Source: Chloroflexota bacterium (lineage in GTDB: Bacteria; Chloroflexota; UBA6077; FW602-bin22; JAMCVK01). From it: DNA of 64,000 bases. The notes below the pieces were generated by a model. The model worked only from the letters and a program-made list of their open reading frames with translations, was not told where the DNA came from and ran no database searches. The stretch is from contig JAMCVK010000004.1 of the NCBI GenBank assembly GCA_023475225.1, positions 1 through 64,000 of the forward strand, given 5' to 3'. The translations under genes were made by a program, and so were the position numbers. Shown here piece by piece: positions 1 through 64,000 of the stretch; within the stretch, counting starts at the first letter, position 1; every line of letters starts with the position of its first letter.

Positions 1-340
1 CAGCGTAAGAGGGATGATAGAATAGAAGCAAAAGAGGCTCGGTCTCATCCCCTGCCCTATCTCTATTGAGGAAGGCAAAGGCGGCGGGAGGGATCAGCCG
101 CAAGGCAGTGTGTTACAATAAGCCTATTCTCTTTATGAGAGCCTCGCTAACTGCGAATTGTGGGACACTAATTGTGCGGAGTCCAGGTTGCACACTGCTT
201 CACCTCCTCAGTAGTGAGATGCCGCTGACCAGATCATTCTAGCACCAGCCGCACGTATTCAACGTAGCCGGAGGAGTGTATAGGATGTCCTGGACACCGC
301 ACATCTAGACTCAGCATCGGAAATGGGTTATCATGGCCCT
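1..340. other. Gene-poor leader of the polysaccharide operon
   Basis: No convincing coding region is visible on either strand. A TACAAT hexamer lies at 114-119 and could be a -10 box, but no good -35 hexamer precedes it. The rest is the probable upstream region of the exopolysaccharide operon that starts at about 341. Confidence 0.4.
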
Positions 341-1495
341 ATGCGTGTAGGCTTAAATGCGCATCTGCTTTCGTTAACGTCCTCCTACCGTGGCGCCGGC
401 ATCAGCCGCTATATCTGGAACTTGATCAACCACTTAGGGCGGGTGAGCCAGTCTGAAAGATACGTCCTCTTTCTCGGTGATCCCAAAGTGGCCTCAACCC
501 TTATGCCCGACGACTGTTTCGGGCTGCGTCTATCATCTCTCCCGACGGTCCGGCCGCTGCTAAGGATACTCTGGGAGCAACTCCTTCAGCCGTTGGCCTT
601 GCTCCAGGAGCACATCGACGTACTCCACTCCCTTGGCTACGTGCAGCCTATCCTCTGTGCCAGTCGTTCAGTTGTGACCGTCCATGACCTCAGTTTTCTG
701 CTCTATCCCCGCATCTTCAATCGGCTCAATCGGCTCTATCTGAGCGTCTTCACCTATCTATCGACACGGAGGGCCGACAAGGTCATCGCCGTCTCCGAGA
801 ATACCAAGCGGGATCTGATAAGGTTGCTCAATGTTCCGGCGGATAAGATCGTTGTGATCGGACACGGTGTGGAGGAGTCCTTTCGTCCACTTGCAGAGTC
901 GGAGGTAGCCGCCTTCCGTGAGCGACAGGGACTTCCAGCCGCATTCATTCTTTTTGTGGGCACGTTGGAGCCTCGTAAGAACATATCCACCCTGCTCAAA
1001 GCTTACGCTCAATTGCGAAGAGAGTCTCACCTGCCACATAAGCTGGTCATAGCCGGAGCCAAGGGCTGGCTGTACGAACGCATTTTCACCCAGGCGCGGG
1101 AGCTCGGCTTACAAGATGATGTTCTCTTTCCTGGTTATATAGCTTTAGACCAGCTCCCTTTGTGGTATAATTGCGCCGACCTGTTCGTTTATCCTTCGCT
1201 ATACGAGGGGTTTGGTTTCCCTCCCCTGGAGGCGATGGCCTGTGGTACGCCGCTGGTCTGTTCCCAGGCATCCTCCTTGCCCGAGGTGGTCGGTGAGGTC
1301 GGTGTCCTTGTCGATCCGCTCGCTGTGGAGGAGTGGGCCGGGGCGATGGTCAAGGTATTGAGTGAACCAGCCTTGCGCTGGGAGCTACGCCAGAAAGGAT
1401 TGGCCCGGGCGCGCCTCTTCTCCTGGGAGGGGACGGCTCGACGAACGTTGGAAGCATACCGTAGCTTGGGGAGTGGAGTTGCAGCCAGCCGTTGA
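341..1495 (+). CDS. GT4-type glycosyltransferase
   Basis: Probable GT-B fold glycosyltransferase (family 4, formerly group 1) that adds a sugar from an activated donor to a growing exopolysaccharide repeat unit at the cytoplasmic face of the membrane. The N-terminus MRVGLNAHLL with a following RGAGISRYI loop is the usual acceptor-side Rossmann start. The C-terminal half has FVGTLEPRKNI and the donor-site motif EGFGFPPLEAMACGTP at about residues 288-303, including the EX7E pair. Length of about 384 residues is normal. An in-frame ATG at 323 would add six residues, but the ATG at 341 matches family starts better. It is the first gene of a tightly packed plus-strand operon. Sugar specificity cannot be read from the sequence. 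Confidence 0.9.
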   Translation: MRVGLNAHLLSLTSSYRGAGISRYIWNLINHLGRVSQSERYVLFLGDPKVASTLMPDDCFGLRLSSLPTVRPLLRILWEQLLQPLALLQEHIDVLHSLGYVQPILCASRSVVTVHDLSFLLYPRIFNRLNRLYLSVFTYLSTRRADKVIAVSENTKRDLIRLLNVPADKIVVIGHGVEESFRPLAESEVAAFRERQGLPAAFILFVGTLEPRKNISTLLKAYAQLRRESHLPHKLVIAGAKGWLYERIFTQARELGLQDDVLFPGYIALDQLPLWYNCADLFVYPSLYEGFGFPPLEAMACGTPLVCSQASSLPEVVGEVGVLVDPLAVEEWAGAMVKVLSEPALRWELRQKGLARARLFSWEGTARRTLEAYRSLGSGVAASR

Positions 1496-1526
1496 AGTGC
1501 AAGCACAGGTAGAAAGACGCCGGGGG

Positions 1527-2945
1527 ATGTGGAAGCGCGGTCGCCTCCTTCCAGCACCAGCTATGGCCCTGGCAGATACAGCCCTGCTAAATTTGGCCTT
1601 CATCCTCTCCTGGTGGATGCGCTATGAGTTGGAGCTCGGTCCGGCATTTGCCGAGCAGAACTACGTCTCCCTGGGCGCTTATCTCTCCATCCAGTTGAGC
1701 TTAACGCTCATTGTACTGCTGGTTTATAAGCTACAGGGGCTTTACCGTCCACATCTTGAGGGATCCTGGGTGGATGAGGTGGCCGGGATATTCGCCGGCA
1801 CTACCATTGGTGTGGCCATAATGATCGTGGCCGTGTTCTATTATCGCCCCTATGCGCTTTCGCGCCTGATGTTCATTTATGCCTGGCTCTTGATCATCGT
1901 CCTTCTTGGTCTCTCCCGCCTGGTCGAGAGGACGATCCGTGCCTATCTACGGCGAAAAGGGATCGGTCTGGAGCATGTCCTGATCGTAGGGGCGGGGAGG
2001 TTGGGGCGCATGATTATGCAAAGCTTTGTCGCTCAGCCGGAGTTGGGCTATCAGGTGATCGGTTTCGTTGATGACGAACGACAAAAGGACATCGGGCGAT
2101 TCCCTTGCTTGGGGCGGCTCAGTGAGATCACCCGCGCTCTCCACGAACACGATATAGATCAAGTAGTTATCGCCCTCCCTTCAGCTTCCCACCGTCGGAT
2201 TATCGAGATACTCACCCATTGCGAGAGGGCCGGCGTGGGCTTTCGGATCGTCCCTGACTTTTATGAGCTCAGCCTGAGCCAGGTTGATATTGATGTTGTT
2301 AACGGCATTCCGCTTATTGGGGTAAAGGAGGTCTCCATCCGGGGGATGAATTTGCTCCTCAAGCGGTTGACCGATGTGGTGCTCTCGGCGTTGGTGCTGG
2401 TGATGGGCTCGTGGTTGCTGGCCCTCATCGCTCTGGCCATTAGACTTGATTCGACTGGCCCCGTCCTGTTCAAGCAGGTTCGGGTGAGCAGGGGGGGCAA
2501 ACCTTTTGTCCTTTACAAGTTTCGCTCGATGAAGGTGGGTGCAGACGAAGAGATTGGGGATTTACGGCCGCTCAACGAGGCCAGTGGGCCGCTATTCAAG
2601 ATTAGGTGTGACCCCCGGTTGACCAGGGTTGGTCGCTTCCTGCGCCGTTTCAGCTTGGATGAGCTGCCCCAATTCTATAACGTCCTGCGCGGTGACATGA
2701 GCCTGGTGGGACCCAGACCACCCCTCTCCAGCGAAGTGGAAAGATACGAGGATTGGCAACGGAAACGCCTGGAGGTCTCACCAGGGCTGACCGGGCTTTG
2801 GCAGGTAAGTGGGCGAAGCGATCTTACCTTCGATGAGATGGTCCTTCTGGATATATGGTACATTGAGAACTGGTCCCTGGGACTAGATTTCCGCGTCCTG
2901 TTACGCACTATTCCGGCTGTCCTCTCTGGTAAAGGGGCCTATTGA
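1527..2945 (+). CDS. Polyprenyl-phosphate sugar phosphotransferase (WcaJ-like)
   Basis: Membrane enzyme that starts repeat-unit synthesis by moving a sugar-1-phosphate from a nucleotide sugar to undecaprenyl phosphate. About four hydrophobic segments occupy residues 10-135. A soluble Rossmann-like part begins near residue 150 (VLIVGAGRLGRMI). The C-terminal bacterial sugar transferase domain starts at KRLTDVVLSALVL (about 277), and carries LYKFRSM, DELPQFYNVLRGDMSLVGPRPP and LTGLWQVSGRS. The frame is open from 1362, but that part overlaps the upstream gene. GTG at 1497 and ATG at 1527 are the realistic starts; 1527 gives the usual 472 residues. The stop overlaps the next gene's earliest possible start, indicating translational coupling. 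Confidence 0.9.
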   Translation: MWKRGRLLPAPAMALADTALLNLAFILSWWMRYELELGPAFAEQNYVSLGAYLSIQLSLTLIVLLVYKLQGLYRPHLEGSWVDEVAGIFAGTTIGVAIMIVAVFYYRPYALSRLMFIYAWLLIIVLLGLSRLVERTIRAYLRRKGIGLEHVLIVGAGRLGRMIMQSFVAQPELGYQVIGFVDDERQKDIGRFPCLGRLSEITRALHEHDIDQVVIALPSASHRRIIEILTHCERAGVGFRIVPDFYELSLSQVDIDVVNGIPLIGVKEVSIRGMNLLLKRLTDVVLSALVLVMGSWLLALIALAIRLDSTGPVLFKQVRVSRGGKPFVLYKFRSMKVGADEEIGDLRPLNEASGPLFKIRCDPRLTRVGRFLRRFSLDELPQFYNVLRGDMSLVGPRPPLSSEVERYEDWQRKRLEVSPGLTGLWQVSGRSDLTFDEMVLLDIWYIENWSLGLDFRVLLRTIPAVLSGKGAY

Positions 2946-2962
2946 GGAAGGATTTTTGCGGC

Positions 2963-4075
2963 TTGAAGGTAGCCATAGTCTGTTCCTGGCTAAATCAGTA
3001 TGGTGGGGCCGAGCGGGTCTTGGAGATCTTGCACGAGATGTATCCCGTCGCCCCTATCTATACCTCGATTTATGCCCCCGAACGGATGCCGGGCGCCTAT
3101 CGCCAATGGGACATTCGTACCAGCTTTATGCAGCGGCTGCCGTTTGTAAAGACGCACCATCAACCATTCCTGCCCTTATACCCCTTAGCCTTTGAGCAGT
3201 TCGACCTCAGCGACTACGATGTGGTGATCAGCAACAGCAGCGCCTTCTGCCACGGCGTGATCACCCGCCCTCACACCTGTCATGTCTGTTATTGCCTGAC
3301 CCCAGCCCGCTTCCTCTGGCATTTTGCAGAGTATAAGCGGGGCGAGAACATTGGTGCTTTGGGGACATTGCTCCTACCGCTCTTCCTTAGCTACCTGCGC
3401 ACCTGGGATGCTCTAGCGGCCAATCGGGTGGATCATTTCGTGGCCATCTCAAGAACGGTAGCCGGCCGTATCGCCAAATACTACCGTCGTGAGGCGACGA
3501 TTATTCATCCACCGGTAAACACAGAGGCTTATCGTCCGGCGACGACGATAGAGGACTATTTCCTGATCGTATCCCGCCTTATCCCCTATAAACGGGTCGA
3601 CCTGGCCATCGAGGCTTTTAATCGTCTGGGGTTGCCCCTAAAGATCAGCGGTGATGGGCGCGATTATCGCTCTCTGCGAGGCATAGCTAAAGCGAATATA
3701 GAGTTCCTAGGGAAGGTACCCGATGAGGAGGTGAGGGGGTTATATGCGCGTTGTCAGGCGCTCATCTTCCCCGGCGAGGAGGACTTCGGACTGACGCCGC
3801 TTGAAGCCCAGGCAGCCGGCCGCCCGGTTATCGCTTATGGAGCCGGTGGAGCCTTAGAGACCATCGTTGAGGGTGAAACCGGAACCTTCTTCTGGAAGCA
3901 AACCCCTGAGGAGCTGATGCAGGCCGTGCAGCATTTTGATGCCAGTCGCTATGATCCCGCCCGCATTCGCCGACACGCTGAGCGCTTTGGACTCCAGGCT
4001 TTCAAGGAGAACCTATCCCGCTTTATAAATGAGAAGCACGCGGAGCATCGACGTCTGGCGGAGATCTTTCCGTAG
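2963..4075 (+). CDS. GT4-type glycosyltransferase (WbaZ/mannosyltransferase-like)
   Basis: Second GT-B glycosyltransferase of the operon. LKVAIVCSWLNQYGGAERVL at the N-terminus carries the GGAE motif of this group, and EEDFGLTPLEAQAAGRPVIAYGAGG (from about residue 271) is the donor-binding EX7E region. This combination is typical of GT4 enzymes annotated as mannosyltransferases in O-antigen and capsule clusters, but the sugar is not provable. I chose the TTG at 2963 because an AGGAAGGA ribosome-binding site sits about 10 bases upstream; a TTG at 2942, overlapping the previous stop, would add seven residues. The gene sits six to eleven bases ahead of the methyltransferase gene. Confidence 0.88.
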   Translation: MKVAIVCSWLNQYGGAERVLEILHEMYPVAPIYTSIYAPERMPGAYRQWDIRTSFMQRLPFVKTHHQPFLPLYPLAFEQFDLSDYDVVISNSSAFCHGVITRPHTCHVCYCLTPARFLWHFAEYKRGENIGALGTLLLPLFLSYLRTWDALAANRVDHFVAISRTVAGRIAKYYRREATIIHPPVNTEAYRPATTIEDYFLIVSRLIPYKRVDLAIEAFNRLGLPLKISGDGRDYRSLRGIAKANIEFLGKVPDEEVRGLYARCQALIFPGEEDFGLTPLEAQAAGRPVIAYGAGGALETIVEGETGTFFWKQTPEELMQAVQHFDASRYDPARIRRHAERFGLQAFKENLSRFINEKHAEHRRLAEIFP

Positions 4076-4080
4076 GGGAG

Positions 4081-4908
4081 ATGGGTATGGCTGAGGGAGT
4101 TCCTGTATTCAGCCAGAGAGATGCCTTCTACGAGGGCCGTTGGGCTGAAACTGATGCCAGTGCCGGTTCGCTGCGCAATCTGGTGGTGAAGAAGGAGCGC
4201 TTCTTTGTGCAGCAGCTGCGGGGTAGGAGGGGAATGGTGCTCGACCTTGGCTGTGGGGGAGGCTGGAGGCTCTACACCACGGTGGGGCCGGTGATCGGCA
4301 TCGATCTCTCCTTCGCCTCCTTGCGCCAAGCCAGTCACATCTACGACCAGGTGGTCCAGGCTGACCTGGCCGACTTGCCCTTCGCCACCTCATCCTTTGA
4401 TTTCGTAGTGAGCAGTGATGTCCTGGGCCATATCTTGCCGGAGAATAAGGGTGGCGTTTTAGGCGAGATCTATCGTGTTCTGAAGCGAGGTGGTCGAACG
4501 CTCCATTACATCGAGACGGATGGGGAAGACCCACTGATGCGTTTCGCCAAACGCTTTCCAGATCTGTATCAAAGCTATATCATATCCCCGGAAGGACACG
4601 TCGGGCTGGAAGCGCCCTCTGAGGTGGTGGCCAGGTTTCGCCAGACCGGTTTTCGTCCATTGTGTGAGATGCCTGTCTATCGTGGGCCGATGTACCTCCA
4701 ACGCATCGTCCAGTGCTTCGACAATGAATACAAGGAGAAGTCAGCCGCCATGGCCGCTCTGGTAACAGTTAGTCGTTTCTTGCTGCGCCTGAAGCCCCTG
4801 GGGATAGTCGGTAATCTAGGAGTGAGCCTCTTCCTAGAGGTGGGCGATCGTCTCCTTCCTCCTGAATGGGCGGGAGGGTTGCTGGTTTGTTACGAGAAGG
4901 TATCCTAG
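4081..4908 (+). CDS. Class I SAM-dependent methyltransferase
   Basis: Rossmann-fold methyltransferase, probably modifying a sugar or lipid-linked intermediate of the polysaccharide pathway, as inferred from its place between glycosyltransferase and Wzz genes. Motif I is MVLDLGCGGGWRL near residue 50, followed by an acidic strand end (VIGIDLS) and the post-motif DFVVSSDVLGHI. The hydrophobic C-terminal third (LLRLKPLGIVGNLGVSLFLE) may contact membrane. ATG codons at 4081 and 4087 are both possible; GGGGAG lies directly before the first and is better spaced for the second. The substrate is unknown. Confidence 0.85.
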   Translation: MGMAEGVPVFSQRDAFYEGRWAETDASAGSLRNLVVKKERFFVQQLRGRRGMVLDLGCGGGWRLYTTVGPVIGIDLSFASLRQASHIYDQVVQADLADLPFATSSFDFVVSSDVLGHILPENKGGVLGEIYRVLKRGGRTLHYIETDGEDPLMRFAKRFPDLYQSYIISPEGHVGLEAPSEVVARFRQTGFRPLCEMPVYRGPMYLQRIVQCFDNEYKEKSAAMAALVTVSRFLLRLKPLGIVGNLGVSLFLEVGDRLLPPEWAGGLLVCYEKVS

Positions 4909-4922
4909 AACAGGAGGAGAAG

Positions 4923-5702
4923 GTGGAACTGCGACAGTATTGGAACATCGTTTACCGGCGACTATGGATGGTTGTGGCCCTGACCCTGCTCTCCCTGGTG
5001 GCGGCTCTGCTTTTCCGGCCAACTTACACCCCTCAATACCAGTCTACCCTGCGCCTGTCCATTAAGCCTGAGGTACAATCGCCGGATGATCGTTACTACT
5101 ACCCGGAATATTGGGGCTATCTTGCCTCCGAGTATCTCGTTGATGACCTATCGGCTGTAATGGAGAGCCCATCCTTTATGGCTGATGTACGGGAGCGCCT
5201 GAAGGGTCGGCCCGCTGGCCCTCCCCAGGGAACGATAACGACCAAGAAGTCTCATCGCGTTCTCAAGGTGACAGTTACCTCCGATAGCGCTGAGAATGCC
5301 CAGCTGCTCGCCAACACCATCGGCCAGATGCTCACCGAGCCCAGAGCCAGGTACCTGCGAGAGATCAGTGACCAGAACGTGACTGTGACCATCGTGGATC
5401 CGCCCACGGTCATACCGCTGGCGGTGCGGCGCGACTTTCTGGACATCGCCCTGCGCGTCCTCTTGGGATTATTCGCTGGGGTGGGCTTAGCCTTTCTCTT
5501 AGATTATCTGGACAACACCATTCGGGATAGCGACGATATTCGGCGTTTCGTAGGGTTGGCCGTGATCGGGGAGATCCCGGCAGAGAGATACCGTCGGTGG
5601 GGAAGATGGCCGCTTCGATCCACTGACACTGGCGGACGGAAGCGCATAGTTCTCCACAGTAGTGATCCCTCAGCGATGGGGTGGAGGGGAGACGATGTTT
5701 GA
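4923..5702 (+). CDS. Wzz/YveK-type polysaccharide chain-length protein
   Basis: Polysaccharide co-polymerase that controls chain length or export. It has an N-terminal cytoplasmic segment (VELRQYWNIVYRRLW), a first membrane helix (MVVALTLLSLVAALLF), an extracytoplasmic part, and a second helix near FLDIALRVLLGLFAGVGLAFLLDYLDNTI, the usual Wzz end. A short cytoplasmic tail follows. No Walker-type tyrosine kinase domain is attached, so a partner BY-kinase, if any, lies elsewhere. A GTG at 4923 has AGGAGG five bases upstream and gives 259 residues; an in-frame ATG at 4866 would overlap the methyltransferase gene. Confidence 0.85.
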   Translation: MELRQYWNIVYRRLWMVVALTLLSLVAALLFRPTYTPQYQSTLRLSIKPEVQSPDDRYYYPEYWGYLASEYLVDDLSAVMESPSFMADVRERLKGRPAGPPQGTITTKKSHRVLKVTVTSDSAENAQLLANTIGQMLTEPRARYLREISDQNVTVTIVDPPTVIPLAVRRDFLDIALRVLLGLFAGVGLAFLLDYLDNTIRDSDDIRRFVGLAVIGEIPAERYRRWGRWPLRSTDTGGRKRIVLHSSDPSAMGWRGDDV

Positions 5703-5967
5703 CAGAGCAGCCCTAATCAGAGAGATCATCGCCGAGTACGAGTCATTGATCAAACTGGAGGTTAGTCGCCTCGATAATTATATGGTTGAACACGCCAGGT
5801 TGAAGCTGGCGGCCGAGATCATCCAGGAGTTCGGCGGCGATGAGGAGGAATTAAGAGAGGTGAAGCGTCGCCTCCATTGTGTGGAACACCGCATGAAATC
5901 CTCCGAGCGCTATCTGGAGCGGTTAGAGAGGCTCCTGAACATCTTTCGGGCGGCGCAGCTTGAGTAA
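5695..5967 (+). CDS. Small predicted coiled-coil protein
   Basis: Ninety-residue, highly charged helical protein without a recognised domain. Heptad-like spacing of Leu, Ile and Val runs through most of the chain (for example LREVKRRLHCVEHRMKSSER and LERLERLLNIFRAAQLE), suggesting a two-helix coiled coil. The ATG at 5695 overlaps the Wzz-like gene by eight bases and follows GGAGGGGAGACG, so it is probably translationally coupled and functions with the polysaccharide operon. No function can be assigned. Confidence 0.65.
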   Translation: MFDRAALIREIIAEYESLIKLEVSRLDNYMVEHARLKLAAEIIQEFGGDEEELREVKRRLHCVEHRMKSSERYLERLERLLNIFRAAQLE

Positions 5968-5991
5968 AGATTTATTAAGGATAGACTGCTA

Positions 5992-6444
5992 ATGTTCAAG
6001 AAGGTGCTTGTTCCCCTTGATGGCTCGTCGTTGGCCGAGATCCCCCTCGGCTTGGTTGAGGATCTGGCGGCCAAAATGGGTTCTGAGATCACCCTTATTC
6101 GCATAGTAACGCCCCTTACTGGTCTTCTGGCCGGCGAAGGGGTGCCGGTGGGGGCTGAACAGCTACTCAAACAAGAGACTGAGGAAGCGCAGCGCTATTT
6201 GTCTGGGGTGGCGGAGCGGCTGAAGGCTCAGGGGCAGCTCGTGCGCTGGGTGGTGGAGATCGGGCGTCCTGAGGAGAAGATCATCGAATACGCCGAACAA
6301 AATGGCTTCGACCTGATTGCCATGGCCACGCATGGGCGGGGTGGGGTGATGCAATGGGCCTTTGGCAGCGTGGCGGCCAGGATTCTTCAGGGCACCAGCG
6401 TGCCCATCCTGCTGGTGAGGGCCGTTGGCTCTGAGCGGAAATAG
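5992..6444 (+). CDS. Universal stress protein (UspA family)
   Basis: Single-domain Usp of 150 residues with the alpha/beta ATP-binding fold. MFKKVLVPLDGSSLAE is the standard first strand and loop. The nucleotide-binding motif G-2X-G-9X-G-S/T is represented by HGRGGVMQWAFGSVAARIL near residue 115, so it probably belongs to the ATP-binding subgroup. It lies 24 bases after the coiled-coil gene on the same strand and may be read from the same transcript, but a role in polysaccharide synthesis is not implied by its family. Confidence 0.92.
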   Translation: MFKKVLVPLDGSSLAEIPLGLVEDLAAKMGSEITLIRIVTPLTGLLAGEGVPVGAEQLLKQETEEAQRYLSGVAERLKAQGQLVRWVVEIGRPEEKIIEYAEQNGFDLIAMATHGRGGVMQWAFGSVAARILQGTSVPILLVRAVGSERK

Positions 6445-6446
6445 AC

Positions 6447-6944
6447 CTAGAACCGCCAGCGCTCAGCCGCCTGTCGGCGCTTTCGCCGCCAGCTGGGACC
6501 CTTCTTCGGTTTGCCCCGCTGGCTCTCTTCATCCTCAGCGAGCGTGGCTGGCGTTATCCGCCGCCGTGGAGGCGGTGTCAGAGCATCGGCACTGCCCACC
6601 TGACATCCACGTCCGTGGGCGTGCTGGCGTATCTCGTTATCGTTAGAGACGACGATCGCGTTGGCTGGCTGCGCCAGTCCATCGATCAGTCGTTTGATGA
6701 CCTCGTCGGCCTTCTCTCCCTGTCCTGAGTAGGTGACACGGATGCCCTGTATCCGCTCCGTCCTCTCTGCCAGGAACCCACTCTGATAGCCATCAAAGAC
6801 CACGGTGATATCATATTGTTGGGACTTCTGGGCCAGAAGGTTGACGAGCCGATAGCGGGCGCTTTCCAGTCCGTGCTTCTCCAGCGCGGTCAGCTGCGGA
6901 TTACAGCGAAGGACATTATAGCCATCGATGATGAGCTGCTTCAT
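6447..6944 (-). CDS. YacP-like NYN/PIN-fold ribonuclease
   Basis: NYN-domain protein of 165 residues related to YacP/Rae1, which in Bacillus is a ribosome-associated endoribonuclease. MKQLIIDGYNVLRC carries the first catalytic Asp of the PIN fold. ITVVFDGYQSG and AIVVSNDNEIRQHAHGRGCQV carry the later acidic positions. The C-terminus is rich in Arg and Lys (GPSWRRKRRQAAERWRF), suitable for RNA contact. It converges with the universal stress gene, leaving two bases between the stops. Cellular substrate unknown. Confidence 0.85.
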   Translation of the reverse strand: MKQLIIDGYNVLRCNPQLTALEKHGLESARYRLVNLLAQKSQQYDITVVFDGYQSGFLAERTERIQGIRVTYSGQGEKADEVIKRLIDGLAQPANAIVVSNDNEIRQHAHGRGCQVGSADALTPPPRRRITPATLAEDEESQRGKPKKGPSWRRKRRQAAERWRF

Positions 6945-7000
6945 TATCTCCCTTCTAAGAAACCGATGTGAGCATGGCCCTGCTGCTGGGGGGCAAATGG

Positions 7001-8254
7001 TCAGTTTCCTGAGGCGTAGACCTCAGCCAATAACTCGATAGGATGAATGACGCGGCGGGGAAGTTTCCGAGGAGCCTTTCTCCTCGCCTCCCGCTTAAGT
7101 CCGTAGCTCAGTTGCATCCGACACGAGGGACATCCGGTAGCCAGGATGTCTGCCTCGGTCGCTGCCACATTGTCCATCTTACGCTCCAGGATGCGCACTG
7201 ACAGATCGTGATAGGCCAGGCTGAAGGTACCGGCGCCACCACAGCAGCGATCGGCCTCGTCCATCTCCACCAGATTGACGCCGGGGATGGAGCGTAAGAC
7301 CTGGCGTGGTGCCTCGCTCACCCCTTGACCACGCTTCAGATGACAGGGGTCGTGGTAGGTCACAGTCAGCGAGGGAAGGGAACTTGCGGGACTATCCAGT
7401 CCGATGACGCTCACCAGATACTCGGTTATATCATAAACCGGGGCCCTGAGTCCGTCGTATCCCTTGAGCGTGCTGCCACAGGTGGCACAGTCGACTACGA
7501 TGGCCTCGACCTCTGCCTCGTTCAGAATGGTTGTGTTCTGCTTCTCCAGCCGCGCCGCAGTGGCTACGTCGCCGCTAGCGCGGTGGGGCATCCCACAGCA
7601 GACCGTCTGTGGCGGGATGAAGACCTGACAGCCATGCTGTCTCAGAACCTCCACCATCGCCCGGCCCAGACGGGGGTAAAAGAGATCGGTAGCACAGCCC
7701 AGAAAGTAGGCCACGCGCCGGCCGGGGTTCGGGCCACTCAACGTGGGCAAGACTTGCCGGGCGGACAGAAAGCTTGTCTCCGGCAACCGTTCCTCTTTCT
7801 CGTCCAGCTCACCGGGCAGGATCTGGAGCAATCCTGCTTTATGAGCCAGCCAGCGCAGGCCGGTTCGTTGGTAAAGGGCCAAGGCCATGCCGCTCAGCCG
7901 CAGGCGGCTGGGATAAGGCAAGGTCTGGCGAAGGATGAGGCTCTCGACCGCCGGTAAGCCCAGTTCCTCAACCAGAGCGGCCCGCGCCTCCAGCAGGAGC
8001 GTGCCCACCTTCACCCCGCTGGGGCAATTGTCCGTGCAGGCCTCGCAGCTCAAACACTGATGGACCATCTCCCGCAACGGTGTAGACGGCCCTAATTTTC
8101 CCTCCCAAAGGGCGCGTGCCAGTTGCACCTTCCCTCTGGCTACGCCTGGCTCGAGGCGCAGGACATCAAAGACGGGGCATTGGGCCTGACAAAGCCCACA
8201 ACGGATGCACCTTAAGGACTCAGCGTACTGCTGTTCCTTGCTCAGTCTCCCCAC
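7001..8254 (-). CDS. glcF: Glycolate oxidase iron-sulfur subunit (GlcF-like)
   Basis: Electron-transfer subunit of a glycolate/lactate-type dehydrogenase. Two 4Fe-4S ferredoxin motifs are near the N-terminus (CIRCGLCQAQCP and CLSCEACTDNCP). Two cysteine-rich CCG domains follow, around CCGMPHRASGD and CCGGAGTFSLAYHD. The 417-residue length is normal. The start is a GTG at 8254 that follows the glcD stop by one base; no separate ribosome-binding site is evident, so coupling to glcD translation is likely. Substrate could be glycolate, D-lactate or another 2-hydroxy acid. Confidence 0.9.
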   Translation of the reverse strand: MGRLSKEQQYAESLRCIRCGLCQAQCPVFDVLRLEPGVARGKVQLARALWEGKLGPSTPLREMVHQCLSCEACTDNCPSGVKVGTLLLEARAALVEELGLPAVESLILRQTLPYPSRLRLSGMALALYQRTGLRWLAHKAGLLQILPGELDEKEERLPETSFLSARQVLPTLSGPNPGRRVAYFLGCATDLFYPRLGRAMVEVLRQHGCQVFIPPQTVCCGMPHRASGDVATAARLEKQNTTILNEAEVEAIVVDCATCGSTLKGYDGLRAPVYDITEYLVSVIGLDSPASSLPSLTVTYHDPCHLKRGQGVSEAPRQVLRSIPGVNLVEMDEADRCCGGAGTFSLAYHDLSVRILERKMDNVAATEADILATGCPSCRMQLSYGLKREARRKAPRKLPRRVIHPIELLAEVYASGN

Positions 8255-8255
8255 T

Positions 8256-9638
8256 TCAGTTTTCCGAAAACATCTTGCCTGGGTTCAGGATGTTATTGGG
8301 ATCGAGGACGCTTTTGATGCGGCGCATAACTGCCGTTCCGGCCGGCCCAAATTCCCACTCCAGGAAGGGGGATTTCAAGAGGCCGATGCCGTGCTCGCCG
8401 CTGAGGGTGCCCCCCAGCTCAAGGGCCGCCTGGAACATTTCGGCGGTGAACCTCTCTACCCGCTCCAGCTCCTCTTTGTTTCGTTGATCGGTCATTATAT
8501 TGGGATGCAGATTGCCGTCGCCGGCGTGAGCAAGTATGGCCACGGCCAGGTGATGCTTGGCCGCCAGCGCGCGTATGTGCCGTACCATCTCCGGTACCTT
8601 ATCGCGGGGCACGGTGGCATCTTCGATGATTACCGTTGGGCAGCTACGGGCGGTAGCGGCAAAGGCTGAACGGCGGGCCTCCCAGAGACGCTCACTCTCT
8701 TCTGGTGTCTGGGCCACCTTGATCTCCCGCGCCCCACAGTGGCGGACGATTTCTTCGATCAGCTCAGCCTGCCTGGTCACCTCGTTGCCGCTACCGTCTA
8801 CTTCGATCAGTAGCAGCCCATCGGCATCGAGGGGTAGCCCTGTTGGCTTATAGGACTCGATTCTCTCGATGGTGACCTTATCCATCAACTCGAGCGTGGT
8901 GGGGACGATCTTGGCGGCCACGATGGCCGAGACAGTTTTGGCGGCGTCGTCCAGGGCGGTGAAAATGGCCAGGAGGGTCTGCTTGGCCTCGGGCAAGGGA
9001 ATGAGGCGGACGATGATCTCGGTGATGACCCCCAACGTCCCTTCCGAGCCGATGAAGAGGTGGGTGAGGTCATAGCCGCTCACATTCTTCACCGTCTTGC
9101 CCCCCGTGCGGATGATTTCGCCGGTAGGCAAGACGACCTCTAGTCCGGTGACCCAATCCTTGGTCGTGCCGTACTTGAAGCAGCGCGGTCCGCCGGCCCC
9201 CTCGGCGACGTTGCCCCCCATCGTGGAGACGCTCAAACTGGCTGGATCTGGGGGGTAAAAGAGACCGAGGCGCTCGACAGCACTGTGGAAGTCGGCGGTT
9301 ACCACCCCAGGCTGGACGGTAGCCGTTAGATTGGCTGTATCGATCTCAAGAATACGGTTTAGGCGCGCTGTAAGGAGGACGATTCCTCCCGAAGTGGGCA
9401 CTGGACCGCCACTAAGACATGTTCCTGCCCCACGAGGAACGACCGGGATTCGCTCTTTGTTGGCCAGCTGTAAGATGGCCGCTATCTCTTGAGCTGTGGA
9501 CGGTAAAACTACAGCGTCCGGTAGGGCAGTTAAGGGTGTGGCGTCATAAGAATAACAGAGTAGCTCCTCGGCTCGGTCGAGGACGTTAGCCCTGCCCACG
9601 ATCTGCCGTAGCGCCGCGCTTAACTGCTCGTTGATCAC
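8256..9638 (-). CDS. glcD: FAD-linked 2-hydroxy-acid dehydrogenase (GlcD-like)
   Basis: Flavoprotein that oxidises glycolate, D-lactate or a similar 2-hydroxy acid and passes electrons to the adjacent iron-sulfur subunit. The PCMH-type FAD-binding domain shows VVPRGAGTCLSGG and GGNVAEGAGGPRCFKYG. The C-terminal oxidase domain carries HAGDGNLHPNI and GTLSGEHGIGLLKSPF, both standard in GlcD. Length of 460 residues matches the family. First gene of the two-gene glcDF unit, divergent from the murF-alr gene across a 117-base spacer. Confidence 0.92.
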   Translation of the reverse strand: MINEQLSAALRQIVGRANVLDRAEELLCYSYDATPLTALPDAVVLPSTAQEIAAILQLANKERIPVVPRGAGTCLSGGPVPTSGGIVLLTARLNRILEIDTANLTATVQPGVVTADFHSAVERLGLFYPPDPASLSVSTMGGNVAEGAGGPRCFKYGTTKDWVTGLEVVLPTGEIIRTGGKTVKNVSGYDLTHLFIGSEGTLGVITEIIVRLIPLPEAKQTLLAIFTALDDAAKTVSAIVAAKIVPTTLELMDKVTIERIESYKPTGLPLDADGLLLIEVDGSGNEVTRQAELIEEIVRHCGAREIKVAQTPEESERLWEARRSAFAATARSCPTVIIEDATVPRDKVPEMVRHIRALAAKHHLAVAILAHAGDGNLHPNIMTDQRNKEELERVERFTAEMFQAALELGGTLSGEHGIGLLKSPFLEWEFGPAGTAVMRRIKSVLDPNNILNPGKMFSEN

Positions 9639-9755
9639 TAGCCTTTCCTAAGGTCGAGTCTTTTCTCATCATAGCATTGGTGCCCCACCTGGTCAACGGG
9701 CCAAATCTGTTGTAAAATTCCAGAGGTACTTGGCTCAAGGAAGGGGGCAGCGCGT

Positions 9756-12323
9756 ATGGTCTATCTGGAGGACATCCTCAAAGCCACCGCCGGGCGTACC
9801 TTCGGTGAGGTCTTTCATAGGGAGTTCGATGGCTTCAGTTATGATTCGCGCAAGTTGAGGCCGGGGGAACTGTTCCTGGCCGTCAGGACCGGGAAAGCGG
9901 ACGGACACGATTACATCCTGGAGGCTTGTCGAGCTGGGGCAGCCGCTGTGCTCTCTGAGCGGGAGATCGACCTGAGCGCCTTTGGTGCCACTTGCGTCGT
10001 CGTGGAGGACACGCGTCAGGCCTTGAAACGTTGGGCGAGTTTCATCCTCCAAAAATATAAGCCAGAGGTGATTGCTGTTACCGGTAGCGTGGGCAAGACG
10101 AGCACTCAAAAGGCGATCGTAGCCGTGCTCAGCCAGGGATATGGAGGAACACCGGCCGTCTTTGAAAATGATAACTATAACGATCTCTATGGACTGCCCA
10201 TCGCCCTGGGCAGACTCTCGGCCACACACGAGAAGGCTGTATTGGAGATGGCCAGCGACAGCTTCGGCGAGATCGCTGAGCTTTGCGGCCTTACCGCACC
10301 GCGTATCGGGGTGGTCACTAACGTGGCTGAGTCCCATTTGCAGTATCTCGGCTCTCTGGACAACCTGGCTGAGGAGTATGGTCAGCTCGTGGCTGCCCTC
10401 CCGGATGATGGCGTGGCCATCCTCAATGGCGATGACGTCCGGGTCAGTGCGTTGCGGGGAAAGACGGAGGCCAGAGTGATCTCCTATGGTCGAAGTCCAG
10501 AATCTGACCTCTGGGCCAGAGATGTGGTGGCTGGAACAGAGGGAATCCAGTTCGAATTTCACTGGGGCGAGCAAGTCCAGCGAGTGCGGCTTCCCCTTCT
10601 TGGCGAGCACAGCGTGTATACGGCGCTGGCGGCCATCGCTGTCGGTCTATCCTGTGGCTACGTTCTGGAGGAGATCATCCCCAGCTTAGCTCAGCTGACC
10701 CCCTTGCCTGGCCGCTTGAATCCTCTTAAGGGGCTGCAGGGCACCATCCTCCTCGATGATACCTTCAGTGCCAGCCCTCCCTCGGCCCTGGCTGCTCTCA
10801 GGACGCTTTCCACTTTCCCGGGGCGTAGGATCTTCGTTTGTGGTGATATGCTGGGGTTGGGTTCCTTTATGGAGGAGGGGCATCAGCTGGTGGGACGCCG
10901 GGCGGTCGAGATGGCTGATTATCTGGTCACCAAGGGTGACCGGGCCGAGCTGATCGCTCAGGGGGCGAGGAGGGCTGGGATGGCGCCGCATCAGGTCGCC
11001 ATAACCTATACGCCTGATGATGTCCTCAAAAGCCTTGTCCCGCGACTACAGAGTGGTGATGTGGTCTTAGTGAAGGGCTCAGAAGAGGCGCGCATGGAGA
11101 AGGTGGTGGAAGGGCTACTGGCTGATAAAAACGAGGCGCCGTTCGTCCTGGTGCGTCAGGATCCTGGTTGGAGGCAAAAGGTGTCTCTCTGTCAGGAGAG
11201 ACCAACTTGGGTTGAGATCGATTTGGGGGCGATCGCCTACAACCTGCAACGGATCAAAGCGCTGGTTGGTTCCAGCGTGGAGGTTATGGCCGTTCTGAAG
11301 GCCGATGCTTATGGCCATGGCATCCTTCGCGTGGCCCGCACGGCTCTCCTGAATGGGGCCTCTCTGCTGGGAACGGCCTGTCTGAGTGAGGCCGTGGGCT
11401 TGCGCGAGCGAGGGATCACCGCTCCAATCCTCATCCTCGGCTATACCCCTCCCTGGCAGGCCAGGGAGGTTGTTCGCTATGACCTGCGGGCCGCCGTCTT
11501 TTCCCTGGACGTGGCCAGACATCTCTCGCGGGCCGCTGTGTCCCAGAAACGCCCGGCCCTTGTGCATATAAAGGTGGATACTGGCATGGCCAGGCTGGGA
11601 CTTGCTCCCACCGAGGTGCTGAGCTTCGCCGAACAGGTGCGCGAGTTGCCCAACATCCAGATTGAGGGAATCTTCACCCACTTCGCTAAGGCTGATGTCA
11701 GGGATGACCCGTACACCCTGTACCAGCTGGCCCAGTTCGAGAAAGTGCTGCGCCAACTGGCGGACAGAGGCATTGTCGTTCGCTATGTGCATGCGGCCAA
11801 CAGTGCGGCCATCCTGACGCGGCCGCAGTCCCATTTTAACCTGGTGCGCCTGGGGATCGCCATGTATGGGCTTGATCCCTCCAGCGAGGTGAGGTGTCCG
11901 CCCGATTTCAAGCGGGCTCTTTCCTTCAAAACCCAGGTGGCTCAGGTGAAACATTTGCCAGCCGGCAGCTGTATCAGTTACGGCTGTACTTATGTTACCA
12001 CTCGGCCATCGGTCATCGCCGTGCTGCCAGTGGGCTACGGCGATGGCTTCCGCAGGGCTCCGAACCATTGGGGCGAGGTGCTGGTGCGTGGTCAAAGGGC
12101 ACCCATCGTGGGCACCGTGTGCATGGATATGTGCATGATCGATGTAACCGACATCCCTAATGTGCGCCAGGGCGATGAAGTGGTTCTTATCGGTGAACAA
12201 GGGCATGAGAGCATCACTGTTGAGGAGGTGGCCAGGAGGCTGGGGACGATCAATTACGAGGTAGTCTCTGAGATATTGGCTCGGGTACCCCGTGAGATCA
12301 CCACCCGAGCCACACCTGGTTGA
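9756..12323 (+). CDS. MurF-alanine racemase fusion protein
   Basis: Bifunctional peptidoglycan precursor enzyme. Residues 1 to about 470 are a MurF ligase (adds D-Ala-D-Ala to UDP-MurNAc-tripeptide). The N-terminal UDP-binding part includes FDGFSYDSRKLRPGELFLAV, the P-loop ITGSVGKTS-like segment VTGSVGKTST is near 107-116, and LLDDTFSASPPS lies in the C-terminal domain. From about 483 (TWVEIDLGAIAYNL) it is a fold-III alanine racemase, with the PLP lysine in VLKADAYGHG (about 515) and the catalytic tyrosine region SYGCTYVTTRP (about 740). Both active sites look intact. The two enzymes are consecutive in the pathway, since the racemase makes the D-Ala used for D-Ala-D-Ala. Such fusions are known in Bacteroidetes. 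Confidence 0.92.
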   Translation: MVYLEDILKATAGRTFGEVFHREFDGFSYDSRKLRPGELFLAVRTGKADGHDYILEACRAGAAAVLSEREIDLSAFGATCVVVEDTRQALKRWASFILQKYKPEVIAVTGSVGKTSTQKAIVAVLSQGYGGTPAVFENDNYNDLYGLPIALGRLSATHEKAVLEMASDSFGEIAELCGLTAPRIGVVTNVAESHLQYLGSLDNLAEEYGQLVAALPDDGVAILNGDDVRVSALRGKTEARVISYGRSPESDLWARDVVAGTEGIQFEFHWGEQVQRVRLPLLGEHSVYTALAAIAVGLSCGYVLEEIIPSLAQLTPLPGRLNPLKGLQGTILLDDTFSASPPSALAALRTLSTFPGRRIFVCGDMLGLGSFMEEGHQLVGRRAVEMADYLVTKGDRAELIAQGARRAGMAPHQVAITYTPDDVLKSLVPRLQSGDVVLVKGSEEARMEKVVEGLLADKNEAPFVLVRQDPGWRQKVSLCQERPTWVEIDLGAIAYNLQRIKALVGSSVEVMAVLKADAYGHGILRVARTALLNGASLLGTACLSEAVGLRERGITAPILILGYTPPWQAREVVRYDLRAAVFSLDVARHLSRAAVSQKRPALVHIKVDTGMARLGLAPTEVLSFAEQVRELPNIQIEGIFTHFAKADVRDDPYTLYQLAQFEKVLRQLADRGIVVRYVHAANSAAILTRPQSHFNLVRLGIAMYGLDPSSEVRCPPDFKRALSFKTQVAQVKHLPAGSCISYGCTYVTTRPSVIAVLPVGYGDGFRRAPNHWGEVLVRGQRAPIVGTVCMDMCMIDVTDIPNVRQGDEVVLIGEQGHESITVEEVARRLGTINYEVVSEILARVPREITTRATPG

Positions 12324-12571
12324 GCGAGGTGGAGACGTCCGCACAGGATTCGCCGTACGATCTTCAGCTTATCCGGCGACGGGCCAGCCTCGGCGTGGGT
12401 GCGTTCGCCCTGCGCGAGGGGTTGGTTCGCTTCCTCACGCTTGCCTCCGGCGTGATCCTGGCGCGCCTCCTGGGCCCGGAAACCTTCGGTCTGTATGCTA
12501 TCGCCTGGTTTGTGGTACATCTGTTCAGCCATTTCAGCGACGCTGGACTGGTATCGTTGGTGGGGTGTTGA
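12320..12571 (+). pseudogene. Truncated Wzx-type flippase remnant
   Basis: The first 83 codons read like the N-terminus of an O-antigen/polysaccharide flippase: an Arg-rich lead, then LREGLVRFLTLASGVILARLLGPETFGLYAIAWFVV-type first helices and the FSDAGLVSLVG loop. A full protein would be over 400 residues. The frame stops at 12571, and neither other forward frame up to 12758 continues recognisably. The TTG start overlaps the racemase stop, as in a working operon, so the gene was probably intact once and decayed or was deleted. Confidence 0.7.
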
Positions 12572-12758
12572 TCCATTCTCTCCCGTCTACCCGGGGCTTG
12601 ATTCATGCTGCTGATGCGCTTCGGCCAGCGCTGGAGGCTGTGCTGCCGCGGAAATTTACTCGCCTGTACTATGCGGCCATTTGTGATGCCTGCTACTGGC
12701 GGGGTTTGCGGGATCAATCTAGGGAGGATGGGAGGATACAAGGGGCGAGGGCGCAGAT
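12572..12758. other. Decayed sequence after flippase remnant
   Basis: Between the flippase fragment and the convergent kinase gene. No repeat module or intact gene is recognised. It is most likely residual sequence left when the flippase was lost. Confidence 0.4.
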
Positions 12759-14450
12759 TTAGGGTTTGCGGATGGCCAGGTAAACCGTTGTGCCCGGTTC
12801 GACCAGTGTGCCAGCCGCTGGCGTTTGGCTAAGGACGTGACCAACCGGCACTTTCTTGAGGTCGCTCTCCGGTACATCACCCGGTCCCTGGTAATTGGGC
12901 CAGGTATTTCTGAGGCGTGCCTTTTCGATGATTTGACGAGCTTCGGCCTCCGGAAGCCCAACCACCAGGGGCACGCGGACCAGTTCCTTGCCTTTGCTGA
13001 CACGGAGGACGACGAGCGAGCCGACCTTCACCATCGTGTTTGCTGGAGGATCCTGCCCAAAGACTACACCGGCCGCTACCTGGCTGTTCCATTCCTCCTT
13101 TATCTCCGTCCGTAGCCCAAGCCTCTCCAGCCTCTCCTTAGCACCTGAGGCAAGATAGTCGATCACACTGGGTACGCTCACCGTGGCTGGTCCCTTGCTG
13201 AGGATGATCTCGATGGTGCTGCGCGGCGGCACGGTTGTTTCAGGAGCGATGGACTGCCAGATGATGGTGGCTAGCGGGTACTCACTGCTGTACTGCTCGT
13301 CTTTGACAGCAAGATCAAGACCGCGCCTGGCCAGCTCCTGTTTGGCTTGATCGTAGGTAAGGCCAACCAGTTTGGGAACGGTCGCCATGGGTACGGCAGT
13401 GGGGGTTGGGGTGGGGGTGGGCATTGGTCTGGCGATGAGGTTGGCTAATCCCGTTTGTAAGCGGGGGTACAGATAGGAGCGATAAAGCAAGAGCCCTGAG
13501 GGGATCAGGGCGAGGAACAGTCCCAGGACCAGGATGGCCAGGGCGATGGCCATGGGGCTAAGTCTAGATCGTCTGGCAGCGGTGGCCGGACCGTGTCCAG
13601 GCAGAGGCGCCAGCGGTACGGTGAATTGCTCGCCCAACTGCTTATAGCTTTGCAGGTCCTGGGCCATCTCCTCGGCCATCCCATAGCGGCGGCTGGGATC
13701 CTTACGCAATGACTTCAAGATGATCGCCTCTAGCGGGAGGGGAAGGTAGGGGTTCAAGCGGCGTGGTGGGAGTGGCTCCTCCTGGACGTGTTTTAAGGCT
13801 ATGCCCAGGGCGTTATCGCTATCGAAGGGCAGTTTGCCTGTGAGCATCTCATAGAGGACTACGCCGAAGGCGTAAAGGTCGCTGGCTGGGGTCGTCTCCT
13901 TGCCCAGCGCCTGCTCAGGGGCACAGTAGTGCACGGTGCCGAGGATGACGCCGGTCTCCGTCAACTGAGAGGCGGCGGCCGCTCGGGCGAGACCGAAATC
14001 GGTCACCTTGACCTGGCCATCGGTCGTCAGGAGGACGTTCTGGGGCTTGATATCGCGGTGGATGAGCCCCTTGTGGTGAGCGAAGCCAAGCGCGGCCAGG
14101 ATCTGCAGGGCGATGTCAATGGCGCGGGCACTGGTCAATGGCGCCTCTCTAAGGATTAGCTCCTTGAGGCTGTGCCCCTCAACGTACTCCATGACGATAT
14201 AGTTGTATGGGCCGGCCGTTCCGACGTCGTAAACAGCGACGATATTAGGATGAGTTAAGCCAGCCGCAGCCCGGGCCTCACGTTGGAAGCGAGCGAGGAA
14301 GTCCGCATCGCGAGCATACTCTTCCCGCAGTACCTTGATGGCCACGGGGCGTTCCAGGAGGGTATCCTCGCCTCGATAGACCCGGGCCATGCCTCCCTCA
14401 CCGATCTTTTCCAGGATGCGGTAGCGGTTGTTAAGAAGAAGCCCTAGCAT
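12759..14450 (-). CDS. PASTA-domain Ser/Thr protein kinase (PknB/PrkC-like)
   Basis: Membrane receptor kinase that in Gram-positive bacteria senses peptidoglycan fragments and controls wall growth and division. The cytoplasmic Hanks kinase domain has the glycine loop IGEGGMARVYRG, AIKVLREE (ATP lysine), the catalytic loop IHRDIKPQNVLL, VTDFGLARA and the YCAPEQ activation-segment end. A single membrane helix (MAIALAILVLGLFLALIPSG, about residues 297-316) is followed by three PASTA repeats to the C-terminus. The ATG at 14450 gives 563 residues and places the glycine loop at the usual distance; the frame stays open upstream through the CRISPR-like repeats to 14549, which is unlikely to be coding. 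It converges with the peptidoglycan fusion gene region. Confidence 0.92.
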   Translation of the reverse strand: MLGLLLNNRYRILEKIGEGGMARVYRGEDTLLERPVAIKVLREEYARDADFLARFQREARAAAGLTHPNIVAVYDVGTAGPYNYIVMEYVEGHSLKELILREAPLTSARAIDIALQILAALGFAHHKGLIHRDIKPQNVLLTTDGQVKVTDFGLARAAAASQLTETGVILGTVHYCAPEQALGKETTPASDLYAFGVVLYEMLTGKLPFDSDNALGIALKHVQEEPLPPRRLNPYLPLPLEAIILKSLRKDPSRRYGMAEEMAQDLQSYKQLGEQFTVPLAPLPGHGPATAARRSRLSPMAIALAILVLGLFLALIPSGLLLYRSYLYPRLQTGLANLIARPMPTPTPTPTAVPMATVPKLVGLTYDQAKQELARRGLDLAVKDEQYSSEYPLATIIWQSIAPETTVPPRSTIEIILSKGPATVSVPSVIDYLASGAKERLERLGLRTEIKEEWNSQVAAGVVFGQDPPANTMVKVGSLVVLRVSKGKELVRVPLVVGLPEAEARQIIEKARLRNTWPNYQGPGDVPESDLKKVPVGHVLSQTPAAGTLVEPGTTVYLAIRKP

Positions 14451-14455
14451 ATCTT

Positions 14456-14563
14456 GTTTCAATCCCCACTCGGCCCAAAGACCGAGTGCGACATTTCCTT
14501 CTTTCGTAGTATAGCACATTGGTTGAGTTTCAATCCCCACTCGGCCCAAATACCGAGTGCGAC
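14456..14563 (-). CRISPR. Minimal CRISPR-like unit: two repeats, one spacer
   Basis: Two 37-base repeats at 14456-14492 and 14527-14563 differ at one position and are separated by a unique 34-base spacer (14493-14526). On the minus strand the repeat begins GTCGCACTCGG and ends GGGGATTGAAAC, with CACTCGG/CCGAGTG forming a 7-bp stem. The terminal ATTGAAAC is the classic 8-base crRNA handle seen with type I and III systems. No cas gene is in the window. The unit lies five bases upstream of the kinase start, and the spacer contains TATACT (minus strand, 14508-14513), which could be that gene's -10 box, so a regulatory role is an alternative. Confidence 0.7.
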
Positions 14564-14711
14564 TAGCACTTGCTCGTACTGCCGCTAAAGAGATGATGTT
14601 ACACCTCCATAGAGCCCAATCCTTAAAATTTTAGTAATGATCCCCCAAAAGGTTGTAGAATAGAGGCGATCATTAAGTGTACTTGCGGCACCTACAGATA
14701 AAGAATCAAGG

Positions 14712-15470
14712 ATGAGCAAGCAGTCTCCAGAGCTAAGATCATATTGGGAGGGACGGGCCGAGGCCATCGACAACTACTATTCCTGGCGTCTGCCTGGACT
14801 TGAGGAGATCGTCAGACGTATCGAGGCCACGTTGGGGGATACGGCTGGCATAATTCTCGACCTCGGCTGCGGACCGGGACTGCCTGGGGCTATGCTGAAG
14901 CGCAAGGTCATCGGAGTAGATTTCACCGTGAGTATGATACAGAAGGCTCGCCGGCGCCTGAACCACGTCGTCCTCGCCGACCTCTTTGCCTTACCCTTCG
15001 CCGATAAGGCCTTCGCCGCAGCCATGTGCCTCTTTGTCATCAGTGACTATGCCGAAAAGGACGCCTTCTTTCGGGAAGCGCATCGGGTGCTCGAAGATGG
15101 GGCATTGTTCTTCCTGGCCGACTACTCACCCAACGATGGCTGGATGGGATGGTTGCGGAATGAGCTTATTTGCAGCGCCATGGAGGGACACGCCCCGGTA
15201 TACCTGGAGGATCTGCCCACCCTGGCTCTCTGTGGACAGACGGCAGGCTTTGAACCCCTCTCAGCCAAGAGAATTCCCATGCAGTTGTCTCTAAGGGTCA
15301 CGGATATACTGGCTCGCTATGCTCATCTGGAGAAGGAGAAGACGATTCTAGCCCGTATGAGTGCGCTCGGAATGCAACGGCACGGATGCTATACGATACA
15401 GCGGGAGTTCCTTTTCCTCATCCTCAGGAAGTGCCCTAGATCTCGCGACGCCCTTCCAGGGCACGGGTGA
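14712..15470 (+). CDS. Class I SAM-dependent methyltransferase
   Basis: UbiE/COQ5-like methyltransferase fold of 252 residues. Motif I is [16 protein letters not shown] (about residues 48-63), followed by [17 protein letters not shown], and [15 protein letters not shown] for the adenine-ring contact. The [15 protein letters not shown] loop and C-terminal helix are not diagnostic of a substrate. The 3' end overlaps the convergent recR gene by 35 bases. It is read alone, divergent from the kinase. Confidence 0.85.
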
Positions 15471-16035
15471 GGGTAACCTCATCGGCGTATTCGAGGTCTC
15501 CTCCTATGGGCAAGCCACGGGCTAAGCGGGTCACTCGAATCCCCAAGGGTTGGATCAGGCGGGCTATGTAGGTAGCCGTTGCCTCACCCTCAAGGTTCGG
15601 GTTGGTGGCCAGGATGACTTCCTCTACCTGGCTGGAGCGCAGACGCTGGAGAAGTTCCTTTATCTTTAATTCTTCGGGCCCTATCCCCTCCATAGGAGAG
15701 ATGGCCCCATGTAATACATGGTATAGCCCCATATATTCTCGTGTCCGCTCGATGGCTAAGACGTCCAAGGGCTCTTCCACTACGCAGATCTTGGTTCGAT
15801 CGCGGCCACGACCCTGACAGATTGAGCAGGGGTTCTCCTCAGTGATATTGAAGCATACCGAACAGAAGATGATCCTCTCTTTGACATCCAGGATCGCCTC
15901 GGCCAAGCTTCTGGCTTGCTCTGCCGGCATACGCAGGAGGAAGAAGGTTAGCCGTTGAGCCGTCTTCGGTCCGATACTGGGCAATTTGTTGAGCTCTTCG
16001 ATGAGCCTGGCTACAGGCTCAGCGATTGGTTGCAT
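15436..16035 (-). CDS. recR: Recombination protein RecR
   Basis: RecR acts with RecO and RecF to load RecA at single-strand gaps. The 199-residue protein has the N-terminal helix-hairpin-helix ([17 protein letters not shown]), a four-cysteine zinc finger ([16 protein letters not shown]), a Toprim domain starting [14 protein letters not shown], and the C-terminal [21 protein letters not shown] signature. It is complete and of standard length. The usual neighbour dnaX is absent here. Confidence 0.97.
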
Positions 16036-16155
16036 TGGAAACGTAGCTCTCCTCGTTTCTAGTCGGCCAAGAACAGTACCTACTGGTTATTATAGTCTAG
16101 ACAGATATCTTGTCAAACTCTCCTCGTAGCAACGGTCCGCAACCCAACGCACAGC

Positions 16156-16184
16156 TTCAACTTTACCCTTAGGTAACGTATAAT
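16156..16184 (+). promoter_or_regulatory. Likely sigma-70-type promoter for deoC
   Basis: TTCAAC at 16156-16161 and a perfect TATAAT at 16179-16184 are separated by 17 bases. Transcription would start near 16191 and give a leader of about 100 bases before deoC. No known riboswitch class was recognised in that leader. Confidence 0.55.
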
Positions 16185-16293
16185 AGCGGTGACTGCGAAA
16201 GACCGACAGAGCACCAGCGGGGAATCTCGCCTGGACTGCTAGCCTGTTGAAAGGGAACTTCTCCAGAATGAACTAAGGAGGGGATGAACACCG

Positions 16294-16983
16294 ATGGACC
16301 TTTCCCTTGCGGCTATGGCCAAGATGATCGATCACGCTATCCTACAGCCAACGGCGACCGGACGGGAGGTGGAGGAGGGCTGCGCCCTGGCCCGGCGTTT
16401 TCAGGTAGCCACCGTTTGCGTTAAGCCCTACTACGTACCTCAGGCCTACGAGTTACTAAAAAACTCAACGGTGCAGGTCAGCACCGTCATAGGCTTCCTG
16501 CACGGTGGGCAGCTGAGCCAGGTAAAGAGCTACGAGGCCATCCTGGCCATGGAGCAAGGGGCAGCCGAGATCGATATGGTCTGCAATATTGGGGCAGTGA
16601 AATCTGGCGACTGGGAGGCTGTGCGACAAGATATTCGAGCAGTCGTAGTCGCGGCGAGAGAGCGTAATGTTCCAGTGAAGGTCATCCTGGAGATATGTTA
16701 TCTTACTGAAGAGGAGAAGCGGAGGCTCTGCTTGCTGATCCGGGATGAGGGCGCCGCCTTCGTCAAGACATCCACCGGCTTCGGGACGGCCGGAGCCACG
16801 GTCGAAGATGTCCGCTTGCTGCGCTCCATCGCTGGGCCAGCGCTAGGTATCAAGGCCGCAGGCGGCATTCGCACCCTGGATGACCTGCAACAAATGGTTG
16901 CCGCCGGTGCCACACGCATCGGGACCAGCAGCACAGCGGCCATCCTGGAGGAAGCCGCCCGGCGGGGATTCCCAGCGTCCTGA
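16294..16983 (+). CDS. deoC: Deoxyribose-phosphate aldolase
   Basis: Class I aldolase that cleaves 2-deoxyribose-5-phosphate to acetaldehyde and glyceraldehyde-3-phosphate in deoxynucleoside catabolism. The Schiff-base lysine is in FVKTSTGFG, the proton-relay lysine in GIKAAGGIR, and MIDHAILQPTATG is the standard N-terminal active-site segment. The 229-residue length is normal. AAGGAGGGG lies eight to nine bases before the ATG. No other deo gene is adjacent. Confidence 0.96.
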   Translation: MDLSLAAMAKMIDHAILQPTATGREVEEGCALARRFQVATVCVKPYYVPQAYELLKNSTVQVSTVIGFLHGGQLSQVKSYEAILAMEQGAAEIDMVCNIGAVKSGDWEAVRQDIRAVVVAARERNVPVKVILEICYLTEEEKRRLCLLIRDEGAAFVKTSTGFGTAGATVEDVRLLRSIAGPALGIKAAGGIRTLDDLQQMVAAGATRIGTSSTAAILEEAARRGFPAS

Positions 16984-17407
16984 GTGGAGGTCAAGGGGCT
17001 CCAGGGTTCCGCCCTAGCTACCCTTTCTCCCTTACCAAGGGGGTAGTAAGGGCAGACCCCATTCCCCTTAACAAGGGGTAAAGGGGAACCCCCTTCTCCC
17101 ACCGGATGGGGGGTGCAGAGAGGGGCTTCGCCCCTCTGCTGGGGTTTGGGGTATCCCCAAAACTTCTCACCCCCCTTCTCCCGCCGGAGTAAGGGGTGGT
17201 CAAGGAGGGAGGGCGCAGCCCCACAACCTGGAGTGAATCGAGATACAGCCTAGATCCAATCCCCCCTTCTCCCGCTGGGGGTAGTTCAGAAGGGGGCAAA
17301 CCCCCTTCTGGGAGGGTTCTAGGGCTCCGCCCTAGGCTCTATTCCCCCCTTCTCCCGCTTTGCGGGAGAAGGGGGGAAAGGGGGGTTGAGGGCACAAACC
17401 AACTATG
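16984..17407. repeat. Mosaic GC-rich hairpin repeat block
   Basis: About 400 bases without a gene, built from the window's recurring modules: CCCTTCTCCCGC/GCGGGAGAAGGGG hairpins, CTAGGGC/GCCCTAG palindromes, CAGAAGGGGG/CCCCCTTCTG palindromes and a GGGCGCAGCCCCAC segment. A nearly identical run recurs after tldD (18876-19165) and in inverted orientation after tldE (21050-21525). Confidence 0.85.
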
Positions 17408-17419
17408 AGGAGGTCTTAA

Positions 17420-18868
17420 GTGAGGGCTCTTTGCGAGCGTGCTTTAAATCTAGCCCAGGTCCAAGGAGCCAGCTACGCCGATGTCAGGATAGTCCACCGG
17501 CAATACCAGACCATCGTGGTCAAGAATGGTAAGGTTGAAGCCTTAGCTATGGACGAGGACTACGGCTTCGGCATACGGGTAATCGTCGCTGAGGCCTGGG
17601 GCTTCGCCAGCAGCTCCAAGGTTACACCTTTGGAGATAGATCGTCGCACATCTCTCGCCATTCGCATCGCTAAGGCCAGCAGTCAACTGAAACGTCAAGA
17701 GGTTAACCTGGGCCCCCCTCGTAAGATGATAGATAACTATCGTACACTGGTAAAGATCGATCCTTTCTCCGTTCCCATCGAACGCAAGATTGAACTCCTC
17801 CTGGCGGCCGATGCGGCGATGCGCCGCATAAAGGGGATTAAGGTGACGCGGGGAAGCATCGGCCTGGTTCGGGAGATAAAGACCTTTGCCAGCACTGAAG
17901 GAAGCTATATCGAACAGGAGATAATCGAGACTGGTGCCGGGATCGAGGCCACTGCCGTCGGCAATGGCGATGTCCAAAAACGCAGCTATCCTAATTCCTT
18001 CGCCCGTCACCAGGGCACAGCCGGGTACGAGTTCATCGAGGAGATGCACCTCTTGCAGAATGCACCACGCATCGCCGAGGAAGCGGTACAACTGCTTACG
18101 GCCAAGCAGTGTCCCAGCGATGTCATCACGACAATCATCCTTGACCCTACCCAATTGGCTCTCCAGTTGCATGAGTCGTGTGGCCATCCGGTGGAGCTTG
18201 ACCGTGTCCTGGGGACCGAGGCCGATTACGCCGGCACGAGCTTCTTGACCGTGGACAAGTTGGGGACCTTTCGCTACGGCTCAGAGATTGTCAACATCAC
18301 TGCTGATGCCACTATCCCGGGCGGCTTAGGTACCTTTGGCTACGACGATGAGGGGACACCGGCGCAACGCTCCCCAATTGTCCGCGAGGGTCTCTTTGTG
18401 GGCTATCTGACCTCTCGTGAAACGGCCACCTTGCTTGGACAGACAAGCAACGGTGCGGCGCGGGCAGATGGCTGGAACCGCATCCCTATCATCCGCATGA
18501 CTAATATTAACCTTGAACCTGAGGACTGGGGCTGGGATGACTTGCTGGCTGATACGGAAGAAGGCATCTACATGCAAACAAATAAGAGCTGGAGCATTGA
18601 TGACAAGCGACTGAACTTTCAGTTTGGAACAGAGATTGCCTGGGAGATCAAAAAGGGCAAGTTGGGGGCAATATTGAAGAATGCCACTTACACCGGCATT
18701 ACCCCCCAATTTTGGGCCAGCTGTGATGCCATCTGCAACGCTGATTACTGGCGGATTTGGGGCACCCCCAATTGTGGGAAGGGGCAGCCGCTGCAGTCGG
18801 CCCACGTTGGTCACGGTACCGCTCCCGCCAGGTTCCGCAGCGTCCGCGTGGGCTTAATGAAGGGTTAG
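17420..18868 (+). CDS. tldD: TldD metalloprotease subunit
   Basis: Catalytic subunit of the TldD/TldE heterodimeric zinc protease, which in E. coli trims microcin B17 leader peptide and degrades CcdA. The zinc motif HExxxH is present as HESCGH (about residues 250-255), followed by PVELDRVLGTEADYAG. The GTG at 17420 has AGGAGG upstream and gives 482 residues, a normal length. The partner tldE/pmbA gene lies about 830 bases downstream, separated by a repeat block and a small gene on the other strand. Confidence 0.95.
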   Translation: MRALCERALNLAQVQGASYADVRIVHRQYQTIVVKNGKVEALAMDEDYGFGIRVIVAEAWGFASSSKVTPLEIDRRTSLAIRIAKASSQLKRQEVNLGPPRKMIDNYRTLVKIDPFSVPIERKIELLLAADAAMRRIKGIKVTRGSIGLVREIKTFASTEGSYIEQEIIETGAGIEATAVGNGDVQKRSYPNSFARHQGTAGYEFIEEMHLLQNAPRIAEEAVQLLTAKQCPSDVITTIILDPTQLALQLHESCGHPVELDRVLGTEADYAGTSFLTVDKLGTFRYGSEIVNITADATIPGGLGTFGYDDEGTPAQRSPIVREGLFVGYLTSRETATLLGQTSNGAARADGWNRIPIIRMTNINLEPEDWGWDDLLADTEEGIYMQTNKSWSIDDKRLNFQFGTEIAWEIKKGKLGAILKNATYTGITPQFWASCDAICNADYWRIWGTPNCGKGQPLQSAHVGHGTAPARFRSVRVGLMKG

Positions 18869-18875
18869 CACTCAG

Positions 18876-19165
18876 GGGGTCAAGGAGGGAGGGCGCAGCC
18901 CCACAACCTGGAGTGAATCGAGATACAGCCTAGATCCAATCCCCCCTTCTCCCGCAGCAAGGGGTGGTCAAGGAGGGAGGGCGCAGCCCCACTACTTGGA
19001 GTGAGTCGGGATACAGCCTAGATCCGATCTCCCCTTCTCCCGCTGGGGGTAGTTCAGAAGGGGGCAAACCCCCTTCTGGGAGGGTTCTAGGGCTCCGCCC
19101 TAGACTCTATTCCCCCCTTCTCCCGCGGAGCGGGAGAAGGGGGGCAAGGGGGGATGAGGGTACAG
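18876..19165. repeat. Mosaic hairpin repeat block (direct copy)
   Basis: Contains two successive copies of the segment beginning GTCAAGGAGGGAGGGCGCAG and a long match to 17188-17395 in the same orientation. tldD therefore sits between direct copies of one repeat. Confidence 0.85.
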
Positions 19166-19244
19166 ACCAACGAAAACGCGCAGGACGCCCGGCAAGGGAC
19201 TGGCGCTCTAGAGGTGGCAAATCAGGCTGGAGCAAGTGGGGTCA

Positions 19245-19472
19245 TCAACGGCAGGTGGCACAGCTGGTGGCAGAGCAAGTGGCGCAACTGCTGTTGCCCA
19301 GCGACTTCGTCTCTCCACCCTCGCCCTTGCTGAAAGAGGCGAAGGTTGAAAGGAGCCGTTTCACTTCACCGCCGCAGCGCGGGCAGGTGGCTGCATCGCT
19401 ACTGTGCTCCAGGCTGCGGAGCAGCTCGAATTTGTAATGACAATCGCCACAGCAGAATTCGTAAATAGGCAC
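19245..19472 (-). CDS. FmdB-type zinc-ribbon small protein
   Basis: Seventy-five-residue protein of the FmdB/CxxC regulatory family. MPIYEFCCGDCHYKFELLR has the first cysteine pair and CPRCGG the second, together forming a zinc ribbon. The C-terminus carries extra cysteines (SCATCSATSCATCR), not typical of the core family and possibly binding a second metal. Function is unproven; relatives were named from a formamidase regulator. Lies between tldD and tldE on the opposite strand. Confidence 0.85.
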   Translation of the reverse strand: MPIYEFCCGDCHYKFELLRSLEHSSDAATCPRCGGEVKRLLSTFASFSKGEGGETKSLGNSSCATCSATSCATCR

Positions 19473-19697
19473 GGAATATCCCTCGTGATATGGTGTTTCT
19501 AAATTCTATTTTACGACAAAACTACCTAAGGGTCAATTCTCCCGCAGGATGTGGGTGTGCAGCGGGACAAGGACCCTTTGGCAGGGGTCTTTCGGATGTG
19601 CCCTCCTTCCACAGGAAGGGCAAAAAGCCCGAAGGCGGATTCTGCTGGCCTGCCCGCCGCAGGCGGGGTTTGGGGGTCAAGAAAGGAGGAAATAGCG

Positions 19698-21044
19698 ATG
19701 TTAGGCGAGGAAAGGGCTTTACGTCTCCTGGAGCGTGTTCTGACCCAGACAAAAGGCGACCAGGTAGAGGTCGTCTTGTTAGGCAATAATTCTCAGCTGA
19801 CCAGATTCGCCAACTCCTATATCCATCAAAATGTGGCCGAGAGTAACATGGGGCTGCGCCTCCGTCTGGTATTGGGGAAAAGGGTGGGGGTCGCCTCCAC
19901 TAACGACCTTAGCCAAGAGGGAATACGCAAAGTGGTTGAGACGGCTACCATTATCACTCAACTTCAGGAGGAGAATCCTGATTTCGCATCGCTGCCTGCC
20001 CCAGCACCTATAACAAAGGTCAACGCTTTCGTCCGTCGCACAGCCGAATATCAGCCGGAACAACGAGCCAGGATCGTTGGCACCATCTGCCGATTATCCA
20101 GCGAGAATGGGCTGAATGCCGCGGGGTCTTTTGCCACGGCCAGATATGAGATTGCCGTGGCCAACTCCCTCGGCGTGCGGGCCTACCATTGCGGTACGGT
20201 AGCCGACATTAATACAGTAATTATGTCTGATACCTCCTCCGGCTATGCTGACCTCTCCTCGCTAGACGTGGCCGACATCGATGCTGAAGCCTTAGCTAAG
20301 GAGGCCATCGCCAAAGCCCTGCGTGGGCGGAATCCAACCACCATTCCCCCTGGGGAATATGAAGTAATTCTCGAAGAGTACGCCACGTTGGACATCCTGG
20401 ATATGTTAGCCTATTGTGGCTTTAGTGCCTCGGCCATGCAGGAAGAGCGGAGCTTTATGAAGGGCAAATTTGGACAAAGGATCGTGGGAGCGAACATCTC
20501 CATCTGGGATGATGGGTTGGATAGAAGTGGCTTTCCTCTCCCCTTCGATTATGAAGGAGTGCCCAAAGGGCGGGTAGATATGATTCGGGGGGGCATCGCT
20601 CAAGCCGTTGTTTATGACTCATATACGGCAACGAAGGAGGGCAAGCGCTCCACCGGGCACGCTCTGCCGGCTCCTAATACTTGGGGACCCTATCCCATGA
20701 ATATGTTTATGCAGGCTGGTGAGGCAAGCAAGGAAAATATGATCGCATCCACCCGAAAGGGGATCTGGGTGACGCGCTTCTGGTACACCCGTCCCGTACA
20801 CCCTTTACAGGTGATCATCACGGGTATGACCAGGGATGGCACCTTTCTCATCGAAAATGGCGAGGTGACCCGTCCCCTCAGGAACCTGCGCTTTACCCAA
20901 AGTTACCTCGAGGCTTTGAGCAACGTCCAGATGATCGGAAAGACCACCAAGTTACAACGGGACCCTAGCGGGCTGTCCTCGGCGCGTGTACCAGCCCTGA
21001 AGATCGCCAGCTGGACCTTCCAGGATGCAACGCCCTATCTCTGA
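19698..21044 (+). CDS. pmbA: TldE/PmbA protease partner subunit
   Basis: Partner of TldD. It shares the fold, but lacks the HExxxH zinc motif, as expected for TldE. The C-terminal ITGMTRDGTFLIENGEVTRP and FWYTRPVHPL segments are characteristic. The ATG at 19698 follows AAGGAGG and gives 448 residues, the family size. The frame is open further upstream to 19551 across low-complexity repeat-like sequence, which I do not consider coding. Confidence 0.93.
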   Translation: MLGEERALRLLERVLTQTKGDQVEVVLLGNNSQLTRFANSYIHQNVAESNMGLRLRLVLGKRVGVASTNDLSQEGIRKVVETATIITQLQEENPDFASLPAPAPITKVNAFVRRTAEYQPEQRARIVGTICRLSSENGLNAAGSFATARYEIAVANSLGVRAYHCGTVADINTVIMSDTSSGYADLSSLDVADIDAEALAKEAIAKALRGRNPTTIPPGEYEVILEEYATLDILDMLAYCGFSASAMQEERSFMKGKFGQRIVGANISIWDDGLDRSGFPLPFDYEGVPKGRVDMIRGGIAQAVVYDSYTATKEGKRSTGHALPAPNTWGPYPMNMFMQAGEASKENMIASTRKGIWVTRFWYTRPVHPLQVIITGMTRDGTFLIENGEVTRPLRNLRFTQSYLEALSNVQMIGKTTKLQRDPSGLSSARVPALKIASWTFQDATPYL

Positions 21045-21049
21045 GGGTT

Positions 21050-21525
21050 CCCTCATCCCCCCTTGCCCCCCTTCTCCCGCTCCGCGGGAGAAGGGGGAAT
21101 AGAGCCTAGGGCGGAGCCCTAGAACCCTCCCAGAAGGGGGTTTGCCCCCTTCTGGACTACCCCCAGCGGGAGAAGGGGGAATAGAGCCTAGGGCGGAGCC
21201 CTAGAACCCTCCAAGGAGGGGGTTTGCCCCCTTCTGGACTACCCCCAGCGGGAGAAGGGGGAATAGAGCCTAGGGCGGAGCCCTAGAACCCTCCAAGGAG
21301 GGGGTTTGCCCCCTTCTGAACTACCCCCAGCGGGAGAAGGGGGGATCGGATCTAGGCTGTATCCCGACTCACTCCAAGTAGTGGGGCTGCGCCCTCCCTC
21401 CTTGACCACCCCTTACTGCGGGAGAAGGGGGGATCGGATCCAGGCTGTATCTCGATTCACTCCAGGTTGTGGGGCTGCGCCCTCCCTCCTTGACCCCCTT
21501 TGCTGCTGCGGGGGGATAGTTAGGT
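21050..21525. repeat. Mosaic hairpin repeat block with tandem ~80-bp units
   Basis: The longest block in the window, in inverted orientation relative to those flanking tldD. Between about 21115 and 21345 it holds three tandem units containing the CTAGGGC...GCCCTAG palindrome, the AAGGGGG/CCCCCTT stem and CCCCAGCGGGAGAAGG. Two copies of a segment ending GTGGGGCTGCGCCCTCCCTC follow. Confidence 0.85.
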
Positions 21526-21565
21526 CGAAGACTCTTCGAGGCACAGCCCTGGAATTCTCCAGGGA

Positions 21566-21591
21566 TAGGGGCACGTGGCCACGTGCCCCTA
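21566..21591. repeat. Perfect 26-bp palindrome, TAGGGGC family
   Basis: Perfect inverted repeat with arms TAGGGGCACGTGG and their complement. Related GTAGGGGC...GCCCCTAC palindromes recur at 54971-54997, 60611-60640 and 60998-61024. Confidence 0.85.
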
Positions 21592-21650
21592 CTGCGCCTT
21601 CTTGACCCCTCCCTTGCCCCGGCGGGGAGTAACCGGTTCGCCAGGTTGGC

Positions 21651-22328
21651 TCACTGTCGACCGGCCGGTCTGGCAAATCTCCATTCATAACCGGGGCGAT
21701 AAAGGGGTAATACTAAATAAGTTCGCTTAGTTACAGCGATTTTCATCTCCGGATTGGCTGCCTGGATGAGCCCCACCAAGCCCCCTTTGCGGGTGAGGGC
21801 TCGCTCCAACGTTTCGGGGCGACCGATCGCCTTGAAGACGTAGGGAGGGGTGATCGAGACATCATTGACGCGGAGACCAATCTTATCCTTGACTACGGCC
21901 GTGCGCACCCCGATACGCTGCTCATTGATGGCGATCGCCTCTGCCCCAGCATTGCGCAGCTCATTAATTAAATCCTGTAGCTCCTCCGCTCGCAGCTCGC
22001 CGGAGATGAAAATCGCTGTAACTAAGCCACTCACCTCGCTTAACCCATTGATCAGGCGTAACTGATTCAGCTCTTCAGCCATAATGGTTAAATCACTTCT
22101 CTCTATAGAGCGCTCATATCGCTCCAGCTGGCTGGTGAGGTCGCTCACCTCCCGACGCAGGGCCATGTTGCTGTCGTACAAGTTGCTGATGATTATCGCC
22201 TGATCACTGGCCGTGACTATGCCAGCAGATCGGGCGATCTTGCCCTGAGCGTGAAACTGCATCGCCAGCATGAGGCCGAGAAGGAAGCAGACAAGAGTTA
22301 GCGAGATGATACTTGATCTGGACCTCAT
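21651..22328 (-). CDS. DUF881 membrane-anchored protein
   Basis: DUF881 protein of 225 residues. One N-terminal membrane helix (IISLTLVCFLLGLMLAMQF) is followed by a coiled-coil stretch (LRREVSDLTSQLERYERSIE) and the DUF881 domain with LINELRNAGAEAIAINEQRI and TPPYVFKAIG. In Firmicutes and Actinobacteria such proteins often lie in division or sporulation clusters; the molecular function is unknown. Third gene of a minus-strand run with another DUF881 gene and a DUF1461 gene, seven bases apart. Confidence 0.85.
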   Translation of the reverse strand: MRSRSSIISLTLVCFLLGLMLAMQFHAQGKIARSAGIVTASDQAIIISNLYDSNMALRREVSDLTSQLERYERSIERSDLTIMAEELNQLRLINGLSEVSGLVTAIFISGELRAEELQDLINELRNAGAEAIAINEQRIGVRTAVVKDKIGLRVNDVSITPPYVFKAIGRPETLERALTRKGGLVGLIQAANPEMKIAVTKRTYLVLPLYRPGYEWRFARPAGRQ

Positions 22329-22335
22329 CGCAGGT

Positions 22336-23073
22336 TCACCGTCTGCTACTCAACCTGACGTAGTTCAACACTATACTGCCGTTATAGGCTGGGATGTTCA
22401 ACTCCCTCGCCCTAGATGCTTTGAATTGGACCCCATAGACCTTTGCCCTAGTCTTCAGGGTTTTCAGGTTGGCTGAATCGTTCAAGGCGGACTCCATCGC
22501 CTCCGCATCACCGATAGCCAGCAGATCATAGGGTGGGGAAAGTCTCGTATTATTGACCATAATGGTGCTCCCCACACAATAGATAGAGGTGATGGCCACC
22601 ATTCGCTCCCCATTCAGGGAAATCACCTCGGCTCCTGCCGACCAGAAGAGGTTGACGACATCGCGCAGATCATATTCATGTACCAAGTAGAGCGATGGAT
22701 CCTCATTGGCCGGTATAGTCTTGCTAGCACTATCGTCCAGCGTGATCCTCAAGCCTGGCCCCTTCACAGCGACCATTCCAGCCGCCATCCGCTCCCTCTC
22801 CAAGGCTTGTCGAATTTCGCTGAGGGTTTCCTTCTCGGTTGCGGCTTGTTGCTGCTGGGCAGTGATTTGGGCCCGCAGCTGGGTGATCTGCTTCTTTAGC
22901 TCAGCCTGCTCCGTCTCAAGACGTTGTATGGTGCTCATCACCTCTGGTCGAGGCTGAGCAGATATGGCCACGCTGGGCGGCCGCGCCTGCCACTGGGCAC
23001 TCAGGAGCAAGCCCAGCAACAAGCCAAACAGGGTGAGGATAATGGTCCCTTTGCTTAACGTCGTTTTACCCAC
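22336..23073 (-). CDS. DUF881 membrane-anchored protein (paralogue)
   Basis: Paralogue of the following gene, 245 residues. It has an N-terminal helix (IILTLFGLLLGLLLSAQW), a coiled coil with polyglutamine (ITAQQQQAATEKETL), and a DUF881 domain (FWSAGAEVISLNGERMVAITSI, then NTRLSPPYDLLAIGD). The start overlaps the DUF1461 gene's 3' end by 19 bases, indicating coupled translation. Confidence 0.85.
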   Translation of the reverse strand: MGKTTLSKGTIILTLFGLLLGLLLSAQWQARPPSVAISAQPRPEVMSTIQRLETEQAELKKQITQLRAQITAQQQQAATEKETLSEIRQALERERMAAGMVAVKGPGLRITLDDSASKTIPANEDPSLYLVHEYDLRDVVNLFWSAGAEVISLNGERMVAITSIYCVGSTIMVNNTRLSPPYDLLAIGDAEAMESALNDSANLKTLKTRAKVYGVQFKASRARELNIPAYNGSIVLNYVRLSSRR

Positions 23074-23741
23074 AAGAGAACTCCTCCAGCTAACCCTCCG
23101 AGGGCTAGGGATTCACCGCTGCAGAGCAGGGCCAATGTTCGCACAGCGTCCATCCAGAACTCCTCGGGAAACATTTTGATCAAATTGTCCGTGTTGGGAT
23201 CGAGCAGCCAATAATCGTTGCGAAAGGAGAGCAAATGGAATTGTCGGAACAATCCCCCAAAGTCTATCAAGGAGAAGACATAAACGGCCAGGAGGGTCAG
23301 AACAGTGACCCCGCTACCCAGGAGCAGGTTGCTGGCCGTCCGGCGGATGGGCTGGGAGCGAGGGACCCAATAGCCAACCAGGAGAAAAAGGACGAGATAA
23401 AGAGCAGAGACGAGCTGAACATCGCCTATCTTATAGATTAGGGATCGAACGTCAAATAAATGAGCTACCTCACGGGGCTTAAAGAAAGAAGGACTGAGGC
23501 CATTGGACTGCAGTTGTTGGGGCAGGGTATCTGAGGGGGTTTGAAAGAAAGCGATCAGGGCCTTATTGGCGGCGCTTATCTGCCACTGGGAGAGCCCGCT
23601 ATGCTCGCTTACAGCGTATTTGGCCTGGGTAGCCTCGTAGTAGTTCTGGTTCAGGGCTAGCCAACGCACATTGCTGGAGATCAGGAAGAGCGGTAGGCAG
23701 AGCACAAAGATGATCCTCCCCAATTTCATCATTATCCCCAT
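23055..23741 (-). CDS. DUF1461 integral membrane protein
   Basis: Membrane protein of the DUF1461/TIGR01906 family, of unknown function. It has an N-terminal helix (IIFVLCLPLFLISSNVRW), further helices around LVSALYLVLFLLVGYW and LLLGSGVTVLTLLAVYVFSL, and a C-terminal helix. The family signature is clear: EVAHLFDVRSLI and FRNDYWLLDPNTDNLIKMFPEEFW. Start could be the ATG at 23741 or a downstream ATG at 23729-23732, which is better placed behind GGGG. First gene of the unit with the two DUF881 genes. Confidence 0.85.
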   Translation of the reverse strand: MGIMMKLGRIIFVLCLPLFLISSNVRWLALNQNYYEATQAKYAVSEHSGLSQWQISAANKALIAFFQTPSDTLPQQLQSNGLSPSFFKPREVAHLFDVRSLIYKIGDVQLVSALYLVLFLLVGYWVPRSQPIRRTASNLLLGSGVTVLTLLAVYVFSLIDFGGLFRQFHLLSFRNDYWLLDPNTDNLIKMFPEEFWMDAVRTLALLCSGESLALGGLAGGVLLWVKRR

Positions 23742-23842
23742 CAGCTATAGCCACTCCCCTCAAACGAAGGGGGATCAATGGAATCAGCCCAGTGGGCCGC
23801 TTATTCCCCTGATCCCCGCCTTATCGTTAGGTCCCCTCTAGT

Positions 23843-24367
23843 TTAATAGCCAACGCGTATGTGCAACGTCTTTTGATTATTGGTTAGATCAACCTCAGCG
23901 CTGACCGGTAGAACACGCACCTGAACAAAGTAGTCTGCCCTGGGCGGAATATCTTCAAAACTACCGAACCTCACTACCTTAACCTCACCCGCAGCTAAAA
24001 GGTCAATCGTTTGACTTCTCGTCAACAGGGTATCACCATTGGCCTCGCCGCTAACCCTGACCTCAACGGTCAAATTCCTTTCCGTCTGGGTGCCTTTATT
24101 CTCGACGGCGGCCAATAAAGAGGACCTTGTAATGGTAGTCTGCGATAGGCTACCACTCTTCAAGGCTGGATCAAAATCGAGGCTGATGATGCTTACATCG
24201 TGCCACTCATCCCTTGGCACTGGCCTCGACAGCATGAGCGATCCCTCTGGGGTGGGTTGGTTCGCAACCTCCGTCATCTTGACACAGCCAATCGAGCTCA
24301 GCCCAAGCACCAAAGTGATCAGTAAGAATAGGATCAGCCAGCCGAGGCGATAGCGAATCATCGACAT
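23843..24367 (-). CDS. Putative lipoprotein with CARDB-like domain
   Basis: Secreted, probably lipid-anchored protein of about 174 residues. A hydrophobic signal (LGWLILFLLITLVLGLSSIGC) ends in a lipobox-like SIGC. The remainder looks like one immunoglobulin-like CARDB domain, with alternating strands, TITRSSLLAAVENKGTQTE and ending VDLTNNQKTLHIRVGY, which is a CARDB-type finish. Likely an extracellular adhesion or scaffold module. No specific function can be given. Confidence 0.65.
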   Translation of the reverse strand: MSMIRYRLGWLILFLLITLVLGLSSIGCVKMTEVANQPTPEGSLMLSRPVPRDEWHDVSIISLDFDPALKSGSLSQTTITRSSLLAAVENKGTQTERNLTVEVRVSGEANGDTLLTRSQTIDLLAAGEVKVVRFGSFEDIPPRADYFVQVRVLPVSAEVDLTNNQKTLHIRVGY

Positions 24368-24670
24368 GTCTCCTTAGGTGAGAGCGTCGAATATCTCCCC
24401 CACAGGTGGTTCAAGGTAGCCCTGCCCACGGTGCGATACCATCCCCCAGCCGCATGATAGTCGCTGACTGTGGGCTTGTCAACTACGCCGACCCCTTCGC
24501 CCAGGCGGGCGCACCGATCGCCGGAGCGGTGGATCCTGTAAGCTATTACCCTGACAGGCCAGGCGCATCTCCACATTTTTATCTGAGCATGTTAGAATAA
24601 CGCCCAAAAGGTCATTCTGGCTGGCACAGCGTCCGAGATCTCGTTATTCGATCGCCGAAGGAGACGCCAT
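24368..24670. other. Intergenic region with no recognised feature
   Basis: About 300 bases between the lipoprotein gene and comEA. It is free of the mosaic repeats. CCCACAG and CTGTGGG near 24399 and 24468 could pair, but no known RNA family (SRP RNA, tRNA, 6S, riboswitch) is recognisable. It should carry promoters for the two divergent genes. Confidence 0.4.
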
Positions 24671-25234
24671 ATGAAGCTATGGCTGGAGCGGTACCGTGGA
24701 CCCTTAACCCTGGCCCTCGTGGCTATCCTCCTGATCAGCGCCGGGGTCTGGTTCATCCGTCGCCCAACCCCGGTCGCCATCGAGATTGCTACCCCAACAA
24801 AGGGGCCCCTAAGCAAGGAGATCAAGGTCTACGTCACCGGCGCGGTAAAGGAGCCCGGCGTCTACGTGCTGCGGGAAAATGAACGCATCGAAGACGCGCT
24901 CATCGCCGCTGGTGGCGTCACAGAGGAGGCTGACCTCGCTAAAATCAACCTGGCCGCCAAACTGCGTGACGAGCTCCACATCCACGTGCCCAAGGTTGCG
25001 GAAACCTCTCCATCAGCATCCGCTGGGGCCGGCGCTGCCGCTCTCCTCGATATCAATACAGCTACGGCTGCGGAGTTAGACACCCTGCCGGGCATCGGGC
25101 CGGTCACCAGCCAAAGGATTGTTGGCTATCGTCAGCAGCATGGCCCCTTTAAGAGCATCGATGACCTGAGAAGCGCCAAACTGGTTAACGAGGCCACCTT
25201 CACTAAGATCAAGGACCTTATTACTGTTCGCTGA
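24671..25234 (+). CDS. comEA: ComEA-type DNA-binding competence protein
   Basis: DNA receptor for natural transformation, anchored in the membrane with its DNA-binding domain outside. It has an N-terminal helix (LTLALVAILLISAGVWFI), an SLBB domain (KVYVTGAVKEPGVYVL...), a short Ala/Ser-rich linker, then the helix-hairpin-helix domain LDINTATAAELDTLPGIGP with VTSQRIVGYRQQHGPF. 187 residues is normal. The stop overlaps the comEC start, so the two are coupled. Confidence 0.93.
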   Translation: MKLWLERYRGPLTLALVAILLISAGVWFIRRPTPVAIEIATPTKGPLSKEIKVYVTGAVKEPGVYVLRENERIEDALIAAGGVTEEADLAKINLAAKLRDELHIHVPKVAETSPSASAGAGAAALLDINTATAAELDTLPGIGPVTSQRIVGYRQQHGPFKSIDDLRSAKLVNEATFTKIKDLITVR

Positions 25235-27654
25235 TGAGCGCCATATCCCTTGACCAATGGCGAAGGGTCACGGCTACCCCACTCATCTTCCTCAGCTGTG
25301 CCTGGCTGAGCGGCCTCTACCTGGGTTCCTTTCTGATGTTGCCCTGGGAGGGAATGTTCGCTCTCGGCACCCTCATACTTGTTCTTCTAATGCTCTGGTG
25401 GCCGGTCGATCACATCCGCCTAATCTTGTTAGGCGCGCTGGTCCTTCTCACCGCCCTTTGGCGCTACCAGGCAGTCCTCCCCCACTTTGGTGAACAGCAT
25501 ATAGCCTACTACAATGAGGGAGGAGTCTTCTCCCTGCGGGGATGGGTTAGCAGTGAACCGGAAATTCGCGACCGCTGGGCCACTCTAAGGGTGACCATTG
25601 AGGAGCTATCTACTAGTGGCCAATGGTTGCCCGTCTCCGGTGAAGTGCTCGTGCGCACCCCCTGGTTACCCGCATATAGTTACGGCGACCGTTTAGAGCT
25701 CAAGGGACGCCTGGAGACACCCCCGCAGATTGGGTCTTTCTCCTATCGGGACTACCTAGCCAGACAGGGGATATACGCTATGCTGCGCTATCCCCACATC
25801 ACCCGACTCGAACCAGGCGGGTACACCCCTTTAGCATGGATCTATAGACTTAAGGACCGTTTGGCTGAAGTGCTGGGCAGTCTACTGCCCGAGCCGCAGT
25901 CCTCCCTGGCTCAGGGAATACTACTGGGAAGACGCTCAGGCATCCCGGCCGAACTCCTGGCCGCCTTCAATCAGACGAATACCAGTCACATCATCGCCAT
26001 CTCTGGTTTCAATATCAGCCTTATCGCCGGCATGCTGGCTACTTTAGCCGGTCGCTGGAACAGGCGTCGTGCCGTCCTCCTCGTTATCGTTGGCGTCGTC
26101 CTCTATACCCTCCTCGTTGGAGCAAGCGCCTCGGTCATGCGGGCAGCCATTATGAGCATCCTGGCCATCGGCGCTCTCTACTATGGCCGTCCCAACGACG
26201 CCCTCACCGCTCTGGCGGTGGCGGGGGTGATGATGACCGGCCTTAACCCCTTTCTCCTTTGGGACGTGGCCTTCCAATTGTCATTTCTAGCCACGGCTGG
26301 ACTTCTCCTGCTTCAACCACTCTTACAGGACTGGCTTCGCCGTCTTCCACTCTGGTTTCGGGAGAGTCTTTCGGTCACCCTCGCCGCCCAGTTAGCCACC
26401 CTGCCAATCATCGTCCTGAACTTCTACCAGGCCTCGCTGGTCACGCCGCTGGCTAACTTGCTGGCTCTGCCCGCCTTCCCCGGCATAATGCTTTGGGGAG
26501 GGGCGGCGGGGTTGCTTGGACTCCTTTGGGCACCCCTCGCCCTCCCCTTCGCCTGGATAGCCTGGCTACACCTTACGTATATGATTTCTATTGTAGAACT
26601 TTGCGCACGCCTGCCATTCTCCTCCTTTTCCCTCACCCCTCTACCGGGCGCTTTGGGGTGGCTCTATTACGCTGTTCTGCTCGCCGCTCTGATGTTGGTA
26701 CAGCGGCGGGCGCATGGGATCAGCGGGCCATCCCAGGGGACGCTATGGTCAAGGCCATTTCTAGGCAGAGCGAAAGGTGACCAAACAGCAATCCAGCATC
26801 AGCACCTGTCGCTTAAGACGACGCTCAGCACTCTCTTGCTCCTCATCGTTACTGCCTGGGCGGCCATCTTCGCCCTACCGGATGGGAAGACACATCTCAC
26901 TTTTTTCGACGTCGGACAGGGAGATGCAATCTTGCTCCAGAGCCCAACCAATCAAAAGATCCTCATCGACGGCGGACCGAGCCCTTTGGCCATCAGCAAT
27001 GCCCTGGGTCGCCGTCTACCGTTTTGGGACCGAACGATAGATCTGGTGATCGCCACCCATCCGCACGAGGATCATATAACTGGCCTCCTGGCTGTAATGC
27101 AACGCTACCGGGTGAAACAGGTACTCGATTCCGGCTATCCTCATAATACTCCCACCTATAGACGCTGGTTGGAGGCGATCAGAGAGAAGGGACTCAAGCG
27201 CACCGTGGCCAAGGCCGGGCAGGAGATCACCTTGGGACAGGGGATAAGACTGGAGATCATCCACCCCGGGGAGGAGCTACTGAGCGGGACCCCCTCTGAT
27301 GCCAATAACAACTCGGTGGTTGTCAGGTTGCGGATGGGAGCGGCGACCATATTACTGGCCGGCGATCTGGAGGAGGATGGACAGCGCTACCTGCTCAGGA
27401 AAGGACAAGCGCTAAGCAGCAATATCCTGAAGGTGCCCCATCAGGGTGGGCACACCGCCCTGGACAGCAACTTCCTGGCCGCTGTACACCCTGAAGCAGC
27501 CATTATACTCGTGGGCAAGGACAATCGTTTTGGACATCCGGCACCAGAGACGCTGGAAAAGCTGCGGGGGACACCGGTATACCGCACAGACTTAAACGGC
27601 ACCATCGAGGTGGTGATCGATGAAGCCGGCTATCGGATCCGCACCGAACGGTAG
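25234..27654 (+). CDS. comEC: ComEC/Rec2 DNA uptake channel
   Basis: Polytopic membrane channel that imports single-stranded DNA during transformation. The 806-residue protein has N-terminal helices, a DUF4131-like soluble part, the central competence domain with ISGFNISLIAGMLA, and many helices. A C-terminal metallo-beta-lactamase domain begins at about residue 555 (FFDVGQGDAILLQS) and has THPHEDHITGL and LKVPHQGGHTA metal ligands, so the proposed nuclease site appears intact. It forms an operon with comEA. Natural competence is thus plausible, though pilus genes are not in view. Confidence 0.94.
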   Translation: MSAISLDQWRRVTATPLIFLSCAWLSGLYLGSFLMLPWEGMFALGTLILVLLMLWWPVDHIRLILLGALVLLTALWRYQAVLPHFGEQHIAYYNEGGVFSLRGWVSSEPEIRDRWATLRVTIEELSTSGQWLPVSGEVLVRTPWLPAYSYGDRLELKGRLETPPQIGSFSYRDYLARQGIYAMLRYPHITRLEPGGYTPLAWIYRLKDRLAEVLGSLLPEPQSSLAQGILLGRRSGIPAELLAAFNQTNTSHIIAISGFNISLIAGMLATLAGRWNRRRAVLLVIVGVVLYTLLVGASASVMRAAIMSILAIGALYYGRPNDALTALAVAGVMMTGLNPFLLWDVAFQLSFLATAGLLLLQPLLQDWLRRLPLWFRESLSVTLAAQLATLPIIVLNFYQASLVTPLANLLALPAFPGIMLWGGAAGLLGLLWAPLALPFAWIAWLHLTYMISIVELCARLPFSSFSLTPLPGALGWLYYAVLLAALMLVQRRAHGISGPSQGTLWSRPFLGRAKGDQTAIQHQHLSLKTTLSTLLLLIVTAWAAIFALPDGKTHLTFFDVGQGDAILLQSPTNQKILIDGGPSPLAISNALGRRLPFWDRTIDLVIATHPHEDHITGLLAVMQRYRVKQVLDSGYPHNTPTYRRWLEAIREKGLKRTVAKAGQEITLGQGIRLEIIHPGEELLSGTPSDANNNSVVVRLRMGAATILLAGDLEEDGQRYLLRKGQALSSNILKVPHQGGHTALDSNFLAAVHPEAAIILVGKDNRFGHPAPETLEKLRGTPVYRTDLNGTIEVVIDEAGYRIRTER

Positions 27655-27675
27655 TTTTTCAGGCGCCGCGCAGAG

Positions 27676-27924
27676 CTAGGGATTGGGCATCTGCAGCGTA
27701 GACAAGGGAGGTCCATCCGGCACAGGGGCGGGTTGGGAACTGCCTGGGTAGGGATAGCCTGGCGACTCACTGGACGGTATCCACGGCAGAAAAATATGCC
27801 TCAGGAAACTGATGGGTGGGGGATAGTAGTCGGAAGTGGCCCCTCCATAGCCGAGCGGTAGCAAGAATTGCACTAGTATAACCGCGATGATGACTCCTAT
27901 AAGAAGGATCAAAACATCACGCAT
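27676..27924 (-). CDS. Small single-span membrane protein, Pro-rich tail
   Basis: Hypothetical protein of 82 residues with one N-terminal helix (VLILLIGVIIAVILVQFLLP) and a Pro/Ser/Gly-rich C-terminal tail (for example PGYPYPGSSQPAPVPDGPPL). The start overlaps the 3' end of the upstream methyltransferase gene by eight bases, supporting it as a real gene in the same transcript. No family recognised. Confidence 0.6.
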   Translation of the reverse strand: MRDVLILLIGVIIAVILVQFLLPLGYGGATSDYYPPPISFLRHIFLPWIPSSESPGYPYPGSSQPAPVPDGPPLSTLQMPNP

Positions 27925-28570
27925 GCCACACCTCCCGTGCTCCTCCTTTCCGGAAGTTCAGTGTATAGGCAAAGAAGTTGCCGAAACAGCCGCATAGCTC
28001 AAAACCGGCTCGCTCAGCGCGCCTGATAGTAGTACCCCTAAAGGAGTAATCTGGATCGGGAAGCATCTCCGACACCGAAAGCACCCCACCCGGGCGCAAG
28101 ACTCGATATAGCTCTTGCAGGGCCATATCCTTGTCTGGAATCTCGCCCAGTACGGTGACCAGAAAGGCCAAATCCAGGCTTTCAGCGGCAAAAGGCAAGG
28201 CCATCCCATCGCCAAGCAGGAGCGCCACGTTATTCACTCCAGATCCTGACAGTCGCTCTCTTAGCCTGCGGATCATGCGCGGTTGAATATCCAGGGCATA
28301 GAGCCGTCCCCCCTGACCCAAACGCCTGGCTGCCTCCAGAGTAAAGAAGCCAGGGCCTGGACCAAGTTCCAGCACCCGCATATCGGAGCGGAGGCCGAGA
28401 TGATCCAGGATCTTTTGGGGCCCAAAGAAACGTTTGCGGAAGGGGTTCTCCAGCAGCCAGGTCGCCTCGAAGGGACATGGGAAGGGGTGAATCTTACGCG
28501 CCAGGCGAATAACCAATTGCCAGGCCAGAAATAGGATCAAAATAAAGAGGGGAATCCTGCTCTTTCGCAT
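27917..28570 (-). CDS. Membrane-anchored class I methyltransferase
   Basis: SAM-dependent methyltransferase with a hydrophobic N-terminal segment (IPLFILILFLAWQLVIRLA) that probably anchors it to the membrane. Motif I is MRVLELGPGPGFFTLEAARR; YALDIQPRMIRRLRERL and LLGDGMALPFAAESLD follow. VLRPGGVLSVSEMLPDPDY is the usual post-motif strand. An upstream TTG at 28600 is in frame, but ATG at 28570 (217 residues) is the better start. Resembles UbiE-type enzymes; substrate unknown, possibly a membrane lipid. Confidence 0.82.
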   Translation of the reverse strand: MRKSRIPLFILILFLAWQLVIRLARKIHPFPCPFEATWLLENPFRKRFFGPQKILDHLGLRSDMRVLELGPGPGFFTLEAARRLGQGGRLYALDIQPRMIRRLRERLSGSGVNNVALLLGDGMALPFAAESLDLAFLVTVLGEIPDKDMALQELYRVLRPGGVLSVSEMLPDPDYSFRGTTIRRAERAGFELCGCFGNFFAYTLNFRKGGAREVWHA

Positions 28571-28679
28571 ACAGCGCCACCTGCTTTCGTTTTTCTCCAA
28601 AGAGTGGATCTTCCCAGGGCTAAAACCATTCTACCACCAACACCACATTGGCGCTACCTGCTATAATGAGACCATCGAA

Positions 28680-29022
28680 CAATGGGGCTTCCAAGGGGCG
28701 TCCTTCTTCGAAGGACTGGGATGGCCTGGGGGACACAGCCAAAACTGGGCGGACGCATAGGTCTGCCCCTACCTTCGATGGACTAGGGGATGTAACCCAT
28801 AGCTGGATGCCTTTCCTCCCACAGGATGGGGGGTGTGCAGAGTCCGCCGAAGGCGGATAGGGCTCTGCCCTAGCTATCCTGCCCCCCTTCTCCCGCAAAG
28901 GTGAGGGGAAGTCAAGGAGGGCACCCCCTCCTTGGTAGTCCTTCCCCCTGGGAAGGATAGAGCTCTGCCCTAGCTATCCTGCCCCCTTCTCCCTTCGGGA
29001 GAAGGGGGCAGGGGGATGAGGG
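28680..29022. repeat. Mosaic hairpin repeat block
   Basis: Gene-free block between the methyltransferase and D-cysteine desulfhydrase genes. It holds GTCCGCC-type hairpins with a CTTCGG or GAAG loop, GGGCTCTGCCCTAGCTATCC repeated twice, and CTTCTCCCTTCGGGAGAAG. It ends in CAGGGGGATGAGGGCC just upstream of the next gene's ribosome-binding site. Confidence 0.8.
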
Positions 29023-29040
29023 CCAGAAAGGAGAGTAACG

Positions 29041-30054
29041 ATGCTTATCACCAAGATACCTCGTTTACACCTGGGTAACCTACCAACCCCGCTGGAGGAA
29101 GCACCTCGCCTCGCCGAAGCACTCGGCGGACCACGTCTTTTCCTTAAGCGGGACGACCTTAACGGCTTCGCCCTGGGAGGCAATAAAATACGCAAGCTGG
29201 AATTTCTGCTGGCCGACGCCCAGCAGAAAGGGGCCGATGTGATCGTTACCACCGGCGCGCTGCAATCTAACCATGCCCGCCTGACGGCCGCAGCAGCACG
29301 GCGCCTAGGTTTAAGGGTCATCCTCGTCCTGGCTGGATCGCCACCCAACCTGGAACGAGCCCCCGCAGGGAACCTCCTCCTCGATCACCTGCTGGGAGCA
29401 GAGGTAAGAACAGTAACAGCCGAAGGCTTCCAGGAGATGACGGAGGCAGCAACAGCGGTGGCAGCAGAGCTGCGGGACAAAGGACACTGCCCCTACCTGA
29501 TACCAGTGGGTGGTTCCACCCCGATCGGAGCACTCGGCTATGTGGCCGCAGCCCTGGAGCTTTATAACCAACTCTACGAGCGAGGACTATCGGCCGATTA
29601 CATTTTCCTGGCCTCAAGATCCGGGGGCACCCAGGCTGGCCTGGAGGTGGGGTCCAGATGGCTTGGAATCGATGTCCATATTGTGGGTATCAGCGTCGGA
29701 CCGAGGCGGGAAGAGTTGGCCACCACCATCACCACGCTGGCCACAGAAACGGCCCAAATGCTGGGCTGGCCACAATCTTTCCATGACGTCATCGTTGATG
29801 ATGAATATGTCGGCGAGGGCTACGGGAAGGTCTCTGCCTCCTGCCGCGAGGCGATTCGACTCCTGGCCCAAACGGAAGGGGTTTTCCTTGATCCTATCTA
29901 TAGCGGCAAGTCCATGGCCGGACTGATCGCTTACATTCGCCAGGGCCAGCTCGGTCCGCATAACACCGTCGTTTTCTGGCATACCGGCGGGGTACCGGCC
30001 CTGTTCGCCTACGGGAAGGAGCTGGCCGAGGGAGGGGAACTATGCCTGAGTTGA
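29041..30054 (+). CDS. dcyD: D-cysteine desulfhydrase-like PLP enzyme
   Basis: Fold-type II PLP enzyme of the ACC deaminase/D-cysteine desulfhydrase family. It probably converts D-cysteine to pyruvate, sulfide and ammonia. The PLP lysine lies in LGGNKIRKLEFLL (about residue 49), the substrate-binding serine region is GALQSNHARLTAAAA, and VGGSTPIGALGYV and SRSGGTQAG bind the cofactor phosphate. YSGKSMAGLI near the C-terminus is typical of DcyD. Length of 337 is standard. Overlaps the next gene by 13 bases. Confidence 0.88.
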   Translation: MLITKIPRLHLGNLPTPLEEAPRLAEALGGPRLFLKRDDLNGFALGGNKIRKLEFLLADAQQKGADVIVTTGALQSNHARLTAAAARRLGLRVILVLAGSPPNLERAPAGNLLLDHLLGAEVRTVTAEGFQEMTEAATAVAAELRDKGHCPYLIPVGGSTPIGALGYVAAALELYNQLYERGLSADYIFLASRSGGTQAGLEVGSRWLGIDVHIVGISVGPRREELATTITTLATETAQMLGWPQSFHDVIVDDEYVGEGYGKVSASCREAIRLLAQTEGVFLDPIYSGKSMAGLIAYIRQGQLGPHNTVVFWHTGGVPALFAYGKELAEGGELCLS

Positions 30055-31085
30055 GGTCCTTGCTAGCCATAGATGTGGGTGGTGGCACACAGGACATCCT
30101 GCTTTATCAGAGCGATAGGCCAATGGAGAATTGCGTGAAGCTCATTCTCCCCTCCCAAACGAACATTGTGGCCAATAGGATCCAGGCGGCCACGGCGCAG
30201 GGGAGGCCCATCTTCTTGACCGGCAACATTATGGGGGGCGGTCCCTCTGCAGGGGCCATACGCAGACATATCCAGGCCGGGTTGAAGGTCTATGCCACAG
30301 CACAGGCAGCTCTCACCTTCCATGATAATTTGGAACACGTGCGCCAAATGGGAGTCGGGATCGTTGGGAACGCACCGCCTGCGGCCATGGTCATTCGTTT
30401 AAGCGACGTTGACCTCGATTCCCTTCGGCAGGGACTTGCCCTGTTCGATGTCGCTCTGCCGCAGAGAACGGCCATCGCTGTTCAAGACCATGGACACTGT
30501 CCAGTAGGCAGCAACCGCGCCTTCCGCTTTCGCTATTGGCAAGAGTTCGTGGAAGGAGGCGGTCAGATAGCCGAACTAGCCTATCTGGAGGCCCCCCGTC
30601 GAATGACACGCATGCGGGCCGTACAGACCGAGGTGCCCGGCGCCATCGTGATGGATACCGGGGCAGCGGCCATCTGGGGAGCCCTCTGCGACCCCTTCGT
30701 AGCTGCCCACAGCCAAGAGGGGGTCATCATCGCTAACATCGGCAATCAACACACCCTCGGTGCCTTGCTTCAGGGGCGCCGCATGTGGGGTCTGTTCGAA
30801 CACCATACGGCCCGCATGACTCCCCCCAAGCTAGCCAATTACATCGCTCGCTTGCGCGCGGGCACCCTCTCTAATGAGGAGGTATTCCAGGACGATGGCC
30901 ATGGGTGTTCCATTCATCCCCAGTTCACGGTGGGACAGGGGTTCCGGCTGACAGCAGTCAGCGGTCCCAATCGGCAGATGGCCAGGGATCTCGGCTACTA
31001 CCTCGCCGTCCCCTATGGAGACATGATGTTAGCTGGCTGTTTTGGTCTGGTGGCTGCCAGCCGTGAACTACTGAAACGCTCATGA
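30042..31085 (+). CDS. DUF1786 protein (ASKHA-like fold)
   Basis: Protein of 347 residues in the DUF1786 family, sometimes labelled as a pyruvate formate-lyase activating-like protein although no radical-SAM CxxxCxxC motif is present here. LLAIDVGGGTQDILLY at the N-terminus resembles a phosphate-1 loop of sugar kinase/Hsp70-type ATPases. A second Gly-rich loop (MDTGAAAIWGALCD) is present in the C-terminal half. ATG at 30042 lies within the end of dcyD, so the pair is coupled. Function unknown. Confidence 0.8.
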   Translation: MPELRSLLAIDVGGGTQDILLYQSDRPMENCVKLILPSQTNIVANRIQAATAQGRPIFLTGNIMGGGPSAGAIRRHIQAGLKVYATAQAALTFHDNLEHVRQMGVGIVGNAPPAAMVIRLSDVDLDSLRQGLALFDVALPQRTAIAVQDHGHCPVGSNRAFRFRYWQEFVEGGGQIAELAYLEAPRRMTRMRAVQTEVPGAIVMDTGAAAIWGALCDPFVAAHSQEGVIIANIGNQHTLGALLQGRRMWGLFEHHTARMTPPKLANYIARLRAGTLSNEEVFQDDGHGCSIHPQFTVGQGFRLTAVSGPNRQMARDLGYYLAVPYGDMMLAGCFGLVAASRELLKRS

Positions 31086-31149
31086 AGGTTGTCAAGAGTA
31101 CCGTTCATGGGATAGCCAGCAGAACGTGACCAGCGGTAGCTAAAAGTGG

Positions 31150-32373
31150 CTAAATTTGGGCCCCATTTTGTGTCGGCCTCGGGGAAGGATTGCGGCGACG
31201 CGCTCCAGCTGCGTAGTAGAGCATCCCCAGCACAGCCACCATGGCGGCAGCGGCAAAGGTAAGGGGGAAGTTAGAGACCTGAAGCACTACTCCCAGGACC
31301 ATCCCGCCCAGGGCTACACCCAGATCGTAGGCGCCCGAGAAGGTTCCCATCGCCGCACCCCGGCTCCCCGCGTTCGTCCGATCGATCGCCTCGGCCATCA
31401 GGCATGGGTGGGTCGCGCCAAAACCGAGTCCATAAAGAACCCCGGCCAGGGCCAGGAGCGGGACAGACGATGAAGGACCCAGCGTAAGTGTCATCAGTAT
31501 GAACATGGAAAGGGCCACTATCCCCATTCCAGGGATGATCACCACAGCCCGGCCGTATCTATCTGAGAGCTGCCCAGATAGCGTACGCACAATGATGATG
31601 GTGAAAGCGAAAGCGATGAAGAACAGTCCCGCATTGAATGGCCCCGGGCCCTTAGCGAACAAGGGAAGGAAGGAGATCGTACACCCGTAAGTCACCGTCA
31701 AGGCCAAGAGGATGGCGGCCGGAAAGAAGGCCTCAGAGACGAACATCGCCCCTCTTGTTCCGTAGCTGAGGTCGCCTGCGGTGACTCGCCACTGCTGTTC
31801 CTCCTTAATCACCATCACGGCCAAAAGACAAACCAGGGAGAGGCCAGCTGCGGCCAGAAAGAGAGGCACAAACCCCCACAGGTTCATTATGGTCAACCCC
31901 AGACCCGGGCCGATAGCCTGACCGAGGTTGGCAGAGGTACCGAAGATGCCCACCGCCTCCCCCCTGCGGGTGAGAGGCGCTGTCTCAGCCACAAAGGCAT
32001 TGGCCGCCGTTGTGAATATGCCCAGCCCGACACCATGCAACAGGCGCAACCCGAACAGCAACGACATATTTGTGGCTACGTTATAGAGAAAAGAGGAGAT
32101 GATGAAGGTGAGCGCCCCCAAAATCAGGAAGGATTTAGCACCTCGCTCATCCACTCCCCGACCGACGAATGGCCGGCTCACCAGAGCTGTAGCGGCAAAG
32201 AAGCCTGTCACCAGCCCCACATCGAAGACACCCCCACCGATATGGAGGACGTAGATAGGGAGGGTAGCCAGGAGGAGATTGAAGCTGCTGAAAAAGGCGA
32301 ACGAGGCCAGACAGATAAACACAAAATCCGTTGTGAGCAGCTTATCTTTCTGGGGGTGATTGGGCCCTTCCAT
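31150..32373 (-). CDS. MFS transporter
   Basis: Major facilitator superfamily permease of 407 residues with about twelve hydrophobic segments. The motif-A-like loop GRGVDERGAKSFLILGAL lies between helices 2 and 3, and its half-repeat LSGQLSDRYGRAVVIIPGM in the second half. TRRGEAVGIFGTSANLGQAIGP is motif-C-like and suggests an antiporter of the drug or metabolite efflux type. Substrate cannot be inferred. Divergent from dnaA. Confidence 0.9.
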   Translation of the reverse strand: MEGPNHPQKDKLLTTDFVFICLASFAFFSSFNLLLATLPIYVLHIGGGVFDVGLVTGFFAATALVSRPFVGRGVDERGAKSFLILGALTFIISSFLYNVATNMSLLFGLRLLHGVGLGIFTTAANAFVAETAPLTRRGEAVGIFGTSANLGQAIGPGLGLTIMNLWGFVPLFLAAAGLSLVCLLAVMVIKEEQQWRVTAGDLSYGTRGAMFVSEAFFPAAILLALTVTYGCTISFLPLFAKGPGPFNAGLFFIAFAFTIIIVRTLSGQLSDRYGRAVVIIPGMGIVALSMFILMTLTLGPSSSVPLLALAGVLYGLGFGATHPCLMAEAIDRTNAGSRGAAMGTFSGAYDLGVALGGMVLGVVLQVSNFPLTFAAAAMVAVLGMLYYAAGARRRNPSPRPTQNGAQI

Positions 32374-32467
32374 CTGGCAAATCTCCTAAAAGGGGAATGT
32401 CTCTCAGATTATGGCAGAATTGCCCCTTTCTTGTCCAGTGTTCATCGTCACCAGGGACTTTCGTAAT

Positions 32468-32590
32468 GGGGAGTGTCCGTCTTCGGCGGACTTCCAGTCC
32501 TGTGGGAGAAGGGGGGATTATGGGCTACAGCGAAGCCCGAAAACCTCTGCCAGCAACAGTCCGGCCGAGGGGTTTCCCCTCAGCGCTTCC
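32468..32590. repeat. Short mosaic repeat block upstream of dnaA
   Basis: Contains the GTCCGTCTTCGGCGGAC hairpin and a GGGAGAAGGGGGGATTATGGG segment of the dispersed family. Confidence 0.65.
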
Positions 32591-32640
32591 CCGGCAATAT
32601 CCGAAATTAATCTTCCCCAAAAAAACCAGCCCCAAAATAC

Positions 32641-32669
32641 TTGACGGACGAAGGGATAAATGCTATAGT
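32641..32669 (+). promoter_or_regulatory. Likely dnaA promoter
   Basis: TTGACG at 32641-32646 and TATAGT at 32664-32669 are spaced by 17 bases. The predicted start is about 57 bases before the dnaA ATG at 32733. The region 32374-32640 upstream has only repeat modules (32468-32590) and the divergent MFS promoter. Confidence 0.65.
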
Positions 32670-32732
32670 TCTGCCACATCGGCCATTGTCAGCTCCTTAT
32701 GTACTGCCCGAATAATGAGAAGAGAAGCACCC

Positions 32733-34166
32733 ATGAATGCCAAACAAATCTGGCAGGCTGTCCTCGGCGAATTACAACTCCAGGTAAGTAAGGCGAACTA
32801 CGAGACGTGGTTGAAAAACACAAGCGTGGTCTCCCATGAGGATGGGCTCTTCATCATCGGCGCTCCCAACTCCTTCGCCAAAGAGTGGCTGGAAAGCCGC
32901 TTCCTTTCAAAGATAAAGCGCACTCTAACCTCCATCATTGGGCAAACTGTTGATCTCAAGATCGTCGTTGCCCAGCCCAAGCCGAGAACAAGAAGCCTTC
33001 AGTCCTCACTCTTACCCCAAGAGGAGGTCGCTCCAACCCTGGTACTGGAGCAGGATGAGGTTCCGCCCCCGCGTCACTCCTCCAGAACAAAGCGGGATTC
33101 CCTACCACTACCCGAGCCGCCCCCTCAGGATGGAGGTTGGACACCTAATCCCGATTATACCTTCAGTGAGTTTATCATCGGTAAGTGCAACAGCCTGGCC
33201 CACGCCGCCTGCATTAAGGTGGCCAATCACCCGGCTCGGGCCTATAACCCCCTCTTCATCTATGGGGGCGTTGGACTGGGGAAGACCCACCTTCTCCACG
33301 CCATCGCCCACGTCACCCTCCCTAAAGGGTTAAGGGTGGTCTACGTCACCTCTGAACAGTTCACTAACGACCTCATCACGGCTATTCGCGAGCGCAGTAC
33401 CGACGACTTCCGCCGTCAATACCGTCGGGCCGACGTCTTGCTCATCGACGATATCCAGTTCATCGCCGGCAAAGAAAGCACCCAGGAGGAGTTCTTCCAT
33501 ACCTTCAACGCCCTTCGTGAGGCCAACAAACAGGTCGTCATCTCCAGCGATCGCCCACCCAAATTGCTGGCCACCCTCGAGGAGCGCCTCCGTTCGCGTT
33601 TCGAATGGGGACTGATAACCGACATTCAGCCCCCTGATTTCGAGACACGTATGGCCTTCCTGCAAAGCAAGGCCCAGAAACAACAGATATCCATCTCCAG
33701 TGAGGTATTACAGTTCATCGCCAATCGCCCCCAGCATAATTATCGTGAGCTCGAGGGAACGCTCAACCGCATCATCGCTTATTCCCTCCTCCATAAGCGT
33801 GCCCTCACGATCAAGGTGGCCAGCGAGGCACTTCATGACCTGACGGTCAGCCCCAAGCACGGGATCATCCAGCCAGAGCAGATCATCAAGGCAGTGGCTG
33901 AGTACTACCAGATTGAGCCCCGGGCACTGCGGGGCAAGGGACGCAGCAAGGAGATCGTGTTGCCTCGCCAAGTAGCCATGTACTTGATGCGCGAGGAGAC
34001 CTCTTGTTCCCTCCTGGAAATCGGACGCGAGCTGGGGGGCCGTGATCACAGCACTGTCCTGCACAGCCATGAGAAGGTGCGGCGCGAGATTGAAATTGAT
34101 ACTCAGCTGCGCAAGGACGTCCTCTCCATTCGTGAGCGCCTTTACGCCCATTCACAGAGGCGCTAG
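32733..34166 (+). CDS. dnaA: Chromosomal replication initiator DnaA
   Basis: Binds DnaA boxes and melts oriC. MNAKQIWQAVLGELQLQVSK begins domain I. A Pro-rich linker follows; the AAA+ domain has Walker A GGVGLGKTHLLHA and Walker B VLLIDDIQFIAG. Domain IV ends with the DnaA signature GRDHSTVLHSHEKV. The ATG at 32733 gives 477 residues, the usual size; the frame is open upstream to 32397, but that part lacks similarity and contains the promoter. Followed by a DnaA-box cluster rather than dnaN. Confidence 0.97.
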   Translation: MNAKQIWQAVLGELQLQVSKANYETWLKNTSVVSHEDGLFIIGAPNSFAKEWLESRFLSKIKRTLTSIIGQTVDLKIVVAQPKPRTRSLQSSLLPQEEVAPTLVLEQDEVPPPRHSSRTKRDSLPLPEPPPQDGGWTPNPDYTFSEFIIGKCNSLAHAACIKVANHPARAYNPLFIYGGVGLGKTHLLHAIAHVTLPKGLRVVYVTSEQFTNDLITAIRERSTDDFRRQYRRADVLLIDDIQFIAGKESTQEEFFHTFNALREANKQVVISSDRPPKLLATLEERLRSRFEWGLITDIQPPDFETRMAFLQSKAQKQQISISSEVLQFIANRPQHNYRELEGTLNRIIAYSLLHKRALTIKVASEALHDLTVSPKHGIIQPEQIIKAVAEYYQIEPRALRGKGRSKEIVLPRQVAMYLMREETSCSLLEIGRELGGRDHSTVLHSHEKVRREIEIDTQLRKDVLSIRERLYAHSQRR

Positions 34167-34205
34167 AAGGTTGATCCAAGGGCGAGATTAGCACTTCGAT
34201 TCGTT

Positions 34206-34295
34206 GGCCCTCATCCCCTTCCCCCTTCTCCCTGCGGGAGAAGGGGGGATTATAGGCCGGGTCGAAGACTCTTCGAGGCAGAGCCTTGCCCTCCC
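34206..34295. repeat. Short mosaic repeat block after dnaA
   Basis: CCCTCATCCCC, CTTCTCCCTGCGGGAGAAGG and a GGTCGAAGACTCTTCGAGGCAGAGCC segment. The last also occurs at about 21521-21547. Confidence 0.7.
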
Positions 34296-34384
34296 CTTAT
34301 AAACTGCTATAGTGGCGCTATAGCGCCCCATCCCTCGAGCTAGCGCCCCGGCGGCGCCGCCATGAGGAGCTGGCAGGCTAAACA

Positions 34385-34660
34385 TAAGATTGTGGATAAC
34401 CCCACGATTCCTGTGGATAACCTCAGTCCTTTGTGGATAACCCCTCGAATTCGCGCTCATATTTCCTCAGCGCTCCTACTCGCTATACAGTATGAAGTAA
34501 CAACATTTCCACACCGTATCCCCGTCCTTATCCACAGGACTATCCGTCTGACTAAGGCTGAATCCACCATTTCCACCTTTTCCAAGGCACTACTAATACT
34601 ACGACTACGGCCTAAATATAGAAGATACCGATATGCTAGAATAGATCGGGTGAGTAATAA
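34385..34660. other. Probable chromosomal origin oriC
   Basis: Three perfect DnaA boxes TGTGGATAA at 34391-34399, 34412-34420 and 34432-34440 are 20-21 bases apart, about two helical turns, in the same orientation. A fourth perfect box in the opposite orientation, TTATCCACA, is at 34528-34536. AT-rich sequence follows at about 34590-34660. The bottom strand of 34590-34608 reads as several TAG triplets in three-base register, resembling DnaA-trio unwinding elements. Located directly after dnaA and before obg. Confidence 0.82.
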
Positions 34661-35907
34661 TGCCTTTTGACGAAGCCAAAATATATGTTAAAGCCGGTGA
34701 TGGTGGTAACGGGGCCATCAGCTTTCGCCGCGAGAAATATGTGCCCTTCGGCGGACCAGATGGTGGTGATGGTGGTCAGGGTGGGCACGTCTATCTTAGG
34801 GCTGATGCCCATCTGAATACCCTGCTGGAGTTTCAGCGGCGACGGCACTTCAAGGCCCAGCGGGGTGGGCATGGATCTGGACAAAACAAGCATGGTGCTG
34901 ATGGTCAGGACCTGATCATCCCCGTCCCACCAGGCACCGTGGTACGCCTTGAGGGGGAAATTATAGCTGATCTCGTCGAACCTGGCCAACAGGTCCTTGT
35001 AGCCAGGGGTGGGAGGGGTGGACGGGGGAATGCCCGTTTTGCGACGAGTACGAATCAGGCTCCTCGTCTAGCGGAGAAGGGCGAAGCTGGTGAGGAGAGA
35101 TGGTTATCTTTGGAGCTTAAGCTCATCGCCGATGTGGGAATCATCGGCTATCCCAATGTGGGAAAGTCAACCTTCCTGTCCGCGGTCAGTCGCGCTCGTC
35201 CCAGGATCGCCGACTATCCCTTCACTACCCTATCCCCTAACCTGGGGGTTACTGTCGTTGATGAAACTTGCTTCGTCCTGGCTGATATCCCAGGTCTGAT
35301 TGAAGGGGCCCATCGCGGGGTTGGCTTGGGACATACCTTCCTGCGGCATATCGAGCGGACCAGGGTTCTGATTCATATCTTGGATGGCACCTCTACTGAT
35401 CCCCTGGCCGACCTGGAAAATGTCAACCAGGAACTGAGGCTCTTCAACCCAGCTCTGCTGGCTAAGCCGCAGATTCTGGTACTGAACAAGGTTGATCTTC
35501 CACTGTCCCGGGCGAGGTGGGCATCCCTCAAGCCACAGCTGTATGCCCATGGCCTGCCCGTCTTCGCCATCTCAGCCCTTACAGGTGAGGGCGTGGAGGA
35601 GGTCCTTCGTGAGGTGGTCAAATTGTTAGGCGAATGTGCCGGCAGGATGGAATCGGAAGAGATTAAGATCTTCCACCCCCTTCGCCAAGAGAAGGAGTGG
35701 AGGGTCGAACGTGAGGGGGATGGCTTCCGGGTGAAGGGGCCGGATGTCGAACGCCTGGTCGCCATGACGGATATGGAAAACGATGAAGCGGTGGCCTTGT
35801 TGCAACGAAGGTTGGCCAGGATGGGCATAATGGCCGCCCTCGAACGGGCCGGGGTGAAGCCGGGCGATACGGTGATAATTGGGCGAACGGAGATGACATG
35901 GGTTTAA
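34660..35907 (+). CDS. obg: GTPase Obg/CgtA
   Basis: Essential 50S-ribosome-associated GTPase. It has the glycine-rich OBG fold at residues 1-158 (GGNGAISFRREKYVPFGGP, GGDGGQGG, then GGRGGRGNARF). The G domain has GYPNVGKST, DIPGLIEGAHRGVGLGHTFL and NKVD. A C-terminal OCT domain begins near residue 340 (ERVAM-like GFRVKGPDVERLVAMTD). Length of 415 residues is normal for OCT-bearing Obg. Overlaps nadD by 10 bases. Confidence 0.97.
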   Translation: MPFDEAKIYVKAGDGGNGAISFRREKYVPFGGPDGGDGGQGGHVYLRADAHLNTLLEFQRRRHFKAQRGGHGSGQNKHGADGQDLIIPVPPGTVVRLEGEIIADLVEPGQQVLVARGGRGGRGNARFATSTNQAPRLAEKGEAGEERWLSLELKLIADVGIIGYPNVGKSTFLSAVSRARPRIADYPFTTLSPNLGVTVVDETCFVLADIPGLIEGAHRGVGLGHTFLRHIERTRVLIHILDGTSTDPLADLENVNQELRLFNPALLAKPQILVLNKVDLPLSRARWASLKPQLYAHGLPVFAISALTGEGVEEVLREVVKLLGECAGRMESEEIKIFHPLRQEKEWRVEREGDGFRVKGPDVERLVAMTDMENDEAVALLQRRLARMGIMAALERAGVKPGDTVIIGRTEMTWV

Positions 35908-36512
35908 AGGGGCTAAGGATCGGCGTGCTCGGCGGTACCTTTGATCCAATCCATTACGGTCACCTGGTCGCGGCTGAGGAGGCAAGGCATGGTCTTTCCT
36001 TGAAGGAGGTCCTGTTTGTGCCGGCCGCACAACCCCCGCATAAACAGAGACTGGTCCTATCGCCGCCGGCCGACCGACTAGCCATGGTATCGCTGGCCAT
36101 CGCCTCTAACCCTCACTTTCAGCTCTCATATGTGGATTGGGAACGACCTGGTCCTCATTATAGTGTGGATACCGTTCGGCTGCTTCAGGAGGAATTGGGG
36201 ACAGAGACGGAGATCTGTTTTCTCGTTGGGCTGGACTCCCTGGTTGAGCTGCCAACCTGGCACGAACCACAGCGGCTGATAGAGATGTGTCGGGTGGTAG
36301 TGCTGACACGCCCAGGATACGAGACCTTTGATGTCGCCTCGCTAGAGCCCTGGCTCCCGGGCGCCAGTCGACGCATTCAAATCCTGGCCATCCCAGGGAT
36401 GAGCATATCCTCTTCTGATTTGCGTCAGCGCGTTGCCACAGGACGGCCGATAAAGTATCAGGTGCCGCCGGAGGTGGAGGAATATATCTACGCCCATAAT
36501 CTATATCGTTAG
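35898..36512 (+). CDS. nadD: Nicotinate-nucleotide adenylyltransferase
   Basis: Converts nicotinate mononucleotide and ATP to deamido-NAD in NAD synthesis. The nucleotidyltransferase motif GGTFDPIHYGHL is near the N-terminus and MSISSSDLRQRVATGRPIKY is the ISSTxIR-type C-terminal motif. 204 residues is standard. The obg-nadD order is common in Gram-positive-type bacteria. The usual follow-on gene rsfS is absent; the next gene converges with a four-base overlap. Confidence 0.96.
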   Translation: MGLKGLRIGVLGGTFDPIHYGHLVAAEEARHGLSLKEVLFVPAAQPPHKQRLVLSPPADRLAMVSLAIASNPHFQLSYVDWERPGPHYSVDTVRLLQEELGTETEICFLVGLDSLVELPTWHEPQRLIEMCRVVVLTRPGYETFDVASLEPWLPGASRRIQILAIPGMSISSSDLRQRVATGRPIKYQVPPEVEEYIYAHNLYR

Positions 36513-37099
36513 GTGGTTATGGCCCTGACCAGAGCCATGGTCGCGGCACTGACCAAGGGGATAGTGAGGTTATCATTGGTAGGGAGGGGCAGTACTTCCA
36601 TAAGGGCGGCCGCCGCTGCCCCGGCGAAGACCATCGGCACGCTCAGAAACAGCCCCAGCCTGGCCAGGGCAACGCCGAGAGCCAAAGAGGAAAGAAAATA
36701 AGCCAGACTACCCTCCAGGCTCTTGTCCAATACGCCTCCTCGCCCCATCTGCTCCCCGACAAGAGCAGCCAGAGGGTCTCCCACGGCCAGGAAGAGGAGG
36801 GCGACGATGGCGATATCCCTCTCGAAGAGAAGAAATGTCGCTAGCGAGGAGAGAAGCAGATAGGTGCTGCCGGTCAGTTGGGAGTGTTCCCGTTCCCTAA
36901 AGAGGGGAGCGAGGTGTCGAAAGAGCCAGTGGTTTAGGTCGAGGAAGGCGAACCGTACAATGTCGAGTCCCAGGAATAAGATAGTTACCAGGGTGAGCAG
37001 GACAAGCAACACCTCTTTGGGAAGGACGAAGGCGAAGATGGGGAAGAACGAGCCGCCACAAAGGTGAAACAGTTTCCTCCAGATCTTGCTCTTGGCCAA
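36509..37099 (-). CDS. Dolichol kinase/CTP-dependent lipid kinase-like protein
   Basis: Integral membrane protein of 196 residues resembling the SEC59/DGK1 group, which phosphorylates polyprenols or diacylglycerol using CTP. WRKLFHLCGGSFFPI is the conserved N-terminal motif. FLAVGDPLAALVGEQMG and KSLEGSLAYFLSSLALG are the family's central motifs, and LPLPTNDNLTIPLVSA closes it. About six or seven membrane helices. Start is TTG at 37099 with GGAGG upstream. Actual substrate unknown; a role in lipid-carrier recycling is an inference. Confidence 0.85.
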   Translation of the reverse strand: MAKSKIWRKLFHLCGGSFFPIFAFVLPKEVLLVLLTLVTILFLGLDIVRFAFLDLNHWLFRHLAPLFREREHSQLTGSTYLLLSSLATFLLFERDIAIVALLFLAVGDPLAALVGEQMGRGGVLDKSLEGSLAYFLSSLALGVALARLGLFLSVPMVFAGAAAAALMEVLPLPTNDNLTIPLVSAATMALVRAITT

Positions 37100-37245
37100 G
37101 GTCTACCTCCTCCAGCGCATATTCTTCCCCCAGGAGCCACCCTCACCCCCGGACCCCTCTCCCGTCCGCCACAGGCGGACGCCCCCTTGAACCACGTTGT
37201 TCGACACACCCTCGCTAATGGTGTACTAGTATACATCTTGCATAG

Positions 37246-37251
37246 TATAAT
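37246..37251 (+). promoter_or_regulatory. Candidate ftsH -10 box
   Basis: Perfect TATAAT in an AT-rich stretch 112 bases before ftsH. No convincing -35 hexamer lies 16-18 bases upstream. The spacer from 37100 also holds a short repeat fragment with GTCCGCCACAGGCGGAC at about 37163-37180. Confidence 0.45.
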
Positions 37252-37362
37252 ATAGTGAGAGACATTGAAAGCTGGGGTTCGTTCTGAGGGACAGGGCCAT
37301 TCGCCACTGGCGCAACGTGCTGGGCCGGGCAGATGGGTTTTGCCCCGGGAGGCAATGTGGCT

Positions 37363-39249
37363 ATGAGAGGAAAGAATTGGTTTAAGGAAAATAGTGCCCT
37401 CGTCGTCGCCGGGCTCGGTCTGCTGCTCTTCATCTTTGTTTTCCCCCTCCTGGTCGCAGCGCCAGCGGAGGGGCAGGTTCCTATCAGTACGGTCGTGGAG
37501 AAGGTGAAGGCTGGTGAGGTAGCCAAGATCACCACTTCTGAGGATAGTAACTTCCTTACAGTTCACTATAAGAGTGGAGACAAGGCTCTCTCGCGCAAGG
37601 AGCCTCATCTTACCCTGCTCGAATATCTGACGCGTGCGGGGGTTCCTCTGGATCAGATGCCGGCTATCGAGGTCAGCGGTGGACGAGGCTGGCTATTGCC
37701 CGCGGCCACCTACGGACAATTAGGGGCGATGTTGTTGCCCGTCCTGCTCATGGGTGGACTTGTTCTCCTGCTCCTTCTTTTTGCGAGGCGACAGGTGGGT
37801 GACAGTACCGACCAGGCCTTTTCCTTTGGGAAGAGCCGTGCCCGCCGCTTTGTGGGAGGGTTGCAGAATACCACCTTTGCCGATGTGGCCGGGGTACAGG
37901 AGGCCAAGGAGGAGTTGTGGGAGATAGTGGAGTTTCTGAAGCATCCGGAGCGCTTCACGGCCGTGGGGGCACGGATGCCGAAGGGATTATTACTGGTTGG
38001 CCCCCCTGGCACGGGCAAGACCCTGCTGGCCAGGGCGGTGGCTGGTGAGGCCGGAGTGCCCTTCTTCAACATCAGCGGCTCAGAGTTCGTGGAGATGTTC
38101 GTGGGGGTGGGCGCCTCACGGGTGCGCGATCTGTTCCAGCAGGCTAAAGCGCATGCCCCCTGTATAGTCTTCGTCGATGAGATCGATGCTGTTGGTCGCC
38201 AGCGCGGCGCTGGTCTCGGTGGTGGACATGACGAGCGGGAGCAAACCCTTAACCAAATACTGGTGGAGATGGACGGCTTTGATAAGAATACCAACGTTAT
38301 CGTTATGGCGGCCACTAATCGTCCGGATGTACTTGATCCGGCGCTGCTGCGCCCAGGCCGTTTTGATCGCCAGATCATCCTTGATCGCCCAGACCTGCGT
38401 GGACGGAAGGCTATCCTGGAGGTACATGCGCGGGGCAAACCGCTAGCAGCCGATGTTGACCTGGAGCAGCTGGCCAAGCAGACATCCGGCTTCTCTGGGG
38501 CCGATCTGGAGAATGTCATCAACGAAGCGGCCATTCTGGCTGCTCGCCGTGGTGCGCGGCAGATCGAGCGGGGGGATCTGGAGGAGGCCATCGATCGGGT
38601 CTTGTCCGGCCCCGCCCGCAAGAGCCGCCTCATTAGTGAGAAGGAGAAGGCGATCACGGCCTACCATGAGATCGGACATGCCCTGGTGGCCCGTTTGCTG
38701 CCCCATGCTGATCCTGTGCATAAGGTGACCATCGTCGCCCGCGGGCTGATGGGGGGTTATACGCGGCTCCTTCCCGCCGAGGATCGCCAGTTATGGACAA
38801 AGTCGCAATTCACAGATACCCTCTGCTGGACCCTGGCCGGCTCCGTCGCCGAGGAGATGATCTTCGGTGAAGTGAGCACCGGCGCGGCTAACGACATCGA
38901 GCGGGCGACGAATCTGGCCAGGGACATGGTCTGCCGCTATGGTATGAGTGAGAAGCTCGGCCGCGTGGCCTTTGGCCATCGGGAGGAGATGCTCTTTCTT
39001 GGTCGGGAGATTGCGCAGCAGCGCAATTATAGCGATCAGGTGGCCTACGAGATCGATCAAGAGATCCACCGCCTGATCGAGGAGGCCCGCCAGCGGGCCG
39101 AAGAGCTCCTCACCACTCACCGCGATAATCTTGTTCACTTATCTGAGTTGCTCATTCAGCGGGAGACGCTGGAGGGTGAGGAGCTGCGGGGACTCCTTGC
39201 TCTGCCCCAGGAAGGGGTAGGTGGATATCAGCCGGCGGTGGCCAGCTGA
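37363..39249 (+). CDS. ftsH: Membrane AAA+ zinc metalloprotease FtsH
   Basis: ATP-dependent membrane protease for quality control and regulated proteolysis. There are two N-terminal helices ([20 protein letters not shown] and [19 protein letters not shown]) around a small external domain. The AAA+ domain has Walker [22 protein letters not shown] and the second region of homology [20 protein letters not shown]. The protease domain has HEIGHA and the later acidic ligand in [21 protein letters not shown] at 37363 gives 628 residues behind GGGAGG; an in-frame ATG at 37333 would add ten. Confidence 0.97.
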
Positions 39250-39294
39250 TCTCTGTAGCCGAAGCCGTCCGGATAGGTCGCCACGGCCGCGCTG

Positions 39295-40683
39295 TTAGAG
39301 AAGGCAACTCCCCCTTTCTCGGGTTACGGGGCAGGCGGGGCAGGCTTTAGCCCGGCACCACTGCTTGTAGATATGCAGCAATCCCTGTTGTCTGCGGGCC
39401 GAGTTGATCAGTGAGCCGGTCAAACCCAGGATCTCCTCGGCCATATAGCGGGTGATGGCGTTCGGGGCCGACTTAGGATGGATGCGGTAGAGGGCGATGG
39501 CTTTGATGGTCAGGGCGTCATCGGCGGCGAATTGCCCGTAGGCGAAGGCCCAAGGGAGGATGGTGTTGATCAGGATATCCCTGGCCCTGGCGGGCCCGAG
39601 GCGGGCCGCCTCGGGCCCGCCAGGAAGAGCGTCTCCAGAGGTGGCCGCATTTGGGACCAACAGCGCCCTTTCTAGCCCCTCTTGAGCTCGCCTGGGGTTC
39701 GGCTGCTTCAGGAGGGAGAGGAGCGTCTCCATCAGCCCCTGCTCTGCGTGTTGAGCGAAGAGATGGGCCGCGGCGACAAGGCGGCGCTGGGGAAAGTTCG
39801 CCGGGCGAACCCCAGCCATCCGCCAGGTCTGGCGGCTCAACGGTTGATCCACCCAGTTCTGAAGCCTCGTCTGCCACTCTTGAACCATCTCGGCAAATAA
39901 GGGGCTGGCCTCACCTGGGCAGGCCTCGCTGGAGAGGGGCAGGAAGCCCGCTGCTCCTAAGAAAAGGGCCTGGGCCACCAAACCCCGCCGCACGGGAGGG
40001 GTCTGGCGGAGCAGCGTTTCCACGGTGCTAAGGGGTAGAAGGCGGGACAGCTCCCTGAAGGGAGAGGTGTTTTGACTGTCGCCCAGGGCATCCATGATCC
40101 GCTCGTAAAGCACTTGACCGGCCGCAGAGACGGTCATCTCCGCCTCGCATACGACGGCCCTTTGGCGCATTCTCTCCTCGCCCATCTCCTCAAGGAGCCT
40201 CCCCAGCCTTTGTCCCTCGGCCGCTCCAGCGGCCTCACCATTGAGGGAAGCCGCGGAGCGAACCCTGGCGGCATGGGGGTTTGGTTCCTCCCATATCGTG
40301 GGGAGCGGGTCCTCGACTGGAATGAGGTCGGCCAGGGCCAATACGGCCACGGGCTCCCCATCGGCCCGCAGCGTTGGTTCCATCTCATCGGGCCACATCA
40401 CGACGTGGAGGATGACCTTGTTATAACGGACATCGTGATGGTGTCCGTGTCGGTACCAATCCGAGGAGCGCACGTGAACCTCGATATCCCCATGGAGCAA
40501 GTGACAACCGTCCAGCGTGAGCAGGGCATCGCGGAAATCCGGCCCAGGGTTGGCGCAACGCCGCCCGCGGTAGACGACTTGCAAGGGGCGACCGCTGCTG
40601 GTGGTGAGATTGTCTTTAGCCAGGCGCTGCTCTTGCCAAATGTGGCAGATAAGTCGTTCATTGACCATGGGGGTGGGAATCAT
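39295..40683 (-). CDS. DUF2851 family protein
   Basis: Protein of 462 residues matching the DUF2851 pattern: LCHIWQEQ-like start, LQVVYRGRRCANPGPDFRDALL, then HGDIEVHVRSSDWYRHGHHHDVRYNKVILHVV. This N-terminal region is conserved and rich in Asp, Glu and His, which suggests a metal-dependent nuclease-like site, but no function is established. The C-terminus has clustered cysteines (CRAKACPACPVTRERGSC). The coding sequence contains a perfect 39-base inverted repeat at 39586-39624. Overlaps the upstream protease gene by four bases. Confidence 0.82.
   Translation of the reverse strand: MIPTPMVNERLICHIWQEQRLAKDNLTTSSGRPLQVVYRGRRCANPGPDFRDALLTLDGCHLLHGDIEVHVRSSDWYRHGHHHDVRYNKVILHVVMWPDEMEPTLRADGEPVAVLALADLIPVEDPLPTIWEEPNPHAARVRSAASLNGEAAGAAEGQRLGRLLEEMGEERMRQRAVVCEAEMTVSAAGQVLYERIMDALGDSQNTSPFRELSRLLPLSTVETLLRQTPPVRRGLVAQALFLGAAGFLPLSSEACPGEASPLFAEMVQEWQTRLQNWVDQPLSRQTWRMAGVRPANFPQRRLVAAAHLFAQHAEQGLMETLLSLLKQPNPRRAQEGLERALLVPNAATSGDALPGGPEAARLGPARARDILINTILPWAFAYGQFAADDALTIKAIALYRIHPKSAPNAITRYMAEEILGLTGSLINSARRQQGLLHIYKQWCRAKACPACPVTRERGSCLL
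39586..39624. repeat. Perfect inverted repeat inside DUF2851 gene
   Basis: Two 19-base arms starting CCTGGCGGGCCCGAG are separated by a single G. The element is 39 bases, exactly 13 codons, so it keeps the reading frame and encodes LPGGPEAARLGPAR-like residues. Confidence 0.85.
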
Positions 40684-42071
40684 GGTCTTCCCAACAGCTG
40701 TTCGATGATCGGCCGCACCCCGTTGCTGGCGATGGATAGGCTATGCCCCGACAGTGGTATCCCCTTACGCGTGACGACAGCCGTATTGATCCCCACCACT
40801 TGCCCCTGGAGGTTGAGGAGCGGCCCCCCGCTATGACCGGGGTAGATGGGGGCATCGTGTTGGATAAAGGTGTAGGGTAAAGTTCCTTCAGGAAGGATGA
40901 CCGTTTTGTTCAGGGCACTCACCCGGCCCAGTGATACACTGGGGGCGCGGGGTAGAGAGGGCGTGTAGCCCAGGGCTACTACCCACTGCCCCACCTGGAG
41001 CGCTGCTGAGTCGCCGAGAGGGAGTGTGGTCAGGTCGGCAGCGCCGATCTTGAGCAGGGCCAGGTCTGTCCAGGGATCGGCGTACATAATGCGGGCGTCG
41101 AAGCGGCGACCATCGACCAGCGTTACGGTGGGGTTGGGGTTATTCTGGATCACATGGTAATTGGTCAGGATGCACCCTCGCTTATCGAGGATGATGCCGC
41201 TGCCCCGGCCGCTGCCCTCAGCCATAACCTTAACCACGGCTGGCTGAATGTCCGCCACCAGTTTCTGGATGGTCGAGGTGGTAGCCTCGTCTGGCTGTGG
41301 TTGCGGAGAGGAGGTGATCAGGAGTGGTGACTCCTCCGGGAGGATGGCTGTTGGGGGGAGAAGTCCGGCCTCCTTGGCCAGGTCGCCGCCGTTGGCTGTG
41401 GTTGTCTGTCCGGCCTTGGACCAGGGAACAGCGACCTTCCATTGTTGAATGATGGTGCGTTGGGCCCGCAGGACGTAGGCGTTGCCCATATCGGCCACGG
41501 GGGCCGTGGGCAAGCCGTTCATATGCAGCGGATCAGGCGTGCTGAAGAAGTGGGCCTTAATGGCGGGATAGGGCTCGAGAAGGGCATAACGGCGCTGCAC
41601 GATCTGGGCCCAGGTCAGGTTGGACTCCTCGCTCATATCCATTGGTTTCGGCGTCATTCTGGCCGAGAGCAACCAGTCGTCCCGCCCGGCGCGGCTCAGC
41701 TGATTGAGAACGTTGATGAAGTAGACCTGTCCTGCCTCCGGTCGCCATTGCATGATCACCTTCTGGGTAGCCTGGCACCAGAAGCCATCCCATTGAAAGC
41801 GGCGCGAGGCGGGATAGCCGAGGATCGGTACCCCTCCCAGGCGCTGAAACTCGCTCCAGAAGGGGATGCCGGCCTCATCAGTGAGGCTGAAGCCTACCGT
41901 ACGGCCGGGTGCGCCGCTAGCCTGGGTGTAGAAGTGCCCGCCGGGGATGGTGTAGTCGGCCAGAGGTGTGGCTGTGGTGTACTCAGCCTGGGCCGCTGGG
42001 TCGGGCAGGGCGAAGGCGACGATTAGGGACAGGAGGGCGAGGAAGCATCTTTTCCTATTGTTTCTGGACAT
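40680..42071 (-). CDS. Secreted HtrA-like serine protease with LGYP-type domain
   Basis: Exported protein of 463 residues with a signal peptide (KRCFLALLSLIVAFALPDPAAQA). Residues 40-190 carry a domain common in Chloroflexota secreted proteins: FWSEFQRLGGVPILGYPASRRF, QATQKVIMQWRPE, FINVLNQL. Residues 260-463 form a trypsin-like S1C protease with catalytic His in CILTNYHVIQ, Asp in DPWTDLALLKI and Ser in GHSGGPLLNLQG. There is no PDZ domain, so it is not a full DegP. Probably processes envelope or extracellular proteins. Confidence 0.88.
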   Translation of the reverse strand: MSRNNRKRCFLALLSLIVAFALPDPAAQAEYTTATPLADYTIPGGHFYTQASGAPGRTVGFSLTDEAGIPFWSEFQRLGGVPILGYPASRRFQWDGFWCQATQKVIMQWRPEAGQVYFINVLNQLSRAGRDDWLLSARMTPKPMDMSEESNLTWAQIVQRRYALLEPYPAIKAHFFSTPDPLHMNGLPTAPVADMGNAYVLRAQRTIIQQWKVAVPWSKAGQTTTANGGDLAKEAGLLPPTAILPEESPLLITSSPQPQPDEATTSTIQKLVADIQPAVVKVMAEGSGRGSGIILDKRGCILTNYHVIQNNPNPTVTLVDGRRFDARIMYADPWTDLALLKIGAADLTTLPLGDSAALQVGQWVVALGYTPSLPRAPSVSLGRVSALNKTVILPEGTLPYTFIQHDAPIYPGHSGGPLLNLQGQVVGINTAVVTRKGIPLSGHSLSIASNGVRPIIEQLLGRP

Positions 42072-42144
42072 GTCCTTACCTCTCTACGAAAAGCCCCTCC
42101 TTCGGCACCTTACGATCCTTTAAAACATCATGCTGCTTTTTGGG

Positions 42145-45100
42145 TCAGCGCTGGAGCTCCTCATAAAGGGCCTGGAGTGGGGGGCTGGGCCTCGTCTTCA
42201 GCTCCTTGGCTAAGAAGCGCACATAGCGCTGATAGTGCCGCAAGGCCGCCGGGCGATCCCCAGACAGGGCATAGTAGCGCATCAGGTCGGCATGCGCCTC
42301 CTCCCGATAGTCATCCACGGCCAGGATCCGCCGACAGAGGGCGATGCTCTGCTCATAAGCACCCTTACACCCATAATGGGCCGCCAGCTCGGCCAGGGCA
42401 CGCAGATATTCCTCCTCCAACTCCTCCCGTCTCGTGGAGCACCACTCCGAGTAGAACTCCTCCAGATAGGGGCCACGATAGAGCGCGCAGGCGCGCTCAT
42501 AAAGGGCCACCCGTCGGTCATCCTCCTTGGGCAGCGACCCCGCCTCGTTGATTAAGGACTCAAACTCGGCCACGTCAGACCAGAGGTCTCCCTCTGGATC
42601 GAGGCGATAACGTCCCTCCTGGAGGAGCACGACGCCCGGATAGAGGGCCTGGCGCAGGCGGTACAGCGTTGAATGGAAATTGATACTACCCTTAGACTCC
42701 CGCAGGTCGGGCCAAAGGGCGGCCATCACCTGCTCCCGCCGCAAAGGGCGCGGATGGGCCAGCAGAAAGAAAAACAGCTCCTTCGCCCTCTCAATCCTCC
42801 AGCGCAAGTTATTGACGAGCTCACCATTCAACAACACCCTCGCCTCACCGAAGGCATAGGACTCTATCCGGGGCACAGTCTTCAGCGCCACCCCCAGCGG
42901 TGGCTTTAGCGGCCGCGATTCGGCCGCTGGGGGCTGACCCGCCTCGATCCTCCGCAAAAGGGAGGTCAAACGCCCCCCATCGACCCCCCTGGCGGCCGCA
43001 TAGCGCAACATGGGCCCTGCCCTCCGTCCCTCAGCGACCAGAAAGGCATCGTAACCCAGCTGCGAAACCATATCCAGCGTCTCCCTCAATTGCTCTATGG
43101 AGGCATCCAACTGCTGATCCAAGAAAAGAGACTGGGCCAGGTGGAAACGCGCCCGGGCCAGCTCGCGCTTCGCCCCGCTGCGGGCCAGCAGCTCCGTCGC
43201 CTCAGTCAAACGCTCGATAGCCACCTGCCTCTCCCCACGCTCGTAAAGAAGCGTTCCCAGGGAGATGGTGAGCAAGCCCAGCTCGTAGTCTGAGCCCTGT
43301 TCCTGAGCTATCTGCCAGGACTGCTGGAACAGCTGCTCCGCTTCAGCATAGTCGCCAAGCAGGCGGTGGGTGTTGCCCAGGGCATCCAGACAGTAGGTGA
43401 TCAGGAAGGGATCATCTAACCGCCTGGCCAGCTCCAGGGCCCGCTCATAAGTTTGCCGCGCCCCCTGGTACTGGCCCAGGTCCCGCTGCACATCCCCCAG
43501 GCTGGACAGGGCCAGGCCGGCTACTCGCAGATAGCCAGCCTCCTCGGCTATGGTCAGGGCATTTTCCAGTAGCGCCTGGGCCCGGCTGTGATGCCCCTGA
43601 TGATGATAAAGCACGCCCAAATTGTTGAGGGCTAATGCCCGTGCCCCGGCATTGCCCAGCTTCTCCCAGGAGTGCAGGGCCTGACGATGGTAGGCGATGG
43701 CCTCAGATAAGTCTCCTTGCCGGGCATTGGCCACGCCCAGGGCCTCCTGCACCGCCGCCAGATTGAACAGATCGCCATCCTCGGCGTACAGATCCAGAGA
43801 CCGCTTGAGGTCCTCTATCCCCTCGCTGAACCTCCCCAGGGCGCTGTGGCTCATGCCCATATTCTTGTACGCCTGGGCCAGCACCACTGGCGCTCCCTCA
43901 GGCACCATGGACAAGGCTTTTTGACACTCAGCGATGGACGCCGCATATTGCCTCTTAGACAGTAGGACAGAGCTCTTCAGGGCCAGGGACCTGGCCATAT
44001 TCACCTTATCAGCGACTGCGGCGAAGCAGGCATAGGCCCGCTCGAAAAGCTCATTGGCCGTGTCCAGCTCGTCCCGATAGATGCAGGCTCTGCCCCATTG
44101 CAGGAGAAGGTGCGGGCAATGGGAGAGGGACTCCTCGGGCAGGAGGGCAGACAGACGTAAGAGCGTCTCCCACTTACCGGCATTGACCATCTCTTCGGAC
44201 ACCGCCGCGAGCAGTTCAGCCGCCGCCGCAGGGCGGTCCGCCCGCAGGTAATGCTGGACGGCCTGTTCCCACTCCTTCCCTTCCCGGGCCATGCCCGCCG
44301 CCTTAAGGTGCAAGCTTACAAAGCGCTCCTCATCCTCACGGCGCAGCTTCTCCTCCAGGAACTCCTGGAAAAGGTGATGATATCTATACCAGTCGCCCTC
44401 CAGGCGGATAATAAAGAGGTTATTCTCTTCCAGGTACTCCAGGATGCGCTGGGAATCGGCGCTGCCCAGGAGGTCATCGCAACGCGACGCCTTCATCTGG
44501 GGCAGCACGGCTGAGCCCAGGAGGAACTGCCGCACCTCCTCACTCTGCCGAGCGTACACCTCGGCAGCCAGATAATCAAAGATAGGACCGCCAGCCCCCT
44601 TCGCCCGAATCAGGCTCTCGAACAGCCCTTGCCACATGTTATGCGTGGTCAGGATGATGCCTGTAATCCACCCCTCCGAATGGCTGGCCAGCTCCTCGGC
44701 GGCCTTAGGGGGGAGGATGATCTTGTAGTTCTGGCTCAATAGCTCACGGATCTCCTCGGCAGTGAAGCGCAGGTCGGATATGCCCAACCCGGCCACCTGC
44801 CGATAGGCCGCCAGACGGGAGAGGGTAAGTTTGGGCAGGGTCCTGGTGGCCAGGATGATGTGGCAGTTTTCCGGCAGGTAATAAAGCAAAAGGTCGAGGG
44901 CGGTGTTGACCTCCTCACTGGCATCCACGTTCTGGTAGTCGTCTAAAATGAGGAAGAAATATTCGGGGATGGCCGTCTGTATCTCGCTGACGAGCAGTCC
45001 GATGGCCGAATTCATCTCCCGGGAAACGTCACTGACCTCGCGCAGGAAGGAGCGCATACGCTGCCCGAAAGAGGGGAAGCGTTGGGCCAGGGAGGCAATG

Positions 45101-45348
45101 AGGTATTCCAGGAACACCTTAGGGTCTTGATCAGCGCTCTCCAGCGAATACCAGCAGACCGGCAGCTCGACCTCGTGGGCAAAATCGATGAGCATGGTCG
45201 TCTTGCCGTAGCCGGCTGGCGCAGAGATGATGATCAGACGACGGTCACCGTACTGGTGGAGAAAATCGATCAGGCGCGGGCGGCGGAGGATGTTGGGATG
45301 CCGTGGCGGCACCAGGATCTTGGTGATGAATCTGGGTATCTCACTCAT
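42145..45348 (-). CDS. MalT-like ATPase/TPR regulator with SARP (BTAD) output
   Basis: Large STAND-type transcription regulator of about 1067 residues. The N-terminal NTPase has a P-loop in IISAPAGYGKTTMLIDFA and FFLILDDYQNV as Walker B. The middle (about 380-740) is a run of TPR repeats, for example ALALNNLGVLYHHQGHHSRA. The C-terminal 250 residues are a SARP module: an OmpR-like winged helix (LRREQVMAALWPDLRES, NFHSTLYRLRQAL) and the BTAD domain with LAELAAHYGCKGAYEQSIALCRRIL and GDRPAALRHYQRY. The order is MalT-like, opposite to AfsR, where the DNA-binding domain comes first. The ATG at 45348 follows AGGGGAGC. Divergent from the operator at 45559-45606, which it probably controls. Confidence 0.9.
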   Translation of the reverse strand: MSEIPRFITKILVPPRHPNILRRPRLIDFLHQYGDRRLIIISAPAGYGKTTMLIDFAHEVELPVCWYSLESADQDPKVFLEYLIASLAQRFPSFGQRMRSFLREVSDVSREMNSAIGLLVSEIQTAIPEYFFLILDDYQNVDASEEVNTALDLLLYYLPENCHIILATRTLPKLTLSRLAAYRQVAGLGISDLRFTAEEIRELLSQNYKIILPPKAAEELASHSEGWITGIILTTHNMWQGLFESLIRAKGAGGPIFDYLAAEVYARQSEEVRQFLLGSAVLPQMKASRCDDLLGSADSQRILEYLEENNLFIIRLEGDWYRYHHLFQEFLEEKLRREDEERFVSLHLKAAGMAREGKEWEQAVQHYLRADRPAAAAELLAAVSEEMVNAGKWETLLRLSALLPEESLSHCPHLLLQWGRACIYRDELDTANELFERAYACFAAVADKVNMARSLALKSSVLLSKRQYAASIAECQKALSMVPEGAPVVLAQAYKNMGMSHSALGRFSEGIEDLKRSLDLYAEDGDLFNLAAVQEALGVANARQGDLSEAIAYHRQALHSWEKLGNAGARALALNNLGVLYHHQGHHSRAQALLENALTIAEEAGYLRVAGLALSSLGDVQRDLGQYQGARQTYERALELARRLDDPFLITYCLDALGNTHRLLGDYAEAEQLFQQSWQIAQEQGSDYELGLLTISLGTLLYERGERQVAIERLTEATELLARSGAKRELARARFHLAQSLFLDQQLDASIEQLRETLDMVSQLGYDAFLVAEGRRAGPMLRYAAARGVDGGRLTSLLRRIEAGQPPAAESRPLKPPLGVALKTVPRIESYAFGEARVLLNGELVNNLRWRIERAKELFFFLLAHPRPLRREQVMAALWPDLRESKGSINFHSTLYRLRQALYPGVVLLQEGRYRLDPEGDLWSDVAEFESLINEAGSLPKEDDRRVALYERACALYRGPYLEEFYSEWCSTRREELEEEYLRALAELAAHYGCKGAYEQSIALCRRILAVDDYREEAHADLMRYYALSGDRPAALRHYQRYVRFLAKELKTRPSPPLQALYEELQR

Positions 45349-45446
45349 CGGCGCTCCCCTCTTTTTGTTTCCTGTACCCGCCCACGGCCCCCAGCTCAGG
45401 CGATCTTGGGCCAAACGGACCCTGTTCCGGGACGATCTAGTTAAGA

Positions 45447-45452
45447 ATTATA
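45447..45452 (-). promoter_or_regulatory. Candidate -10 box of the SARP regulator
   Basis: Minus-strand TATAAT about 100 bases upstream of the regulator start. The matching -35 position reads GGAAGA, a poor match, so the promoter may be weak or need activation. Confidence 0.45.
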
Positions 45453-45558
45453 GCATATCTTTACACCCATCTTCCCAGCGTCAAGGTTGGTGGGGCTATC
45501 CGATCCTCGTTCGGCTGGATTTTCCCTGCAAGATGGGGCGAAGGTGCGCTTAGAACTG

Positions 45559-45606
45559 GTTTGGCGAGGGTTTGTTCAGAGTTTGTTCAGAGGTAGCCTT
45601 TACAAT
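45559..45606 (+). promoter_or_regulatory. SARP-type operator with 11-bp repeats and -10, copy 1
   Basis: GTTTGTTCAGA occurs at 45570-45580 and 45581-45591, exactly 11 bases apart. A degenerate unit GTTTGGCGAGG precedes in phase at 45559-45569. TACAAT follows at 45601-45606 after nine bases. Direct repeats with 11-bp period just upstream of -10 are the known architecture of SARP binding sites. Confidence 0.75.
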
Positions 45607-45657
45607 ATAAACGGAGGGTGGAGAGTTTCGCCCTATTAAACGATATGGAGGAAGGCG

Positions 45658-45762
45658 ATGCGGAAGGTGCGCGAGGTCTATTGGCAGGTGGGGTATTTGC
45701 TGTTGGTGCTGGTAGCGTTGGTGCTGGCCAGCGGTGCGCCGAACGATTGGCCAGGGGGATAA
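45658..45762 (+). CDS. 34-residue hydrophobic peptide, copy 1
   Basis: Very short gene that begins MRKVREVYWQVG, continues with a Leu/Val/Ala helix (YLLLVLVALVLAS) and ends GAPNDWPGG. ATGGAGGAAGGCG supplies a strong ribosome-binding site seven bases before the ATG. A second copy at 49135-49239 differs in sequence at synonymous sites and at the last residue only, indicating selection on the protein. Basic N-terminus, hydrophobic core and small residues before PNDWPGG resemble a signal peptide with a short mature end. Function unknown; candidates are a secreted signalling peptide for the adjacent TPR regulator or a small membrane protein. Confidence 0.75.
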   Translation: MRKVREVYWQVGYLLLVLVALVLASGAPNDWPGG

Positions 45763-45805
45763 TCTGAGAGGGGCAGTGGCGATCGGGTTGGCTGGGTAAG
45801 GAGAG

Positions 45806-45853
45806 ATGCTCCTGGCCGTTGTGGTCGTAGGGCAAGGTGGAGGGATACATCTG
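45806..45853 (+). pseudogene. 5' stub of a DUF5317 gene
   Basis: The first codons (MLLAVVVVG) are the same as those of the intact DUF5317 gene at 49286, including the GGAGAG leader. Similarity stops at 45833, where unrelated sequence begins and a stop soon follows (after QGGGIHL). It marks the break point of the duplicated module. Confidence 0.75.
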
Positions 45854-45873
45854 TAGCGTAAAGGGGTGGAACG

Positions 45874-46917
45874 ATGAAGATCAATGGTTCAAGGCTGTTG
45901 AGGGGTATCCTTGAGGTTGGCGGGTTAGCCATTCTGGTGCTGGTCATCGTAGTGGTCTTTGGGCAGGTGAATGCGGGCAGACCGTCGAGTACCCCGGCTG
46001 GGATGGAACTAACTCTGCCGCTGGCTGTCAGCCCAACAGTAGGGGCGTCAGTTTACATTTCCCGAGAAGTGGTCGTCACCCCAAGGGGATCTGCTCCTGG
46101 CGAGGTTGGTATCCAGGAGGTACCTGGCGGTCCAGCCGGGCCAAAAAGTTTCGCTGTTAGACCGGATGGGGAGGTGTACATCCTGGATACAGTAAACCAT
46201 CGCATCAACAGGTACGCAGGTCAGGGAACGTTCCTGTCCAGCGTCGTTTACCAGCCGTCTATCTTTGGCTGTGACCTGGCTGTCGCCTCGGATGGGGCCC
46301 TTTATGTGCTGGACGGGTCAGACTTTTGGACAGTAAGGCGATACGAACCAGATGGCACCCCATCCTTGGTGTATAAGCACCCTATGCGAATACAGATATC
46401 CCACATCGGGCTTGTCGCCGCTAACCTGCTGGCCGAGAGCCGAGGGATCGGTGCAGATATGGTTATCACCCTTGGGAATGCTCAGCGGGAGTTCTCCCCG
46501 AATGAGCAGGTGAGGACGAAACGGGACGGGTTGCTCTATCGAGCGGGTACCTTCACGGGGAGATTGGTGCGGAGTGCCACGGGGAAAGGAGGTTATGTAG
46601 AGAGAGTCCTGGCCGATGGGAAGATGTTGCGACTAGACCTCACCGTGGATGGCTTCGTGGCGGCAACGCCTGGCTTCGATGTGGATGTTGCTGGGAATAT
46701 CTACGTCGTGGTTCAGGTAGACAGGAATGGTCGAGGGGATATCGATGAACGGGTGCTGAGGTACAGCCCCGCTGGGAAGTTGCTGGACAACGTGGATATA
46801 GACGACAGGTATTATGCCGTTCCCTCGAGAGCTGTCCTGGTCGATGAGCGGGGTGACATTTATCAGCTCCTCCCGGCGAAGGACAGAACAGTTATAAAAA
46901 AGTGGGAGAGGAGGTAG
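45874..46917 (+). CDS. Secreted propeller-like (NHL-type) repeat protein
   Basis: Exported protein of 347 residues. The N-terminal signal anchor is LEVGGLAILVLVIVVVFG. The rest has repeated short strands of the NHL/beta-propeller style: FAVRPDGEVYILDTVNHRIN, LAVASDGALYVLDGSD, FDVDVAGNIYVVVQVDRNG and LVDERGDIYQLLP. Likely an extracellular binding or sensor protein. Lies immediately after module copy 1 and 19 bases before the NlpC/P60-like gene, so all may be read from the SARP-controlled promoter. Not matched to a named family. Confidence 0.75.
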   Translation: MKINGSRLLRGILEVGGLAILVLVIVVVFGQVNAGRPSSTPAGMELTLPLAVSPTVGASVYISREVVVTPRGSAPGEVGIQEVPGGPAGPKSFAVRPDGEVYILDTVNHRINRYAGQGTFLSSVVYQPSIFGCDLAVASDGALYVLDGSDFWTVRRYEPDGTPSLVYKHPMRIQISHIGLVAANLLAESRGIGADMVITLGNAQREFSPNEQVRTKRDGLLYRAGTFTGRLVRSATGKGGYVERVLADGKMLRLDLTVDGFVAATPGFDVDVAGNIYVVVQVDRNGRGDIDERVLRYSPAGKLLDNVDIDDRYYAVPSRAVLVDERGDIYQLLPAKDRTVIKKWERR

Positions 46918-46936
46918 GGGGATAAATGGTAGCATT

Positions 46937-48892
46937 ATGAACGTCACGACACCTGTTTGTGTTGCTGTCTGTATTTTGGCTTATGTAATCTCGTCGGTAA
47001 CTACCTCCTTTCCGGTGAGCTTTGGAGAGCAAGGCGTAGAGGCCTCTGCGCCGGAAGCCCTTCCTCGGGAGCGAGCCATCTGGACGGCTGAGGATTACCG
47101 CTCCTATGAGTGGTATGCCAACGATGTGGGACTTCAGGTTGGAGTGCGCTACAACTGGGGTGGCTTCGATAGCATCGGTACCTTTCAGAGCAAGCTCGGC
47201 GGCAATGCTACTGGAGGGGTGGATTGCTCCGGCTTCGTCTCGCGGGCTTGGGAGTTGCCAGTAAAGTATAGCACCTATACGCTAACCGATGTATCCTCCC
47301 CGATTGACCGTTTCTCTGCCCAACGGGGTGATATCTATCTGAAGAATGTCTCCGATCCTTCTTTGTCTCACGTCGTTCTCTTTTACTACTATCATCCAGT
47401 AGAGGGGTACCCGATCTTCTATGAGGCGACGGCGGCTGTGAATCCCCCCAGGGTGATATTGAATAAGGAAGATGGATGGAGAAAGATCACTTCCGATTAC
47501 GAGGCACGGCAATATAACAACATCGCTTCGGCTCTTTATACTTATCTTCCCTACGTTAAGGCTGGTGGGGGCTGGCATACTTATATTCGGGTCAGGAACA
47601 TGGACGCCTTCAATGCGGCCAGTGTGGTCATCGAATTCTACGATGGTGGGGGTAGCCTGTTGGGATCAAGTGGGTCGTTCAGTGTTGCCCCTGGAGGCGT
47701 TCAGGCCAGGGATGCAGCGGCATACACGAGCGCCGATTTGTGCGTGGCCATTGTGAAATCTGACCACCCGGTCGCTGTTACCGCGGAGGTAAATGGAGGT
47801 GTTCCTGGTGCAGCTGGCTATGAGTCGACGGTGTATTCGGGGATAACCAATGGCTCGGATAAGGTCTTTCTCCCTTCGATTCTGAAGAATGTCTGGGGTG
47901 GCTGGAGCACGGATTTCAGTGTGATGAACATTGGGAGGGAGGCGGCCAATGTCTGGGTCAAGTACTACCGGCGGCTCACCAATGAGGTGTACACGGAGGG
48001 TCCTTTCCTCATCCAGCCCAATGGCTTTCTCAATCGGGACCAGAGGTCCATCTTGCCAGACAACTATGATGGGTCGGCCGTGGTCTATACGGCCAGTGGG
48101 GAGAGCGATGCCAATCGTCAGGTTGTGGTGGTGGCTCGCGAGCGGCTAGATCCGTCCACCATCGCTGAGCTGTATGACGGTTTCAACAGTGAAGATGGAC
48201 GACGGGCGGTGCGGGCGCCAGTGATCATGAACAACTACTATGGTTGGAGCACCACCTTTGTGGTGCAGAACATGGGCTGTCGGGAGAGTTGGGTGGACGT
48301 TCAATACCGGCGGGAGGGGGATGGTGCTGTCTACGATGAACCGAATGAGGCTTCCCTTCCTCCCATCAAGGATATGCAGCTGTACAATCCTAACAGCAAC
48401 CTACCGGGAGGTTTCAATGGGGCTGGGGTGGCCACGACGGAGTGGGCAGCGCACCAGCCGCTGGCCGCTATCGTCAATGAGTTCAACGGGACGAGTCTGA
48501 CGATGAGTTATGAGGGGTCCTCGATAGGGGCGAACATCCTCTATGCCCCGACGGTGTTCAAGCGGGCTGGGGCGAACAGCATCTCGTCGTCGATCACGGT
48601 GCAGAATCTGATGGGTTATGCGACCACGGTGTACATCGCCTATTATTGGGGAGACGGGACAGCTGTATCTGGGGCGACGCAGGGGTTCGTGGTAGAGCCG
48701 CTTAAGTCCCATCTGGTCTATCTGCCGAACAATGGGAATCTGCCGGATGGCTTTGATGGGTCGGCGTACATCTGGAACAATGATGGGGCTCGGCTGGCAG
48801 TAGTGGTCAATATTGAGGATGGGGGTACGCAGGGGGATCGGGGGCGCAGTTACACGGTGCCTATCCCTAGGGTGGATGAGAGCAATCCTTAG
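46937..48892 (+). CDS. Secreted NlpC/P60-like protein with C-terminal beta repeats
   Basis: Exported protein of 651 residues. After a signal segment (VAVCILAYVISSVTTSFPVS) comes an NlpC/P60-type domain: GVRYNWGGFDSIGTF, the catalytic-cysteine motif GGVDCSGFVSRAWEL and the histidine in LSHVVLFYYYHPV. From about residue 200 to the end there are four related beta-rich repeats of about 110 residues, each with an XXNXXXGWST-FXVXNXG-like pattern (for example SILKNVWGGWSTDFSVMNIG and PVIMNNYYGWSTTFVVQNMG). The repeats may bind wall or polysaccharide. Ends 34 bases before a 44-bp perfect palindrome. Confidence 0.82.
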   Translation: MNVTTPVCVAVCILAYVISSVTTSFPVSFGEQGVEASAPEALPRERAIWTAEDYRSYEWYANDVGLQVGVRYNWGGFDSIGTFQSKLGGNATGGVDCSGFVSRAWELPVKYSTYTLTDVSSPIDRFSAQRGDIYLKNVSDPSLSHVVLFYYYHPVEGYPIFYEATAAVNPPRVILNKEDGWRKITSDYEARQYNNIASALYTYLPYVKAGGGWHTYIRVRNMDAFNAASVVIEFYDGGGSLLGSSGSFSVAPGGVQARDAAAYTSADLCVAIVKSDHPVAVTAEVNGGVPGAAGYESTVYSGITNGSDKVFLPSILKNVWGGWSTDFSVMNIGREAANVWVKYYRRLTNEVYTEGPFLIQPNGFLNRDQRSILPDNYDGSAVVYTASGESDANRQVVVVARERLDPSTIAELYDGFNSEDGRRAVRAPVIMNNYYGWSTTFVVQNMGCRESWVDVQYRREGDGAVYDEPNEASLPPIKDMQLYNPNSNLPGGFNGAGVATTEWAAHQPLAAIVNEFNGTSLTMSYEGSSIGANILYAPTVFKRAGANSISSSITVQNLMGYATTVYIAYYWGDGTAVSGATQGFVVEPLKSHLVYLPNNGNLPDGFDGSAYIWNNDGARLAVVVNIEDGGTQGDRGRSYTVPIPRVDESNP

Positions 48893-48926
48893 GGTGATAA
48901 ATTGCTGGGGTTAACCAATGGGGATA

Positions 48927-48970
48927 GCTGTGAGGCGGGTGGGGCGCATGCGCCCCACCCGCCTCACAGC
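48927..48970 (+). terminator. 44-bp perfect palindrome after NlpC/P60 gene
   Basis: Two 22-base arms beginning GCTGTGAGGCGGGTGGGGCG meet at a central GCATGC with no loop. As RNA it would form a very stable hairpin. No U-tract follows, so it may terminate or stabilise the upstream mRNA by another route, or act at DNA level. Module copy 2 starts at its right edge. Confidence 0.6.
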
Positions 48971-49023
48971 CTCGTTCGGCTGAATCTTCCCTGCAAAATG
49001 GGGCGAAGGCGCGTCTGGAACTG

Positions 49024-49082
49024 GTTTGGCGAGAGTTTGTTCAGAATTTGTTCAGAGTTTGTTCAGAGATAGCCTTTACAAT
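49024..49082 (+). promoter_or_regulatory. SARP-type operator with 11-bp repeats and -10, copy 2
   Basis: Units GTTTGGCGAGA (49024), GTTTGTTCAGA (49035), ATTTGTTCAGA (49046) and GTTTGTTCAGA (49057) follow each other with a strict 11-base period. TACAAT is at 49077-49082, nine bases after the last unit, the same spacing as in copy 1. Confidence 0.78.
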
Positions 49083-49134
49083 ATAAAACGGAGGGTGGAG
49101 AATTTCGCCCTACTAAACGATATGGAGGAAGGCG

Positions 49135-49239
49135 ATGCGGAAGGTGCGCGAGGTCTATTGGCAGGTGGGGTATTTGCTGTTGGTGCTGGTGGCGTTGGTT
49201 TTGGCCAGCGGTGCGCCGAACGATTGGCCGGGGCCATAA
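49135..49239 (+). CDS. 34-residue hydrophobic peptide, copy 2
   Basis: Second copy of the peptide gene, with the same ribosome-binding site. Starts MRKVREVYWQVG and ends GAPNDWPGP; only the last residue differs from copy 1, while several codon third positions have changed (for example GTA/GTG Val and CTG/TTG choices). Lies 46 bases before DUF5317 and is probably on its transcript. Confidence 0.75.
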   Translation: MRKVREVYWQVGYLLLVLVALVLASGAPNDWPGP

Positions 49240-49285
49240 TCGGCTGAGAGGGGCAGTGGCGATCGGGTTGGATGGGTAAGGAGAG

Positions 49286-49909
49286 ATGCTCCTGGCCGTT
49301 GTGGTCGTAGGGCTCCTCGTTTCCCTCTGGCATGGGGGGCTGCGGTGTCTGCTGTCCCTGCGCATTGCGCTGGGGTGGCTTGTCCTGCTGGCCCTGGCCA
49401 TCCAGGCCTATGGGGTCTACGGGCTGCCGGCCGCCGGTTTGACCTTTCCCATCGTCCTGGGGGCAGGGGGCGTAGCCAAGCTACGGGCGCTCATCTTCAG
49501 CGCTTCTTCTGTCCTCTTGCTGCTGGTGCTCTGGCGCAATCGCCATCTTGGGGGGATGGGGCTTATCGCTCTGGGACTGGGCTTGAACCTGGCGGTGATG
49601 CTGGCCAACGGTGGTTTTATGCCCATCACTCCAGAGGTGGTGACCCAGATTGGACATCTGGAGCGGGTCTATCCCAGCGAAGTAGGGCTGCTGGTGGGCG
49701 GCTCGAAGGGCATTGTGCTCCTGAGGGAGCAGACCAGGTTGTGGTTCCTGTCGGACATCCTGATCCTTTCCTCCAGGGCCTATAGCCCGGGCGACCTCAT
49801 CCTGTGGGTGGGGCTCTTCGTCTTCTTGCAGGGTGGCTCTTCGCCGCTGGCCTGGTTGAAGCGAGCCTCAGGACGCTGCCGCCGACGGGGTGAGCAGGGA
49901 GCCACCTGA
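49286..49909 (+). CDS. DUF5317 integral membrane protein
   Basis: Membrane protein of 207 residues with about five helices, for example AVVVVGLLVSLWHGGL, LGWLVLLALAIQAYGVYGL and IALGLGLNLAVMLANGGFMPI. The NGGFMPITPE motif and later SDILILSSRAYSPGDLILWVG loop are typical of DUF5317, a family found in Chloroflexota and Actinobacteria without known function. It is preceded by the 34-residue peptide gene and the phased operator. Confidence 0.82.
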   Translation: MLLAVVVVGLLVSLWHGGLRCLLSLRIALGWLVLLALAIQAYGVYGLPAAGLTFPIVLGAGGVAKLRALIFSASSVLLLLVLWRNRHLGGMGLIALGLGLNLAVMLANGGFMPITPEVVTQIGHLERVYPSEVGLLVGGSKGIVLLREQTRLWFLSDILILSSRAYSPGDLILWVGLFVFLQGGSSPLAWLKRASGRCRRRGEQGAT

Positions 49910-50055
49910 TTACCGACGGCCAGGAGCGGCCATAATTCAGTCAGAGGTCCTGCCTATCCACGTACAGAGCTCGCCGGAGGGCGACTCGGACACGGCGGGG
50001 ATGGTATCCCTGGCCGAAGGGGTTGGTTTGTCCTGCGGTGAGACCGACTGAAGAT

Positions 50056-50075
50056 GAGCCCCCTTAAGGGGGCTC
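50056..50075 (+). terminator. 20-bp perfect palindrome before the NHLP-like gene
   Basis: GAGCCCCC and GGGGGCTC flank a TTAA loop. It could end the DUF5317 transcript or act in the 5' leader of the next gene, whose GAGGAGG lies shortly downstream. Only a weak T-poor tail follows. The spacer 49910-50055 before it holds no recognised feature. Confidence 0.5.
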
Positions 50076-50098
50076 TAATCTGACGATGAGGAGGCAGC

Positions 50099-50362
50099 AT
50101 GTCTTACTATGGCCTACAGGCGGTCGTTGGTACGGCCATCGTCGATCGACAGTTCCGCGATGCGCTACTGGAGGATGCGGAGGGGGTCATTGGTGGGTTC
50201 GACCTGACTGAGGAGGAGTTCGGGGTGGTGGCCTCCATCAGGGCCAATAGCCTGGAGCAGTTCGCCGCCCAGCTGCACGATTGGCTCACCACGTCCTCCC
50301 CGCCGCTGCGGCGGGCGAGGTGGTCGGGGATCGACTATCGGGCCCTGCGCCTGGCTGGTTAA
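50099..50362 (+). CDS. NHLP/Os1348-like small protein (RiPP-leader-like)
   Basis: Protein of 87 residues resembling the nitrile-hydratase-alpha-like leader peptide clan (Os1348/Franean1_4349 types): VVGTAIVDRQFRDALLEDAE, then GFDLTEEEFGVVASI and LEQFAAQLHDWL. In RiPP pathways such regions are leaders of precursor peptides. The C-terminal tail (TTSSPPLRRARWSGIDYRALRLAG) would be the core, with Thr, Ser and Trp available, but no Cys. GAGGAGG precedes the ATG. No maturase, cyclodehydratase or lanthipeptide synthetase gene is nearby, so it may instead be a stand-alone regulatory NHLP protein. Confidence 0.65.
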   Translation: MSYYGLQAVVGTAIVDRQFRDALLEDAEGVIGGFDLTEEEFGVVASIRANSLEQFAAQLHDWLTTSSPPLRRARWSGIDYRALRLAG

Positions 50363-50363
50363 G

Positions 50364-50668
50364 GGGCGAGTCCTTCCCTCTGGAGGGAAGCTCCCTCCAG
50401 AGGGAAGGGAGACCGTCGAACGATGGGGGTTCCAAGGGGGGCACAGCCCCACAGCTGGGATGGACTGTGGGACACGACCTTTCTTCCCCTTCTCCCGCTG
50501 GACTGGAAGCCCGCCGAAGGAGGATGGGGAGTGTCCGCCTTCGGCGGATGGGAGAGGGAGCAAGGGGTGAGGGTCAACTGGGATGGTCCGGGGATGCAGC
50601 CTATAGCCAGATCCCCTTCTCCCGCTGGGGGAGGTCTAGGGGGAAGCCCCCTCTAAAGGGAGGGTTAT
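50364..50668. repeat. Mosaic hairpin repeat block
   Basis: Contains TCTGGAGGGAAGC/GCTCCCTCCAGA inverted arms, GGGGCACAGCCCCAC, GTCCGCCTTCGGCGGA and CTTCTCCCGCTGGGGGAGG. Sequence from 50669 to 50772 shows nothing recognisable. Confidence 0.75.
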
Positions 50669-50772
50669 AAGCGGGAGCTCTCCTGAGTGTTCGCTGCTGA
50701 GGTTAGGCATCTATTATGTAGAAGGGATGATCCATTGTTGGGTTTGAGATATGTAGCGGTCGAGGTAGGGGG

Positions 50773-51159
50773 GTGGTGTTCATTAAGAAGAGGGTTTTGA
50801 TTGGTGATGCCAATTTGGCCATTCGCCAGCTACTGGGCTTTACGCTGGGCGAGGATGACTTCCAGCTCTTCTACGCTGGGGATGGGGAGGAGGCTCTGCG
50901 GGTGGGCTTGTGTGAGAAGCCCCATCTGGCCCTGTTGGAGGAGGAGCTACCTGTCTTAAGCGGAGGGGAGGTTTGTCGTCTCTTGAAGAAGAACATCCCG
51001 GGGATAAAGGTTATTCTGTTTTCCAGCCGGGATGGCGATGAGGCGGGCTATGGGACGAATGGTCGCCTGGTTAAGCCCTTCAGTCCCCTGGCGTTGCTCC
51101 AGAGGGTCTACGCGTTGCTGGAGGGTGAGGAAGAGCAACAGCAGAGAAACGCTGGCTGA
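50773..51159 (+). CDS. Stand-alone receiver-like protein lacking phospho-Asp
   Basis: Single CheY-like receiver of 128 residues. RVLIGDANLAIRQLLGFTL has the acidic pair position reduced to one Asp, and the phosphoacceptor strand reads LALLEEELPVLSGG, with Glu where Asp is expected. The conserved Thr/Ser (VILFSSRDGD) and Lys (GRLVKPFSPLALLQRV) remain. Glu can mimic phospho-Asp, so this may be a constitutive or phosphorylation-independent pseudo-receiver. Start GTG at 50773 or 50776. It may act with the PAS-HD-GYP gene 530 bases downstream. Confidence 0.8.
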   Translation: MVFIKKRVLIGDANLAIRQLLGFTLGEDDFQLFYAGDGEEALRVGLCEKPHLALLEEELPVLSGGEVCRLLKKNIPGIKVILFSSRDGDEAGYGTNGRLVKPFSPLALLQRVYALLEGEEEQQQRNAG

Positions 51160-51204
51160 GCGCAGCCTTTGTCCCGCGGGGGTGGAGATGTGCTGTGGCA
51201 AGGT

Positions 51205-51452
51205 TCAGGGTGGGGCGCAGCCCCACTAGTGGGATGGTCTGGAGATGCGGCCCATATCCAATCCACCCTTCTCCCGCGGATTAGGGGTATCCCCAAGCCT
51301 TTGTTCCCCCTCTCCCGCCGGAGCAGGGGGTAGTCCAGAAGGGGGGCAACCCCCCTTCTGGTGCGCCGAAGGCGGATATCCGCCTTCGGCGGATGTCCTA
51401 GCTTACCTATCCCCCCTTCTCCCGCTGGGAGAAGGGGGCAGGGGGATGAGGG
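51205..51452. repeat. Mosaic hairpin repeat block
   Basis: Includes GGGGCGCAGCCCCACTAG, CAGAAGGGGGGCAACCCCCC, two facing CCGCCTTCGGCGG-type hairpins at about 51364-51396, CTTCTCCCGCTGGGAGAAGG and GGGGGATGAGGGCC. The remaining 51453-51691 holds no recognised gene. Confidence 0.75.
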
Positions 51453-51691
51453 CCAACAAGAGGACATCAACCTTTTGGGCTCTTTCGGGGCGATCAGCAC
51501 CCCTATCAGGTATACGGATCGCGGTGGGCAGCGGTGGGAGTGGGGGTTCGATGGAGGAGGTGCTGATGAGCCCTCTCCGCAGCCGGCGGATAACCTGCCA
51601 GCAGAGCCACTCCCAGCGGTGGCAGTGCTGCCGCCTGGGCTGAGTCCGACCCCTGGGCCAGCGCCTAACCAATGGCCGGAGGTGAACATAT

Positions 51692-52693
51692 ATGGCCACA
51701 AATAATCTCGAGATATTTAAGGCAGTATTAGAGCAGCTGCCTGAAGGCGTGGTCGTCGTTGATGACAGTGACGAGATCATTTTTGTAAACAGGGCGGCTG
51801 AGGAGATCAGGCGTATTTCAGCGACTCAAATAACTGGACGCAATGTGGTATTGTGCCACCCGGAAAAATCCCATGAAAGGGTCGGGCGGGCCTTACAATT
51901 CTTAAGGAGGCAAGAAACAAGGGCTTTCACCAGGATGGTTATAGATAAAGAGCAGGGCAGGTATTACGAAAACACCTATGCTCCGGTTAGGGATGCGGCA
52001 AGCAATTATATTGGTTCAGTGGTGGTCTCCAGAGACATCACAGATAAACGCCGACTGGAAGAAGAAAGGGCGCTGCACCTGCAAAACCTGGAGGAGAAGG
52101 TGGCTGAACTATCGGGGAAGCTACAAGACCTGTTTATAGCTTCGATGGCCAGTCTGGTGAAAGCCCTTGAGGCTAAAGACCGTTACACGCAGGGGCACTC
52201 CTTGCGCGTCAGTGATATAGCCGTAAAGATGGCTGAGCACATATGGGGAGTTTCGCCAGAAGCCAACGAGGTAGGCTTAGCGGGCAAACTTCACGATATA
52301 GGCAAGGTGGGTATTCGGGAGATGATACTCAACAAACCAGCAAGACTAGCCGACGAGGAATTCGAGCATATAAAGGCTCACCCCCTTATCGGAGAGCGGA
52401 TACTGGCGCCGATCGAGAAACTTAAGCCTGTGGCTAAGGTGATCGCCCATCATCATGAAAGATACGATGGAAAGGGCTATCCAGCCAGTCTAGGGGGAGA
52501 GGGGATACCGGTGGGGTCCAGAATACTGGCGCTGGCAGACAGTTACGATGCGATGACGTCGGCCAGGCCTTATCGTCCGCCAAAGAGTGCTGAGGAGGCC
52601 GCGAAAGAGATCAGGAATAACTTAGGAAGGCAATTTGATCCTCGATGGGGCGAGATATTTTTAGAACTCTTTTACTCTGGCAGTATCGGGTAG
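51692..52693 (+). CDS. PAS-HD-GYP phosphodiesterase-like protein
   Basis: Sensor plus likely cyclic-di-GMP phosphodiesterase, 333 residues. The N-terminal PAS domain (EQLPEGVVVVDDSDEIIFVN, then YYENTYAPVRD and GSVVVSRDITDKRR) leads through a coiled coil into an HD-GYP domain: KDRYTQGHSLRVSD, AGKLHDIGKVGIRE, KAHPLIGERIL, HHERYDGKGYP and DSYDAMTSARPYR. All HD and GYP residues are present. GGAGGTGAACAT precedes the ATG. Cytoplasmic, no membrane segment. Its codons look somewhat more AT-rich than those of its neighbours. Confidence 0.92.
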   Translation: MATNNLEIFKAVLEQLPEGVVVVDDSDEIIFVNRAAEEIRRISATQITGRNVVLCHPEKSHERVGRALQFLRRQETRAFTRMVIDKEQGRYYENTYAPVRDAASNYIGSVVVSRDITDKRRLEEERALHLQNLEEKVAELSGKLQDLFIASMASLVKALEAKDRYTQGHSLRVSDIAVKMAEHIWGVSPEANEVGLAGKLHDIGKVGIREMILNKPARLADEEFEHIKAHPLIGERILAPIEKLKPVAKVIAHHHERYDGKGYPASLGGEGIPVGSRILALADSYDAMTSARPYRPPKSAEEAAKEIRNNLGRQFDPRWGEIFLELFYSGSIG

Positions 52694-52834
52694 AACAGCC
52701 CGCCTCTGATTTCCAGAAGTTCGCCTAATAACACGGGCATTGCGGCGAACGAAGTGAGCCGCAATGCCTCGCACCTGGCCAAGCGCGCCATAGGGGAGAA
52801 GCCCTCCGCAGGGAGAGATTTCTCCAGCCCCCTA

Positions 52835-52850
52835 TGTTTCACGTGAAAAT
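52835..52850. promoter_or_regulatory. parS centromere site
   Basis: TGTTTCACGTGAAAAT matches the bacterial parS consensus TGTTTCACGTGAAACA at 14 of 16 positions, including the perfect core TTTCACGTGAAA. It lies 29 bases beyond the parB stop, the usual vicinity for ParB loading sites. Confidence 0.82.
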
Positions 52851-52878
52851 AAGCGTCCTCCCTGGTGAGGGTATCCCC

Positions 52879-53748
52879 CTAGCGGTTTCGTGATGGGTCG
52901 TCGACGAGGCGCTCGTATATGCTCTGGAGCTCCTCCTCGGAGTAGAAGTGAATGACCAGCTTGCCTCCCTTGCGACTGCGGAAGAGGCTTACTTTAGTCC
53001 CCAGGGCACGACGCAGCTCGTCCTCCAGGGCCAGCGTCTCGGGGGGGCGGACCGTTGTGCGGCGGCCTCCACCCCTGGTCAAGCGGCGGACCAATTCCTC
53101 CGTCTGGCGCACGGAGAGTCCTTTCTCCTCGATCAGCCTGAGAACGAGCCGTTGTTGCTCCGGGTCGGTCAGCCCCAGGAGGGCGCGGGCGTGCCCCTCG
53201 CTGATTCGTTCGGCCAAGATGGCCTCCTTCGCTTCTATGGGCAGATGAAGGAGGCGAAGGGTATTAGCGACACTCGTCCGCTTTTTCCCCACCTTGGTGG
53301 CGATCTCCTCCTGGGTGAGCCCGAACTCTTCGCTGAGCTGGTAGTAGGCGGCTGCCTCCTCCAGGGGGTTCAGATCGGCTCGCTGGATGTTCTCGACCAG
53401 GGCCATCTGCAGGGACTCTTGGGGGGTGGCCTCCTTGATGATCACTGGCACCTTGGTTAGACCGGCCAGCTGGGCGGCCAGCCAGCGGCGCTCGCCAGCA
53501 ATCAGCTGGTAGCGAACCTCGCCCGTCTCCCCACTCGTCTGAGTGACTACCAGTGGCTGCAACAGTCCATGCTGCCGGAGCGAGGCGGCTAGCTCCTCTA
53601 AATCCTGCTTGGTCGTTATCTGGCGTGGCTGATGTGGGTTGGGCCCGATGTGTTGGACGTTCACCTCGGTCACGGTGGGGGTGGCCAGAGGGATGAGGGC
53701 CCCCAGACCCTTACCCAGTCCCCCTTTAGGTGTGCTCATGCTCATCAC
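52879..53748 (-). CDS. parB: Chromosome partition protein ParB
   Basis: DNA-binding CTPase that loads at parS and spreads. LGKGLGALIP is the ParA-interacting N-terminus. The ParB/Srx CTP-binding domain includes NPHQPRQ, QPLVV and LIAGERRWLAAQLAG. The helix-turn-helix (LTQEEIATKVGKKRTSVANTLRLLHLP) and the C-terminal dimer domain (YSEEELQSIYERL) follow. 289 residues is typical. parA lies upstream on the same strand, but about 300 bases away across a repeat block, rather than overlapping. Confidence 0.96.
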   Translation of the reverse strand: MMSMSTPKGGLGKGLGALIPLATPTVTEVNVQHIGPNPHQPRQITTKQDLEELAASLRQHGLLQPLVVTQTSGETGEVRYQLIAGERRWLAAQLAGLTKVPVIIKEATPQESLQMALVENIQRADLNPLEEAAAYYQLSEEFGLTQEEIATKVGKKRTSVANTLRLLHLPIEAKEAILAERISEGHARALLGLTDPEQQRLVLRLIEEKGLSVRQTEELVRRLTRGGGRRTTVRPPETLALEDELRRALGTKVSLFRSRKGGKLVIHFYSEEELQSIYERLVDDPSRNR

Positions 53749-53767
53749 CTCCTATAGTTTTTGTTGG

Positions 53768-53900
53768 TGCCCTCATCCCCCCTACCCCCCTTCTCCCGCA
53801 AAGCGGGAGAAGGGGGGAATAGAGTCTAGGGCGGAGCCCTAGGACCCTCCCAGGGTGGTGGGCTGCGCCCCCCTGTTTGTCCTCCCCCTTGTTCTCTTGG
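53768..53900. repeat. Mosaic hairpin repeat block between parA and parB
   Basis: CCCTCATCCCCCC, CTTCTCCCGCAAAGCGGGAGAAG, CTAGGGCGGAGCCCTAG and GGGCTGCGCCC modules. Sequence to 54051 is otherwise without a recognised gene or site. Confidence 0.8.
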
Positions 53901-54051
53901 GAGAAGGAGCAGGTTTGGGTGGAGCCCTGAGCTTCTGCCTGCCCCAGATGGGTACGCCTACAGCAGGCGGGTTCCCGGGAGAGCGATTGCTCCTGGGCTC
54001 CCCCGAAAGACGAGATCAGGGCACTACCCAGGCGCGTCTTTCCCGCTTCTC

Positions 54052-54852
54052 TTAGAACTCCTGTGGTCGAACAACCTCCTTCTCTCTGGCGAGAATCTCT
54101 TCGGTCAAGGCCCGGTAGGCCAAGGCTCCTTTGGACGTCGGATCATAATCGAGGATGCTCTGCCCGTAGCTAGGTGCCTCAGAGAGGCGTACGCTACGGG
54201 GGACGATCGTCCTAAAGATCAGGTGGGGGAAGTGGCGACAGACCTCCTCCACCACCTGCTGAGAGAGGTTGGTACGGGCGTCGTACATCGTCATGAGCAG
54301 GCCGACGATGTGGAGGCGAGGGTTGAGGTTGTCCCTAATGAGATTAATCGTATGCACCAGCTGTCCGACGCCTTCCAGGGCGAGATATTCGCATTGGATA
54401 GGAATGATGACCCCCTCGGCAGCGGTCAGTGAGTTGATCGTCAACAGCCCAAGGGAAGGAGGGCAATCGACCAGAATGTAACTGTAGCGGGGCAGGATGG
54501 GGAGGAGGGCACGGTGGAGGCGTTGTTCGCGGGCCAGGAGCCCCACCATCTCCACCTCAGCCCCGGCCAGGGGGATGGCGGCAGGGGCAAGGTCAAGCCC
54601 AAGGCGGTTGGTCAAGGCGATCACGGACTCCAGTCCGACCTGGCCCAGGAGGGCCTCGTAGATGGAGGGAGAGACGGCGGTCTTGTCAAAGCCAAGCCCG
54701 CTGGTGGCGTTGGCTTGAGGGTCCAGGTCCACCAGGAGGACCCTGCGCCCAGCAGCGGCCAGATAGGCGCCGAGATTGATGGCCGTGGTCGTCTTGCCGA
54801 CACCGCCCTTTTGGTTGGCAACGGCGTAGATTCTAGTCAAGTTGGCCCTCAT
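54052..54852 (-). CDS. parA: Chromosome partition ATPase ParA/Soj
   Basis: Deviant Walker-A ATPase for origin segregation. IYAVANQKGGVGKTTTAINLG contains the KGGVGKT loop; VLLVDLDPQANAT and YILVDCPPSLGLLTINSL are the other nucleotide motifs, and IPIQCEYLALEGVGQL is typical of Soj. ATG at 54852 gives 266 residues but arises from the repeat's GGGGGATGAGGGCC end; a TTG at 54840 (262 residues) is a good alternative. The frame remains open to 55014 through repeat sequence, unlikely to be translated. Confidence 0.94.
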   Translation of the reverse strand: MRANLTRIYAVANQKGGVGKTTTAINLGAYLAAAGRRVLLVDLDPQANATSGLGFDKTAVSPSIYEALLGQVGLESVIALTNRLGLDLAPAAIPLAGAEVEMVGLLAREQRLHRALLPILPRYSYILVDCPPSLGLLTINSLTAAEGVIIPIQCEYLALEGVGQLVHTINLIRDNLNPRLHIVGLLMTMYDARTNLSQQVVEEVCRHFPHLIFRTIVPRSVRLSEAPSYGQSILDYDPTSKGALAYRALTEEILAREKEVVRPQEF

Positions 54853-55180
54853 CCCCCTACCCCCCTTCTCCCGCTGGGAGAAGGGGGGAGAAATAGTTGG
54901 GGCGTCCGCCTTAGGCGGACAAGGAGGGGGAACCCCCTTCTGGGTTGTGATCACCGAAAACTGTAAGGGCGTAGGGGCGAGGTCACCTCGCCCGTACCCC
55001 TCGCCCTCGTCCATTTAATGAGGGCACGGTTCCCGTGCCCCTACCTCCTTGATTCCCCGGCGGGAGAAGGGGGGATTAAAGGCTAGGGCGTCCGCCTTCG
55101 GCGGACTCAAAAGGTAGTGGGCTGCGTCCACCTCGTTGATCTCCCCTTGTTCCCTTGGGAGAAGGGGAAGATTTGGGCGG
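54846..55180. repeat. Composite repeat block between parA and PfkB genes
   Basis: Holds CTTCTCCCGCTGGGAGAAG, a GTAGGGGCGAGGT/ACCTCG palindrome (54971-54997), GGGCACGGTTCCCGTGCCC (55022-55040) and GTCCGCCTTCGGCGGAC. The run from about 54947 to 55104 recurs in related form at 59047-59200. It supplies the C-terminal codons of the PfkB gene. Confidence 0.82.
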
Positions 55181-56008
55181 AGCCCCCTCCATCTGTTTAG
55201 CCTCTTCCAGGCGGGCCCTGACCTGAGCTAAGGTTGGTATACCGGCCGGACCCTTTTGTTCTACCACAAAGCTGGCCACGCAGTTGGCGAAGCGGGCGGC
55301 CTGGAAAGGATCGTTGCCCTGAGTGAGGGCGATCAGATAGGCCGCAGCGAAAGCGTCGCCAGCCCCCGTGGGGTCTACCTCTCGCGTCACGAAGGTGGGG
55401 AGGCGACGGCGCTCCCCTCGATAATAAACAATAGCGCCTGAACGCCCGGCGGTGACGACCAGTATCTGGACCAGAGGCAGGTAAGCCTGAATGAGGCGCT
55501 TATCCCTGCCGATGTCGTCCTCGCTAATGAAGAGGACCTGGACGTGAGGCAATACCCTTTCCGCCTCCCTCCATGCGGTGGGAAAGACGCGTCCCTCTTT
55601 GTCCCAGCCGCGCAACCAGCCCTGGGCGGTCACTCCGATGAGGGAGCTGGGGAAGAGCTCGACGATCTCTGGGGTGAGCTCTTGGGCCACTGGTCCCAGG
55701 TGAACCACCCTCGCCTGGCGCCATGCGGGTAGGATATCCTCGCTGCCGATCGGTTGGGCGCGACTCAAAAGGCGTTGCTCCCTGCGGCCTCCGCCGTAGG
55801 TATTATGAAAGACTGTCGTGACGGGCGCCGGTCGGTTGACAATCGCTATTCCTGGCAGGGCGGCCTGCAGGTTCACATCCGGCCCAGCGCTGGTGACGAT
55901 CCCCACTCGCTGTCCGAGCCGTTGAGCGGTCAATCCGGCATAGGTCACTGTCCCGCCCAGCGTATAGTCATCATTGAGCAGGTCTTTAGTTATGTGCCCG
56001 ATGACCAA
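55076..56008 (-). CDS. PfkB-family carbohydrate kinase
   Basis: Ribokinase-like sugar or nucleoside kinase. VIGHITKDLLNDDYTLGGTV is the N-terminal substrate-binding start, and the catalytic/anion-hole motif is DPTGAGDAFAAAYL. VLVVTAGRSGAIVYYRG is the usual strand before it. About 270 residues belong to the fold; the last 35 or so (PKSSPSPKGTRGDQRGGRSP...) are encoded by the dispersed repeat and are probably an accidental extension. The only in-frame start near the expected place is TTG at 56008, just after the jag stop. Substrate unknown. Confidence 0.85.
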   Translation of the reverse strand: MVIGHITKDLLNDDYTLGGTVTYAGLTAQRLGQRVGIVTSAGPDVNLQAALPGIAIVNRPAPVTTVFHNTYGGGRREQRLLSRAQPIGSEDILPAWRQARVVHLGPVAQELTPEIVELFPSSLIGVTAQGWLRGWDKEGRVFPTAWREAERVLPHVQVLFISEDDIGRDKRLIQAYLPLVQILVVTAGRSGAIVYYRGERRRLPTFVTREVDPTGAGDAFAAAYLIALTQGNDPFQAARFANCVASFVVEQKGPAGIPTLAQVRARLEEAKQMEGAPPKSSPSPKGTRGDQRGGRSPLPFESAEGGRPSL

Positions 56009-56028
56009 AAAGTCGGGGCAGTCGATGG

Positions 56029-56760
56029 TTATACCCCCTCAGGGGGAAGGACAGTCCTATCGCTTTTGATCCCCCCTCGCGCTGCCACGGAGGGCTTGCT
56101 CTTAGGCAAGATGATGACCTTGCGTTCCTCCCCCTGTCCGCTACTTTGGGTTGTCACGTGAGGATAGTCGTGCAGGGCGAGGTGGACGATGCGCCTCTCG
56201 TAGGCGGACATCGCCTCCAGAGCCACCGCTTGCCCGGTGGCTACGGCCTTCTCGGCCATACGGATGGCCAGTCCTTGTAACAATCGTTCCCGTCGGCCGC
56301 GGTAATCCTCCACATCAACGATGATCCTGGTCCAGCGCTGCTGTCGTTTACCGACGATAAGATTGGTGATAAACTGCAAGGCGCTCAATGTCTCACCGCG
56401 GCGCCCGATAAGGATGCCCAGATCGGCGCCGTTCACATCCAGGGTCACGGGGGGCGTCTCCTCGGCGTTGTTTGGGGCTGCCTCCCGAATGGTTACTTCG
56501 GCCGCAACGTGCATGAAGCGGAGCAGATCCTCCACCACCTGTTTAGCTGCCTCGGCTATTTCAGTGGTACCCTTGGTGGCGGCCAGCTGCGGGCGAGGCG
56601 AAACCAAGATGCGGGCGTCCTCACCGCCGATGCCCAGGATGCCTCGGCTTCCTTCGGAGAGGATGGATATCTCAACTTCATCCCTCGTTTTGCCCAGCTG
56701 GGCCAGGGCCTGGGCGATGGCTTCTTTGACGGTTTTGGCGCTGACTTCCAAACTTTCCAC
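56029..56760 (-). CDS. khpB: RNA-binding protein Jag/KhpB
   Basis: Jag (SpoIIIJ-associated, KhpB) RNA-binding protein that partners KhpA in many bacteria. VESLEVSAKTVKEAIAQAL begins the Jag-N domain. A KH domain contains DLGILIGRRGETLSALQFI, and an R3H domain ends the protein (MSAYERRIVHLALHDYPHV). GTG at 56760 has AAGGAGG eight bases upstream and gives 243 residues; the frame is open to 57369 but overlaps yidC. Standard yidC-jag order. Confidence 0.94.
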   Translation of the reverse strand: MESLEVSAKTVKEAIAQALAQLGKTRDEVEISILSEGSRGILGIGGEDARILVSPRPQLAATKGTTEIAEAAKQVVEDLLRFMHVAAEVTIREAAPNNAEETPPVTLDVNGADLGILIGRRGETLSALQFITNLIVGKRQQRWTRIIVDVEDYRGRRERLLQGLAIRMAEKAVATGQAVALEAMSAYERRIVHLALHDYPHVTTQSSGQGEERKVIILPKSKPSVAARGGIKSDRTVLPPEGV

Positions 56761-56816
56761 GGGGTCCTCCTTAAATAAAAAGTCGCGGGCTGCCTGGCCC
56801 GTGACTGAGCACGTCC

Positions 56817-57659
56817 CTATCTTCGTCGCCGTTTGCGGCGGCTTGGTTGGGTTCGCTCCCCAGCGCTGCTCGGCGGTTGGCCCTTGGGGATGGACTTCAC
56901 CTGTGGAGCGGGGTTGGCTTCCCTGGACAGGAGTGAGAGCGGTTCCTCGGGCTTGGCGGTGGGCCGGGAGACGATTTTTGGGGACTCTTGCGGCTCGGGG
57001 AACAGGGAACCCCAGCCGGTGGCGAAGTATTGTTGAACGAAGGAGAATACGTTGGTGGTTACCCAGTAAAGGGCCAGGCCGGAGGGAACGCTGAGGGCGA
57101 ATATGGCGAACATTATGGGCATGAATTGCATTGCCTGGGTCATCGACTTTTGGGTAGGGTCGGTAGTGCTTGTGCTGCGGGGGGTCATCATCTTTTGGGT
57201 GACCCATTGGGAGAGGCCAGTCAACACGGGCAGGATGTACCAGGGGTCGGGGTGGGCCAGGCTGGGTAGCCAGAGGAACCGAGAGGCGAACTCTGGTGTG
57301 TGGGACAGGTTGATCAGGGCCTGGTACAGACCAAACCAGATCGGCATCTGCACGAGAAGGGGCAGACAACCCGAGGCTGGGTTGACCTTATGTTCTTTAT
57401 AGAGCTGCATCTGCTCCTGCATCAGCTTCTCGCGGTCTTTGCCGTGTTTCTTCTGGAGCTCCTGCATCTTAGGTTGGAGCTCCTGCATGGCCTTGGCCGA
57501 GTGGAGCTGTTTGAGAGTGAGAGGATAGACCAGCACCTTGACGATCAAGGTGAAGGCGATGATGGCCAAGCCCCAGCTGCCGAGGAGTTGGTAGAGGTAG
57601 ATCAGCCCATCGGTGAGGGGCTGGACGACCAATATATGCCACATATCAGCGAAATTCAA
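56817..57659 (-). CDS. yidC: Membrane protein insertase YidC
   Basis: Short Gram-positive-type YidC/OxaA of 280 residues. There are five hydrophobic segments, with SWGLAIIAFTLIVKVLVYPLTLKQ containing the conserved Lys/Arg groove region. The coiled coil MQELQPKMQELQKKHGKDREKLMQEQ follows, then GCLPLLVQMPIWFGLYQAL and LALYWVTTNVFSFVQQYF. The basic C-terminal tail (RTQPSRRKRRRR) may touch ribosomes. There is no lipoprotein signal or large periplasmic domain. Confidence 0.95.
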   Translation of the reverse strand: MNFADMWHILVVQPLTDGLIYLYQLLGSWGLAIIAFTLIVKVLVYPLTLKQLHSAKAMQELQPKMQELQKKHGKDREKLMQEQMQLYKEHKVNPASGCLPLLVQMPIWFGLYQALINLSHTPEFASRFLWLPSLAHPDPWYILPVLTGLSQWVTQKMMTPRSTSTTDPTQKSMTQAMQFMPIMFAIFALSVPSGLALYWVTTNVFSFVQQYFATGWGSLFPEPQESPKIVSRPTAKPEEPLSLLSREANPAPQVKSIPKGQPPSSAGERTQPSRRKRRRR

Positions 57660-57685
57660 AATGAGACCTCCTTAAGTTTTAACTG

Positions 57686-57990
57686 CCCTCATCCCCCTGC
57701 CCCCTTCTCCCTCCAGGAGAAGGGGGGATATATAGTCTAGGGCAGGTCCCTAGAACCCTCCCAGAAGGGGGTTTGCCCCCTTCTGGACTACCCCTATCCC
57801 CTTGCGGGAGAAGGGGGAGAAATAGTTAGGGCGGAGCCCTAAGACCCTTGTTTGGATACCCTCATCCCCCTGCCCCCTTCTCCCTCCAGGAGAAGGGGGG
57901 ATATATAGTCTAGGGCAGGTCCCTAGAACCCTCCCAGAAGGGGGTTTGCCCCCTTCTGGACTACCCCTATCCCCTTGCTGGAGAAGGAAA
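57686..57990. repeat. Repeat block with a perfect 120-bp tandem pair
   Basis: 57686-57805 and 57859-57978 are identical over 120 bases (period 173). Both contain CTTCTCCCTCCAGGAGAAGG, CTAGGGCAGGTCCCTAG and CAGAAGGGGG/CCCCCTTCTG. This separates yidC from yidD by about 400 bases without a gene. Confidence 0.9.
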
Positions 57991-58060
57991 TCTGGTTATT
58001 GGCTGCATCCTGATGCAATCCCGTTGCGGGGCCTGGCCTCCCTAACCTCCCCCTGCCACC

Positions 58061-58282
58061 TCAACGCAGCGGGTCGTATCCTCCTGGATTGAAAGGATGA
58101 CAACGGACAAGACGCTTAATGGCCAACCAACCTCCCCGTCGTAGCCCATACCTCTCGATGGCTTCGTAAGCATAATGGGAACAGGAGGGATAAAAGCGGC
58201 AGGAGGGTGGTAGTAGGGGTGAGATCGTTCGTTGGTAGAGCCTGATCAGGGCGAGGGCGGGTCTTTTTGGTGTCATATTCAT
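58061..58282 (-). CDS. yidD: Membrane insertion factor YidD
   Basis: Small protein of 73 residues that assists membrane protein insertion. [31 protein letters not shown] is interrupted here only by length and matches the family's cysteine-bearing core [11 protein letters not shown]. It ends with [15 protein letters not shown] and GGYDPLR. Standard place between rnpA and yidC. Confidence 0.95.
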
Positions 58283-58293
58283 AATCGTTTGCG

Positions 58294-58704
58294 CTATCCG
58301 AAATCAGCAAGGGGCTTATCCCCCTGTTCCACTCCCAAAGAGACGGGCTTAGCGGTGCCACCTTTCTCTCTGACCACCAACCCCGCCCGCTGTAGGAGAA
58401 GGTCGACGGCGGCGCTTATTTCCTGAAAGGAGGCGCTGGCGATGGGAGGGCGGGTGATGAAGAGTAAATCCCAGCCCACTGGCAGCGTTGACCAGTGCAG
58501 GCGTATGGCCTCGCGGAGGCGGCGCTTAGAGCGGTTGCGCACCACGGCGTGGCCGATACGTTTGCTCACAGAGAGTCCGATGCGGTTTAGTCCCAAATTG
58601 TTGTTCAGGACATAAAGCACAAGCAGGGGATGAGCCCAAGAACGCCCCCTGCTCCGCACTTGTTTGTACTCCACATCCTTCGTCAAACGGTATTGCCTTT
58701 GCAC
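58294..58704 (-). CDS. rnpA: Ribonuclease P protein component
   Basis: Protein subunit of RNase P, which matures tRNA 5' ends. It begins [16 protein letters not shown], and the RNR motif is in [15 protein letters not shown], preceded by [12 protein letters not shown]. The protein is 136 residues; the C-terminal 20 or so after [11 protein letters not shown] extend past the usual end. Twelve bases before yidD. Confidence 0.95.
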
Positions 58705-58765
58705 TGGGTGCTATCGTTCGCTCTGCCAGCGAAACCTCTTCGGCCGGCAGGTCCCTTTCCATCTT

Positions 58766-58906
58766 TCAGACAACAGTTAAGCGCTCTCGCCCCTTCAAGC
58801 GGCGCCTCTTGAGCACCATTCGTCCGGCCCTGGTGCGCATCCGCGCCAGAAAGCCGTGTTTCCTTCGCCGTGGATGGCGCTTTGGTTGATAGGTTCTTTT
58901 GGGCAA
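58766..58906 (-). CDS. rpmH: Ribosomal protein L34
   Basis: Large-subunit protein L34 of 46 residues. From the TTG at 58906 it reads [18 protein letters not shown] and ends [10 protein letters not shown], the full conserved sequence. The TTG start, behind GAAAGG, is chosen because L34 begins exactly there; the frame is open to 58990. dnaA, usually its divergent neighbour, is about 25 kb away. Confidence 0.95.
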
Positions 58907-58989
58907 GGCAGCAACCTTTCTATTTGTACTTGAGGGGAGAAACTCCTCCGCTCTGCGGTGATTATAACCTGTTTGGGGGGATATTGTCA

Positions 58990-59265
58990 ACTATTTTGGC
59001 CCTCATCCCCCTTACCCCCTTCTCCCGTCCGCCGAAGGCGGATAAGACCCTTTGGGCTGTGATCACCGAAAACCGTAGGGGGCGAGCCCTCTGATATTTG
59101 TCCATTAATGAGGGCACGGGAACCGTGCCCCTACCCCTCCTTGATTCCCCGGCGGGAGAAGGGGGGATCAAAGGCTAGGGCATCCGCCGAAGGCGGACTG
59201 TCTGCCTTCGGCGGACCAGGAGGGTGCTCCCTCCTTGACGTCCCCCTTGGCGGGAGAAGGGGGAT
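58990..59265. repeat. Mosaic repeat block upstream of rpmH
   Basis: Holds GTCCGCCGAAGGCGGA hairpins, GGGCACGG/CCGTGCCC (59112-59130), CCCCGGCGGGAGAAGG and a run shared with 54947-55104. The stretch 59266-59359 shows nothing recognisable. Confidence 0.8.
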
Positions 59266-59359
59266 TTGGATCTATCCAGACACCATCCTAAAGGAGAGGG
59301 GGGGGAAAGGTAACCCATGGGACGGGAATACTGAGGGCGATGGGACCTTGGTTGTTGCG

Positions 59360-60598
59360 CTACCCAGGCGGTAGTGCGGGGCCGAAGAGGTCCTGGGCCA
59401 CGCTGACGATGGCTGGATCGAAGGTGCGGCCGCTCTCCTCACGAAGGACCTGGAGGGCGGCCTGGGCGGTGCGTACCGCATGATAGGGACGGAGCGAGGT
59501 GAGAGCATCGAAGGCATCAGCCACGGCGATGACGCGGGCGAGCAGCGGGATCTCCTCCCCCCGCAGCCCAATAGGGTAACCACCGCCATCGTAATGTTCA
59601 TGTTCGTGTTTGACGATGGGGCTCAGTTCCTGAAATCCATGCAAGGACTTGACGATCTCCTCCCCGCGCAGGGGGTGTTGCTTGATCACGGCCCATTCCG
59701 CGGCATCAAGGGGACCGGCTTTGTCGATGATTCGCCGGGGAACGCCTACCTTGCCCACATCGTGCAGGAAACCAGACAGCTTGATCTTGGTCACCTCTTC
59801 TTCAGGCAAGCCTAGCGCTCTGGCCAGTTGCGTGGCGAACTCGGAGACTCGCCGCGAGTGACCGACCAGATAGGGGTGTTTGGCGTCGACTAGTTCAGCA
59901 AAGAGGTTCAGGGCCCTCTCCAGGAGGTCGGGGCCGCTTAGGGATCCCGGCTCCGGCAGGGAAGCGCTGGCCCGTTGCAGAAGGTCGGGGAGGCGGTCTG
60001 CAGCGAACAATTCTTCATAGAAATCCCTCTGCTCAGCGAAAGAGCGCATGAGCACGGCAAACATCTCGGGCGAAAATTCGTGGCCCGGTCCGCTGCGCTT
60101 GGCATGCTCTAGAACAGCGGGCAGTTTCAGCGAGGGGTAATAGTGATGGCGAGCGTCAAAGTCATCGGCCAGGCGGAGGATGTGCCCTCCCACCAGAATC
60201 TCCTCGCCCTTCTTCTGGTTAGGGTAACCGCTGCCATCCCACCACTCGTGGTGGTCGAGAATCATATCGGCTATAAGGTGCAGCCCGGGAAAGGGTCCAG
60301 GGATGGAGCGGACGATTTGGGCGCCACGGATGGGGTGATGGCGGATGATCGGATCGGCCATTTGAGCGGCGATGGTGGGATAGTGAATGATGTGGTTGGC
60401 CGCCCCCACGCCTCCTACATCGTGCAGCAGCCCGGCGTAGAAGACCTCCGCCCGGTGGTTGGGGAGGAGGTCTCTGGCCAGCACCTCGGCGACGAGGGCC
60501 ACACGCCAGGCGTGCAGCACCTTGCCGTGTTCATCATAGTCCATCATTATGGCCAGGGCGGAGGCCAGCTCGGCAAAGGTGAGCGTCACCGGGATCAT
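59360..60598 (-). CDS. Tandem HD-domain (HD-GYP-like) phosphohydrolase
   Basis: Cytoplasmic protein of 412 residues with two HD domains. The first (about 10-150) has HAWRVALVAEV, LLHDVGGVGA (Gly where HD-GYP has Lys), DHHEWWDGSGYP and RLADDFDAR. The second (about 235-400) has HSRRVSEFATQLA, FLHDVGKVGVPRRI, KQHPLRGEEIV, HEHYDGGGYP and VADAFDALTSLRPY, a full HD-GYP set. It probably hydrolyses cyclic-di-GMP, with the N-terminal copy perhaps regulatory. Expressed alone; a 30-bp palindrome is just upstream. Confidence 0.9.
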   Translation of the reverse strand: MIPVTLTFAELASALAIMMDYDEHGKVLHAWRVALVAEVLARDLLPNHRAEVFYAGLLHDVGGVGAANHIIHYPTIAAQMADPIIRHHPIRGAQIVRSIPGPFPGLHLIADMILDHHEWWDGSGYPNQKKGEEILVGGHILRLADDFDARHHYYPSLKLPAVLEHAKRSGPGHEFSPEMFAVLMRSFAEQRDFYEELFAADRLPDLLQRASASLPEPGSLSGPDLLERALNLFAELVDAKHPYLVGHSRRVSEFATQLARALGLPEEEVTKIKLSGFLHDVGKVGVPRRIIDKAGPLDAAEWAVIKQHPLRGEEIVKSLHGFQELSPIVKHEHEHYDGGGYPIGLRGEEIPLLARVIAVADAFDALTSLRPYHAVRTAQAALQVLREESGRTFDPAIVSVAQDLFGPALPPG

Positions 60599-60610
60599 AC
60601 TACCCCCTTC

Positions 60611-60640
60611 AGTAGGGGCGACCGGCCGGTCGCCCCTACT
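60611..60640. repeat. Perfect 30-bp palindrome upstream of HD gene
   Basis: Arms AGTAGGGGCGACCGG and its exact complement with no loop, 13 bases before the HD-protein start. Same family as 21566-21591 and 60998-61024. Confidence 0.85.
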
Positions 60641-60939
60641 TTTATCACCTATCTAACGAGCGCATGTTGCCGATGAAGGCGCTATTCAACAAATAGCCCT
60701 GCACATAATACCACATTGGCCGATTTCGGCAAGTCGCTGGGCGAGGATGAGCAACAGGGGTTCCCAGGGGGCTGTAGGGGCACCCTTGCGGTTGCCGGTG
60801 TAGCCCCTTTGGCTGGGACCTGGAGATGTGCCCCAGAGATCAAAAGGCAGGGCGATCTTGAATCCTCCTTCGGAGGAGGGGTTTGGGGAGATATTCACCC
60901 TCTTGGGCCTGATGACAGCGGGGCATGAGAACCATATAA

Positions 60940-61075
60940 TGAGATAAGTCAAGGAGGGTTCCCCCTCCTTGGAGGGTCTAGGGCTCCGCTCGAAGGAGTA
61001 GGGGCGAGGTCACCTCGCCCCTACCTATATATCCCCCCTTCTCCTGGAGGGAGAATGGGGCAGGGGGGATGAGGG
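60940..61075. repeat. Repeat block before the AT-rich island
   Basis: CAAGGAGGGTTCCCCCTCCTTGG hairpin, GTAGGGGCGAGGT-C-ACCTCGCCCCTAC (60998-61024), CTTCTCCTGGAGGGAGAA and GGGGGGATGAGGG. The rest of 60641-61218 contains no recognised gene. Confidence 0.75.
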
Positions 61076-61218
61076 CAGTTCCCCTGAATGAAGTGCTTGG
61101 CCATTGGGGGCCCTTGAGGAGCATAAGCGAGGAGGTTTGGAGTAAGAGCAACCTCGCGGTTGCCCCAGTTGGTTAGGAAACGTTATACGCTATCGTTTCT
61201 GATGAGGATGGGGGAAAC

Positions 61219-62070
61219 ATGGAAAGATTGGAATTCAATAAGATCTACAGTATGGATTGCCTGGAGGGGATGAAATATATCCCGAATGGTACAATAGACC
61301 TTGTTATAACCGATCCCCCCTTCGCCATAGCATTTAAGGCGAAGAGGAGTAATTATAATCGGACACGATCTCGGGTTTTAGATGGCTATAATGAAATTCC
61401 GCAGGAAAAATATTATGAGTTTACCCTCCAGTGGATGAAAGAAGTATATAGAATTCTAAAAGAATCCGGCAGTATGTATGTTTTTTCGGGATGGAACAAT
61501 CTCAAAGATATTTTGCTGGCCGTTGACGAAGTGGGTTTTATCACTGTTAACCATCTTATTTGGAAATATCAATTTGGGGTTGTGACAAAGAGAAGATTTG
61601 TCAACTCGCACTATCATTATCTTTATGTTTGTAAGAACGACGGAAAAAGGAAATTTTTCCCTTATGCGCGGTACGCTAAAAATGCCAAAAATAAAGAGAA
61701 TAGAAGTCTGCATTATGAGGATAAAGAAGATGTCTGGTTTATAAAAAGAGAATATTGGAACGGCGATCAAAAGACTCCCACTAAACTACCGGCGGAATTG
61801 ATCAAGAAAATATTGATATATTCAAGTGAAGGGGGAGATATTGTTCTGGATCCGTTTTTGGGTTCAGGGCAGGTGGCTGTAGTCAGTAAAATGCTGGGAA
61901 GACAATATATAGGATTCGAAATTGTAAAAGAATATTATGAATTTGCTAAAAAGAGGTTGGAAGAGGGTATTTATAGAATAAAGGCGGGCACGCCCAAGCA
62001 GGCAAATTTTGGCTTAGCAAAGACTTCTTTTGTACTGGGAACGCCGGATGAAATCTCGCCAAAATGTTAG
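61219..62070 (+). CDS. Site-specific DNA methyltransferase (N4/N6 type)
   Basis: DNA adenine-N6 or cytosine-N4 methyltransferase of 283 residues. The catalytic motif IV is DLVITDPPFAIAF (residues about 26-38), and the SAM motif I comes later as DPFLGSGQVAVVSKMLGR; this order is the beta class. The gene is much more AT-rich than the surrounding chromosome. The last 25 or so residues (KAGTPKQANFGLAKTSFVLG...) extend past the usual end and may derive from the next, damaged gene. Likely a restriction-modification partner; recognition site unknown. Confidence 0.9.
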   Translation: MERLEFNKIYSMDCLEGMKYIPNGTIDLVITDPPFAIAFKAKRSNYNRTRSRVLDGYNEIPQEKYYEFTLQWMKEVYRILKESGSMYVFSGWNNLKDILLAVDEVGFITVNHLIWKYQFGVVTKRRFVNSHYHYLYVCKNDGKRKFFPYARYAKNAKNKENRSLHYEDKEDVWFIKREYWNGDQKTPTKLPAELIKKILIYSSEGGDIVLDPFLGSGQVAVVSKMLGRQYIGFEIVKEYYEFAKKRLEEGIYRIKAGTPKQANFGLAKTSFVLGTPDEISPKC

Positions 62071-62249
62071 TGGGGGTATGTGGCGAAGTAAATGTAGAGA
62101 CGGAAATTCCTATCACCGAGCCAGAAGTGGATGCAAGATTGTTTGGAGAACCCATATCCATTAAGACGATTACAGGTAAGGGTTTTGGCGGCGTCAAGCT
62201 GATATGGACTGTTGATGCCGAGAATTATAAAATTGGAAGGAGTGGCTGA
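62064..62249 (+). pseudogene. Possible restriction endonuclease fragment
   Basis: Sixty-one codons overlapping the methyltransferase stop. VNVETEIPITEPEVDARLFG then EPISIKTITGKGFGGVKLIW look like the core strands of a PD-(D/E)XK type II endonuclease (Asp, then ISIK). A complete enzyme would be several times longer. It ends one base before the next start. It may be a truncated or frameshifted remnant of the methyltransferase's cognate nuclease. Family assignment is tentative. Confidence 0.45.
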
Positions 62250-62250
62250 G

Positions 62251-63069
62251 ATGAATTATTGGTTGACAGTAGGGACGCTCAAAAATTGGAAAGAGACGTT
62301 TCAAAAAGGTAATATCTGGGGCTTTAGGGAGAAACAAAGGCATCGTTGGAATACTCTGCAAGAAGGAGATGTGATTTTGTTCTATGCTATGCGGCCAGTC
62401 GCTGGCGTAATTGGATACGGAACCGTGAGGACGAAGTTTCGCCAAACTCAACCGCTTTGGTCTGAAGAACTTGATAAAAACGAGGTAATATGGCCGTTGC
62501 GCTTCGAGTTTAACGTTGAACATTGTCTTCCGCCAGGCAAATGGGAAACAGAGAAGCTAACCTCTGAGCTGTTAAGGTTTAAAGCAGGACTGAGCTTTCG
62601 GCAGGTTGAGGCTTCGCTGGCTCAAGAGATCATCGCAAAGTTTAAAGAGCGCCCTATGGTAGAGTTAGAAGAGCCGGTCTCTCATAAGGAGATTAAGCAG
62701 AAGCTGATCGAGATTGGCAAACTGCAAAATTATATTGCTGAAGGGGAATATCCTTTTGACATGGGAAGACTCGACGTTGTCTGGAGGAGAGTAGAGCGAT
62801 CTGTGCCGACATACGTCTTTGAGGTTAACGTAAAGGGCGATCTTTATCATGATCTATCCAAGCTGAAACATGCTTTCGACCTATGGAATAGCCATATTTT
62901 TATGGTAGCTTCAAATACAGACGACGCTAAAGTAAGGCATCTGCTTTCGGGAAGCTTTCATGAGATTGCCGGGCGTTTGAAATTCATCAATTTAGAAAAG
63001 GTGGAAGAGCTTCATAGAAGTAAGAAACATCTTATTGAGCTCGAAAAGGAGCTGGGTATCGAAATATGA
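62251..63069 (+). CDS. EVE-domain protein with nuclease-like C-terminus
   Basis: Protein of 272 residues. The N-terminal 130 residues form an EVE (PUA-like) domain: NYWLTVGTLKNWKE, NIWGFREKQRHRW, LQEGDVILFYAM and VAGVIGYGTV; such domains bind modified bases. The C-terminal part has DMGRLDVVWRR and PTYVFEVNVKGDLYHDLSKL, which resembles a PD-(D/E)XK core with Asn at the third position. EVE fused to nucleases is typical of modification-dependent restriction. GGAAGGA precedes the ATG at 62251. AT-rich like the methyltransferase gene, so probably co-acquired. Confidence 0.78.
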   Translation: MNYWLTVGTLKNWKETFQKGNIWGFREKQRHRWNTLQEGDVILFYAMRPVAGVIGYGTVRTKFRQTQPLWSEELDKNEVIWPLRFEFNVEHCLPPGKWETEKLTSELLRFKAGLSFRQVEASLAQEIIAKFKERPMVELEEPVSHKEIKQKLIEIGKLQNYIAEGEYPFDMGRLDVVWRRVERSVPTYVFEVNVKGDLYHDLSKLKHAFDLWNSHIFMVASNTDDAKVRHLLSGSFHEIAGRLKFINLEKVEELHRSKKHLIELEKELGIEI

Positions 63070-63081
63070 AGGAGGCAAATT

Positions 63082-63348
63082 GTGGGCTCGCACGTCTGGG
63101 CAGAACAATGTCCATATTGTGGCTTTGAAGATATGATCGTTTCCAGCTATGACAGCTTCTACTTTGAGATAGCTTGTCAAATATGTGGTTATGCAAGATG
63201 GGTTGAAGAGAGGGTGCCGGATAATCACGACGTTGAGCTTGCAAAACGGGCACTGAGCGAAATGGACGCTGAAGAAAAACAGAAGGCGATGCAGCTATAC
63301 GGTGAGGATAATATCCCGCTCATTGCTAGACTAAAGGGAAATTCCTGA
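63082..63348 (+). CDS. Small zinc-ribbon protein of the R-M island
   Basis: Protein of 88 residues with two CxxC pairs (CPYCGF and CQICGY) forming a zinc ribbon, then a charged helical half (ELAKRALSEMDAEEKQKAMQ). GTG at 63082 with GGAGG upstream, 12 bases after the EVE gene, on the same presumed transcript. Unknown role; may bind nucleic acid. Confidence 0.7.
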   Translation: MGSHVWAEQCPYCGFEDMIVSSYDSFYFEIACQICGYARWVEERVPDNHDVELAKRALSEMDAEEKQKAMQLYGEDNIPLIARLKGNS

Positions 63349-63574
63349 ATGCAGAATAAGGGGAGGAAACTACTGAGCCGAGTGTGAAGGGAACTTAATC
63401 TATTTGAGTTGGTACGAAAATACCGGTCTCAGGCCGTCTCCAGGGCAGCTTTGTATCCCAAGGCTTGGATGCGGCGAACATCCGGTGCAAAGGCATTTTC
63501 ATCTTTCGTGGTGTCCTATGCAAGTGGGATATGGACGATTTGGCAGATAGACTTCTTTGATCATCGCTATGAGT
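63349..63574. other. Intergenic, no recognised gene
   Basis: A short minus-strand run near 63430-63500 reads APDVRRIQALGYKAALE before a stop; it is too short to assign and may be debris of a mobile element. Confidence 0.35.
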
Positions 63575-63935
63575 CTTGATTGATCCGCATCTCCTCCATC
63601 AGGAGTGCCTGGAGGCGTCTCTCGGCGCGGCGGCGCAGGGCCGTGACGGCCTGGGGGCGTGATTTGTAGCGATGTCCACCAGGTCGAACTAGGTCACCAT
63701 CTAGCGCCATTCCTTGGCTACAAACTGGCTCCCGTTGTCCTGCACTAGGTGCGGTCGGACCCCACCCCGCTTGTCCAAGAACTGCTTGACCGCGTTCACC
63801 GCTTTCTCTGCTGCCATCGTCAGCACCAACTCCTCAGGCCACACCATACCGACTGTAAGAATCCAGCACGTTCACCAGGAAGTACCAGCGGCCCACCATC
63901 CTCTGGGCTGATGCGCCGACTTTGACGTCTTTCCT
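63575..63935 (-). pseudogene. Degenerate DDE integrase-type transposase
   Basis: Minus-strand frames carry pieces of an rve-type transposase core: DVKVGASAQRMVGRWYFLVN then VLDSYSRYGVA, a stop, and after a frame change ELVLTMAAEKAVNAVKQFLD with PHLVQDNGSQFVAKEWR. Further down, ALRRRAERRLQALLMEEMRI may be a later part. Stops and a frameshift show that it is inactive. No inverted repeats were found; the element may continue past the window's end. Confidence 0.7.
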
Positions 63936-64000
63936 CTTTGCTAAAAGGCTTGCTCTCTTGCTTGATTGCTTGGTTAAAATTTGATATACTGTCAATGTGT

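Follow-up and report, generated by a model that had tools for sequence, protein, structure and literature searches.

The window, 64,000 nucleotides of DNA from a Chloroflexota bacterium, holds a large regulator gene divergent from two modules that each carry a short peptide gene, and the question it raises is what the regulator controls and what the peptides do. The original prediction held that the regulator binds repeats in the modules and may be tuned by the peptide or its C-terminal end, giving an autocrine or cell-surface programme. Association, spacing and covariation agree with the prediction; sensing of the peptide by the tetratricopeptide (TPR) region and the cell-surface programme fare less well.

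Organisation of the locus

The features of the locus are collected in Table 1. The two modules are near-identical, as first described, down to the 11-bp repeats, the spacing of the -10 box and the 34-codon peptide gene beside the regulator. The duplicated segments (45505-45833 and 48970-49313) are about 90-99% identical by segment, and module 1 is taken to be the partial duplicate because the duplicated stretch takes in the start of the DUF5317 gene. A degenerate further repeat copy (GTTTGGCGAG-) precedes each repeat run. The 21-bp double repeat is confined to the two modules in the 2.74 Mb genome, with 0 hits for a reversed-pattern control, and an Rfam scan of the window gave no match.

Table 1. 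Coordinates of features of the regulator-peptide locus within the window
Feature	Position	Strand	Remarks
MalT-type AAA(NOD)-TPR regulator, C-terminal SARP (OmpR-type wHTH + BTAD)	42145-45348	-	1067 aa from ATG
Module 1, partial duplicate	45505-45833	+	promoter, peptide gene, first 28 bp of DUF5317 gene
Degenerate repeat copy ahead of module 1 run	45559-45569	+	
Two 11-bp direct repeats, GTTTGTTCAGA	45570-45580, 45581-45591	+	SARP-type candidate operator
-10 box TACAAT, module 1	45601-45606	+	9 nt past last repeat
Peptide gene 1, MRKVREVYWQVGYLLLVLVALVLASGAPNDWPGG	45658-45762	+	34 codons
Predicted secreted NHL-type propeller protein, 3' of module 1	45874-46917	+	cargo; NHL 21.6 bits, cut-off 20
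Predicted secreted protein, weak NlpC/P60-like N-terminal part	46937-48892	+	cargo; 17.4 bits, cut-off 23
Degenerate repeat copy ahead of module 2 run	49024-49034	+	
Module 2, 11-bp direct repeats, three good copies	49035-49045, 49046-49056 (ATTTGTTCAGA), 49057-49067	+	
-10 box TACAAT, module 2	49077-49082	+	9 nt past last repeat
Peptide gene 2, MRKVREVYWQVGYLLLVLVALVLASGAPNDWPGP	49135-49239	+	34 codons
DUF5317 membrane protein	49286-49909	+	E 2.2e-24; predicted 5 TM helices
Os1348-family NHLP-clan protein	50099-50362	+	kept beside DUF5317 in relatives; NF038399 58.6 bits, cut-off 40
Receiver-domain protein	50773-51159	+	domain match
PAS-HD-GYP protein, predicted c-di-GMP phosphodiesterase	51692-52693	+	HD-GYP recurs beside DUF5317 elsewhere

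The regulator has a MalT-type N-terminus, then TPRs, then BTAD (residues 925-1065, E 8.9e-26). Its residues ~860-1064 can be aligned with AfsR (8hvr) over the SARP part of the latter (E 5.6e-7; the query was the regulator's C-terminal 222 residues, aligned over residues 15-219). Together the profile matches and this alignment bear out the predicted MalT architecture with TPRs and a SARP output, an OmpR-type DNA-binding domain followed by BTAD being what defines a SARP. Against the MalT equivalog NF003420 the regulator scores 254.5 bits, below the curated cut-off of 537 bits. It shares the N-terminal AAA plus TPR sensor architecture of MalT and LAL regulators but differs from them in that a C-terminal SARP replaces the LuxR-type HTH and the target is a peptide operon.

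Of the neighbour assignments in the prediction, DUF5317 and the NHLP-clan gene are confirmed, the NHL call lies just over its cut-off and the NlpC/P60 call falls under its own. The cell-surface programme rests on the propeller and NlpC/P60-like genes, homologues of which are absent from the recurrent neighbours of related loci. The NHLP-clan gene and HD-GYP do belong to the conserved locus, as does a link to c-di-GMP, all missed earlier. The NHLP-clan match does not imply a RiPP function because no modifying enzyme recurs at the locus; a RiPP reading was rejected, there being no maturation enzyme among the recurrent neighbours.

Candidate operator repeats and conservation of the locus

Related loci were picked via DUF5317 and are hence no random sample of peptides or regulators. 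In 68 loci the regulator precedes the next core gene, which is DUF5317 or, in three of them, HD-GYP; in 66 of the 68 a hydrophobic peptide ORF of 28-59 aa separates the two. In a matched gap scan such an ORF was present in 50 of 54 gaps after the regulator, as against 15 of 302 other gaps. The association of regulator, repeats and peptide, which the prediction expected in related genomes, recurs in many Chloroflexota families.

Of 64 loci, 19 have direct repeats upstream of the peptide (at least 8/9 match) at lag 11, 25 at lag 12 and 8 at lag 22, where ~0.8-1.0 loci per lag are expected; no other lag from 7 to 35 shows a comparable excess in these loci. Peptide loci without an adjacent regulator show no comparable excess at lag 11 or 22. 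In SARP operators the repeats are spaced by 11 or 22 bp and the -10 box follows the 3' copy at ~8 bp, and this arrangement is found in the window; the gap of 9 nt holds as framed here and becomes 8 if the repeat unit is shifted by one base. A gap of 9 nt is also the mode in relatives (23 of 34 loci). The predicted SARP spacing and -10 position are thus matched, and the repeat sequence also covaries with the recognition helix (partial Mantel r 0.53, p 2e-4, beyond overall divergence; 0.42, p 2e-4, in 20 non-redundant loci), AAA-domain distance contributing nothing. Regulators with FKN or FKK recognition helices have 12-bp repeats in 18 of 19 cases, and other helices have 11-bp repeats in 11 of 14 (Fisher 2e-5); operator types by helix class are TTGAAGCCT with 12 bp for FKN and GTGAGT with 11 bp for FHS. 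In repeat pattern, the 12-bp period of one helix class is a variation on SARP spacing.

The closest known arrangement is AfsR-afsS of Streptomyces, in which 8 bp separate the -10 box from the 3' copy of the 11-bp direct repeats (PMC10936776). Common to both are a STAND-ATPase/TPR/SARP regulator, 11-bp repeats and an adjacent small-protein target gene (PMC10936776). In contrast to AfsR, the domain order is reversed, with the SARP C-terminal; the small product is, unlike AfsS, a hydrophobic leader-plus-tail peptide; and the partners here are DUF5317, NHLP and HD-GYP, with a 12-bp period in many loci.

The gene set is widely conserved yet undescribed: the open-access literature searched (SARP/TPR/Chloroflexi, Chloroflexota peptide quorum sensing, RRNPP) holds no description of the system and does not mention DUF5317.

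The peptide, DUF5317 and c-di-GMP

The peptides follow one plan, in which a charged N-terminus leads into a single hydrophobic helix, followed by a motif of small residues (SGA/AGA) and then a short tail. Those of the window read MRKVREVYWQVGYLLLVLVALVLASGAPNDWPGG/P and have GGAGG upstream of their genes; no Pfam or NCBIfam family matches them. The two window copies differ by 4 synonymous codons and 1 nonsynonymous codon, the latter at the last residue. Tandem copies in loci L143, L173 and L163 show at most 5 nonsynonymous codon differences in their leaders, as against 0 in their tails. Some loci have two to four tandem peptide genes beside a single DUF5317, four in the cultured Ornatilinea apprima. 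Tail sequences in relatives include SGYKLGG in Paenibacillus polymyxa and GAPFCVGGVGG in Ornatilinea apprima. Codon differences among tandem copies support a translated peptide with its tail under selection, and the C-terminal end is the conserved and probably the functional part.

The AlphaFold model of DUF5317 is confident (pLDDT 86.6); no fold match was found in the PDB (best E 4.8), and a search for sequence relatives returned none convincing. The conserved loop 108-166 is predicted outside, the topology being assigned by charge. DUF5317 is fused to PAS-GAF-GGDEF and, in one branch, to an MFS transporter, and is present by fusion in Bipolaricaulota. In Paenibacillus/Cohnella the order DUF5317-peptide-GGDEF/HD-GYP is kept without the SARP (20/20 loci), Paenibacillus polymyxa carrying a simpler version of the locus, and other Chloroflexota loci also have peptide and DUF5317 without the regulator. 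On gene content, DUF5317 is the constant partner of the peptide. DUF5317 also occurs in T. maritima; peptide quorum sensing has been reported for Thermotoga (PMC6022435).

In another Chloroflexota branch, 15 of 23 loci have a c-di-GMP-II riboswitch before the peptide. The branch also adds a leaderless mini-ORF, the end of which repeats the tail motif of the peptide. Locus L083 carries a c-di-GMP-II-GAG riboswitch, the only riboswitch found among type II peptide loci. The branch resembles other genes under the c-di-GMP-II riboswitch, but the controlled gene here, as against known targets, encodes a tiny peptide accompanied by a leaderless twin, alongside HD-GYP and DUF5317; the literature searched yielded no report of a target of this kind.

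Candidate roles and their meaning

With moderate confidence, the region is read as an example of a conserved locus for peptide signalling that the SARP would activate, in which the exported tail would be the signal and DUF5317 would read or process it. The evidence computed for it comprises the conserved locus, operator-promoter geometry, helix-repeat covariation, conservation of tails among paralogues and the c-di-GMP context in relatives. The cytoplasmic MalT-type AAA-TPR-SARP regulator would bind direct repeats of 11 or 12 bp that overlap the -35 region, and would recruit RNA polymerase, as AfsR does at afsS. The short peptide gene, DUF5317, the NHLP-clan gene and often an HD-GYP gene would then be transcribed, and the peptide inserted or exported with its tail (here APNDWPGG/P) outside, probably after cleavage. 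DUF5317, with its large conserved loop predicted on the same outer side, would read or process the tail, the c-di-GMP enzymes beside it would carry the output, and the SARP promoter would supply positive feedback. The promoter-peptide module, partly duplicated in this genome, would now also head two secreted-protein genes. DNA binding, export, cleavage, signalling and the identity of the receptor, be it DUF5317 or the TPR domain, are here inferred. Counting against this signalling scheme are the unlike last residues of the two window tails, a proline after SGA that would hinder signal peptidase at that bond, the lack of a conserved exporter, protease or importer gene among the recurrent neighbours, and the presence of HD-GYP within 2.5 kb after DUF5317 in only 20 of 50 regulator loci.

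The tail could instead re-enter the cell and bind the TPR domain of the regulator directly, with DUF5317 an accessory of export or processing. This is rather doubtful, despite a likeness to RRNPP systems (PlcR-PapR, Rgg-SHP, ComR-ComS), in which a TPR regulator likewise adjoins the gene of a short hydrophobic peptide, the promoter is autoregulated and propeptides can come in tandem (compare PMC11343458). Distances between tails covary with the TPR part (beta 0.32, p 0.017) and not with AAA or BTAD, and leaderless mini-ORFs would yield a cytoplasmic form of the same tail. The covariation is, however, weak, appears for the leader as well, and does not decide between TPR and DUF5317; peptide and DUF5317 persist where the regulator is missing, and the locus lacks a peptide permease. 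RRNPP regulators have an N-terminal Xre-type HTH, or none as in Rap, and a C-terminal TPR without AAA, whereas the order here is AAA-TPR-BTAD, with a SARP output, an added AAA domain, a membrane protein as constant partner and a different phylum. The part given to the C-terminal end of the peptide gains indirect support from the tandem copies and mini-ORFs; sensing by the TPR domain is less well backed, DUF5317 being the more constant partner.

Alternatively, an unsecreted peptide might sit in the membrane with its one helix as a subunit or regulator of DUF5317, itself a sensor or transporter, with the SARP merely controlling the operon. The constant pairing, the hydrophobic helix and the MFS fusion would suit this, and the tail could serve as a binding surface; it is nevertheless unlikely, given several peptide genes per DUF5317, the end motif shared by leaderless mini-ORFs, and tails that vary from genome to genome yet stay the same in all copies of any one genome. 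A role for the peptide as antimicrobial or self-acting toxin, with DUF5317 as immunity protein, is improbable: SARPs often control antibiotic genes, an NHLP-clan gene adjoins, and the peptides are small, hydrophobic and in tandem, but conservation is very wide and looks vertical, the partners are c-di-GMP enzymes and riboswitches, and conserved modifying enzymes or an exporter are missing. Chance, for which the commonness of short ORFs and repeats and the lack of a peptide family might speak, was rejected on the codon-change pattern, lag statistics, gap control and recurrence in distant families.

Beyond the signalling locus itself, a wider proposal is tentative: DUF5317 may be a membrane receptor for peptides, of a new class and coupled to c-di-GMP. 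It would work with a family of leader-plus-tail peptides, at least in Chloroflexota and Bacillota (Bipolaricaulota by fusion). Species-specific tails would be pheromones, one branch would have an intracellular twin that lacks the leader and is controlled by a c-di-GMP riboswitch, and the Chloroflexota SARP-TPR regulator would close an autoinduction loop.

Peptide signalling is well known in Bacillota; to our knowledge none has been described for Chloroflexota, a large phylum whose members form filaments and biofilms, and the locus is a candidate for it there. The locus suggests a likely role for DUF5317 and for a family of peptides that lacks annotation. It also carries the logic of SARP promoters beyond actinobacteria, in 11- and 12-bp versions that go with the recognition helix, and connects peptides with c-di-GMP. 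Possible laboratory hosts are Paenibacillus polymyxa and Ornatilinea apprima.

Regulator and duplicated modules in the window

The regulator opens with a MalT-like N-terminus, continues through a long TPR region and closes with a C-terminal BTAD. Its C-terminal 222 residues can be aligned to solved AfsR structures over their SARP part. Both modules contain 11-bp repeats of GTTTGTTCAGA type, the last of them separated by 9 nt from a TACAAT, and then a ribosome site and a gene of 34 codons. Regulator architecture, modules, repeats, -10 boxes and peptide genes had all been described in the original prediction and are confirmed on the window sequence. The duplicated stretch takes in the opening 28 bp of the DUF5317 gene, which makes module 1 an incomplete copy of module 2. 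Across the whole genome the double repeat is present in these two modules only. The peptide copies differ in a single amino acid, the last residue, the other four codon differences being synonymous. The modules flank two secreted-protein genes, apparently local cargo.

Coordinates of features in the window and at related loci in other genomes (L-numbers)
Feature	Position	Remark
HtrA-like trypsin protease gene	window 40680-42071(-)	just downstream of regulator
SARP regulator	window 42145-45348(-)	
Module 1	window 45505-45833	
Module 2	window 48970-49313	
DUF5317 gene	window 49286-49909(+)	
Os1348/NHLP-clan gene	window 50099-50362(+)	
REP-like dispersed copies, CCCCTTCTCCCGCTGGG-type repeat	window 50480-51440	between genes
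Histidine-kinase-like gene	L159:1846-2601	
c-di-GMP-II-GAG riboswitch	L083:9875-9958(-)	immediately ahead of a tandem pair of peptide genes
Cobalamin riboswitch match	L116:6628-6744(+)	unrelated to peptide locus
DUF5317-PAS-GAF-GGDEF fusion	L169:1557-4325	Bipolaricaulota MAG; HD-GYP gene upstream

Recurrence of the locus and its operators

A single-peptide query gave four weak matches, each with the same gene layout, wholly or partly. A profile built from six peptides and a DUF5317 search were both run across 400 Chloroflexota genomes, where many profile matches adjoin DUF5317 genes. Neighbourhoods were read at about 60 loci and then at 80 named loci with DUF5317 in GTDB genomes, all gathered via DUF5317 or the peptide, related loci being non-independent. 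At 68 loci the regulator is followed on its own strand by the next core gene, which is HD-GYP in three cases and DUF5317 in the remainder. A peptide ORF separates the pair in 66; of the two that the scan missed, one (L128) has an ORF by eye. A matched scan of the same loci found peptide ORFs in 50/54 gaps after the regulator vs 15/302 other gaps. The association of regulator, repeats and peptide, proposed from the window, recurs in many Chloroflexota families.

An NHLP-clan ORF resembling that of the window follows DUF5317 in 43 of 57 regulator loci and precedes it in some others, and HD-GYP lies within 2.5 kb after DUF5317 in 20/50. No other widely recurrent neighbour was found in regulator loci, save one sensor-kinase-like cluster. 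A histidine-kinase-like gene is near the locus in 25/63. The Os1348/NHLP-clan gene is a regular DUF5317 neighbour in Chloroflexota (the window and about 60 related loci), without RiPP maturation enzymes; at L184 it sits amid tandem peptide genes.

Of 64 non-duplicate upstream regions scanned at lags 7 to 35, 19 have a near-perfect repeat (at least 8/9) at lag 11, 25 at lag 12 and 8 at lag 22, where about one would be expected at each; no other lag in this range has a comparable excess (highest 5, lag 35), nor do lags 11 and 22 at peptide loci without an adjacent regulator. In 23/34 cases a -10-like TAnnnT follows the 3' unit at a distance of 9 nt, and as the scan looked for TAnnnT itself, its position, not its presence, is informative. 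Repeat lags and -10 placement match the published SARP rule of repeats 11 or 22 bp apart, 8 bp from the -10 (PMC10936776).

Regulators with an FKN/FKK recognition helix are paired with 12-bp repeats, mostly TTGAAGCCT; most regulators with other helices have 11-bp repeats (Fisher 2e-5). Repeat distance tracks helix distance with AAA-domain distance removed (partial r 0.53, p 2e-4; in 20 loci with <55% AAA-domain identity, 0.42, p 2e-4), and AAA-domain distance explains nothing further when helix distance is given. Of the computational evidence that the regulator reads the repeats, this covariation is the strongest.

Peptide tail, DUF5317 and c-di-GMP

Every peptide begins with a basic segment, followed by a single hydrophobic stretch, a motif of small residues and a tail. 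Tails are usually 3-20 residues long and vary from genome to genome. Where two to four peptide genes stand in tandem, their leaders show as many as five nonsynonymous codon differences and their tails synonymous ones only, the last residue in the window being the exception. In the branch where DUF5317 is fused to MFS (L114-L116, L214-L233), 18/19 loci examined carry a mini-ORF of 8-10 codons, with a ribosome site, after the riboswitch region and before the peptide. Its last residues, K-(G/P)-(W/F/Y), agree with those of the peptide (for example L222, MAPLNTLKPY and ...GAATLKPY; L227, MAPDSSLKGF and ...GGASLKGF). Since tandem copies keep their tails and mini-ORFs repeat peptide ends, both patterns suggest that the peptide functions through its tail.

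DUF5317 has five predicted TM helices and no fold match in the PDB. By charge, the conserved loop 108-166 is predicted to face outward, with loops 1 and 3 and the C-terminus on the inner side; the peptide tail should share the outer side with that loop. Its pairing with a peptide extends beyond SARP loci. In Paenibacillus/Cohnella, 20/20 loci have DUF5317, then a peptide of 30-45 aa, then a GGDEF/HD-GYP gene (domains assigned from one example), and in a Clostridiales genome (L187) the peptide precedes HD-GYP-DUF5317. The Paenibacillus/Cohnella loci (e.g. L165, L166, L171, L208, L162) are without SARP; an example peptide is MKKFEGIKYSRIVINAIIVASVVVALTSGYKLGG.

Riboswitches of the c-di-GMP-II class lie ahead of the peptide in 15/23 loci of the DUF5317-MFS branch. 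They are placed between the SARP regulator and the peptide/HD-GYP/DUF5317-MFS operon, a conserved mini-ORF following each.

Candidate receptor and proposed mechanism

The covariation test weakly favours the TPR domain as receptor; the phylogenetic pattern favours DUF5317. A peptide-signalling locus is the favoured reading, with all roles proposed from computation. The SARP regulator would switch on the operon, the peptide tail would work outside the cell, and DUF5317 would sense or process it. Turnover of c-di-GMP would be an output and, in one branch, may also be an input.
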